Shown here piece after piece: positions 1 to 39,604 of a stretch of DNA of 39,604 bases. The stretch's first letter is position 1. The number at the start of each line of letters is the position of its first letter. Source of the stretch: Burkholderiales bacterium (lineage in GTDB: Bacteria; Pseudomonadota; Gammaproteobacteria; Burkholderiales; UBA11063); the NCBI GenBank assembly GCA_019748155.1, contig JAIEPY010000113.1, forward strand, positions 1 to 39,604, written 5' to 3'. Made by a program: the position numbers and the translations under genes. The notes beneath the pieces were generated by a model. The model ran no database searches. It saw nothing but the letters and a program-made list of their open reading frames with translations, and was not told where the DNA came from.

Positions 1-849
1 ACCTAATGATTTAATCTTTGACGTATCAACTAGTTTCTGTTGCATGCCAACTGGTTTGCTTAAATCATGGACAAATTCACCATTATAACCAATTACCTCT
101 GCGACAGCTTGATAGTAATCATTAATAGAATAATCATAACCAAGCCCTAAATTGGTATAGTCATCTAACTTTGCAAAATTATCTAGTGCATAAAATATCC
201 CATCTGCACAATCAGATGCTAGCATAAATTCACGACGAGCTAAACCATCACCCCAGATTTCAACTGTAGGTTGTTTTTTTATATGTGCATCATTTATTTT
301 CTTAATTACCGCAGGTATTAGATGTGAATTACTTTCACCAAATTTATCCCAACGACCATAAAGATTACATGGGATTAGGGTTTTATACTCTAAACCATAT
401 TGACGACGAATATATTCACATAATTTTGCGACAGTTATTTTAGCTAAAGCGTATCCCTCATTTGTTGGCTCTAATGGTGCATTTAGAATATATTCTTCTT
501 TTAAAGGATTAATATAATCTCGTGGATACATACAGGAGCTACCAAGGTTAATTAGCTGTGCTACATTATTAGCTTTTGCAGCATTTACTAGATTAACCCC
601 CATCAGTAAGTTGTTATTTAGAAACCCGGTAGGATCGCTCATATTAGCATGAATACCGCCAACTTGACCTGCACAGTGAATTATTATATCAATATTATTA
701 GATTTAATATACTCATAGACAGCACAGTAGTCAAACAAATTTAATATATTACTACTTGGAGAATGAACAATATAATTCTGTGAACTAGGATGTTCAAGCA
801 GGTTTTTACCAACCATGCCAGAGCCACCAGTTATTAAAATACTCTTCAT
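1..849 (-). CDS. fcl: GDP-L-fucose synthase (3' part beyond the window)
   Basis: NADPH-dependent epimerase/reductase that turns GDP-4-keto-6-deoxy-mannose into GDP-L-fucose for surface polysaccharide. Translated from the ATG at 849, it opens MKSILITGGSGMVGKNL, the glycine-rich Rossmann motif of extended SDR enzymes. It then shows the family's GSSCMYPRD segment with the catalytic Ser, and later LIPCNLYGRWDKF and WGDGLARREF. The expected YxxxK motif appears as YALAK. 283 codons are visible against a usual length of about 310-320, so only the C-terminus is missing. It starts 3 bases after the gmd stop, so it is cotranscribed and probably translationally coupled with the enzyme that makes its substrate. 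Confidence 0.93.
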   Translation of the reverse strand, partial: MKSILITGGSGMVGKNLLEHPSSQNYIVHSPSSNILNLFDYCAVYEYIKSNNIDIIIHCAGQVGGIHANMSDPTGFLNNNLLMGVNLVNAAKANNVAQLINLGSSCMYPRDYINPLKEEYILNAPLEPTNEGYALAKITVAKLCEYIRRQYGLEYKTLIPCNLYGRWDKFGESNSHLIPAVIKKINDAHIKKQPTVEIWGDGLARREFMLASDCADGIFYALDNFAKLDDYTNLGLGYDYSINDYYQAVAEVIGYNGEFVHDLSKPVGMQQKLVDTSKIKSLG

Positions 850-852
850 TAC

Positions 853-1938
853 TTAATATCTCGCCAATTTCATTCTCTCAACATACTCAAGATCATGTTT
901 AGTCATTATCTCCACTAACTGTGCGAATGAAGTTTTAGTAGGATTCCACCCCAGTAGCGATTTGGCTTTTTGCGGATTACCAAGTAACGTCTCAACCTCT
1001 GTTGGTCTAAAGTATTTAGGGTCTACTTCAACTAATACGGTGCCAGTTTGTTTACAAATTCCTTTTTCGTCGACTCCTTCGCCGTGCCATTCAATCTCGA
1101 TACCGACATGTTTAAATGCTAATTCAGTAAACTCCCTAACTGAATGCTGTTCACCTGTGGCAATTACAAAATCTTCCGGAGTGTCATGTTGCAAAATTAA
1201 CCACATACATTCTACATAATCTTTGGCATAGCCCCAATCACGCAATGAATTCAGATTTCCCAGATATAATTTCTTTTGGTAACCTTTTTTAATATTAGCC
1301 ACTGCCAATGTGATCTTGCGCGTTACAAAAGTTTCACCGCGACGTTCAGACTCATGATTAAATAAGATACCATTCACCGCATATAATCCATATGCCTCAC
1401 GGTAATTTTTAGTAATCCAAAATGCATATTGTTTAGCCACTGCATACGGCGAACGAGGATAAAATGGCGTAGTTTCGGTTTGTGGGATTTCCTGCACTTT
1501 ACCATATAGCTCAGAGGTTGATGCCTGATAAATCCTAGTCTTTTTCTCTAGACCTAAAATCCGCACCGCTTCTAAAATCCGTAAGGTACCGAGTGCATCG
1601 CCATTAGCTGTGTACTCAGGTATCTCAAACGATACTTTTACATGCGATTGAGCGGCTAAATTGTAAATCTCATCAGGTTGGGTTTTTTGAATAATATTGA
1701 TTAATGAGCTCGAATCAGTCATATCACCATAATGAAGTTGTAATTTACGTGCCTTATGCATATCTTCAACTAAATCATCAAGATAGAGATGCTCAATCCT
1801 TTGAGTATTAAAAATAGAACTTCGGCGCAATATGCCGTGAACTTCATAGCCTTTTTCTATCAGAAACTCTGCTAAATATGATCCATCCTGACCATTGACA
1901 CCTGTTATTAATGCTACTTTTTGGTTAAGCGTATTCAT
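853..1938 (-). CDS. gmd: GDP-mannose 4,6-dehydratase
   Basis: Cytoplasmic SDR enzyme that converts GDP-D-mannose to GDP-4-keto-6-deoxy-D-mannose, the first step to GDP-L-fucose and related 6-deoxy sugars. The N-terminus has the NADP-binding [14 protein letters not shown] motif. STSELYG and YAVAK hold the Thr/Ser, Glu, Tyr and Lys catalytic set, and [15 protein letters not shown] is a family signature. 361 residues is normal for Gmd. The ATG has a short GGA upstream. The product passes straight to the fcl enzyme encoded next on the same strand. The 157 bases behind the gene (to 2095) show no gene and no clear hairpin. Confidence 0.96.
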
Positions 1939-2095
1939 ATTTTTAAGTCCTATAAAACATGCTCATAAAATTTTACAATTCATTTAGAAAATTTGCGTGC
2001 ATCAAGATCATGTACAACTACAACATTAATAAAAGATGAAATCATCACAATCTCCGATCATTAATAACCCGCGAATTTTACCATATTTAGCACCA

Positions 2096-3604
2096 TTAAG
2101 GTTGGCTATCCTCAAACTCATGAAGTGCAATTAATAAAGCATAAAGCTCAAAACTGACATGATCAACTACCTCAGCACCAAATAATGTCCGCGCATGTAA
2201 TTGTGAGTTAGCAAATTTAATGTATTTCAAATTAGTTGACTTTGCACGAGTCATAGTATTATAAGCATCCGCGCTATTTTTCTCTGGTACTAAAGAGTCA
2301 TGAGCTAAAGAAATCAACGTGACTGGATTATGGCTCTGCCAACTTAATATATCCGCCTGTGCTGCTTGAGAAAGAAGCTCTTGATCAGTTGCGGCTCCAT
2401 CATGCATCAATGCTGCGACACTGTTAAATAACGGTGAATAAGTCACACCACTTGAGCTTTTCAAAACTGCAGACCAGAATAATTTCAGAACCAAAGTCAT
2501 AGTTTTACTTGGTGTAAATAATAAGTCGTTGATATTTTCAGATAAAATTTGCTCTGAATGACACCATTTAGCCGGTAAAACTGCACACGTTCTATGAAAA
2601 AAATCTGGATTAAGAAGCTGACTAATTGGACGGTTATTATAATAAGCAAAAGCCAGACTCACATTAGTTAATAGTGACGGCTTGAGCAGTGAACCCCAAA
2701 AAGAGCTCTGAATCTGAAATAAATTACTATTATCATTTACTTGACTAGTCAGCAAAAATGGAAACATTACACCACTTAAATTATAAGCACCATCAATCGG
2801 AACCGTTTTATCTAGCTTCAAACCCAACTGAGTAACTGCTTGTGCAAAATCAGGCTTTGATTGATACATTCGACTAAACCATAGCGCATATGAAGCACCT
2901 TCTGAATAACCACTAACAAATAAAGACAGCTTTACTTTATCACCGGCTGGCAAAAGTAATTTCTTAGTTTTTAAATACGTATGCGCAGCTATGAGCATAT
3001 CTCTACCATCTAAAACATTATAGCGTGGGTAAAGAATATATGGATGAGGAATAGCAAAGTTGCGCCCTAACCCGATATAATCTGGTGAAACTATTATATA
3101 ACCATTAGCCGCAAAAATTGCTGCAAGCATCTGGGCTTTATAATCCTCAAAATGTAACGATGGAACATTAAGCTTACCGCTAATTGTGGAATGAAAAAAT
3201 AGAATTACGCCTTTGGGAGATTTAGTTGGAGGCAAAATTAGCAACCCAGATACGTTTTGCGGTGAATTAGGTAATGCATGCGTAATATAATTAAGACGTA
3301 TAAATGTGATTTTAGCGTTTGACTCAACAAGTCCTTGGCGATTAAAAAGCTGCGTTTTGGCAAACAATGGATTAGTGGCAATTACAATTTGATTATGACC
3401 TGCATTATCTTGCCCAACCCAACGCTGCTGCAATCTTTGATAATTATTAAACACTTCTAAAACAGTCATCGTTGATTCAACTGGTCGACTAGCAATATAA
3501 CTTTCAGCCTGTAAAGTTAACTTGTCATTTGCCGTTAGCTGCAACGCATTAGTCTGAGCGCAAGCACAACAAAGTACAAATAGAATTAATAGCTGCTTAA
3601 TCAA
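2096..3604 (-). CDS. secreted alpha/beta hydrolase (secretory lipase-like)
   Basis: Probable exported esterase or lipase. Read from a TTG at 3604, the protein starts MIKQLLILFVLCCACAQTNA, a good Sec signal peptide. A GAGAG sequence lies just upstream, and this start sits 13 bases after the restored stop of the preceding transporter gene. An in-frame TTG at 3652 would add 16 residues in front of the signal peptide and seems less likely. The nucleophile elbow is GYSEG (Ser about 234). The Asp of AHDSLVP and the His of VDHVSF complete a plausible triad. About 502 residues. It resembles the secretory lipase group of the alpha/beta hydrolase fold, but the substrate cannot be told. With its signal peptide it is a possible client of the type II secretion system encoded nearby (inference). 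Confidence 0.75.
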   Translation of the reverse strand: MIKQLLILFVLCCACAQTNALQLTANDKLTLQAESYIASRPVESTMTVLEVFNNYQRLQQRWVGQDNAGHNQIVIATNPLFAKTQLFNRQGLVESNAKITFIRLNYITHALPNSPQNVSGLLILPPTKSPKGVILFFHSTISGKLNVPSLHFEDYKAQMLAAIFAANGYIIVSPDYIGLGRNFAIPHPYILYPRYNVLDGRDMLIAAHTYLKTKKLLLPAGDKVKLSLFVSGYSEGASYALWFSRMYQSKPDFAQAVTQLGLKLDKTVPIDGAYNLSGVMFPFLLTSQVNDNSNLFQIQSSFWGSLLKPSLLTNVSLAFAYYNNRPISQLLNPDFFHRTCAVLPAKWCHSEQILSENINDLLFTPSKTMTLVLKLFWSAVLKSSSGVTYSPLFNSVAALMHDGAATDQELLSQAAQADILSWQSHNPVTLISLAHDSLVPEKNSADAYNTMTRAKSTNLKYIKFANSQLHARTLFGAEVVDHVSFELYALLIALHEFEDSQP

Positions 3605-3617
3605 AACAATATCGCTC

Positions 3618-4848
3618 TCATGTCGACTCGCGCTTAAGCGACTGCTTTTCAATATTATGCAATGAAAACCAAGTCAAGCCACTAATTAATATCAACCAAA
3701 CAGAAATAGATGCCATATATCCACTATTTTTGTACAACCAATTTTCGACCAACGGAGTTAAACCGCCAACCATCGACATCCCCAAGCAAAAAGCTAAAGG
3801 CTACACCGCGATAACGACAATTGGCAGGGAATAACTGCTTTAAATAAGCATTTGACGGACCTAGTAGCAATTCGTTCAGTACCACTAAAATCACTTCTGC
3901 ACAAATTATTAACCATAATGAATAACTTTGTAACATAAACCCGAGTGGAATAGACAATATTAGCAGTGCGATACTCGCATAGCGCATAACTTTGGCTGGA
4001 GTAACACGGTCTGCAATCAATCCAGAGCTGATCAGGATAATAACCGCAATACTCGAAAGAGCAAACTGTAAGGACATAAATGCAAAACCGCTAAAATAAC
4101 CCTTGGTTTTTAAAACCGGATTAATAAACGATAGCACCGTAGTAAAAGGCAATGTTGAAAAGCCACCGATACAAACGCCGGCAAATAATTGCTTGGGATA
4201 TGTTACTATAATTTTACCTAACGACTCTCGTTTAGCAAGATCTTCATGATTAACGGACTCCGTCATACCTTGGCGAAAATAAATCGCAATCAGACCAACT
4301 ACGCCGCCTAAAATAAACGCTAAACGCCAATTGGGGCTAGCTGGGTTATGCCAGGTTAGAAACATTCCGACTAATGAGGCGACAACGGAGCCAAGCAGCG
4401 CCATCGCAGTTAACACCGCTCCAACTAAGCTCATATAGCGCGCTTTAGCTAACTCAACAACATAGATACCAGCGCCACTATATTCACCACCGTAGCATAG
4501 CATTTGTACCGCGCGTACTAAAGTTAAGATTACCATTGCTGCCATACCAATTGATTTAAAACCCGGTAAAAAGCCAATTAGCAAAGTTGCTGCTGCAATT
4601 CCGTACAAAGAAATAAGTAGCGCTCTCCTCCGCCCAAAGCGATCACCGATAGCACCAAATACAATCCCACCCAATGGGCGAGCAACAGAGGCAATTAAAA
4701 CCGCATAAAAGCCCATAATAAGCGCATCGTAAGCTGAGTTTGCAGGAAAAAAAGTAGGGGCTAAAAAAGGTAAAAACATACTAAAAATGGCATAGTCATA
4801 ATACTCAATTAAAGTACCTAATGCAGCAATAAAGATAGATTTCTTCAT
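3618..4848 (-). pseudogene. MFS transporter, metabolite:H+ symporter type, frameshifted near the C-terminus
   Basis: Inner-membrane major facilitator protein. The segments LGTLIEYYDYAIFSMFLPF, GAIGDRFGRRRALL and GGEYSGAGIYVVE are typical of the metabolite:H+ symporter group. The uninterrupted frame runs from 4848 to 3724 (374 residues) and ends in an unlikely charged tail after FSFLLG. Removing one base from the four-C run at 3780-3783 (GGGG on the coding strand) restores GMSMVGGLTPLVENWL and two more hydrophobic stretches. That frame continues to a TGA at 3618, giving 409 residues, the usual size. So either the gene is broken and lacks its last membrane segments, or the assembly has a one-base error. 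Substrate unknown. Confidence 0.8.
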
Positions 4849-4868
4849 AATATTTTGTTTCTTTAGTC

Positions 4869-4897
4869 AAAAAAGCCAACCGCATCAGGTTGGCTTT
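4869..4897 (-). terminator. Rho-independent terminator after tyrS
   Basis: On the minus strand an 8-bp stem, AGCCAACC / GGTTGGCT, with a 6-base loop is followed by a run of T. It lies 25 bases past the tyrS stop codon, between tyrS and the next minus-strand gene, and closes the long bamE-to-tyrS block. Confidence 0.88.
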
Positions 4898-4921
4898 ACT
4901 TTAAAGTTATGTTTCTTCTAG

Positions 4922-6166
4922 CTAATAGCTAAGTTTAACTTTAGCACATTTACGCTTGCCAACCTGCACTACGCTAAGTTTAAGTTTAGCAAATTTACGT
5001 TTACCAACCTGCACGACGAAGGTATCACCTATAGCTAACTGATGGTTTTTATCAGTAATTTTTCCCCCATCAATCTTAACTCCGCCCTGCTCTATCATAC
5101 GCGCACCCTCACTTGTCGAAGCAACTAAGCCTGCTTGCTTTAATAGTACACCGAGACCAATCGTAGCACTTTCTAATACAAGTTCTTGTAATTCAAGATC
5201 TGTTGGAATCTCATTGCGTTTAAATTTAGTTTCAAAATCAGCCAAGGCCATTTCTGCTGCCGATTGATCGTGAAAACGCGCAACCAATTCCATAGCTAAT
5301 TTCACTTTGATATTTCGTGGGTTCTCGCCATTTTGTACTTGTTGTTTAAGTAGCGCAATTTCATCACTGTTCAATAATGACACCAGATCAAAATAACTCC
5401 ACATCAATTCATCAGACACACTCATTACTTTACCAAAAATCTCGGTTGGAGACTCGGCAATACCGATATAATTACCTAGCGACTTAGACATTTTATTTAC
5501 ACCATCTAAACCAACCAAAAGAGGCAACATGATTAAGACCTGTGTACTTTGCCCATATTGCTTTTGTAACTCACGCCCCATTAGCAAATTAAAGCGTTGA
5601 TCGGTACCACCCAGCTCAATATCGGCCTGCATCGCAACTGAATCATAGCCTTGTAACAATGGATACATAAATTCATGAATTGAAATTGACTGATTATTTT
5701 TAAAGCGTTTTGAGAAATCATCCCGCTCCAACATCCGCGCAACCGTTTGACTTGCCGCTAATTTTAGCATCCCTGCTGCCCCTAGCTCATTCAACCATTT
5801 AGAGTTAAAACAAATCTCAGTTTTATTGGGGTCTAATACCTTAAAGACTTGCTTAGTATAGGTTTCAGCATTTATCTTAATTTGCTCTGGAGTCAAAGGC
5901 GGGCGGGTAGTATTTTTACCAGTTGGATCACCAATCATTCCGGTAAAATCACCAATCAAAAACATAATATGATGACCTAAATCCTGCAATTGACGCATTT
6001 TAGTCAATAAAACCACATGTCCTAAATGTAAATCCGGAGCAGTAGGATCAAAACCAGCTTTCACCCGTAATGGACGATTTAGTTTTAATTTTTCAACTAA
6101 TTCCTGCTCCAATAATATTTCATCAACACCTTTTTTAATCACTGCCAATTGCTGCTGAATATCCAT
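4922..6166 (-). CDS. tyrS: tyrosine--tRNA ligase
   Basis: Class I aminoacyl-tRNA synthetase that charges tRNA-Tyr in the cytoplasm. The Rossmann catalytic domain has the HIGH motif as HLGH (residues 47-50) and KMSKS at 225-229. A GGTDQRFN tyrosine/ATP-site segment lies between them. A C-terminal S4 RNA-binding domain starts near residue 345 ([19 protein letters not shown]). 414 residues. The last 30 residues are a tandem duplication: [15 protein letters not shown] is followed by a second, diverged copy ending KVKLSY. The normal protein would end after the first. It follows rlmB by about 26 bases and is the last gene before a terminator. Confidence 0.96.
4931..5020 (-). repeat. 45-bp tandem duplication at the 3' end of tyrS
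   Basis: Two adjacent 45-base units, 4931-4975 and 4976-5020, match at about 38 positions and stay in frame, adding 15 residues to the TyrS C-terminus. The upstream copy in reading order (4976-5020) fits the normal S4-domain end. The other is the extra unit. The mismatches indicate it is not a very recent event. Confidence 0.85.
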
Positions 6167-6192
6167 TAAACTTCCTTAACTGTTCTAACTAA

Positions 6193-6939
6193 CTATTTTT
6201 CTTGGGTATATTTATTATACGACAAAACAACGCCTGTTGCTACCGAAACATTCAATGACTGAGTTTTACCATACATTGGAATACTAACTAAATAATCACA
6301 ATTTTCCGCAACCAAGCGACGAATGCCAGTGCCTTCAGCACCCATCACCCAAGCCATTCTACGGTCTGGTTTGAATTCAAATAAACTTACCGAACGCTCG
6401 GCAAGAGTAGTTCCGGCAATCCAATAACCCGCATCTTTAATTTCTTCCAAGCTACGTGCTAGGTTATTGACAATAATCACGGGGATATTATTAATAGCAC
6501 CTACCGCAACTTTTGCCACAGTAGAATTAACACTAGCTGAGTTATCTTTGGGGATAATCACCGCATCAACTCCAAAGCAATCACAACTACGAATAATTGC
6601 CCCTAAATTATGCGGATCTGTCACGCCATCTAAAACAACTAGAGTTGAATCGGTTTTGTCTAGAAGCTCTGTAAGCACTGCTTTTAAACTCAAGCTCTTT
6701 TTAGCAATAGATTCATTTAATTCTGCGACAACCCCCTGATGTTTAGTATTACCACAAATTTTATCTAACCTTGCAGCATTGACTAATTCAATTGAAATAC
6801 TCTTTTCTTCCGCCAGACTCAATAATTCAGCCACTCGCTTGTCTTGGCGCTTGTTATCCAGATAAATAATTGCTATCTTTTCAGGATTTTGCCATAATAG
6901 CGGACTAACGCTATGAAAACCATATATTAAATCAGCCAT
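6193..6939 (-). CDS. rlmB: 23S rRNA (guanosine(2251)-2'-O)-methyltransferase
   Basis: SpoU/TrmH-family SAM-dependent enzyme that 2'-O-methylates G2251 in the peptidyl-transferase P loop of 23S rRNA. The N-terminal part (residues 1-about 75) is the substrate-binding L30e-like domain, opening DLIYGFHSV. The knotted catalytic domain shows motif 1 (DPHNLGAIIRSCDCFGVDAV), motif 2 (WVMGAEGTGIRRL) and motif 3 (SIPMYGKTQSLNVSVA). 248 residues, as usual. Its ATG overlaps the gspN stop by one base (TAATG), so it is translated from the gsp transcript. Confidence 0.93.
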   Translation of the reverse strand: MADLIYGFHSVSPLLWQNPEKIAIIYLDNKRQDKRVAELLSLAEEKSISIELVNAARLDKICGNTKHQGVVAELNESIAKKSLSLKAVLTELLDKTDSTLVVLDGVTDPHNLGAIIRSCDCFGVDAVIIPKDNSASVNSTVAKVAVGAINNIPVIIVNNLARSLEEIKDAGYWIAGTTLAERSVSLFEFKPDRRMAWVMGAEGTGIRRLVAENCDYLVSIPMYGKTQSLNVSVATGVVLSYNKYTQEK

Positions 6940-7664
6940 TAAAATGCCTTCATTTGATATGAACCATCTGCTTGCGGAATACCGGTCATTGTCATAAATT
7001 GCAGTAATTTCTCTTTTTTATCCGGCTGAACTTTAGAGTTTAAGACTAAGCTTTTAACACTACCACTACCGGATACATTAATAACTGAATCTGAATTACT
7101 GCTTATAGTTATTCCCATCGAAGATAAATCAAAATTAACATTATAAGACCCAATTGGATTAACCGGAGACATACCAGAGCCTACGTCATCTAGTTTAACC
7201 ACAATAGTTCCTTGCATTTTTTTTCCTGCCAAAAGCTTATCAGCTGTGACATGAACATTTCCAGAAAGATTTAAACTATTTAAATTACCCAAAAATGGTG
7301 ACAATTGGTCCAAAGATAGTGATAAGTTAACCTTTGATAGCTCTAAACCATTTTTTGTAAGATCTAAATTAGCAATTGTTTGGCTCGATGAACTCAAATT
7401 GATATTAATAAATTTACTGATTCCCAGTTTTATTTTCCAATTAACCATCATTAATGGTATTGCACTCTTACCGCTGGCATCCTCACCAATCAGTAACGCC
7501 CGCCCGCTCCAAAAGCTGCCTCGTTCATTAATGATATCCAACCTGTTTTGTGAATAATGATGAATAATCGTACCCATTAACCACGCAGGCATATTTATAA
7601 CCATGCTTGACATAAAGCTAACTACAAATAAACCAATTAAAGAAAATTTATGCCATTTTTTCAT
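6939..7664 (-). CDS. gspN: type II secretion system protein GspN
   Basis: Accessory inner-membrane component of the type II secretion system. One N-terminal membrane anchor (residues about 7-30) is followed by a periplasmic beta-rich domain. The region RGSFWSGRALLIG matches the conserved GspN segment that follows the anchor. 241 residues, within family range. Start and stop overlap its neighbours by one base on each side (gspM before, rlmB after). GspN is absent from some type II systems, and its role is poorly defined. The call rests on weak overall similarity plus position directly after gspM. Confidence 0.82.
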   Translation of the reverse strand: MKKWHKFSLIGLFVVSFMSSMVINMPAWLMGTIIHHYSQNRLDIINERGSFWSGRALLIGEDASGKSAIPLMMVNWKIKLGISKFININLSSSSQTIANLDLTKNGLELSKVNLSLSLDQLSPFLGNLNSLNLSGNVHVTADKLLAGKKMQGTIVVKLDDVGSGMSPVNPIGSYNVNFDLSSMGITISSNSDSVINVSGSGSVKSLVLNSKVQPDKKEKLLQFMTMTGIPQADGSYQMKAF

Positions 7665-8197
7665 TATTGTTTAATCCAAAAAGTCGCGTTAAAAGACACA
7701 AAGCCAGTTCTGGTTTGACGCACAATATGTACTTGCGAAGGAAATATCCCATAACTACGCCGAAATTGTTCCATTAGCGCCATTACTTGAGTAAACTCAG
7801 CATTCGGCACATTAACAGTCATTTGTCCATCTTGAATTAAAATGTCCGGATCTTTAATCTGTAATACCTGTGAAACGTCACCCTTAACTTGTTCTAAATT
7901 AGCTTGATTAAAGCTATTAGCCTCAATTTTATTAAGTGACTTATAGGTATTTGCAGCTTGTTTGGAATAAATTGAAAATTTAAATAAGTTATTTACATGC
8001 TGCGATAAATTACGATTAAAGTTAATGAGTCCGCTTATCATCATAAACAGCAATAAAGCAGTAACAAATATCCCCATAACACCAACCAACTGCTGCTCAC
8101 GAGGTTGCAGTTGCAGCCATTTTATCTTGAGTAACTCAAGCTTAGGACCAATTAAATCCTTAAGTCGTTCAATCTGCTTACTTAACTTTGCGTTCAT
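7664..8197 (-). CDS. gspM: type II secretion system protein GspM
   Basis: Bitopic inner-membrane protein that pairs with GspL in the assembly platform. A basic cytoplasmic N-terminus containing LQPREQQLVGVMG, the family hallmark, precedes a single hydrophobic segment (about residues 36-58) and a periplasmic ferredoxin-like domain. 177 residues is normal. The start overlaps the end of gspL by 20 bases, typical of tightly coupled gsp operons. Confidence 0.88.
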   Translation of the reverse strand: MNAKLSKQIERLKDLIGPKLELLKIKWLQLQPREQQLVGVMGIFVTALLLFMMISGLINFNRNLSQHVNNLFKFSIYSKQAANTYKSLNKIEANSFNQANLEQVKGDVSQVLQIKDPDILIQDGQMTVNVPNAEFTQVMALMEQFRRSYGIFPSQVHIVRQTRTGFVSFNATFWIKQ

Positions 8198-9494
8198 CTA
8201 AATTATCCATTCTGGAAATAATCTGTAAATTAATTACCCACGCAGCATCCTGCATAACCGCTGCATTAGTAGTACTGGAACCACTGCTATCAGCTAAAGT
8301 GCCACCACCATTATTAGTCTGGCTACTAGTAGTATTTTGGCTAGCTTGATACGTTTTATAATCATAAATATCAGCACTAATTCGCTTAGTTGCCAAGATT
8401 ATTTGATCATTAGGAAAACTAGATGGATCAAACTGACTATTTAAAAATATAGTTAGTTGACTACCAGAATATTGTATCCCAGCAATCATACTGCTATTAA
8501 CATCCGGCATCGTTCGCAAAAACGTGTCAAACAAACTTACCATATCACTGGCTGCATACGCCCCTTTAGTGTGTGCCAAAGCAGTTAATTTATCATCTAC
8601 CTGCGCAAGCAATTGTGGGCTAAACGATGCGCTAGTGATTATCCCTTTCAAGTCATCACTTAACTGCGATTGCCAGCGAGAACGCTCAATTAGCATAAAG
8701 CCCAAATTTAATAGCCAATAAATTAAAAAAATTATTGCAAAACCACCCAAATAGCGACCAAGTTTCAAAACACTAGACAAAGTCTCTGATTGCAATTTAA
8801 TATTAAAACGTTTGCTTTTTTCATTATAAAAATTCCAATTGCTAACCCCGTATTGAATATCATGTTGTAGTTTACAATTTAGTTTATATTTAGCATTAAT
8901 TTCTTCTGCAACCGTTTCATCGTCTGTATAAAGTGTAATTGAGGTTTCTTCATAATTACTCAACATTTGCTCTAGTACTGCGGGAATAGGTTTTTGATCA
9001 TCTAATAAATAGTACTCATATTGCGAGGTTCTAACAAACTTGTTATTGCCAATAAGATATACAGCCCAAAGATCATCATGCTCGAGAGGAACACTATATG
9101 GAAACGGTTGAATAAAGCGTACTTTTTTTATTTGCTCACTTAAGAACTCTAATAAGTTCGTGTGAAAAAGTCGGTTAACAATCGCGACATATGCAATGCC
9201 ATCATTTAGGCGTAACAAAATCGGTTTGCACTGTTCAATTTCTTCTGCCAAACTATCCTCAACCAGACTCAACAGAAAGTCATCATTTATCTTGCGATCA
9301 CTAATGGCTCCAAGTTCAACTTTAATAATAGTCGCAAGTGTTGGAGCAAGATAAATTTCGACATTCTCAAATTCAAATTGCAAAATATCTGCAACTTTTC
9401 CTTCACCACTATCCTGGATATCATTTTGCTCAACAGTTTGCCAGCTAGCGGATAGTAGATCGTCATTATGAATAAATAAGCGTAAATTTGTCAT
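8178..9494 (-). CDS. gspL: type II secretion system protein GspL
   Basis: Assembly-platform protein linking the GspE ATPase in the cytoplasm to GspM and the pseudopilus. The actin-like cytoplasmic domain covers about residues 1-235. One membrane segment follows (LGGFAIIFLIYWLLNLGFMLI), then a periplasmic domain. 438 residues. A Ser/Thr/Asn/Gly-rich stretch interrupts the periplasmic domain near residues 385-415 and looks like a flexible insert. The ATG overlaps the gspK stop as ATGA. GspE itself is not in this window, so the partner ATPase must be encoded elsewhere. Confidence 0.86.
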   Translation of the reverse strand: MTNLRLFIHNDDLLSASWQTVEQNDIQDSGEGKVADILQFEFENVEIYLAPTLATIIKVELGAISDRKINDDFLLSLVEDSLAEEIEQCKPILLRLNDGIAYVAIVNRLFHTNLLEFLSEQIKKVRFIQPFPYSVPLEHDDLWAVYLIGNNKFVRTSQYEYYLLDDQKPIPAVLEQMLSNYEETSITLYTDDETVAEEINAKYKLNCKLQHDIQYGVSNWNFYNEKSKRFNIKLQSETLSSVLKLGRYLGGFAIIFLIYWLLNLGFMLIERSRWQSQLSDDLKGIITSASFSPQLLAQVDDKLTALAHTKGAYAASDMVSLFDTFLRTMPDVNSSMIAGIQYSGSQLTIFLNSQFDPSSFPNDQIILATKRISADIYDYKTYQASQNTTSSQTNNGGGTLADSSGSSTTNAAVMQDAAWVINLQIISRMDNLDERKVK

Positions 9495-10522
9495 TCAGGA
9501 TGTTGCCATAAAATTTGTGGCCATTGACCACTACGGTTTTGTCGATAAACAAATCCTACCCAGCGAAATTGATCATTCTGATCATCTACAATCGCATGAA
9601 TAGTAAAATAACTTGAGCTTACTCCAAGCCCACCAATATTTAAAATTGGACCATTATTATTTGGAGTATTACTACTACTGGTATTTACTCCATTGGTAGT
9701 TAAAAATGTCGTAATATCCTGTGTCGTTTTAAAAGGTTGAGAATTACGATAACTGATCATTCTCTGGGCTACATTTAAAGGTATCCCACCTTTTGCAGCA
9801 ATAACTTCGGCAGTTGCAGTATTAACATTAACTACTGAGCCAAAACCTGTTGGAACAGGAAGTGCAGCTTGTTTATTATTTTGAATAGCACTTTCCATAC
9901 TCTCAGCAGTCAAGCCATACCCATTTACCGGAATTGCCGTTATGTATTGCACTAATTTTTGATTAATCTCAGCTGTCATACCTTTTACCAATATAAGCTC
10001 AGATAAGTCAACTAACGGTCTGCCAGCTGGGCGATATGCTGGTTTTCCTCGAATATATTGGGGCATTATATCACCTTGAAACTGGGGTGCTGCCATATAG
10101 TAAGCAATATTATATGCTAAACTTTGTGGTAAATTAAGATATCCAAGCAATGCTGTAAATTGATTTAAAACATTAGGGTTTACTTGACCACTAGCGACCA
10201 AATCATTAATGTTAAATTTACTCTGCTCATCTTGCAGATAACCGCTCATATACATCTCATCCATAAGCAAAGTTTTTGGTAAACCTTTTGCCCACACATC
10301 ATTAAGCGTGTCCGTACTTGAGGTTGCACCGCTGGTTGCTAAAACCGCGCGACTAAAATCCATCGCACTATAGGCAATGGTAGTAGCCTGTTCAATCAGC
10401 TGACGATTCTCTAAACGCTTAATCATTCTAAAATTAGTCACTGTTAAATTAGCAACTATTGCCATCACAATAAACACAATTACCAACACGGTTACTAGAG
10501 CAGCGCCTTGATTACGTCTCAT
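9491..10522 (-). CDS. gspK: type II secretion minor pseudopilin GspK
   Basis: Minor pseudopilin thought to cap the pseudopilus tip with GspI and GspJ. The class III leader MRRNQG is followed by AALVTVLVIVFIVMAIVANL, the hydrophobic N-helix. As usual for GspK it lacks the Glu5 of other pseudopilins. The chosen ATG at 10522 shares one base with the gspJ stop (TAATG). A TTG four codons earlier (10534) is possible but not needed. About 343 residues, the large size typical of GspK. It contains a helix-hairpin-helix-like region with VNVNTATAEVI. Confidence 0.93.
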   Translation of the reverse strand: MRRNQGAALVTVLVIVFIVMAIVANLTVTNFRMIKRLENRQLIEQATTIAYSAMDFSRAVLATSGATSSTDTLNDVWAKGLPKTLLMDEMYMSGYLQDEQSKFNINDLVASGQVNPNVLNQFTALLGYLNLPQSLAYNIAYYMAAPQFQGDIMPQYIRGKPAYRPAGRPLVDLSELILVKGMTAEINQKLVQYITAIPVNGYGLTAESMESAIQNNKQAALPVPTGFGSVVNVNTATAEVIAAKGGIPLNVAQRMISYRNSQPFKTTQDITTFLTTNGVNTSSSNTPNNNGPILNIGGLGVSSSYFTIHAIVDDQNDQFRWVGFVYRQNRSGQWPQILWQHPE

Positions 10523-11148
10523 TATAGTGCCCAACTCCGCTCTATTTTCTCACCTGTTTTAAGCTGAAAGGTAAATTTAATACCTGTTGGCAATACAGTT
10601 GGATCACCTCCAACCGGAGGCCAGCTATCACGCCATTGATTATCTGGATAAAGGTACACAACTTCAAATAATTGTACATTCCCAATCAATAAATCTATCA
10701 CTGGCTGGGTGCTTAAAACTCTATTTAATGCTGGCCAGGTTACTAAATACAAACTACCATTATAAAACCGATAGCCGACCCGTTTTGGTGGTGAAGTTCC
10801 ATACACCTGATCACCAACAAAACCACTAAGCGTTAGCTCTAGCTGAGAGTCATACATTCCTTTAAGTTTAGGACTTCCCAAAACTGCTGGCAAAATATTA
10901 CCATCTTGATCTCTAGCTACCAGTGGTATAACACGATTCCAACTTCCACCGAAATTAGACATTAGTAAAGATAGATCACCCCATTTGGTTTGAGCAGCCC
11001 CAGCTACCTCTTTAGTTGTTACCAAACTTGTTATAATTCGATACGACACTACAGATATAAACGCAAAAATAATAACTGCAACCATTAACTCAATTAAGGT
11101 AAAACCAAATTGTTGCCGATACTTGGAGGGTAAATTAGTATTGTGCAA
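10522..11148 (-). CDS. gspJ: type II secretion minor pseudopilin GspJ
   Basis: Minor pseudopilin of the tip complex. The prepilin-peptidase site is RQQFG/FTLIELMVAV, with Glu5 present and a hydrophobic helix after it. 208 residues, with the GspJ pattern of VGYRFYNGSLYLVTWP and VQLFEVVYLYPDNQWRDSWPP in the C-terminal domain. No ATG is available before the leader, so the start is a TTG at 11148, overlapping the end of gspI by 14 bases. Translation therefore probably depends on coupling to gspI. Confidence 0.92.
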   Translation of the reverse strand: MHNTNLPSKYRQQFGFTLIELMVAVIIFAFISVVSYRIITSLVTTKEVAGAAQTKWGDLSLLMSNFGGSWNRVIPLVARDQDGNILPAVLGSPKLKGMYDSQLELTLSGFVGDQVYGTSPPKRVGYRFYNGSLYLVTWPALNRVLSTQPVIDLLIGNVQLFEVVYLYPDNQWRDSWPPVGGDPTVLPTGIKFTFQLKTGEKIERSWAL

Positions 11149-11503
11149 TGAAATTCACCGTCTTATAAATCATATGATCTGGGGTAGACTTTTCACTGAT
11201 AGTAATCTCAATTCGTCTAAAATATGGGTTGGGTGTCTGCAAAACAGTTTCGGTAACATTGAAGTCAACACCAGCTGAACTAAGCTTTTTCTTGACTATT
11301 CCCAAATCTGGATATTGATTATTAAGCAAGTATTGATTATATTCATTCTCGGCAACCCAAGTAGCTACTTCACGTACAAAGCTATCATGAACATCACTGA
11401 TAATCAAACCAATTGCTCTGGAAGCTGAGGCTAAGACTACTGCGACAATAAACAGTGCCACCAGACATTCAATCAGAGTAAATCCATTTTGCTGTTTCTT
11501 CAA
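11135..11503 (-). CDS. gspI: type II secretion minor pseudopilin GspI
   Basis: Minor pseudopilin that nucleates the tip complex. The leader and cleavage site are MKKQQNG/FTLIECLVALFIVAVV with Glu5. 122 residues, typical for GspI. The C-terminal domain has WVAENEYNQYLL, matching the conserved W-A-N region of the family. The start is a TTG placed directly after the gspH stop (TAATTG, no gap), with an AAGGT ribosome-binding sequence inside the end of gspH. Confidence 0.92.
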   Translation of the reverse strand: MKKQQNGFTLIECLVALFIVAVVLASASRAIGLIISDVHDSFVREVATWVAENEYNQYLLNNQYPDLGIVKKKLSSAGVDFNVTETVLQTPNPYFRRIEITISEKSTPDHMIYKTVNFIAQY

Positions 11504-11971
11504 TTAGTTAGCTACCTTAAACCGTCCAGATAGGTCACTATCAATCCATGCAGAGAACTCTCCATTAGTAACTTCTATTGAAATACCGCCATTATCACCA
11601 CTAGGAAGAAACCTAATTGGCTGCTTATCTTTTAATGGTACACCGTTTATGTTTACCCGCATTATTTTAAAACCACTTGGCCACCCCCACGATATCAAGC
11701 GACGCAGTTGCAATTCAGACCACTCACCATCACGGTATTTTTTACAACTAAGTGAGGTTGTGTCAATATCACAAGAAATCACACTACTTGTAAAAATAGC
11801 CTCATCCGATAAAATTGACATTGTGCTTGACAATTTTTCTACGCCAGACATAAAACGTGAATAATTAGGTGCCCCCACATTTAAGGTAACTACTGCTGAC
11901 ATTACTGCAATTATCACAATTACAATAATCATTTCAATTAGGGTAAAACCTTTGTGGTAGATTGCTTTCAT
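11504..11971 (-). CDS. gspH: type II secretion minor pseudopilin GspH
   Basis: Minor pseudopilin that links the tip complex to the GspG shaft. The leader and N-helix are MKAIYHKG/FTLIEMIIVIVIIAVMSAVV. 155 residues, ATG start. The position between gspG and gspI and the length fit GspH rather than another pseudopilin, but the C-terminal domain of this family is poorly conserved. It contains two cysteines close together (near residues 63 and 71) that could form a disulfide. Confidence 0.87.
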   Translation of the reverse strand: MKAIYHKGFTLIEMIIVIVIIAVMSAVVTLNVGAPNYSRFMSGVEKLSSTMSILSDEAIFTSSVISCDIDTTSLSCKKYRDGEWSELQLRRLISWGWPSGFKIMRVNINGVPLKDKQPIRFLPSGDNGGISIEVTNGEFSAWIDSDLSGRFKVAN

Positions 11972-11994
11972 TTAAATACTGCAGAGCAAAACAA

Positions 11995-12019
11995 CACGAG
12001 TTGATAAAATCAACTCGTG
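11995..12019 (-). terminator. intercistronic hairpin after gspG
   Basis: A perfect 10-bp inverted repeat, CACGAGTTGA / TCAACTCGTG with a 5-base loop, lies 31 bases past the gspG stop and before gspH. On the minus strand it is followed by TTGTTTTGC, a weak T tract. It could act as a partial terminator or a 3' stabiliser, giving more gspG mRNA than minor-pseudopilin mRNA. Confidence 0.6.
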
Positions 12020-12050
12020 GTAAAGATAAGAGTAGTTAGTCAAAGTAATT

Positions 12051-12476
12051 TTATTGCCAGCTACCGATCACAGATGGACCAGTATCTCCACCTGATGTCG
12101 GACCATCTGGGCCATAAGTATAAACATCAATCTCACTGTGCTTACCTGGATTTAAATATTGATAATCATTACCCCAAGGATCTTTAGGTAATTTATCTAA
12201 GTATCCACCAGATTTGAAATTATTAGGAATTGGGGCAATGGATGGTTTATTTACCAAAGCGTCTAATCCCTGTTGGGTGGTTGGATAACGCATATTATCT
12301 AGTTTATATAATTTTAAGGAGTTCGCAATCGCTGAAATATCCGCTTGAGCCGCAACTTTCCGTGCATCATCTGTACGACCAAGTACCCGTGGCACCACTA
12401 AAGCCGCCATAATACCTAAAATCACCAATACCACCATGATTTCAATTAACGTGAAACCAGATCTTTTTCTTTGCAT
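12051..12476 (-). CDS. gspG: type II secretion major pseudopilin GspG
   Basis: Main subunit of the periplasmic pseudopilus that pushes folded substrates through the secretin. The leader is MQRKRSG/FTLIEIMVVLVILGIMAALV with Glu5. The C-terminal domain has LDNMRYPTTQQGLDALV and DPWGNDYQYLNPG, GspG hallmarks that include the calcium-binding loop. I chose the ATG at 12476, giving 141 residues, because GAGGTG sits about 7 bases upstream. ATG at 12494 and the longer frame to 12572 lack a ribosome-binding site. First gsp gene of the block, 96 bases after nadB. Confidence 0.95.
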   Translation of the reverse strand: MQRKRSGFTLIEIMVVLVILGIMAALVVPRVLGRTDDARKVAAQADISAIANSLKLYKLDNMRYPTTQQGLDALVNKPSIAPIPNNFKSGGYLDKLPKDPWGNDYQYLNPGKHSEIDVYTYGPDGPTSGGDTGPSVIGSWQ

Positions 12477-12572
12477 TTTCTGCACCTCATTCATTATTGT
12501 AATTATATAAAACTTACCTAGCAAGTAAAATATTAAATGCCTATAGCGTTGAATTTTACCATAATCCCCCAA

Positions 12573-14135
12573 TTAGCGCAACAACGTATCATATATTTCG
12601 CTACCACAATCTGGGTAATCTAAACTAAAATGCAAACCGCGACTCTCCTTGCGCATTTTTGCGGACTTAATTATCAACTCTGCCACTAAAACCAAGTTGC
12701 GTAATTCAATTAAATCAGCGCTTATTTTAAAGTTTGCGTAGTACTCATTAATTTCATCACGAAGTAAACTAACACGCCGCAACGCGCGCTCAAGGCGTTT
12801 ATTACTCCGTACAATTCCTACGTAGTCCCACATCAGACGCCTTAACTCATCCCAATTATGTGATATAACAATTTCGTCGTCGGCATCACTAACTTGTGAT
12901 TCATCCCATGGCATTAAAGTTGCTGATGATTCACGCTTATCAGCCAAAATGTTCTTAACCAATGCTTCACCAACTACCAAGCACTCTAACAAAGAATTAC
13001 TCGCCAAGCGATTTGCTCCATGCAAACCAGTGCACGCACATTCACCAACCGCATAAAGACCATGAATTGAAGTCTTACCAGATAAATCAGTTATAACACC
13101 CCCACAGGTATAATGTGCAGCTGGCACTACCGGAATCGGTTCACGACTAATATCCAAGCCAAGGGATAAACATTTAGCATAGATATTCGGAAAGTGTTCT
13201 AAAATAAAATCTTTTGGCTTATGTGAAATATCCAGGCAAACATGATCAGCTCCATATTTCTTCATTTCAAAATCAATTGCCCGTGCAACAATGTCTCGTG
13301 GAGCCAATTCCATTCTAGCATCATGTTCCGCCATAAAGCGCGTACCATCAGGTAAAGTAAGTATACCACCTTCACCACGGACGGCTTCTGAAATCAAAAA
13401 AGACTTAGCCTTTTCATGATAAAGACAAGTTGGATGAAACTGAATGAATTCCATGTTGGCAACAGCACAACCAGCACGAAATGCCATCGCGATACCATCA
13501 CCTGTAGCAACATCAGGGTTTGTCGTATACAGATACGCCTTACCAGCACCACCTGTTGCTAATACAATATTTGGTGCACTGAAAGTTTTAACCTGATTAG
13601 TTTTTATGTCAAAGGCATATAATCCGACGCATTCCCGAATATCACTAGCGCTTAACTCTTCAGTAATTAAGTCTACTGCAATAAAATGCTCAAAGACGGT
13701 TATTGAATCGTGTTCTAAAACTAGCGCAAGCAAAGCCCGAACAATTGCCGCACCGGTCGCATCAGCAACATGTAACACCCGTCTAGCACTATGTCCACCC
13801 TCACGAGTTAAATGAATGTCATTTTTTTCGCGAGTAAAATTTACACCCGCGTTCATCAACCATTCAATTGCAGCAGGTGCGTTTTCAACAATAAATTTCA
13901 CTGCCTCTGAATTACATAGTCCGGCTCCAGCTACTAAAGTATCGCGAATATGGCTTTCAAAAGAATCATTTTGATTAATGACCGCGGCAATTCCGCCTTG
14001 AGCATAAAAAGAATTACACTCACTTAACTCACGTTTACTAATCAAAGCAACTTTTTCACCAGCTTCTGCAAGCCGCAAAGCTACTGATAAACCCGCTAAA
14101 CCACTACCTAACACGATAGCAGAAAATTTATCCAT
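12573..14135 (-). CDS. nadB: L-aspartate oxidase
   Basis: FAD enzyme that oxidises L-aspartate to iminoaspartate for de novo NAD synthesis. The dinucleotide motif GSGLAGLSVALRLAEAG is at residues about 9-25. SFYAQGGIAAV is the flavin-contact segment. EFIQFHPTCLY, the active-site Arg region APRDIVARAID and the C-terminal GLHGANRLASNSLLECLV are all in place. 520 residues, the usual length. It starts one base after the dapB stop. The partner nadA is not in this window. Confidence 0.95.
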   Translation of the reverse strand: MDKFSAIVLGSGLAGLSVALRLAEAGEKVALISKRELSECNSFYAQGGIAAVINQNDSFESHIRDTLVAGAGLCNSEAVKFIVENAPAAIEWLMNAGVNFTREKNDIHLTREGGHSARRVLHVADATGAAIVRALLALVLEHDSITVFEHFIAVDLITEELSASDIRECVGLYAFDIKTNQVKTFSAPNIVLATGGAGKAYLYTTNPDVATGDGIAMAFRAGCAVANMEFIQFHPTCLYHEKAKSFLISEAVRGEGGILTLPDGTRFMAEHDARMELAPRDIVARAIDFEMKKYGADHVCLDISHKPKDFILEHFPNIYAKCLSLGLDISREPIPVVPAAHYTCGGVITDLSGKTSIHGLYAVGECACTGLHGANRLASNSLLECLVVGEALVKNILADKRESSATLMPWDESQVSDADDEIVISHNWDELRRLMWDYVGIVRSNKRLERALRRVSLLRDEINEYYANFKISADLIELRNLVLVAELIIKSAKMRKESRGLHFSLDYPDCGSEIYDTLLR

Positions 14136-14136
14136 T

Positions 14137-14907
14137 TTATAAATCTCGCAAACCTAAAACATCTTCCATTGTGTATAAACCAGCGGATTGTTTTACTAAG
14201 AACTCAGCGGCATATAGCGCTCCGCTAGCAAAACTTCCACGATTAGTAATCTCACTAGTTAAATTCAGAATTTCGCCATCATAAATAAACTCCACGCTAT
14301 GACGACCAACGATATCACCGCCACGAATTACTGAGAAACCAATTTCTTCTGAAGCACGAGTAGTATTTTGATTTCCATAACGATTATAACATGCAACTTG
14401 TTTAAAATCATGTCCCCTGGCATCTGCAATAGCTTCACCTAAGCGTATCGCAGTTCCTGATGGCGCATCTTTTTTATAACGATGATGGCTTTCAGTAATT
14501 TCCACTTCTGCTCCACTCAATCTAGCAGCAACCATCTGGCAAACTTTAAATAGAACATTCACTGATAAACTCATATTCGGGGATAAAATTATTGGAATTT
14601 CCTGGGCGGCAGCTTCAATTTGCTGCAACTGTACATCATTAAATCCAGTAGTGCCAATAACTAATGGCAAATTATGCTTTATGCAAATATTCAGAACTTC
14701 GTCACATAAATCTGGCGCTGAAAAATCAATAAGCACTTGTGTGTTTTGCGATGATACTGAAGCTAAATCAAAACCACGCTCACCTGTGCCAACAAATTCA
14801 GCCACTGGAGTATTACTTAACTGGTAACGTCCAGCGTTGGAATTAATCACTTTCAAAAGCTCATACCCAACTCTGCCAGTCAGACCATTTATAGCAACTT
14901 TTAGCAT
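14137..14907 (-). CDS. dapB: 4-hydroxy-tetrahydrodipicolinate reductase
   Basis: NAD(P)H-dependent reductase of the diaminopimelate/lysine pathway. Residues 1-about 18 hold the nucleotide-binding NGLTGRVG motif. The signature ITESHHRYKKDAPSGTA carries the catalytic His-His and Lys and is complete. 256 residues, slightly short but within range. It sits between bamE and nadB on the same strand. Adjacency of dapB and bamE opposite fur is the arrangement known in Neisseria. Confidence 0.95.
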   Translation of the reverse strand: MLKVAINGLTGRVGYELLKVINSNAGRYQLSNTPVAEFVGTGERGFDLASVSSQNTQVLIDFSAPDLCDEVLNICIKHNLPLVIGTTGFNDVQLQQIEAAAQEIPIILSPNMSLSVNVLFKVCQMVAARLSGAEVEITESHHRYKKDAPSGTAIRLGEAIADARGHDFKQVACYNRYGNQNTTRASEEIGFSVIRGGDIVGRHSVEFIYDGEILNLTSEITNRGSFASGALYAAEFLVKQSAGLYTMEDVLGLRDL

Positions 14908-14949
14908 TTACACCTCATCATTTTAAAGAAATATTTAAGAACCAATCAA

Positions 14950-15309
14950 CTACTTAACAAATGCTTCACCGGCTGACTCAACAGACGTAAGCTTCTCAGC
15001 AGTATCAAAATTTATATTGACTATATAGCTATTTTTTAACTTGTTATTGTTATGCATCTGATACACATATTGCCACTGTGTTGAACTAAACATAAACTGT
15101 GATACAGGATGACCAATTACAAAAGACACTTGCTCTTTAGTCATTCCAACCTTTAGTTGCGTGATTTGTTCATCAGTTATATAATTCCCCTGCTGCACCG
15201 GATACATATAAGGAAAGCGCCAATCTGTAAAATTAACTCCAGAACAAGCTGCAACTCCAAGAGCTATAAAAGCATAAATAAAAGTTACAATTAATTTATT
15301 TAATTTCAT
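14950..15309 (-). CDS. bamE: outer membrane protein assembly factor BamE
   Basis: Small outer-membrane lipoprotein of the BAM complex (SmpA/OmlA family). The signal peptide ends in the lipobox GVAAC, with acylation at that Cys. Family residues include YPVQQGNYITDEQITQLKVG, TKEQVSFVIGHP and QWQYVYQMH. About 119 residues from the ATG at 15309. A TTG at 15321 would only add four residues before the signal peptide. Divergent from fur, with the two start codons 92 bases apart and sharing an AT-rich control region. Confidence 0.92.
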   Translation of the reverse strand: MKLNKLIVTFIYAFIALGVAACSGVNFTDWRFPYMYPVQQGNYITDEQITQLKVGMTKEQVSFVIGHPVSQFMFSSTQWQYVYQMHNNNKLKNSYIVNINFDTAEKLTSVESAGEAFVK

Positions 15310-15401
15310 CCAAATTACCAAAAAATTTGCGTTAGACGTTATTTTAACCTTAAAATATCAAACTGGTTATCAATTAATCTATTTATTGTGAGCAATCCCG
15401 A

Positions 15402-15842
15402 ATGCATTCTATTGACATATTAAAACGTTATAATATAAAAATTACACCACATAAATTAGCAGTACTAGAGCTATTTGCGGAGCATAAGCATCTGGATGCT
15501 AATCAGATAATTCGCTACCTTAATAGCAACACTAGCAATATAAGCTCTGCCACAGTGTATAGAATCTTGGCTAATTTTGAACAAAATGCAGTGATTACTA
15601 AACATAACTTCGGCAATGACCAAGCTATCTATGAGCTAAATCAAAATGAAAATCATCATGATCATTTAATTTGTTTAGGTTGCGGGATGGTTATTGAATT
15701 TAATAATCCACAAATCGAAGAAATTCAAATTCAAATTGCTAAAGCCAATAATTTCACTATGTTTAATCATAATTTGAATATATATGGACACTGTCAAAAG
15801 TGTAGCACAGGGAATAATCTCACAATTGCACCCCAGTACTAA
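15402..15842 (+). CDS. fur: ferric uptake regulator, Fur family
   Basis: Metal-responsive repressor. N-terminal winged helix (residues 1-about 80) with SSATVYRILANFEQNAVI as recognition region. The dimerisation domain holds metal ligands NENHHDHLICLGCG and a second Cys pair, GHCQKC, near the end. 146 residues. I favour Fur over Zur because of HHDHLIC and the position opposite bamE. The last 13 residues after the Cys pair lie right at the boundary of an insertion-sequence remnant and may be altered by it. I see no convincing Fur box in the intergenic region. Confidence 0.9.
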   Translation: MHSIDILKRYNIKITPHKLAVLELFAEHKHLDANQIIRYLNSNTSNISSATVYRILANFEQNAVITKHNFGNDQAIYELNQNENHHDHLICLGCGMVIEFNNPQIEEIQIQIAKANNFTMFNHNLNIYGHCQKCSTGNNLTIAPQY

Positions 15843-16000
15843 AACTGGACAAATTGAAATAAGACTTTAAAGGTTAGAGCTCCAGTGATGATGGCAAACA
15901 AAATGACTGCCATTATATCCAACAAGCAGTGCTCTTTAGTCCGTTCAATCCTTTTATCTTCAATACTACCAAAATATTTTATAAATAGATTATTATCTAT
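15843..16000 (-). pseudogene. ISAs1-family transposase, N-terminal fragment
   Basis: About 45-50 codons of a transposase N-terminal domain with the motif SIEDKRIERTKEH. It has no initiation codon and lacks the DDE catalytic domain, so it cannot be active. The fragment ends at the fur stop codon. Confidence 0.7.
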
Positions 16001-16114
16001 CGTAAACCTTCAAAATTTACATTGAAGACGATAGATTAATTTATTTTACTTCAATTTTGATAACTTTCTTTTTAAATCCCTTTATTCTGAGCTCATTAAG
16101 ATGCAGTTACCCTG
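15843..16114 (-). mobile_element. remnant of an ISAs1-family insertion sequence
   Basis: This fills most of the 363-base stretch between fur and the next gene. On the minus strand a frame reading KYFGSIEDKRIERTKEH, then CLLDIMAVILFAIITGA, matches the N-terminal domain of ISAs1-family transposases. It stops in TFKVLFQFVQF and a TAG at the fur 3' end. There is no start codon (ATA where ATG is expected), and everything past about residue 45 is gone. Upstream, CAGGGTAACTGC at 16114 reading leftward looks like the family's terminal repeat. A hairpin with arms ATCTATCGT/ACGATAGAT at 15995-16036 lies in the leader. Only one end of the element survives. Confidence 0.72.
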
Positions 16115-16154
16115 AGCAGAAGGCAAATTATTAATCCTAACTCTAAGCTTAGGC

Positions 16155-16160
16155 TATAAT
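16155..16160 (+). promoter_or_regulatory. candidate -10 box for the carbonic anhydrase operon
   Basis: A perfect TATAAT lies 46 bases before the ATG at 16206, just after a short palindrome CTAAGCTTAG. The matching -35 is poor, so this is a candidate only. Confidence 0.35.
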
Positions 16161-16205
16161 TAGTCCCTGATTACCCGAATAACCATCTTAGAACTATCGA
16201 AACAC

Positions 16206-16736
16206 ATGAATAATATTCGTAACTATCAGGGTGTTAGCCCACAAATTTCGCTCTCAGCGTATATTGATCCTAGCGCTGTAATTATCGGTAAAGTAACTAT
16301 TGGTGAAAATGCATCAATTTGGTGTAATGCCGTCGCCCGTGGTGATGTTAGTTACATTCAAATTGGTAATAATAGCAATATCCAAGATCTGACAATGTTA
16401 CATGTTACCCATAATAACCCTGGTAAAACCAATGAAACACCGTTAATAATCGGTGATAATGTTACAGTTGGGCATAATTGCTGTCTGCATGCCTGTACTT
16501 TGGAAAATCATGTTTTTGTTGGGATGGGAACTACTATTCTCGATAATGCTTATATTGAAAAAAACGTTATGATTGGCGCAGGAAGTCTGGTTTCCCAAGG
16601 CAAACGCTTGGAATCAGGCTATCTCTACTTTGGCAATCCGATCAAACAAATCCGTAAATTAACTGAAGCAGAAATAGCTCATTTAGACTACTCCGCCAAG
16701 CACTATGTAAAAATTGCTAATTCACATAAATCTTAA
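16206..16736 (+). CDS. gamma carbonic anhydrase family protein
   Basis: Left-handed beta-helix protein built from hexapeptide repeats, visible as repeated I/V-G-x-N-A/V steps from residue about 25 to 140. It shows the Arg/Asp pair of ARGDV and the three metal-ligand histidines expected of the YrdA/CaiE/PaaY group ([13 protein letters not shown]). 176 residues. Members bind zinc or iron as trimers. Many have weak or no measured carbonic anhydrase activity, so the true substrate is uncertain. 20 bases before the cyclophilin gene, likely cotranscribed with it. Confidence 0.87.
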
Positions 16737-16756
16737 TTATTTTAAAAGGAAACTCT

Positions 16757-17257
16757 ATGACTCAAGTTATTCTTAATACCACTCACGGTGCGATTAAACT
16801 CGAACTAAATGCAGCCAAAGCGCCACTTAGCGTAGCTAATTTTGTTGAATATGTAAAAGCTGGTCATTATAATGGCAAAATTTTCCACCGTGTTATCAAT
16901 GATTTCATGATTCAAGGTGGTGGCATGGATAAAAACATGAAAGAATCAGCAACACGTGAGCCGATTAAAAATGAAGCTAACAACGGTTTAAAAAATGATA
17001 AATACACGATTGCCATGGCGCGTACAATGCAGCCTCACTCAGCAACTGCCCAATTTTTCATTAATGTCAAAGATAATGACTTTTTAAATTTCAGCGGAGA
17101 GAATGCTCATGGCTGGGGTTATGCAGTATTTGGTAAAGTTATTGAAGGCACTGAAGTTATTGATAAAATCAAACTAGTTAAAACAGCTAGTCATGGTATG
17201 CATGATGATGTTCCTGCTGAGCCTATCGTGATTGAATCAGCGGTTGTAGTTGAGTAA
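16757..17257 (+). CDS. ppiB: peptidyl-prolyl cis-trans isomerase B (cyclophilin)
   Basis: Cytoplasmic cyclophilin that isomerises Xaa-Pro bonds. The active-site residues are in order: [15 protein letters not shown] (Phe/Arg), [21 protein letters not shown], and [10 protein letters not shown]. 166 residues with no signal peptide, which separates PpiB from periplasmic PpiA. The ATG follows AAAGGAAACTCT, a good ribosome-binding site. Followed by a strong terminator. Confidence 0.94.
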
Positions 17258-17277
17258 TTAATCCAGTCTTTTATGTA

Positions 17278-17318
17278 AAATGGGGGCTAGAACAAGTTTC
17301 TATTCCCCCATTATTATT
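17278..17318 (+). terminator. terminator after ppiB, probably bidirectional
   Basis: A stem AATGGGGG / CCCCCATT with an inner TAGAA / TTCTA helix and a 5-base loop is followed by ATTATTATTT. It sits between ppiB and the convergent lipoprotein gene. On the other strand ATTTTACAT follows, so it may serve both. Confidence 0.8.
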
Positions 17319-17342
17319 TACTCTAGTTTATCCTTATCTAAT

Positions 17343-17678
17343 TTATTGCAATCCCTTGACTGAACAATTATAAACACCGTAGGTTCTTTGTCCATTATTG
17401 ATTGCAGATTCCGCTACTACAGTATTACCCCCCATTGTTACTGCCTCATTACGTGCTAAAGTATCAAGTTGGCTTTCCGCTGATTTCTGGCTTTGGAACG
17501 TATCCGCCTTTGCCCAAATAGAAACATTGGTATTACCCAAAAATTTACAATTGTTCGCCAGATTAGAATTTGCTGCAACTGCAACATTTTGTGCTTGTGG
17601 GTTTAAACTCACAAAAGAACAAGCCGTTATAATCCCGGCAAAAGCAAGTAATAATCCATTTACCTTCAAATTTTTCAT
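17343..17678 (-). CDS. DUF4156 family lipoprotein
   Basis: Small exported lipoprotein of unknown role. The signal peptide MKNLKVNGLLLAFAGIITAC ends in a lipobox with acylation at Cys20. The mature part has the DUF4156 pattern: NCKFLGNTNVSIW, then LARNEAVTMGGNTVV and YGVYNCS near the end. Two cysteines (in NNCKF and YNCSV) can form the family's probable disulfide. 111 residues, normal size. The next gene upstream on the same strand is a C69 dipeptidase gene 145 bases behind no obvious promoter gap. A shared function is not evident. Confidence 0.85.
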   Translation of the reverse strand: MKNLKVNGLLLAFAGIITACSFVSLNPQAQNVAVAANSNLANNCKFLGNTNVSIWAKADTFQSQKSAESQLDTLARNEAVTMGGNTVVAESAINNGQRTYGVYNCSVKGLQ

Positions 17679-17823
17679 ATTAACTTCCTAAAATCTTTAT
17701 TTTAATTTACGACCAGCCTAAGGTCTTACGATAAAAAACTGTCCGAATCATAACTGAAACATGGTAGTTTTGTCAAACCATTGCTCGCAGATAAACAACC
17801 AAAAACTGTTGATTTAAACATTA

Positions 17824-19299
17824 CTAAAATCCGGAAAATGGATATTTTTGATAAGTCTCTTCGGTCAAACGATCAAAATCAGCATTAGTAAAGTTTAATT
17901 TAACTGTATGAGTTTGATTGTAATGTTTTTCCAAGGTTGCAGTTAATTTATCCGTAAGTTTAAATGCCTCAGAGATCGCTTCATCAATAAATTGCTGAAT
18001 CAGCTTAACATCATGGGTTTTAGCATATTTTTGTTCCATTTTCGCTTGCTGCTGCGCAATTTTCTGCTGCAATTCATCGTAAGCATTACGCACCAGTGGC
18101 TGGTTATGCTTAAAATCGGTAAATACTAAAGTTTGCAACTTACGGAATTTCCAAAACGCGGATTGCTCATCGGCGAGGTTATTTCCTATGCTATAGCTTG
18201 CTGGGACATCACTGATTCCGAAATAAAATGGAATATATATACCAAGTGACGGCATTCCCATCGCGATATATTCAACGTTAGCAATATTATTATCACCATT
18301 CTTACCCATTACCGTCACATGAGAATTACTTGAACGGAAAACCGAAATCGCACGATATTGTGGTGCCTTATCTGAAATGTATGGATTATATGCTGTTCCC
18401 TGATAATAATTTTCTAGCCCATTCTCGACATCTTGCAAACTTAACTTATGCGTTGGCTTTAAGAAAGTTGGAAACTGACCACTCTCAAACCCTGCTAGAG
18501 GACGATCACTAAACTGATGCTGCAGCGTTGCAATGCGATAATAATTATAACTAATGTCATTATGCATATCACCAGTTGCGGTGTTTATTATCCGCTGATA
18601 ACTAGCACGAAAATCAAATTCGCCACCACTGTAAGCGGCAAAACCATTTTTAACCGCAAAATCAACTATATCCGAAGAACCTTTATACCCATCGGTAAAC
18701 TTACCATCCTTAATTCCTAACCGCTGGATTCTTCCTTGATTCGCAGATACAAAATAAGCATCATCCGGAATGCGTACCGCTGCCCAATGATGTCCGCTAG
18801 CAGTTTCGAGATACCATGCTTCGTTTTTGTCTGCCACTACGATCCCAAAGCCTTCAGCCCCACCCTCTCTCTCAATTCGTTTACCAATTAAATCAATCCC
18901 ATCTGCAGCAGATTTAGCTGCACGCATTACAGGCATTACTACATTAAATTCACTGACACCACTTTTAACAAATGGATCAAAGCTCAATGCTTTGTCACTG
19001 CTGGTAATAGTTTCAGTTGCTGACATTGCTACACCATATTGATTAGTCGCCACCTGTAACATTCCATCACCAGATTCACTATCGTAATACGGTAGTGCGC
19101 TAAATTTTGCACCAGCTGCAGATACTGGATATATTTTTAAATGTTTCGCCCGCGATGGAGAACGAGTATCTGAATTACGCCCAAACATAATTTCGCCGTT
19201 CGCCGATGCAAGTTTACCAACTACGATGGTCGTACAAGCAAATGCATTAGCAATTAGTATGGGTAACATCGCTACGGCTAGTTTATTCTGTATTTTCAT
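17824..19299 (-). CDS. secreted C69-family dipeptidase
   Basis: N-terminal-nucleophile peptidase of the PepD-like C69 family, which releases amino acids from dipeptides. After a signal peptide (MKIQNKLAVAMLPILIANAFA) the mature chain begins with CTTIVVGK, so Cys22 would become the free N-terminal nucleophile. The conserved GEIMFGRNSDT follows. GFGIVVADKNEAWYLETASGHHWAA and YFVSANQGRI are further C69 blocks. 491 residues. The long C-terminal helix region is rich in Gln and Lys. Exported, so it likely acts on peptides in the periplasm or outside. Confidence 0.9.
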   Translation of the reverse strand: MKIQNKLAVAMLPILIANAFACTTIVVGKLASANGEIMFGRNSDTRSPSRAKHLKIYPVSAAGAKFSALPYYDSESGDGMLQVATNQYGVAMSATETITSSDKALSFDPFVKSGVSEFNVVMPVMRAAKSAADGIDLIGKRIEREGGAEGFGIVVADKNEAWYLETASGHHWAAVRIPDDAYFVSANQGRIQRLGIKDGKFTDGYKGSSDIVDFAVKNGFAAYSGGEFDFRASYQRIINTATGDMHNDISYNYYRIATLQHQFSDRPLAGFESGQFPTFLKPTHKLSLQDVENGLENYYQGTAYNPYISDKAPQYRAISVFRSSNSHVTVMGKNGDNNIANVEYIAMGMPSLGIYIPFYFGISDVPASYSIGNNLADEQSAFWKFRKLQTLVFTDFKHNQPLVRNAYDELQQKIAQQQAKMEQKYAKTHDVKLIQQFIDEAISEAFKLTDKLTATLEKHYNQTHTVKLNFTNADFDRLTEETYQKYPFSGF

Positions 19300-19373
19300 T
19301 TATATCTTTCTTAAAAATAATTTTAGATATTTTAACATATTTAGAAGTAGCTATTGTAATGATACCAACGCAT

Positions 19374-19410
19374 TTGACAAATATAAATAAGCACTAAGAT
19401 TGTATTTTGG
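19374..19410 (+). promoter_or_regulatory. candidate promoter for cydAB
   Basis: TTGACA at 19374-19379 is a full -35 consensus in the 198-base gap between the divergent dipeptidase gene and cydA. The downstream -10 is imperfect (TAAGAT at about 15 bases). I found no convincing FNR or ArcA site. Confidence 0.3.
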
Positions 19411-19497
19411 TTATTATAAACTTACTCAATCCAATAGTTGACTAACTAACTGTGTTAATATTCCATGTTAAGAACATATTACTTGGAGAGGTATCAA

Positions 19498-20877
19498 ATG
19501 TTAACTACCTTATTTCTATCTCGGTTGCAGTTTGCTTTCACTATGGCAATTCATATTATATTTCCAGCTTTCTCTATTGGATTAGTAAGCTTTTTAGTAT
19601 TTATGGAAGGTGCTTGGCTAAAAACCAAAAATCCAGTTTATTACCAAATTATTCGCTTCTGGACCAAAGTTTTTGCATTGACCTTTGGAATGGGCGTTGT
19701 GTCAGGCATCGTCATGGAGTTTCAACTGGGCACCAATTGGGCAGGATTTGCCAAACAAGTTGGCTCGGTCTTGGGTCCACTATTCATTTATGAAGTTATG
19801 AGTGCGTTCTTCGTTGAAGCTGGATTTATTGGAATTTTAATCTTTGGCTGGAATAAAGTTGGGGCAAAATTACATTATCTGGCAACAATAATGGTTGCTA
19901 TTGGAACTTTAATTTCAGCTTATTGGATTCTGTCCGCAAACTCATGGATGCAACACCCAATTGCTTATACGCAGTTAGCTGACGGAAAATATATCGCAAC
20001 TGATTGGCTGGCAATCATGTTTAATCCTTATAATTTACCGCGCTATTTGCATATGGTAATGGCAGCATGGCTCACCACGTCTTTTGTAATCATAAGTATT
20101 AGCTCATATTACCTGATTCGCAGCTTGCATATTGAATTTGCTAAAAAATGTTTACGCTTTGCTATAATTGCAGTAATGATTCTAATTCCGATACAGATAT
20201 TTATTGGCGATGTCGCTGGTGTCAATGTCTATAAAGAACAGCCCCTAAAAACTGCCGCAATGGAAGGATTATGGGAAACGGAAAAAGGCGCACCGACTAT
20301 TTTGTTTGCAATTCCATCAAATACCCAGCAAAAAAATTTATTTGAATTTGGTAGTATTCCACACGGCTCGGCAATTTTAAATACTCACCAATATAACGCT
20401 GAACTAATTGGGCTGAAAACGGTTGCACCTGATGAGCAACCAGAAGTATGGTTGGTATTTTTTAGCTTTAGAATTATGGTGGGTTTGGGCTTACTAATGC
20501 TTGGATACGCCATTATTACAAATTTTTTATTGGCTAAAAATAAACTTTATGAAAATAAAAAAATGCTATTCCTAAGTCAATTTATGGCACCAATTGGCTT
20601 TATTGCGCTTTTAACTGGGTGGATAACTGCTGAAGTTGGGCGCCAGCCATGGGCAATTTACGGTTTAGTTCGTACCACCGATGCTGTGTCTAATGTATCT
20701 AAGCATGATGTGATGATTGGGTTTACCTTAATTTTTATTGTTTATGTGATTATTTTTGGTATCTTTTATTTTTACTTTTTAGATAAGACTATTAAAAAAG
20801 GTCCGGCGGACATAGATTCAGTGCAACCATTTAGTTTTATGGGTGGCGGCGCTGAAGAAACAGGAGATAAAAAATGA
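19498..20877 (+). CDS. cydA: cytochrome bd-type quinol oxidase subunit I, CIO type
   Basis: Large subunit of the terminal quinol oxidase that reduces oxygen to water in the inner membrane. The ATG at 19498 is preceded by GGAGAGG, so I prefer it to the in-frame start at 19465. From it, His19 (AIHIIFPAFSIGL) is the high-spin heme ligand. RYLHMVMAAWLTTSF carries the low-spin heme His, and RIMVGLG carries the Met ligand. GRQPWAIYGLVRTTDAVS is the quinol-site signature. 459 residues with a short Q loop places it with the cyanide-insensitive (CioA) type. Operon with cydB and a DUF2474 gene. Confidence 0.94.
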   Translation: MLTTLFLSRLQFAFTMAIHIIFPAFSIGLVSFLVFMEGAWLKTKNPVYYQIIRFWTKVFALTFGMGVVSGIVMEFQLGTNWAGFAKQVGSVLGPLFIYEVMSAFFVEAGFIGILIFGWNKVGAKLHYLATIMVAIGTLISAYWILSANSWMQHPIAYTQLADGKYIATDWLAIMFNPYNLPRYLHMVMAAWLTTSFVIISISSYYLIRSLHIEFAKKCLRFAIIAVMILIPIQIFIGDVAGVNVYKEQPLKTAAMEGLWETEKGAPTILFAIPSNTQQKNLFEFGSIPHGSAILNTHQYNAELIGLKTVAPDEQPEVWLVFFSFRIMVGLGLLMLGYAIITNFLLAKNKLYENKKMLFLSQFMAPIGFIALLTGWITAEVGRQPWAIYGLVRTTDAVSNVSKHDVMIGFTLIFIVYVIIFGIFYFYFLDKTIKKGPADIDSVQPFSFMGGGAEETGDKK

Positions 20878-21878
20878 TTTCATTAGCATTATCTTGGTTG
20901 TTTGTTATTGCCTTTATCATCATAATGTATATCATTCTTGATGGCTTTACTCTTGGCGTTGGATTACTCTTCCCATGGATTAAAGATACCAAGGATAGAG
21001 ATACCATGATTTCAACGGTATTACCAGTATGGGATGGTAATGAAACCTGGCTGGTTTTTGCAGGTGCGGCACTATATGCCGGCTTTCCTGATGCATTTGC
21101 AATTTTAATGTCTGCATTATATTTACCACTAATTTTACTAATTGTTGGCTTACTATTACGTGGGATTTCCTTTGAATTTATCCATAAGGCAAGCAGTAGT
21201 ATACATGTCTGGGAAAAGTGTTTCTTTGCAGGTTCACTAATGGCGGTAATAGCACAAGGCTTGGTCGTCGGAACTTATGTACAAGGATTTACATTTGACT
21301 CGCAAACAGGAGCAGTTATTCCACATCAATGGTTAAATTTATTTAGTGTGTTTTGTGCTGCTGCCATGATTACTGCGTATACGCTTTTAGGCTCAGCTCG
21401 ACTGATTAAAAAAACCAATGGCGCGCTTCAAGAACGTTTCTTTGTTATCTCGGGTAGATTACAGTGGCTATTGTTATTTGCCGTCATCTTTGTTGGTATA
21501 TACTCACCAAACATAATAAACTCTCAGCTTAAAACGTGGTTTACTCTACAAAATTCACCATTTATTGTAATGTTTGTGATTGTCTCGCTTATGCTGATGG
21601 GAATGCACGCCTTTGCAATTAAACAACGGATTGAAAAGCTACCATTCATAACATTGGTGGGTACTTTTATACTAGCTTATATCGGTTTTTTGGCGAGCGA
21701 CCTACCGTATATCGTGCCACATCAAATCACATTCATGCAGGCTAAAGCTGATGATGGAGCACTCATTTTGATGTTATATGGAGCGGCAGTACTATTGCCA
21801 TTATTATTATTTTATACCGCGTATGCTTATCATATATTTTCTGGAAAAGTAGATGAAAACAAAAAAACCGAATACTAA
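20874..21878 (+). CDS. cydB: cytochrome bd-type quinol oxidase subunit II, CIO type
   Basis: Second integral membrane subunit of the oxidase. Starts MISLALSWLFVIAFIIIMYIILDGFTLGVG, with the Asp-Gly-Phe of the conserved first helix, and later has PVWDGNETWLVFAGAALYAGFP, the family signature. About eight hydrophobic segments in 334 residues. Its ATG overlaps the cydA stop (ATGA), so the two are translationally coupled. The cydCD assembly exporter genes are not nearby. Confidence 0.95.
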   Translation: MISLALSWLFVIAFIIIMYIILDGFTLGVGLLFPWIKDTKDRDTMISTVLPVWDGNETWLVFAGAALYAGFPDAFAILMSALYLPLILLIVGLLLRGISFEFIHKASSSIHVWEKCFFAGSLMAVIAQGLVVGTYVQGFTFDSQTGAVIPHQWLNLFSVFCAAAMITAYTLLGSARLIKKTNGALQERFFVISGRLQWLLLFAVIFVGIYSPNIINSQLKTWFTLQNSPFIVMFVIVSLMLMGMHAFAIKQRIEKLPFITLVGTFILAYIGFLASDLPYIVPHQITFMQAKADDGALILMLYGAAVLLPLLLFYTAYAYHIFSGKVDENKKTEY

Positions 21879-21990
21879 GTCAAAACTTAAGCAGCAATTA
21901 GCTTGGTTTGTTGGGATTTATCTGGCTTCGGTATTAGCTTTAGGTATATTTCATCAGTTTAGTAAATGGTTAATTGCTATTCTTAAATAA
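21853..21990 (+). CDS. DUF2474-type small membrane protein of the bd oxidase operon
   Basis: A 45-residue frame starting at an ATG inside the last codons of cydB (26-base overlap) and reading MKTKKPNTKSKLKQQL then AWFVGIYLASVLALGIFHQF, ending WLIAILK. It has a basic N-terminus and a single membrane helix with a leading Trp. Small DUF2474 proteins are known directly after CIO-type cydAB. They correspond to the CydX-like third subunit needed for a stable oxidase. The overlap, the size and the single helix all fit. It is easily missed by gene callers. Confidence 0.85.
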   Translation: MKTKKPNTKSKLKQQLAWFVGIYLASVLALGIFHQFSKWLIAILK

Positions 21991-22116
21991 TGATTACCTT
22001 ACAATCCTACATAGGGCTTTAACCTAACAATAAAAATAATAACTAGGGAAAAACTGACACAACCGTTAAAAGTGGTCTATATAACTTGGTAGGCTATGTT
22101 ACAATAATGTTTCTTA

Positions 22117-22201
22117 AACACCGGGGGTGCTGCTGTAAAAAGTGGCTGAGAAATACCCTTTAAACCTGATCAGGCTAATACCTGCGCAAGGGAGAGTGCT
22201 C
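22117..22201 (+). ncRNA. TPP riboswitch aptamer (THI box)
   Basis: The conserved elements appear in order: GGGGGTGC at the 5' arm, GGCTGAGA, ATACCCTTT, ACCTGATC, GGCTAATACCTGCGCAAGGGAG and a closing GTG. These are the pyrimidine- and pyrophosphate-sensing helices of the TPP aptamer. It lies upstream of a thiamine-precursor transporter operon, as expected for feedback control by TPP. Confidence 0.95.
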
Positions 22202-22256
22202 TTCAGTCTAATCAGACTATCCAAGCTCTGCTCCCTTATAAGTTTTTCTTATAAGG
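22188..22256 (+). promoter_or_regulatory. TPP riboswitch expression platform that hides the ribosome-binding site
   Basis: CCTTATAAG (22234-22242) and CTTATAAGG (22248-22256) form a 9-bp hairpin that buries the AAGGA ribosome-binding site 6 bases before the GTG start at 22264. The competing pairing is AAGGGAG (22188-22194, part of the aptamer) with CTCCCTT (22231-22237). So bound TPP should free the hairpin to close (off), and unbound aptamer should open it (on). There is no T run after the hairpin beyond its loop, so control looks translational rather than by termination. Confidence 0.7.
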
Positions 22257-22263
22257 AACATAA

Positions 22264-22827
22264 GTGACTAAACACCTTACACTCAGCGAAACTGTATTTT
22301 TAACTGTAATGGCAACTGCGATGGGCGTTGCATGGTGGGCATATTCAATTATCTACGATATAATTTCACCACTATTAAAAACCTTTGCGCTTAGTGGTTT
22401 ACTCGAAGGCGTTTGGCAAATGGGTGGGATCTTCTTTGCCTATATTATTCGAAAACCCGGTAGCGCATTTTTAGGGGCAGTAATTGCAGCCGCTGTTGAA
22501 GGGTTAATTTCACAATGGGGATTTTCAGCGTTACTCTCTGGGATTTGTCAGGGTTTGCCGGTGGAGCTACTTTTTTTGGCAACTGCTTATAAAGTTTGGA
22601 ATAAGTTTAATTGTGCACTGGCAGGTACGCTTTCGGCATTGGGTGGCTATAGCATCACCTACTTCTGGTACGGCTACGGCTCATTTAGTTTGAATTTCAA
22701 CCTGATTAATCTTGGCTGTAACCTAGTATCAGGCGCTATCTTTGGCGGTTTATTTGCGCGTTATCTTGCTAATCGCCTTGCTGCTTCAGGTGTGTTAAAT
22801 CAATTTCGTATTTGTGCCGACAAATAA
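22264..22827 (+). CDS. ykoE: ECF transporter S component, YkoE-like (thiamine precursor)
   Basis: Substrate-binding membrane subunit of an energy-coupling-factor importer. Several hydrophobic helices in 187 residues. WWAYSIIYDIISPLLK near the N-terminus and EGVWQMGGIFFAYIIRKPGSAFLG match YkoE, the S component linked to hydroxymethylpyrimidine/thiamine uptake. The GTG start follows AAGGA. Placed behind a TPP riboswitch and followed by its ATPase and T component in the order known for ykoEDC. The exact ligand (thiamine or its pyrimidine moiety) is inferred. Confidence 0.87.
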   Translation: MTKHLTLSETVFLTVMATAMGVAWWAYSIIYDIISPLLKTFALSGLLEGVWQMGGIFFAYIIRKPGSAFLGAVIAAAVEGLISQWGFSALLSGICQGLPVELLFLATAYKVWNKFNCALAGTLSALGGYSITYFWYGYGSFSLNFNLINLGCNLVSGAIFGGLFARYLANRLAASGVLNQFRICADK

Positions 22828-22829
22828 CC

Positions 22830-24185
22830 ATGTCAATACCAATTTATCAAGTTGAAAATTTTGGTTTTAATTATCCGCAAAGCCACTACAATCTAAAACT
22901 TAATGGCAAATTTACGATCAACCAAGGTGAATGCATTTTAATTCAAGGAGCTTCTGGCAGCGGTAAATCCACATTACTCGCGGCACTCAAGGGGCTAATC
23001 CCCCATCTAATAAATGGCAAGTTAAGCGGCAAAATTATCTTTAATCACCAAGACATTACAACTTTTAATGAAAAACAATTACTCGGCATTGGCTACCTAC
23101 AACAAAATCCAGATAGCCAACTAATTTGCAGCGATGTCTATAGCGAGCTGGCATTTGGCCTCGAAAATCAAGGTTTTACAGCAAGTGAGATCGAAAGTAA
23201 GATCACTAGGATAGCTCAAGATTTTAAGCTCGATAATCTACTAACCTACCAGCTTAATCAACTATCTGGTGGTGAAAAACAAAAAGTAAATTTACTGGCT
23301 ATTTTGCTTATGCAGCCGCAGGTTTTACTCCTCGATGAACCAACTGCATTTCTTGATCCTGAATCAGCACATGAGATTATTATGATGCTCCAACAGTATA
23401 TTCAGCACTCGACTGTGGTTATAGTTGAACACAATCACTATTATTTGCGAAACATCATTAGTCGTGTCATTAACATCAGTAATGACGGACAAATTAGCGA
23501 ACAAAGTTCTGAACAATCCATCTGGAATCAAACTTTACCAAAATTAAAATCAGCTGGTGATTCTAAGCAGACTAAGCAAGCACTAATAGAACTGCGTCAA
23601 CTTAATTTTGCGTACTCCAATAATCGAAAATTATTAAACAATCTCAATTTAACTATAAATTCTGGTGAAATAATTGCAATTACTGGTAAAAATGGTAGCG
23701 GTAAATCAAGCTTACTTAAATTAATCGCAGGAATTATCAAAACACCGGGGCAAATATTTTGGCAACAGCAAGATATTGCTACAATCAACTATCAAAGATT
23801 ATGGTCATATCTTACCCTACTCTGGCAAAATCCCGAAGCGCATTTTATCTATAATAGCGTAGATGAAGAATTAGAACAGAATAATAAAATATTAGCTCTA
23901 TTTAACTTGGTTCCACAACGTGCGCAGAATCCATACAGTTTGTCTGAAGGACAAAAACGCAGATTATCATTAGCAATTGCGCTTAACCTACACCCGCAGC
24001 TAATTTTACTGGATGAACCAACCTTTGGGCAAGATTATGAGCATAAATTACAATTAGCACAATTAATTATGCAACTAAAAAATCAAGGGATGAGTTTTGT
24101 CATGGTAAGTCACGATCAGGATTTTATTGATGCCATTGCCGACCGCCGTTATCATCTGGCTGGTGGAGAGTTAAGCTTATGCTAA
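22830..24185 (+). CDS. ykoD: ECF transporter ATPase, two fused ABC domains, YkoD-like
   Basis: Energy-coupling ATPase with two nucleotide-binding domains in one chain. Domain 1: Walker A GASGSGKST, signature LSGGEKQK, Walker B VLLLDEPTAFLDPE. Domain 2: Walker A GKNGSGKSS, signature LSEGQKRR, Walker B LILLDEPTFG. The second signature has Glu for the usual first Gly, and the second domain ends its Walker B in FGQD. 451 residues from the ATG at 22830, two bases after the ykoE stop. An earlier in-frame TTG at 22812 is less likely. Confidence 0.92.
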   Translation: MSIPIYQVENFGFNYPQSHYNLKLNGKFTINQGECILIQGASGSGKSTLLAALKGLIPHLINGKLSGKIIFNHQDITTFNEKQLLGIGYLQQNPDSQLICSDVYSELAFGLENQGFTASEIESKITRIAQDFKLDNLLTYQLNQLSGGEKQKVNLLAILLMQPQVLLLDEPTAFLDPESAHEIIMMLQQYIQHSTVVIVEHNHYYLRNIISRVINISNDGQISEQSSEQSIWNQTLPKLKSAGDSKQTKQALIELRQLNFAYSNNRKLLNNLNLTINSGEIIAITGKNGSGKSSLLKLIAGIIKTPGQIFWQQQDIATINYQRLWSYLTLLWQNPEAHFIYNSVDEELEQNNKILALFNLVPQRAQNPYSLSEGQKRRLSLAIALNLHPQLILLDEPTFGQDYEHKLQLAQLIMQLKNQGMSFVMVSHDQDFIDAIADRRYHLAGGELSLC

Positions 24186-24883
24186 GCAATAAATTCCATC
24201 CGCTTAATTTTATTGTCTTGCCTTTGCTGGGAATAATCGCAATTTTCTGTGCCACTCACATTATACAGTATGGCTTAATCTTTGCCATAATGTTGCTCAA
24301 CTTTAGCTTGCTATGTAAAAAGCCACAGTTTAAGATTATGTTATGGTTCAACTTAAGCCTTATTCCTGCATTATTAGCATTATTTATTAGTAGCTATTTT
24401 TTTGCCTCAGATAATGAGCTTAGTAATTATGCCTTAAGCAGTCAGGCACAAAGCAAACTCTGGTTTTCTGCCACACTGGCTATGAGACTATATCTGCTAT
24501 CACTAGTCTCAGTTAGCTTTATGCTCCATCTTCCACAAGAACAACTTATTTTGGATTTAATTCAGCGTAAAATAGTACGGGTAAAAATTGGTTACTCATT
24601 TTTAGCTGTATTCAATGCTTTTGCATTCATGAAGCAGGAATTTACGCGCATTCAGATTGCATACAAAATGCGTTTTCGTAAAAAATGGCTATCACCACAA
24701 ATTTTGATGCCACTTCTGGTTGCCGCAGCTCGTTATGCCCACCATTTAAGTATCAGCATGTACACCCGTGGAATTAATCAAGAGCGTAGTTATCATCAGC
24801 CAAAAATTAATTTTACTTATTACGATTTAGCAATAGTATTGCTTAATATCACAATTTTAAGTGCAGTTATTTTTGCGAAATAA
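24179..24883 (+). CDS. ykoC: ECF transporter T component, YkoC-like
   Basis: Transmembrane scaffold (EcfT/CbiQ family) that couples the ATPases to the S component. N-terminal hydrophobic helices are followed by the cytoplasmic coupling region. SMYTRGINQERSYH near residue 197 corresponds to the conserved Ala/Ser-x-x-x-Arg-Gly coupling motif. 234 residues. The start overlaps ykoD by 7 bases. Its 3' end overlaps the convergent replication-initiator gene by 27 bases. Confidence 0.9.
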   Translation: MLSNKFHPLNFIVLPLLGIIAIFCATHIIQYGLIFAIMLLNFSLLCKKPQFKIMLWFNLSLIPALLALFISSYFFASDNELSNYALSSQAQSKLWFSATLAMRLYLLSLVSVSFMLHLPQEQLILDLIQRKIVRVKIGYSFLAVFNAFAFMKQEFTRIQIAYKMRFRKKWLSPQILMPLLVAAARYAHHLSISMYTRGINQERSYHQPKINFTYYDLAIVLLNITILSAVIFAK

Positions 24884-25699
24884 AAACTCGATAAACATAA
24901 CTTTACGATTCACTTTGTGCTCAACTAAATCAATACAGATATCAGACTTTAGATTGATCTCATGCAATGCAATATTTAAAACCTTGCGCTTGAAATTACT
25001 ATAAATCTCATAAGTACCGCTCTCAATTCCCAACATCTCTTTTATTTCTGTCAAATTAAATTTCAGGCTAGAGGTATTTTTATCATAGTTGGTAATAATC
25101 ATATCATAAATCAAGTTTGAATAACTTGAGGTAAAGCTTGCCGAATATTTCCAGCGCCCGCCGATATACTGCTGCTTAATATATAGAATAAAAGGAATTA
25201 AGCGATAACTTACTTCAATAATAATCTGCTTATTATTTCGGTTATAACTGTATGCCGAAATAAAAGTTGTTGCTTCAAAGTCTTCAATCTCACCATTTTG
25301 AGCCAGACGCTGCGTGCTCAATGTCCTATTACAAAAATCTTCCAAGAGATTAAGCAAATCAAGTTTACTAATATTAGGAATAAATCTGGTTAAAACTGGA
25401 AAACTACTTTGAATTACTTTATTTTGCTTATTGATAAAGCTATTTTGATCACTACTTTTAATGTGCTTCATAATAAATGCCATTAAAGTAATATGTGCCG
25501 ATGTCTGGAGGTATTTATAGCTAGATGTTGTCACCCCATCTGGATGAGTAACTACCCGAATTGCCGCAATCATGTAATAAAACTCGTAAAAAAACATTAA
25601 GAAAAAATCCGCAAACATCGAATACTTATTGTATAATCTTGGTATCGGATACTTATTCACCATCATTGGTATTAGATGTTTAACTTCCTGAGCTAACAC
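24857..25699 (-). CDS. plasmid-type replication initiator, Rep_3 family
   Basis: 280 residues, GTG start at 25699 with no clear ribosome-binding site; ATGs at 25666 or 25663 are alternatives. The C-terminal winged-helix half has SSYSNLIYDMIITNYDK, FNLTEIKEMLGI, YSNFKRKVLNIALHEIN and a following strand, the usual order for the second DNA-binding domain of RepB/RepE-type initiators (Rep_3). Such proteins bind iterons at plasmid origins. Here the gene lies among chromosomal genes with no partition or mobilisation genes beside it. It could be a relic of an integrated plasmid or a protein adapted to another DNA-binding role. The function as an initiator is inferred. Confidence 0.78.
   Translation of the reverse strand: MLAQEVKHLIPMMVNKYPIPRLYNKYSMFADFFLMFFYEFYYMIAAIRVVTHPDGVTTSSYKYLQTSAHITLMAFIMKHIKSSDQNSFINKQNKVIQSSFPVLTRFIPNISKLDLLNLLEDFCNRTLSTQRLAQNGEIEDFEATTFISAYSYNRNNKQIIIEVSYRLIPFILYIKQQYIGGRWKYSASFTSSYSNLIYDMIITNYDKNTSSLKFNLTEIKEMLGIESGTYEIYSNFKRKVLNIALHEINLKSDICIDLVEHKVNRKVMFIEFLFRKNNCT
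25638..25652. repeat. copy 1 of a 15-base repeat, inside the rep gene
   Basis: CTTGGTATCGGATAC, identical to 25834-25848, lies within the first codons of the Rep_3 gene. A weaker relative, TTGGTATTAGAT, follows at 25667-25678, 28 bases on. Together they resemble iterons or operator copies. Confidence 0.55.
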
Positions 25700-25833
25700 C
25701 TAAAAATACACAACAAGATGATTATAGCATAAGTACTACATCAGCACCACTAGGATTTGATAATTCATCAGTATACGGCTGTTGTATTTCGATAATTACA
25801 AACACAATAATAGTGAGTATCCGTTAGACAGAC

Positions 25834-25849
25834 CTTGGTATCGGATACC
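25834..25849. promoter_or_regulatory. copy 2 of the repeat, a palindromic operator or iteron candidate
   Basis: CTTGGTATCGGATACC contains the 13-base palindrome GGTATC-G-GATACC. A partial inverted copy GTATCCG is at 25818-25824. The site lies between the divergent Rep_3 and dehydrogenase/KAS III fusion genes, about 135 bases from the former and 103 from the latter. A dimeric regulator, perhaps Rep itself, could bind here. Confidence 0.5.
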
Positions 25850-25951
25850 TTTTATTGTACTGTGCGCCACAAGCACTAATCATCCAGTAGAAATAATGCC
25901 TGACTGATTCGTGTAAAACCAACAACCAAATTTTAAGAGAGATTGAATTGA

Positions 25952-28900
25952 ATGTCTAAGCAAACTTTATTGAATCTATACAGCTCAATGATTGCTTCGC
26001 GCGAATCAGATATTGTAGAATCAGAATTAGTCAACAGTGGCGAGGCTAATTTCTTGGCATCCAGTAAAGGACATGAGGGCAGCGTAATCGTAGCTCCTTT
26101 TTTACAGCCATCAGATTGGTTACATTGTCATTATCGCGATAAAGCGTTGATGATTGCGCGCGGCATTAGCAATAAAATGTTCTTCTTAAGCGCACTGGCT
26201 AAAGCTGAGTCTCATTCCGCTGGACGACAAATGGTTTCCCACATGAGCGCCCCAGAGTTAAACTTAATGAGTCTAGTTGGACCAGTTGGTAATAACGCCT
26301 TGCAAGCAGCTGGTGTTGCCATGGCAGTTAAAGATCAAGAAGATCACCCAATTGTGTATTGCTCAGTTGGTGATGGAACTTCACAACAAGGCGAAGTTTT
26401 AGAAGCAATTGCTGAAGCACATCGTAATAATTTACCTGTCTTATTTTTTATTCACAATAACAATCTGGCAATCTCGACCCGCACCGCTGGTAAAACGTTT
26501 TTCTCATTAGCTGATGGTTCTGTACCGCAAAGCTTTTATAATATTCCAATTAGCTATATTGATGGTAGTAAACCATTAGAGCAATATAGTGTCGTTGAAA
26601 ATATAATTGCAACAATGCGCCAAGATCGCAAACCTCAAATCATTGTTTTCAATGTTGAACGCTTAGATAATCACTCCAATGCCGATGACCAAAAACTCTA
26701 TCGCGATGATGCTGAATTAGATGCATCTTGGCTATCTGATCCACTAAAAACCAGCTATGACTATTTATTAAGCCAAGGTTTTAGCAGCTCAGAAATTGAA
26801 GCTATCAAACAGCAAACTATCGCAGAAGTTCGTGCCTCGGTTGATGAAGCCCGCGCGGGAGCTGAGCCTTTGGCTACTCACGCCGCAGAAGTTGAATTAC
26901 CTAAAGAATTACAAGCTACAGCAGCTGAATATCGTGGAGATTTTAATAGTGAAGAACGCATGACGATGCTGGAAGCTATGCGCCGCGTGTTCCACCACCA
27001 GCTAGCCAATAATCCCGATGTAATCATCATGGGTGAAGATGTCGAGGATGGCAAAGGTGATGTATTTGGAATCACCCGTGGCTTATCAACCCAATATCCG
27101 GGACGAGTATTAAATAGTGCACTAAGTGAATCAACAATTGCTGGTTTGGCAACTGGTTTATCTTTAACAGGCAAACATCCAGTAGCATTTATCCAATTTG
27201 CAGATTTTTTACCATTAGCCTACAATCAAATCTTCTCTGAAATGGCAACCATGTATTGGCGTACCAACGGTGGCTGGCAATGTCCGGTAATCGTTTTTGC
27301 CGCGTGTGGTGCATATCGTCCGGGACTTGGTCCATTTCACTCACAAACCAATGAAGCGACTTTTGCCCATATCCCTGGTTTAGATGTCTATATGCCGGCA
27401 AATGCAGCCGATGCAGCGGGGATGCTTAATGCAGCCTTTAAATCACGCCGTCCAAGCTTATTTTTATACCCTAAAAAATTATTGAACAATGGAAGTGTTG
27501 AAGATACCACTTCTTATGATGTAAGCAAACAGCTAGTACCTGTGGGTAAAGCACGGGTAGTTAAGGCTGGTGCAGATATCACTCTGGTTGGCTGGGGAAA
27601 TACTGTTTCATTGTGCCAGCAAGCAGCTGAGAGCTTAGAAACTATCGGAATAGCTGCAGAGGTGATCGATTTAAGAACTATCAAACCTTATGATGTAGCA
27701 ACTATCGTTAGTTCTGCAAATAAAACCCGCCATTTGGTAGTTGTCCATGAAGATAATCTAACCTGTGGATTGGGTGGTGATATTATGGCAAGCGTTGCTG
27801 AGTTAGCAACTAATCCAGTTAAAATGCGTAGAATTGCCCGGGCAGATACTTACACGCCGTGTAATTTTGCTAATCAGCTGGAAGTACTACCATCATTTGA
27901 AAAAATCCTGACAGCCTCATGTGATTTACTAAATCTAAATCTGGAATGGGAACAAGAATCACAACAAGACGCATCATTATTCACCGTAGATGTAATTGGT
28001 GCCAGTCCATCAGATGAAACGGTATTAATCAATGTTATTCACGTTAATGTCGGTGACGAAGTTGAATCAGGTCAGGTATTAGTGGATATTGAAGCTAGTA
28101 AATCTGCGGGTGAAATTTTGTCGCCATGTAATGGGATTGTTGAAGAAATTTGTGTTGAATTAGATGATAAAGCTATGGTTGGTAATCCATTGGTAAAAAT
28201 TCGTCTGCCACAAGGTGTAGTGAAAGCCGCGAGTAGCAAAACGCGTAAGCCGATTTTAAGCCGCAAAGAATCTACTACAGGTACTCAAACGAATTCTCCA
28301 GCAGCAATTACACTCGCAGGTAAAGTAGGTCTTAATACGCCACACTTCAAAGCTGGCTCACGAATAGTTAAAAATGAAGAAATTTTACCGCAATTCCCTG
28401 ATTTTACCAATGAGGATATTATCCAAAGAACTGGTATTCATCAACGCTGCTGGCTAAAAGATGGCGAAAGTGTGGTTGATCTGGCGGTTGAATCTAGCGT
28501 TGCCGCACTGAAAGCTCAGAATCTGAATCTCCGTGATATTGATTTGCTTATCTGCGCAACTTGTAGCCCCGAACAATATCAATCGCCATCATTATCGTGC
28601 TTGGTCTTGCATCGCCTAGGTCAAATCTTTGGCACTAGCAATATTCCGGCATATGACCTCAATGCAGCCTGCAGCGGTTATATCTATGCACTTCAAGCAG
28701 CACAGGATTATTTAATTGCTCGACCAAATGCACGGGTACTACTAGTAACCGCTGAAGCACTATCGCAAAGAATACGCTCGGATGATTTCGAAACTGCATT
28801 CTTATTTGCTGATGGAGCTAGTGCAACTATCTTATGTGGAAATAATCACATTGATGAATGCGTTGCCGAACTTAAGCAAATTTATTTAGGCTCAGATCCT

Positions 28901-29284
28901 GAAGATGGCTCTATTTTAAACATACCAACTCGTCTGCAGGAAGGAATTACCATGCAAGGTAAGAAACTCTTTAGCGTGGCGGTAAAAACCATGTCAATGG
29001 CAATTCATAAATGCTGCCAGTTAGCTAATGTGGAAGTTGCTACAATTAACTTAGCGGTACCACATCAGGCCAATCAACGAATTTTAAGTGCGGTAGAAAG
29101 CCGTTTGAAATTGCCTGCCGGAATTATGTTTAGCAATATTGCTAATTATGGCAATACTTCGTCATGCACAATTCCAATAGCACTAAGCGAAGCTCTTGCT
29201 GAACAAAAGCATCAGAAAAATATCGCATTATGTGCTTTTGGTGGTGGCTTTACCGCCGGAGCGGCGTTACTGACGCTTCGTTAA
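25952..29284 (+). CDS. fused 2-oxoacid dehydrogenase E1alpha-E1beta, lipoyl domain and ketoacyl-ACP synthase III
   Basis: A 1110-residue protein with four modules. Residues 1-about 320: E1alpha with YRDKALMIARG and the TPP/Mg motif GDGTSQQGE (from 140) to HNNN (168-171). About 335-660: E1beta, with MGEDVEDGKGDVFG and a transketolase C-terminal part ending near RADTYTPCNFANQLE. About 676-752: lipoyl domain with the attachment Lys717 in DIEASKSAG. About 795-1110: FabH-type KAS III with complete Cys907 (AACSGY), His1038 (PHQAN) and Asn1068 (NYGNTSS). No E2 catalytic core (no HHxxxDG) and no E3. I infer that a 2-oxo acid is decarboxylated, carried as an acyl-lipoyl and handed to the KAS III cysteine to prime a chain. 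ATG after AAGAGAG. Substrate unknown. Confidence 0.9.
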   Translation: MSKQTLLNLYSSMIASRESDIVESELVNSGEANFLASSKGHEGSVIVAPFLQPSDWLHCHYRDKALMIARGISNKMFFLSALAKAESHSAGRQMVSHMSAPELNLMSLVGPVGNNALQAAGVAMAVKDQEDHPIVYCSVGDGTSQQGEVLEAIAEAHRNNLPVLFFIHNNNLAISTRTAGKTFFSLADGSVPQSFYNIPISYIDGSKPLEQYSVVENIIATMRQDRKPQIIVFNVERLDNHSNADDQKLYRDDAELDASWLSDPLKTSYDYLLSQGFSSSEIEAIKQQTIAEVRASVDEARAGAEPLATHAAEVELPKELQATAAEYRGDFNSEERMTMLEAMRRVFHHQLANNPDVIIMGEDVEDGKGDVFGITRGLSTQYPGRVLNSALSESTIAGLATGLSLTGKHPVAFIQFADFLPLAYNQIFSEMATMYWRTNGGWQCPVIVFAACGAYRPGLGPFHSQTNEATFAHIPGLDVYMPANAADAAGMLNAAFKSRRPSLFLYPKKLLNNGSVEDTTSYDVSKQLVPVGKARVVKAGADITLVGWGNTVSLCQQAAESLETIGIAAEVIDLRTIKPYDVATIVSSANKTRHLVVVHEDNLTCGLGGDIMASVAELATNPVKMRRIARADTYTPCNFANQLEVLPSFEKILTASCDLLNLNLEWEQESQQDASLFTVDVIGASPSDETVLINVIHVNVGDEVESGQVLVDIEASKSAGEILSPCNGIVEEICVELDDKAMVGNPLVKIRLPQGVVKAASSKTRKPILSRKESTTGTQTNSPAAITLAGKVGLNTPHFKAGSRIVKNEEILPQFPDFTNEDIIQRTGIHQRCWLKDGESVVDLAVESSVAALKAQNLNLRDIDLLICATCSPEQYQSPSLSCLVLHRLGQIFGTSNIPAYDLNAACSGYIYALQAAQDYLIARPNARVLLVTAEALSQRIRSDDFETAFLFADGASATILCGNNHIDECVAELKQIYLGSDPEDGSILNIPTRLQEGITMQGKKLFSVAVKTMSMAIHKCCQLANVEVATINLAVPHQANQRILSAVESRLKLPAGIMFSNIANYGNTSSCTIPIALSEALAEQKHQKNIALCAFGGGFTAGAALLTLR

Positions 29285-29289
29285 GACAT

Positions 29290-29322
29290 AAAAACCACCT
29301 GTTAAAAAATAGGTGGTTTTTT
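29290..29322. terminator. bidirectional terminator between the fusion gene and ttcA
   Basis: AAAACCACCT / AGGTGGTTTT with a loop of about 10 bases. A T run follows on the plus strand and another on the minus strand, serving the two convergent genes. It begins 6 bases after the fusion stop codon. Confidence 0.87.
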
Positions 29323-29336
29323 AAATTTTATAATAG

Positions 29337-30194
29337 TCAGACTAAATTAATTACGGCAGACTCAGTAAAACTTTCGCGATCAAAGGCAATATCACCATCA
29401 GCATTAGCTTCACCAGTACTTTGTAGATTAACAAAATCAAACTGTTTAGTATCCATCAAATGTGAAGGAACTACATTTTGCATAGCTCTAAACATGGTTT
29501 GAATCCGCCCAGGATATTTTTTTGACCAATCATTAAGCATCTCTTTAATTACCTGACGCTGCAAATTAGGCTGAGAGCCACATAAATTACATGGAATAAT
29601 CGGGAAATTTTTAACTTCAGCGTACTTAATTAAATCTTTTTCCGCACAGTATGCAAGTGGACGAATTACAATATTATTGCCATCATCACTCACTAGTTTA
29701 GCTGGCATTCCTTTTAGCTTGCCACCATAAAACATATTTAGAAATAAAGTTTCTAAGATATCATCACGATGATGCCCTAAGGCAATTTTAGTTGCACCAA
29801 TTTCTTTGGCTACCCGATATAAAATTCCGCGACGGAGCCTCGAACATAAACCACAAGTGGTTTTACCCTCTTCAATCACCCGTTTTACCGTCGAATAAGT
29901 ATCTTCTTCGATGATTTTATACTCTACTTCCAGCGATTTTAGGTATTGTGGCAGAATATGTTTAGGAAAGCCAGGTTGTCCCTGATCGAGATTAATTGCT
30001 ACAATCTTAAAATTAATTGGAGCTGATTTTTGCAGCCCAAGAAGAATATCCAACATACTATAGCTATCTTTACCACCAGATAAACAGACCATAACCGTGT
30101 CGCCATCTTCTATCATATTATAATCGCTAATTGCCTTGCCTACGTTGGCACGCAGCCGTTTGTGCAATTTATTATTTTCGTATTCATAATCCAT
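29337..30194 (-). CDS. ttcA: tRNA 2-thiocytidine(32) synthetase TtcA
   Basis: Iron-sulfur enzyme that thiolates cytidine 32 in certain tRNAs. The PP-loop ATP site is SGGKDS at residues 39-44. The CxxC pair is Cys114/Cys117 ([12 protein letters not shown]), and Cys205 in PCNLCGS would be the third cluster ligand. ALGHHRDD follows the usual pattern. 285 residues, ATG start. It stands alone, convergent to the fusion gene and divergent from glnA. Confidence 0.94.
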
Positions 30195-30343
30195 AAATTA
30201 TCAACTTAAACCTGCTTAAATGTATGTAAAAAAATTAGTCCCAAATTATACATTAACTACAGCACCAGTAGGCAGAAAAAACTAAGCAATTCATAATAAT
30301 ATTTTTTTGCTGCAGAGCAGCATTTTGCGTTAAAATACCAACT

Positions 30344-30358
30344 TGGCAGCAAGCATGT
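30344..30358 (+). promoter_or_regulatory. weak sigma-54-like site upstream of glnA
   Basis: TGGCAGCAAGCATGT has the TGG and TG positions of a -24/-12 element at the right spacing but misses the C of the TGC box. It lies 30 bases before the glnA start. glnA is often nitrogen-controlled, but the match is poor. A short palindrome TGCTG/CAGCA is at 30308-30322. Confidence 0.22.
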
Positions 30359-30387
30359 TTCAATTACAATTTTAAGGGTAACCGAAT

Positions 30388-31800
30388 ATGAGCGGATTTC
30401 ACAAAGTAGAAAAATTAATTAAAGAACACGATATCAAATTTATCGACTTACGGTTCAGTGACACAATTGGTAAAGAACACCATGTTACAATTCCAGCTAA
30501 AGCAGTTAGTGAAGATCTGTTTAAAATCGGTCAACCTTTTGACGGTTCGTCAATTGAAGGCTGGAAAGGTATTGAATGCTCGGATATGTTGTTACGTCCA
30601 GATGCTTCCACTGTAAAATTTGATCCGTTCTTTGATGATGCAACTTTATTCATCACTTGTGACGTAGTTGAGCCAAGCACAATGGAATCATATCAGCGCT
30701 GTCCACGTGGAATCGCTAAAAAAGCAGAAAAATTCCTTAAAGACAGCGGCGTTGCTGACACTGCATATTTTGGTCCAGAGCCAGAATTCTTCATCTTTGA
30801 TTCAGTAACCTGGGGTGCGGACATGAGTGGTTGTCATTACAAAATTAATGCCGAAGAAGCCGTATGGAGCTCTGACAAAGAGTTTGAAGGTGGTAACACC
30901 GGACATCGCCCGGGTATTAAAGGCGGGTATTTCCCGCTACCTCCGATGGATTCACACCAAGACTTACGTTCCGCAGCTTGCTTAGCACTTGAAGAATTAG
31001 GTATCCCGGTTGAAGTACATCACCATGAAGTTGCAACTGCCGGACAGTGCGAAATTGGTACTAAGTTCAGCAGTTTAGTAGAACGCGCTGATTGGTCGCA
31101 AATCTTCAAATATGTAATGCGTAATACAGCACACCGCTATGGTAAAACCGTAACATTTATGCCTAAACCGATTGTTGGCGATAACGGCTCAGGGATGCAT
31201 GTTCACCAGTCAATCTGGAAAGACGGTAAAAATTTATTTGCGGGTAAAGAATATGCTAATCTATCTGAGACAGCATTACACTATATTGGTGGGATCATCA
31301 AGCACTCAAAAGCATTGAATGCGATTACTAACCCAACGACTAATTCATACAAACGCTTGGTTCCTGGTTTTGAAGCTCCGGTAATTATGACTTATTCTGG
31401 TCGCAACCGTTCTGCATCAATCCGGATTCCATTTACAAGCTCAGAAAAAGCGCGTCGGATTGAAACGCGTTTTCCAGATCCAATGGCTAATCCATATTTA
31501 GCATTTAGCGCTTTACTAATGGCTGGTATTGATGGAATTATTAACAAAATTGACCCAGGTAAAGCAATGGACATGAATTTGTACGATTTACCAGAAAGCA
31601 AATTAGCAAAAATCCCTCAAGTTTGCTCAAGTTTAGAAATGGCACTTGAGAACTTAAACAAAGATCGCGCATTTTTAACTCGTGGTGGAGTCTTCACTGA
31701 CGACTGGATTGATAGCTATATTGAACTTAAAATGCATGAAGTAAATAAATATCGAATGACTACCCATCCGGTTGAAATGCAAATGTATTACAGCCTGTAA
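30388..31800 (+). CDS. glnA: glutamine synthetase, type I
   Basis: Makes glutamine from glutamate, ammonia and ATP as a cytoplasmic dodecamer. The beta-Grasp N-domain (FDGSSIEGW at about 51-59) precedes the catalytic domain with [12 protein letters not shown], the ATP site and metal ligands in [15 protein letters not shown], and [15 protein letters not shown] puts the adenylylation tyrosine at Tyr399, so activity is probably controlled by GlnE. 470 residues, standard for the beta subtype. The ribosome-binding site is AAGGGTA. Single gene with its own terminator; no ntrBC alongside. Confidence 0.97.
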
Positions 31801-31822
31801 GCATGATTCTGTAGTTATTTTT

Positions 31823-31853
31823 AGCCGTTATCATTACCGATAGCGGCTTTTTA
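31823..31853 (+). terminator. Rho-independent terminator after glnA
   Basis: AGCCGTTATC / GATAGCGGCT, ten pairs including one G-U, with a 6-base loop followed by TTTTTATT. It lies 22 bases after the glnA stop. Confidence 0.87.
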
Positions 31854-32071
31854 TTGAAAAGATAGATCAAAATATGCGAAAATCATGGGTTAACTACGCT
31901 CTGAAGTAAATCAGAGTACCCAATATATACAAAACACACCAGCAGATAATAACTATACTCAAATAACTCACTGAGACTAGATGCCGAAATAGTGTATTAA
32001 CAGAGACATACAGCATAGCTGAATTGAGTATTAAGCGTAAGAGTGTCACCGAATTATTACAAGTTTGATTT

Positions 32072-32908
32072 ATGAACCAATATACAAAAAAAACACTTAC
32101 CGGAATAATTCTGGGAATATTTAGCCTTTTTAATATCAGCAGCGTTTTTGCTGATGATAATACTGATGCCAGTGACCCGATTTCAGTTATAGCCAATAAA
32201 CCAGCGACTACAAGCAGCAATAGTAGCAATAACGACACTGATAACAACGAAAATATTAGCAATGGCAATAGCAAAAATACGCAACCAGCTACCACTACTA
32301 AGCAGTCACAAGATGCTATAAGCAATATGCTACTCCAATCAGTTAGCCTGATGGGGATTGCTTATAAATGGGGGGGTAATACACCGGATACCGGGATGGA
32401 TTGCAGTGGCTTTGTGCGTTATGTATTTAAAAAGTCGTTAGGAATCAATTTACCGCGTACAGCAGCAGAGATGGCTAAAGTAGGTAAGCGCGTAAATATC
32501 AATGAACTGCAACCAGGCGATTTAATTTTCTTTAAAACCATGGGTGGCAGTAGAATTTCGCACATCGGGATGTATCTGGGTAATAATAAATTTATTCAAT
32601 CACCACGTACAGGTGAAAATATTCAAATCACCGATCTCAGTGGCTACTGGGTTAAACATTATGTTGGCGCTAAGCGCGTAGTACAAGAAAACTCTGATGA
32701 TAGTGGTAACTCAACCTTAGAGAATTATCAAGACATACGAGATGAGGCATTACCAAGTGGTGGTAGCAGCAAAAAATCCGCACGCTCATATCGTCGTGGG
32801 CGCTCACGACACGGCACTCATAGCACTAGCAGAAAGACTACTAAAGTAAAATCAGCGAATAAATCTAACCACACTAGTAAATCCACTAAAAAGAAGAAAA
32901 AACATTAA
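32072..32908 (+). CDS. secreted NlpC/P60 cell-wall endopeptidase
   Basis: Probable peptidoglycan hydrolase. Signal peptide MNQYTKKTLTGIILGIFSLF... cleaved after SSVFA (residue 27). Residues 28-80 form a Ser/Asn/Asp/Thr-rich linker. The NlpC/P60 domain (about 84-205) has catalytic Cys111 (MDCSGF), His164 (SHIGMYLG) and the polar third residue at Gln176 (FIQSPRTG). The last 45 residues are extremely rich in Lys, Arg, Ser and Thr and end in a run of Lys, which could bind teichoic-acid-like or nucleic polyanions or the membrane surface. 278 residues. A 73-residue gene follows after 5 bases. Confidence 0.9.
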   Translation: MNQYTKKTLTGIILGIFSLFNISSVFADDNTDASDPISVIANKPATTSSNSSNNDTDNNENISNGNSKNTQPATTTKQSQDAISNMLLQSVSLMGIAYKWGGNTPDTGMDCSGFVRYVFKKSLGINLPRTAAEMAKVGKRVNINELQPGDLIFFKTMGGSRISHIGMYLGNNKFIQSPRTGENIQITDLSGYWVKHYVGAKRVVQENSDDSGNSTLENYQDIRDEALPSGGSSKKSARSYRRGRSRHGTHSTSRKTTKVKSANKSNHTSKSTKKKKKH

Positions 32909-32913
32909 GCACT

Positions 32914-33135
32914 ATGAAATTATATCTTCCAATCTGGCATCGTTCGAATGGGGAAATTGTTTCCTGTGCCGAAAAAGTCAAGGTTATGCGTGAAAATATT
33001 GAAGAACTACAACAAGTAATTCAGGATGCCTATGAAGATGCGCTATTAATGGATGTTGATTCAGCACAAATTAAATCTTTTTTGATCACAATGATTGAAA
33101 ATCTTGAAAACCCCTACAAGGACAGTAATGTTTAG
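32914..33135 (+). CDS. small protein of unknown function
   Basis: 73 residues, acidic and mostly helical in appearance, with no signal or membrane segment. It reads KLYLPIWHRSNGEIVSCAEK followed by a heptad-like Glu/Leu/Val-rich stretch and ends NPYKDSNV. I do not recognise a named family. It is probably real: it starts 5 bases after the NlpC/P60 gene and overlaps lolC by 8 bases, so it is sandwiched in one operon. Confidence 0.7.
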   Translation: MKLYLPIWHRSNGEIVSCAEKVKVMRENIEELQQVIQDAYEDALLMDVDSAQIKSFLITMIENLENPYKDSNV

Positions 33136-34375
33136 TAAATTTGAACTCATGGTTGGAATGCGTTATTTACGTGCCAAACAAAAAAATAGTTTCGTATCGT
33201 TTATTTCTCTAGTATCAATCATCGGTATTGCCCTAGGTGTAGCTGCATTGATTACAGTATTATCCGTAATGAATGGCTTTCAGCGCGAAATTCGTAGTAA
33301 GATTATTGGCGTTTCAGCACATATGCAAATTCTTTCAGCTGATAATTCAATTCCTAATTGGCAACAAATTGGCGAACTTAGTCTGCAAGATAAAAATGTC
33401 TTAGCTTATGCCCCGTATATTGACGGGCAAGGACTAATTTCATTTGATGGTAGCGTGGGAGGTGCATTAATCCGTGGAGTTGATGCTAATTATGAACCGA
33501 AAGTAGATGACATTGCCAAAAGCATTAGCGCAGGGAGTTTTAGCTCATTAGAATCAGGTGCTTTCAATACCGTGGTTGGTAAAGACTTGGCGCATCAACT
33601 GGGTGTTGGCATTGGTGATAAGATAACCATTATTACTCCAGATGGGCAGATTACTCCGGCTGGTATGGTGCCGCGGCTTAAACAATTTACTATCACCGGA
33701 ATCTTTGATAGTCATATGTCAGAATACGATAGTTCATTAGTTTATATTGGCTTAAAACAAGCACAGCTGCTCTTTAAAACGCCTGATAGTGTGACGGGAA
33801 TCAGACTAAAGGTCAACGACGTGATGCAAACTCAGAATATCAAGCAACAACTCTATGGAGTTTTGCCCGGTCAATACATCGTTCAGGACTGGATAGATCA
33901 GCATGCTAACTATTTCTCAGCGGTCGCGATGGAGAAAAAAATGATGTTCGTAATACTAACTTTGATTGTAGCAGTAGCTGCTTTTAATCTGGTATCAACA
34001 TTGGTAATGACGGTTAATGATAAAAAAAGTGATATCGCAATCTTACGCACGATGGGCGCATCGGAAAAAAATATTATGAAGATATTTATGCTGCAAGGAG
34101 GGATTTCCGGAATTATCGGCACACTTAGTGGCACAATCCTTGGAGTAATATTAGCACTTACGGTTGGTGATATCGTGCATGGAATTGAGTTAATTACTCA
34201 TACTAAACTAATTTCTGGAGCCGTATATTTTATTGATTATCTACCCTCACAAGTTAAATTTAGCGATGTCTTTACTATTTTTAGTGTTTCAATTTTATTA
34301 AGTGTGTTTGCAACGATCTATCCGAGTCGTTCAGCCGCTAAGATAAACCCAGCGGAGGCGTTACGTTATGAGTAA
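33128..34375 (+). CDS. lolC: lipoprotein-releasing ABC transporter permease, LolC/LolE family
   Basis: Inner-membrane permease that extracts mature lipoproteins and passes them to LolA. One N-terminal helix (SFISLVSIIGIALGVAALITVLSV) precedes a large periplasmic domain (about 50-265), then three further helices around GASEKNIMKIFMLQGG. 415 residues from the ATG at 33128, which has GGACAG before it; the longer frame from 33095 lies inside the upstream gene. Only one LolC/E-type gene is present beside lolD. So the transporter may use a homodimer (LolF-like), unless a second copy lies elsewhere. Confidence 0.9.
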   Translation: MFSKFELMVGMRYLRAKQKNSFVSFISLVSIIGIALGVAALITVLSVMNGFQREIRSKIIGVSAHMQILSADNSIPNWQQIGELSLQDKNVLAYAPYIDGQGLISFDGSVGGALIRGVDANYEPKVDDIAKSISAGSFSSLESGAFNTVVGKDLAHQLGVGIGDKITIITPDGQITPAGMVPRLKQFTITGIFDSHMSEYDSSLVYIGLKQAQLLFKTPDSVTGIRLKVNDVMQTQNIKQQLYGVLPGQYIVQDWIDQHANYFSAVAMEKKMMFVILTLIVAVAAFNLVSTLVMTVNDKKSDIAILRTMGASEKNIMKIFMLQGGISGIIGTLSGTILGVILALTVGDIVHGIELITHTKLISGAVYFIDYLPSQVKFSDVFTIFSVSILLSVFATIYPSRSAAKINPAEALRYE

Positions 34376-35054
34376 TATTTTGCTTAGTTGCCGTAATCTG
34401 GCGAAATCATTTAGTCAAATTGATGCTGCGCCGCTAGAAATCTTTAAAAATGTTAGTTTTGAAGTCAGCGATAGCGAAACTATCAGTATCGTGGGTAGTT
34501 CTGGGAGTGGTAAAACATCATTATTACAAATTCTGGCGGGCTTAGATAGTGCCAGTGACGGACGAGTGATTGTCTGTGATGAGGAATTAACTACGCTTAA
34601 TCAAAATCAACTTTGTGCCTTGCGCAATAAGCATCTGGGATTTATTTATCAGTTTCATCATTTATTACCTGAATTTACCGCATTAGAAAATACCATGATG
34701 CCATTAATTATTGGTGGAATGGAAAGCAAAGAAACGCGTGAATATGCTGAATATATTTTACAGCGAATTGGACTGGGCAAACGTCTGGAGCACTACCCTA
34801 ATCAACTCTCAGGTGGTGAACGTCAACGGGTGGCGATTGCCCGTGCAGTTGTCAACAAGCCTAAGATTGTCTTTGCTGATGAACCAACTGGTAATCTGGA
34901 TAATACCACCGCGCATCAGGTACTCGATATTTTCTTTGAACTGCAGCAGGAACTTAAAACCAGTCTTATCATCGTGACGCATGATCGCGAAATTGCGGCT
35001 AAAACGCAGAGGATTTATACGCTGCACAATGGAACTCTAACCGCAAATTTTTAA
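34368..35054 (+). CDS. lolD: lipoprotein-releasing ABC transporter ATPase LolD
   Basis: ATPase subunit of the Lol exporter. Walker A GSSGSGKTSL, Q-loop region FIYQFHHLLPEFTALENTMMP (the LolD/MacB-type loop that touches the permease coupling helix), signature LSGGERQR and Walker B VFADEPTGNLD. 228 residues. Starts inside the last codons of lolC (8-base overlap), so the two are made together. Confidence 0.95.
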   Translation: MSNILLSCRNLAKSFSQIDAAPLEIFKNVSFEVSDSETISIVGSSGSGKTSLLQILAGLDSASDGRVIVCDEELTTLNQNQLCALRNKHLGFIYQFHHLLPEFTALENTMMPLIIGGMESKETREYAEYILQRIGLGKRLEHYPNQLSGGERQRVAIARAVVNKPKIVFADEPTGNLDNTTAHQVLDIFFELQQELKTSLIIVTHDREIAAKTQRIYTLHNGTLTANF

Positions 35055-35055
35055 A

Positions 35056-35096
35056 AATAAGGTAACTGATTATTTTTAAATACAGTTAGCTTATTT
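35056..35096 (+). terminator. hairpin after lolD, possible terminator
   Basis: AATAAGGTAACTG pairs with CAGTTAGCTTATT (one mismatch) across a 15-base AT-rich loop, followed by TATTT. It starts just after the lolD stop codon. Confidence 0.5.
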
Positions 35097-35104
35097 ATTT
35101 CAAC

Positions 35105-35129
35105 ATTGCTAAAGCTAGGTTTTAGCAAT
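35105..35129. terminator. second hairpin in the lolD/transporter gap
   Basis: ATTGCTAAA / TTTAGCAAT, nine perfect pairs around a 7-base loop, between two convergent operons. It lacks a strong T run on either side, so it may be a weak terminator or an RNA 3' protector. Confidence 0.4.
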
Positions 35130-35201
35130 TTAGGCTTAATCTAAATAGTCATAAGCAATTGTTTATCAATATTTTCTTCACTACTTGACTGCAGAGCAAA
35201 A

Positions 35202-36074
35202 TTACTTACGAGCATAAAAGACAATTGAGAACATCACCATTAGCATACCAAGCATTTTCATTATGCCCAAGCCCTCACCTAAGATTATCCACGCCAAAAT
35301 TACTGTACCTAGTGGCATGAAAGCTGTAGCCAAGGCAGCATACGTAGCATCAACACCTTTACTACCCAATTGCCAAAATACAAAAAACAATACCGAAGTC
35401 ACACCAATAGCAATCATCAGCATATAATCATGGATAGTCAGTGCTGCCCAGCTCCCATCAGGTAAAAAATAAATAGCGACATATAAAAATGGTAAATTTA
35501 GCGCATTTAGCCAAAAAACTTTATGATGAAGGCTTAATTTAAGCGGATATGACTTACTTAAGACATAATATAAGCTATCAGGAATTAGTGCCAAAAATAC
35601 CAGCAAATTTCCCAGCAAAGCATTGTGCGTGTTAGCTCCAGAAGCGCTCAGGTTAATCATAATTAAACCAAGCACGGCGATAGACAGGGAGATGATTATT
35701 TTACGATTCATGAGTTGTTTGAAAAAAATCACATTAACTAAAATTATAACCGCAGGCAGCAGGCTGGTAATTAACCCCGCACTATTAGCATTGGTAAAAT
35801 GAAGCCCACTTAGCATAATGAAATTAAATAGCACCCCAGCGCCAAGGCTTTCGCTAAGTAAAACTACCCATCCAATACGGCTCAAACGCGTCCGTAATGG
35901 CGAGCCGTTAACAGAACTTTTGCTCACGACATACATAATCAAAGCGGAAACACTAAAGCGTACCGTTAATAACAGAAGCGGACTATGATGATCAACAATG
36001 CCTTTGGATAGAACAATACTAAATCCAACACACAGCTGTGCCAGAAATAGCAACGTTAATGATCTAAATAGCAT
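35202..36074 (-). CDS. EamA/DMT-family transporter
   Basis: Inner-membrane protein of the drug/metabolite transporter superfamily. Ten hydrophobic helices arranged as two EamA repeats, about residues 5-135 and 150-288. The second repeat ends with TAFMPLGTVILAWIILGEGLG, the classic conserved EamA segment. 290 residues. Last gene of a likely three-gene operon behind an MFS transporter (17-base gap) and a transsulfuration enzyme. Many EamA proteins export amino acids or related metabolites, but no substrate can be read from the sequence. Confidence 0.88.
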   Translation of the reverse strand: MLFRSLTLLFLAQLCVGFSIVLSKGIVDHHSPLLLLTVRFSVSALIMYVVSKSSVNGSPLRTRLSRIGWVVLLSESLGAGVLFNFIMLSGLHFTNANSAGLITSLLPAVIILVNVIFFKQLMNRKIIISLSIAVLGLIMINLSASGANTHNALLGNLLVFLALIPDSLYYVLSKSYPLKLSLHHKVFWLNALNLPFLYVAIYFLPDGSWAALTIHDYMLMIAIGVTSVLFFVFWQLGSKGVDATYAALATAFMPLGTVILAWIILGEGLGIMKMLGMLMVMFSIVFYARK

Positions 36075-36091
36075 TGTTCATCCTTAAAAGC

Positions 36092-37360
36092 TTAATCAGT
36101 TGCCAGATTGATAACCTTATGGCTTTGCCACAAAGCCCAAGCTGCAAAAATGGCAGAAACCACTAATGCCAGCACTGGAGTTAGGAATATCCAGCCAGTT
36201 TTTTCAATCATGCTGGTGACAAACAACGGCGTCACACCACCAAATATCACAAAACTGATATTGTAAGATAACGCTACCCCGGTTAGACGAATATTAGCCG
36301 GAAATAAATAACTCAGCAAAATTGGTGGTAAGGTAACTAAAAACCCTTGGAATACCGCAAAAATTGCCAAAGCCACCACCAAATTACCACCGCTACTAAT
36401 CAAATAATAACAAATTGCCGCAGCAATAACGATTCCTACCAGACAAGCGCTCATTAGTTTAAACACATTATATTTTTGTGCCAATAAACCCATGGTATAA
36501 ATCGCAGCGACACTAACTACTGAAGCAATTAAAACTGCATTGCTGATTAACACCGGATTGAGCTTGACTATTTTTGCCAAATAGGTTGGCATAAAAATAA
36601 TTGCCAATACAATCGGGGTTGCCATAATCGCAGTTAAACCTGAACCAATAATTACTTTAGCAAAATGATTTTTTAAGAGCTCAATAAACGGCATGCCATT
36701 ATGTTGTTTGATATGTTTAAACACATTTGTCTCATGAAGTTCTTTACGCACCCGATATGCTACAAAGCACAGAAAACCACCGAGAATAAACGGAATGCGC
36801 CAGCCAAAGCGATTTATTTGTTCTATGCTCAAATTATGAACGATTGCCAGATTAATCAACATTCCGGGAATCAAGCCCGCAACAGTCCCGCTAAAGACAC
36901 CACCCATTGCAAAGCCACGTTTCTCAGGCATTGATTCCGAAACATAGACAATCATGCTCGGTAATTCGCCACCAATTGCCAAGCCCTGAATCACCCGAAA
37001 GAGGAGCATCAACGCTGGTGCATAAATACCAATTTGATTATAAGTTGGTAAAAATCCCATTCCAAGCGAAGCAATCCCCATCAGTACCATAGTTAAAATC
37101 AAAACCCTTTTACGTCCCAGTTCATCACCGATATGACTGAATAAAATTCCACCCAATGGACGTACAATATAACCAACAACGAAGATCGAGTAACTGGCAA
37201 TTATGGAAATAAAACTATTATGGCTTGGGAAAAATTGCCCGGCGAAATATACGGCAAACAAACCATAAATCGTGAAATCGTAAAATTCAAGCATACCTCC
37301 CATTGAAGAGAGCATAATTACTTTTTTTTGTTCGCTATTTAGCTTATTATTTTGGCTCAT
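36092..37360 (-). CDS. MFS transporter, metabolite:H+ symporter type
   Basis: Twelve-helix inner-membrane symporter. MGGMLEFYDFTIYGLFAVYF at the first helix, HIGDELGRKRVL (loop 2-3 signature) and AIGGELPSMIVYVSE place it in the metabolite:H+ symporter group that includes ProP, ShiA and KgtP. 422 residues, intact C-terminus. It is a relative of the broken transporter at 3618-4848 and shows what that gene should look like at its end. Follows the transsulfuration gene by 19 bases. Confidence 0.9.
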   Translation of the reverse strand: MSQNNKLNSEQKKVIMLSSMGGMLEFYDFTIYGLFAVYFAGQFFPSHNSFISIIASYSIFVVGYIVRPLGGILFSHIGDELGRKRVLILTMVLMGIASLGMGFLPTYNQIGIYAPALMLLFRVIQGLAIGGELPSMIVYVSESMPEKRGFAMGGVFSGTVAGLIPGMLINLAIVHNLSIEQINRFGWRIPFILGGFLCFVAYRVRKELHETNVFKHIKQHNGMPFIELLKNHFAKVIIGSGLTAIMATPIVLAIIFMPTYLAKIVKLNPVLISNAVLIASVVSVAAIYTMGLLAQKYNVFKLMSACLVGIVIAAAICYYLISSGGNLVVALAIFAVFQGFLVTLPPILLSYLFPANIRLTGVALSYNISFVIFGGVTPLFVTSMIEKTGWIFLTPVLALVVSAIFAAWALWQSHKVINLATD

Positions 37361-37379
37361 ACCATTCCATGCTTTCTAC

Positions 37380-38570
37380 TTATTTGCTCCACGCCAGAGC
37401 TTGTTCCAGATCACGAATAATATCTGCAGGATCTTCCAAGCCAACTGAAAAACGAATCAAGCCATCACTAACCCCAATTGCTAGACGTTGTTCAACAGCC
37501 ATCATTACATGCGTCATTGAAGCTGGATGGGTAATAATCGTTTCGGTGGCACCTAGCGACTCAGCTAAAGTGCATAAAACCACGTTATTCATCACATGTA
37601 GTGCGTGCTCATAGCCACCAACGACTTCAAATGCCAACATTCCACCATGAAAACCATCTCGGTGCTGGCTTGCGGCTAATTCTTTTTGAGTAAATGACGC
37701 CAATCCTGGATAATAAACCTTGCTCACTTGCGGATGCTGTTCTAAAAATTCGGCAACGGCTTGGGCATTCCGTGAATGTTGTTTCACCCGTAAGTCAAGC
37801 GTTTTAATCCCCTGCATCGTTAACCACGCATCCATTGGTGCTTGAATATTACCGATATTTTTACGATTATAATCAAAATCTTCAAGATATTTTTTATTAT
37901 TGCTAAGTAGTGCACCACCAACCGTTGCATTGTGTCCATCAATATATTTAGTAGTTGAATAGAGAATAATATCCGCGCCTAACTCCAGCGGGCGTTGCAA
38001 AATTCCGGTAAGAAAAGTGTTATCCACTACAACTGGAATATTTTTTGCATGAGCAATTTTACTGATTGCGGCAATATCATTGAGTTTAAGCGTTGGATTC
38101 GCCGGAGTTTCCAAAAATATCATTTTGGTATTCTCTTGAATTGCCTGAGCAATATTTTCAGGGTTAGCTGCATCAATATAGCTGATGCTAATTCCAAATT
38201 TATTAAACACGGTATCAACCAAGCGCACCGTACCACCAAACACCACATCTGAGCAAACGATGTGATCACCTTGCTCCAACATACTCATAATCAAGGTTGT
38301 CGTCGCAGCTAAACCAGTTGCAAAAGCTACTGCACCTGCCGCATATTCAATTCCGGCTAATTTTTTCTCAAGTGTAGCAACCGTTGGATTCGATGAACGG
38401 GTGTAAGTATGTCCTTTGTTTACTCCCACCGCTTCTTGAGCATAAGTTGCTGTTTGATAGATCGGTGGCAAAATTGCACCAGTTACCGGATCTGGTTCTA
38501 CACCAAAATGAATATTGCGGGTGGCATTGCCTGCATCGGCAAGTTTTTTGTGCGAATAACGACTACTCAT
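37380..38570 (-). CDS. Cys/Met-metabolism PLP enzyme (cystathionine gamma-synthase or lyase type)
   Basis: Fold-type I PLP enzyme of transsulfuration. PLP Lys208 is in YSTTKYIDGHN, the Tyr/Arg pair in TYTRSSNPT, and the Asp in VVVDNTFL. SLGATETIITHPASMTH is the C-terminal family signature. The ATG at 38570 is preceded by AGGAAG, so I start there (396 residues). An upstream ATG at 38660 lacks a ribosome-binding site and adds an atypical tail. Sequence alone does not separate cystathionine gamma-synthase (metB), cystathionine gamma-lyase or methionine gamma-lyase. Operon with two transporters and divergent from a GntR-family repressor. Confidence 0.9.
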   Translation of the reverse strand: MSSRYSHKKLADAGNATRNIHFGVEPDPVTGAILPPIYQTATYAQEAVGVNKGHTYTRSSNPTVATLEKKLAGIEYAAGAVAFATGLAATTTLIMSMLEQGDHIVCSDVVFGGTVRLVDTVFNKFGISISYIDAANPENIAQAIQENTKMIFLETPANPTLKLNDIAAISKIAHAKNIPVVVDNTFLTGILQRPLELGADIILYSTTKYIDGHNATVGGALLSNNKKYLEDFDYNRKNIGNIQAPMDAWLTMQGIKTLDLRVKQHSRNAQAVAEFLEQHPQVSKVYYPGLASFTQKELAASQHRDGFHGGMLAFEVVGGYEHALHVMNNVVLCTLAESLGATETIITHPASMTHVMMAVEQRLAIGVSDGLIRFSVGLEDPADIIRDLEQALAWSK

Positions 38571-38726
38571 GAATCTGCTTCCTAAAAAGTGAAATAATCC
38601 TCGGATTTTATCATAGATAGCACAGAGCTTTTCGAGCAACTTGCGTAGCAAATCTGACATTTATAAATTGCAACTGGTAAAATATAGGCTACATTTTAGA
38701 AAAACAATAACTAGTAATGAGTTACA

Positions 38727-39434
38727 ATGAAAAAATTTGAATTAATTTATAATGAACTAAAGCAAAAAATTGCGAATAAGTCCTTACCAGCTGGAAGTAA
38801 AATCCCCTCAGAGAATCAACTTTGCCAAGATTTCAACTGCAGCCGCGGGACGCTACGCAAAGCTTTAGAATTATTGGCACAAGATGGATTAATCAATGCC
38901 CAGCATGGGCGTGGCGTTTTTGTTCTTGATCATGAGCAAATAACTTTTTCTTTTGGTAGTCTAATTAGTTTTGCTGAAGCCAATCAGGACAGCGGAAGCA
39001 CCTTTACTACCGAGGTTGCACTCTGCCGAAATCTGCTTTGTGATGCAGCATTAGCCTCAGTAACAGGTTTTGCAGCAGAAACGCCACTTCTAAAATTACT
39101 TCGCTTGCGGACGCTAAATAACGAAAAAATTATCGCCGATCTCAATTATTTCAATACCAACCTGATTACGGGTTTAAATCAGGATATTGCCCAAAAATCA
39201 ATTTATCATTATATTGAGTCGGAATTAAAACTAAAAATTGGCTTTGCACGCAGAAGCATCGAAGTTTGTGCACCGAATGATTATGATCTGAAATATCTGG
39301 ATCTCAGCCAGTTTAATTGTGTGGTCGTAGTTAAAAATTGGGTTTATCTTGCCGACGGAGTTTTGTTTGAATATACTGAGTCACATCACCGTCCGGATAA
39401 ATTTGTTTTTACTGAGTTTGTGCGCCGCCGGTAA
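38727..39434 (+). CDS. treR: GntR-family repressor, TreR-like (trehalose operon)
   Basis: N-terminal winged helix (residues about 1-70: LPAGSKIPSENQLCQDFNCSRGTLRKALELLAQDGLINAQHGRGVFV) followed by a UTRA ligand-binding domain. The effector domain resembles Bacillus TreR closely at its ends, with SFGSLISFAEANQ, QKSIYHYIESEL and a final VVVVKNWVYLADG, EYTESHHRPDKFVFTEFVRR. 235 residues, typical. TreR responds to trehalose-6-phosphate, so a trehalose uptake or hydrolysis gene would be expected downstream. That position is occupied by a truncated ORF. Confidence 0.78.
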   Translation: MKKFELIYNELKQKIANKSLPAGSKIPSENQLCQDFNCSRGTLRKALELLAQDGLINAQHGRGVFVLDHEQITFSFGSLISFAEANQDSGSTFTTEVALCRNLLCDAALASVTGFAAETPLLKLLRLRTLNNEKIIADLNYFNTNLITGLNQDIAQKSIYHYIESELKLKIGFARRSIEVCAPNDYDLKYLDLSQFNCVVVVKNWVYLADGVLFEYTESHHRPDKFVFTEFVRRR

Positions 39435-39497
39435 TGTAGCTTTATTTCATATTTTACTGAGAGCTACACAAAGTTAATTAAACAAGGACAATACCAC

Positions 39498-39554
39498 ATG
39501 GATAGCACACTAAATCACCTAAAATCTCTAAGAACCTGTTTAGAATCTTCTTAA
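39498..39554 (+). pseudogene. truncated start of a gene downstream of treR
   Basis: An ATG with AGGA 10 bases upstream opens an 18-codon frame, MDSTLNHLKSL, that runs into an insertion-sequence-like end and stops at 39554. It looks like the 5' stub of the gene once controlled by the TreR-like repressor. The product cannot be identified from 11 native residues. Confidence 0.4.
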
Positions 39555-39604
39555 AATTAATGTTACAAAAGCTAAGATTACCATATGTAAGCTTGTATTC
39601 ATAA
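39531..39604. mobile_element. possible terminal end of an insertion sequence
   Basis: AGAACCTGTTTAGAATCTTC has the look of an IS5-type terminal inverted repeat and is followed by an AT-rich leader to the window edge. The rest of the element lies outside, so neither the family nor the boundary can be confirmed here. Confidence 0.35.

Follow-up and report, generated by a model that had tools for sequence, protein, structure and literature searches.

A candidate CoA-bypassing enzyme for priming branched-chain fatty acid synthesis: a single-chain E1-lipoyl-KAS III fusion from Burkholderiales

What could one polypeptide accomplish by joining both halves of a 2-oxo acid dehydrogenase E1 component to a lipoyl domain and a ketosynthase? 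In the usual branched-chain route, a Bkd complex makes an acyl-CoA that is passed to FabH; the fusion merges these activities and apparently drops CoA. The protein is encoded in a 39,604-nucleotide stretch of the genome of a Burkholderiales water bacterium (contig JAIEPY010000113.1), referred to here as the window. On balance, its sequence leads us to favor the interpretation that it is a self-contained, CoA-bypassing primer enzyme of branched-chain (iso-)fatty acid synthesis.

Domain architecture and proposed reaction

The gene (positions 25952 to 29284) runs from an ATG to a stop codon and encodes 1,110 amino acids; it and all features below lie on the forward strand. Pfam identified an E1α domain at residues 12 to 306 (25985 to 26869; E1_dh, 2.7e-38) and an E1β domain (26960 to 27883) made up of Transket_pyr (residues 337 to 512, 2.3e-27) and Transketolase_C (residues 532 to 644, 2.1e-30). 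A residue check on the translation located the TPP motif, with GDG at residues 140 to 142 (26369 to 26377) and NN at residues 169 to 170 (26456 to 26461). The chain therefore has the three families and the GDG...NN motif that together mark a 2-oxo acid dehydrogenase E1, and the single frame with both E1 halves and an intact TPP motif described in a first-pass annotation is confirmed. His241 lies in an HSNADD loop of the E1α domain and presumably has the role known from E1 structures, while Glu393 and His463, which we take to fill their E1β roles, are invariant across 24 aligned rows.

The lipoyl domain (residues 693 to 750; 28028 to 28201; Biotin_lipoyl, 2.6e-11) has the hairpin EASKS, and all 24 aligned proteins share its predicted lipoylation site, Lys717 (28100 to 28102). 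A linker (residues 752 to 800; 28205 to 28351), with model confidence below 50 at residues 755 to 764 and 773 to 788, leads to a FabH-type KAS III domain (residues 803 to 1109; 28358 to 29278) recognized by profile and structure matches. In Pfam, this part is covered by ACP_syn_III (901 to 964, 2.3e-16) and ACP_syn_III_C (1023 to 1108, 5.3e-24). By alignment, Cys907 (28670 to 28672), His1038 (29063 to 29065), and Asn1068 (29153 to 29155) correspond to Cys112, His244, and Asn274 of Escherichia coli FabH. The triad is among the nearly invariant positions of the 24-protein alignment, one row of which (L103) is without KAS III, and all 27 KAS III domains retain it, a count that omits two pieces without a KAS motif (the first halves of L058 and L039). 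The first-pass annotation had given the numbers of all four residues exactly.

The AlphaFold model of the fusion is weak (mean pLDDT of 66.2, from 7 sequences) and was used only to compare the KAS III part with FabH structures, which it matches among the best 50 of 1,606 rows; the FabH fold and the Cys-His-Asn triad identify the domain as a FabH (KAS III). It passes the cut-off of NCBIfam model PRK09352 (263.1 bits versus 249) and fails that of TIGR00747 (227.3 versus 292.1). We also considered a biotin-type (BioZ) role; the best FabHs outscore the BioZ structures.

Neither an E2 core (2-oxoacid_dh) nor the E3-binding family was among the 11 Pfam families detected on the chain at E values of ≤0.01, in agreement with the earlier statement that the E2 core and E3 are missing from it; Pfam likewise found no ACP domain. 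Directly 3′ of the gene is a terminator-like site with a 14-bp stem (29290 to 29321), which is statistically weak, given that two such sites were observed between positions 25500 and 29700 versus 3.3 expected in shuffles.

We propose that the E1 half would bind TPP and decarboxylate a branched 2-oxo acid, the main substrate probably being 4-methyl-2-oxopentanoate from leucine, as suggested by the iso-C15:0 discussed below. The intact residues suggest that E1 would then reductively acylate the lipoyl group that this chain carries on Lys717. The lipoyl arm, tethered by a linker on either side, would swing to the KAS III domain. There the isovaleryl group may pass directly to Cys907 without CoA, a step consistent with the adenine-site loss described below, and His1038 and Asn1068 would catalyze its decarboxylative condensation with malonyl-ACP. 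The product, 5-methyl-3-oxohexanoyl-ACP, would be elongated to iso-C15:0 by the ordinary type II system. A free lipoamide dehydrogenase would re-oxidize the dihydrolipoyl group. The first-pass annotation had anticipated the need for a separate E3, and a free-standing Lpd (E3) is indeed encoded elsewhere in the genome, as is the lipoyl synthase LipA; among the 23 genomes of the host genus, 21 have an E3 above the TIGR01350 cut-off.

CoA-site and ACP-docking residues of the KAS III domain

Excerpts from PMC4606726 describe Trp32 and Arg151 of FabH as stacking on the CoA adenine, and according to a part of PMC4807248, both residues are retained even in the divergent CoA-using enzymes PqsD and PqsC. 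The adenine-contact residues Thr28, Trp32, and Arg151 are replaced in all 27 fusions and kept in all 23 ordinary FabHs, a set that excludes two divergent KAS III proteins (L125 and L126), which carry R and H at the latter two of these positions. The Trp32/Arg151 clamp, by which an acyl-CoA-using FabH can be recognized, occurs in 0 of 27 fusions. The gate residue Phe87 is Ser or Thr in every fusion and Phe in every one of the 23 FabHs. Other positions are largely conserved in the fusions: Gly209 and Arg249 in 27/27, Phe213 and Asn247 in 26/27, and Arg36 in 23/27. A distant copy, G176, deviates further, with Phe213 replaced by Ala and Asn247 by Ser.

We take Lys214, Arg249, Lys256, and Lys257 to form the basic ACP-docking patch of FabH. 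Position 214 is Lys or Arg in all 23 ordinary FabHs but in just one of the 27 fusions; at position 256, 18 of the 23 FabHs and again one fusion have Lys or Arg; position 257 is Lys or Arg in 23 of the 27 fusions. The patch is therefore partly lost, which counts against the proposed reaction. Asn210, listed with pantetheine as Asn209 in a portion of PMC4606726, is replaced by Lys or Arg in 25 of 27 fusions, although ordinary FabHs also vary at this position (6 of 23 have Asn).

The loss of the adenine site supports CoA-free loading as read from these alignments, without proving that CoA is unused. An alternative hypothesis is that the KAS III domain is a surrogate E2 whose sole activity is to load CoA or ACP with the acyl group carried by lipoyl, leaving a housekeeping FabH to make the C-C bond. 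KAS III enzymes can transacylate, and a housekeeping FabH is present. Some relatives, the ChlB3-type KAS III proteins, are acyltransferases according to passages of PMC9573744. We nevertheless regard this hypothesis as quite improbable: all 27 domains retain the His and Asn on which decarboxylative condensation depends, the fusions have lost the CoA adenine site, and it is the ordinary FabHs that retain Phe87.

Distribution, gene neighborhoods, and the source of iso-fatty acids

Of the 23 genomes available for the host genus, 20 encode the fusion, including all 11 good ones (completeness of at least 90% and contamination of at most 5%), among them the 1.7-Mb genome G012. Relatives at 42 to 52% identity occur in other Proteobacteria, Planctomycetota, and Verrucomicrobia. 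A survey of other genomes for the same architecture had been suggested, and it showed the chain recurring in many assemblies; this identical domain chain rules out a chance join or assembly error. In a tree, a branch 1.5 changes per site long splits the fusion E1β group from 28 ordinary E1β proteins. G176 forms a long branch in the KAS III tree, where bootstrap support is unsettled, and L039 has a frame break between the E1 and lipoyl parts. An origin of the gene from plasmids or phages was rejected, since none of 1,104 matching plasmid records and none of 58 matching phage records covers 80% or more of it at a single site, and no relative is encoded by any of the 30 pattern stretches from viral_contigs.

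One could suppose that the two halves work independently and that KAS III uses free acyl-CoA as usual. The halves are separable in G380, where the E1-lipoyl half is present without KAS III on the chain; however, the fusion is jointly conserved across phyla, and together with the lost adenine site this makes independent halves highly improbable. We lean instead, with little better than even confidence, toward an E2-less, CoA-free dehydrogenase in which acyl-dihydrolipoyl would donate its acyl group directly to the cysteine of a ketosynthase carried by the same polypeptide, so that oxidative decarboxylation is coupled to C-C bond formation. The E1-lipoyl part would be a portable acyl donor that may serve other acceptors elsewhere: in G176 the KAS is accompanied by its own ACP gene, and in G380 the chain has no KAS.

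The branched substrate is suggested by membrane lipids. Excerpts from PMC6612550 give iso-C15:0 as the main fatty acid of Aquella oligotrophica P08T (36.2%), which also makes straight-chain acids. In G016, the genus member tentatively taken as P08T, the only E1_dh matches besides the fusion are two proteins of SucA-like and Dxs-like size; there are two E2 cores and a separate AceE, and a search with family models found no second E1α/β pair, third E2, or POR_N. Since P08T makes iso-C15:0 and no other branched-chain dehydrogenase was found, we read the fusion as the source of the iso-primer. Across the genus, genomes have at most two E2 cores (two in 10 of 11 good genomes and one in G004), and two is the number expected for PDH plus OGDH. 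Iso-primers may alternatively come from isovalerate uptake, or from AceE if it accepts branched 2-oxo acids.

Gene neighbors were compared at 24 loci (20 from the genus plus L036 to L039) for ORFs of at least 100 amino acids; G176, G098, G380, and G767 lay outside this set. The four distant loci have no neighbor cluster in common with those of the genus. Within the genus, six loci have a Rep_3-like gene on the opposite strand. In 5 of 20 genus loci (L045, L049, L052, L053, and L054), a malic enzyme/phosphotransacetylase gene lies directly upstream on the same strand, with a gap of −14 to 33 bases. Malic enzyme produces pyruvate, and this neighbor shifts some weight from the branched-chain explanation toward a pyruvate-fed acetoacetyl-ACP synthase of the same mechanism, which would make an acetyl primer for straight chains or accept several 2-oxo acids. 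The best NCBIfam E1 models for the E1 half are also the pyruvate ones, all below cut-off, and the straight-chain acids of P08T fit as well. Malic enzyme can, however, equally supply NADPH for fatty acid synthesis, and its gene does not adjoin the fusion gene in the window or in G016. A pyruvate-fed enzyme would moreover be redundant beside AceE (in 11/11 good genomes) and the ordinary FabHs, and it would leave both the replaced Phe87 gate and iso-C15:0 without explanation; we consider it unlikely. In favor of the branched-chain explanation, an aminotransferase-family gene, a possible 2-oxo acid source, lies 11 bases 3′ of the fusion gene in G004, on the same strand.

The fusion might also start a specialized metabolite or signal (α-pyrone, resorcinol, or ketone) rather than bulk membrane fatty acids. 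The E1-lipoyl half of G380 adjoins oxygenase-, MetX-, and ATP-grasp-like genes, and Photorhabdus BkdABC supplies both iso-fatty acids and natural products, as described in parts of PMC4578411, PMC3838401, and PMC4901931. In the genus, by comparison, neighbors vary and resemble ordinary metabolism, and no biosynthetic cluster was seen around the gene. A crude scan for ACP motifs covered 27 loci, some of which overlap (G767, G011, and G001 lay outside it), and gave two matches. One is an ACP gene that overlaps the fusion gene in G176, which favors the primer-enzyme reading; the other, a 58-amino-acid ORF at a distance of 9 kb in L038, appears spurious. Because the gene is present in every good genome, even the 1.7-Mb one, lacks a biosynthetic cluster, and would meet P08T's need for an iso-primer, membrane fatty acids are the likelier product, and a specialized role is improbable. 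Of the earlier interpretation, then, the CoA-skipping core has gained support from the conserved fusion, its catalytic residues, the adenine-site loss, and Lpd, while the polyketide-like products or signals it named appear less likely. The evidence for the E2 and CoA skip, transfer from lipoyl to the KAS III cysteine, and condensation with malonyl-ACP comes from sequence.

Significance and comparison with known systems

If correct, the proposed CoA bypass would be a new route for ketosynthase loading, would explain betaproteobacterial iso-C15:0 where no Bkd complex is detectable, and would offer engineers a one-gene primer module. The loss of precisely the adenine-contact residues makes it directly testable. 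Among the open-license PMC matches listed, no title or abstract opening describes an E1-lipoyl-KAS III fusion.

The fusion has all the E1 domains and catalytic motifs of the E1α2β2 of PDH and BCKDH, from which it differs in holding both halves and a lipoyl domain in a single chain. Its KAS III resembles FabH in sequence, fold, and triad, with Thr28, Trp32, Phe87, Arg151, and Lys214 replaced. The Bacillus-type Bkd and FabH system, as outlined in a part of PMC6461809, performs the same overall task, turning a branched 2-oxo acid into a branched primer for FabH, but with separate E1α, E1β, E2 (BkdB), and E3 proteins and a FabH that takes acyl-CoA; the fusion has no E2 core, has E1 and KAS III on one chain, and has lost the CoA adenine site. 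The closest known system is Photorhabdus BkdABC, described as an ACP-containing Bkd that yields a 5-methyl-3-oxohexanoyl thioester, and thus a precedent for the idea. It is encoded by three genes, one of which, for BkdB, specifies an ACP or a protein that includes one and depends on the PPTase NgrA, whereas the fusion is one chain with a lipoyl domain and no ACP domain.

Architecture and distribution of the fusion

The fusion gene (25952 to 29284, + strand) is an open reading frame of 1,110 codons that runs from an ATG to a stop. A Pfam search of the protein returned E1_dh, Transket_pyr, Transketolase_C, Biotin_lipoyl, ACP_syn_III, and ACP_syn_III_C, in that order; neither an E2 acyltransferase core nor an E3-binding domain was among the 11 Pfam families listed. 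The first-pass annotation had placed both E1 halves, a lipoyl domain, and a KAS III domain on one chain with no E2 core, and the search bears this out; the residue positions it gave were all correct when checked against the protein. Lys717 of the lipoyl domain and Glu393 and His463 of E1beta are unchanged in 24 of 24 aligned rows, and all 27 fusion-type KAS III domains have the Cys, His, and Asn of the triad. Judged by these residues, the fusion would be catalytically complete, its activity being a prediction. An overlapping 90-aa ORF at its 3′ end (29230 to 29502, + strand) has no Pfam match and is probably spurious.

We surveyed 61 genomes of the order: the window's own, 22 others of its genus, and 38 others. 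Of the 23 genus genomes, 20 carry the fusion, three of them (G001, G020, and G021) as contig-end or gap-split pieces. The genus genomes without it (G008, G013, and G019) are 52, 68, and 81% complete, and it occurs in all 11 with completeness of ≥90% and contamination of ≤5%. None of the 38 other order genomes gave a full-length match, the best (1.5e-66) covering residues 2 to 655. Wider surveys found the fusion in two further genomes among 369 of the class (G176, full length, 42% identity; G098, 45%, readable for 886 aa to the contig end) and in one further genome among 398 of the phylum (G767, 46%). A genome_contigs scan found it at seven of nine loci, three of them in the genus; the others, two labeled Akkermansia and Verrucomicrobia (L036 and L037) and two from Planctomycetota (L038 and L039), match at 42 to 52%, with L039 read as two pieces because of a frame break. 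The survey of other genomes suggested in the first pass thus located the architecture in the genus and in distant lineages. One class genome, G380, encodes E1alpha-E1beta-lipoyl (51%) without KAS III on the chain.

The window E1beta is 56 to 58% identical to those of G176, G098, and G380 versus ≤41% to the ordinary E1betas compared. In the E1beta tree, 25 fusion-type rows, including G380, are split from 28 others by a branch of 1.5 changes per site (support, 100/100). In the KAS III tree, 26 fusion-type domains form one group apart from 25 FabH/KAS III rows (support, 100/100), although G176 is a long branch there and the bootstrap had not settled. Because E1beta and KAS III each group apart, the parts have probably moved together since an early fusion event.

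Gene neighborhoods

In the window, the fusion gene is flanked by a divergent, plasmid-type Rep_3 initiator gene (24857 to 25699, − strand) and a convergent gene that we take to be ttcA-like, with a terminator-like stem immediately behind the fusion gene. At six loci, including the window and the complete chromosome G016 (2,820,660 bp), the fusion adjoins an ORF of the Rep_3 cluster, possibly what remains of a plasmid through which the region was acquired. At five of 20 genus loci (G009, G010, G012, G014, and G017), a malic enzyme/phosphotransacetylase gene, called by Pfam in the L045 copy and by similarity cluster c2 in the L049, L052, L053, and L054 copies, lies directly upstream on the same strand, its end overlapping the fusion start or within 33 bases of it. 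Malic enzyme yields pyruvate and NADPH, products that could point to pyruvate as the fusion substrate or to a broader link with fatty acid synthesis. An aminotransferase-family gene 11 bases downstream in G004 would fit a 2-oxo acid derived from an amino acid. No neighbor common to the genus and the four distant loci compared (L036 to L039) was found. In G176, the fusion gene shares 8 bases at its end with a gene for a 78-aa acyl carrier protein (L104, 2361 to 2597, − strand). The acyl-lipoyl module of G380 may serve a different acceptor; its neighbors in L103 (7626 to 13174) are SET-domain, ATP-grasp-like, and, below cutoff, isoleucine-dioxygenase-like and MetX-like genes.

Elsewhere in the window, a set of PF09819, ABC ATPase, and small membrane protein genes (22264 to 24883), likely a thiamine transporter and presumably YkoEDC-like, is immediately preceded by a TPP riboswitch (RF00059; 63.2 bits; 22113 to 22211, + strand). 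One gene separates this set from a TPP enzyme, the fusion. By reading of translations, an ORF run at 7664 to 12572 (− strand) resembles a type II secretion pseudopilin/assembly operon.

CoA site and channel of the KAS III domain

In superposed E. coli structures of CoA-bound FabH, as described in PMC4606726, Trp32 and Arg151 flank the adenine, Thr28 adjoins it, and the pantetheine contacts Arg36 and two Asn residues. PMC4807248 has the Trp and Arg retained in PqsD and even in PqsC. All 23 ordinary FabHs, including the window genome's own, retain the three nucleotide-end residues. In the 27 fusions, which are kin rather than independent events and represent six lineages (the genus, G176, G098, G767, the Planctomycetota pair, and the L036/L037 pair), Trp32 is replaced by Asp (23), Glu (3), or Gly (1) and Arg151 by Phe (25) or Pro (2), and Thr28 is kept in none. 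Farther down the channel, all 27 fusions keep Gly209 and Arg249, 26 keep Phe213 and Asn247, and 23 keep Arg36. Loss of the nucleotide end with a mostly kept pantetheine tunnel would be expected for a primer arriving on a tethered lipoyl arm.

Position 214 (Lys214) is basic in 1/27 fusions versus 23/23 ordinary FabHs, and position 256 in 1/27 versus 18/23. Because these positions, which we take to be part of the FabH ACP-docking patch, are mostly lost, the fusion may dock malonyl-ACP differently in detail. Position 210 (Asn210) is Lys or Arg in 25/27 fusions and Asn in just 6/23 ordinary FabHs. Phe87 presumably closes the acyl pocket in E. coli FabH; all 23 ordinary FabHs have Phe there, and all 27 fusions have Ser or Thr, a replacement compatible with a bulkier primer.

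A candidate primer source for iso-fatty acids

The genus is very probably Aquella, with G016 read as A. oligotrophica P08T, whose largest fatty acid is iso-C15:0 (36.2%; PMC6612550). A family search of G016 found E1_dh matches in the fusion and in proteins of 940 and 618 aa, which we read as SucA and Dxs, and in nothing else. Its two E2 cores adjoin AceE and the 940-aa E1, respectively, and POR_N, present in 5/23 genus genomes, was not found there. Since this family search detected no Bkd complex in a strain that, read as P08T, needs an isovaleryl primer, the fusion is the best candidate for its supply, a correlation from one characterized species. The gene, its domains, residues, distribution, and tree groups are observed, as is the lack of a genomic rival by family search, and the lipid is published; we infer the substrate, lipoylation, direct transfer, and product.

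Lpd is above cutoff in 21/23 genus genomes; LipA is above cutoff in 15/23, with matches in 18/23 and in 11/11 good genomes (the ≥90%/≤5% set). G006 and G017 encode the fusion and LipA, with E2 core and Lpd above cutoff absent. Because both are incomplete (87 and 74%), we tentatively read these gaps as missing sequence; possibly, other lipoyl systems were instead lost and the fusion was retained.

In the canonical route, a Bkd complex makes acyl-CoA, which goes to FabH (PMC6461809). Direct, CoA-free transfer from lipoyl to ketosynthase in the fusion is a bold reading that we lean toward slightly. Among the matches listed in literature searches directed at this architecture, no paper named the fusion. 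Functionally, the closest precedent is Photorhabdus BkdABC, which is reported to be required for iso-fatty acids and to make a 5-methyl-3-oxohexanoyl thioester, with an ACP located in BkdB. The fusion would act like BkdABC, from which it differs in having a lipoyl domain and a single chain.
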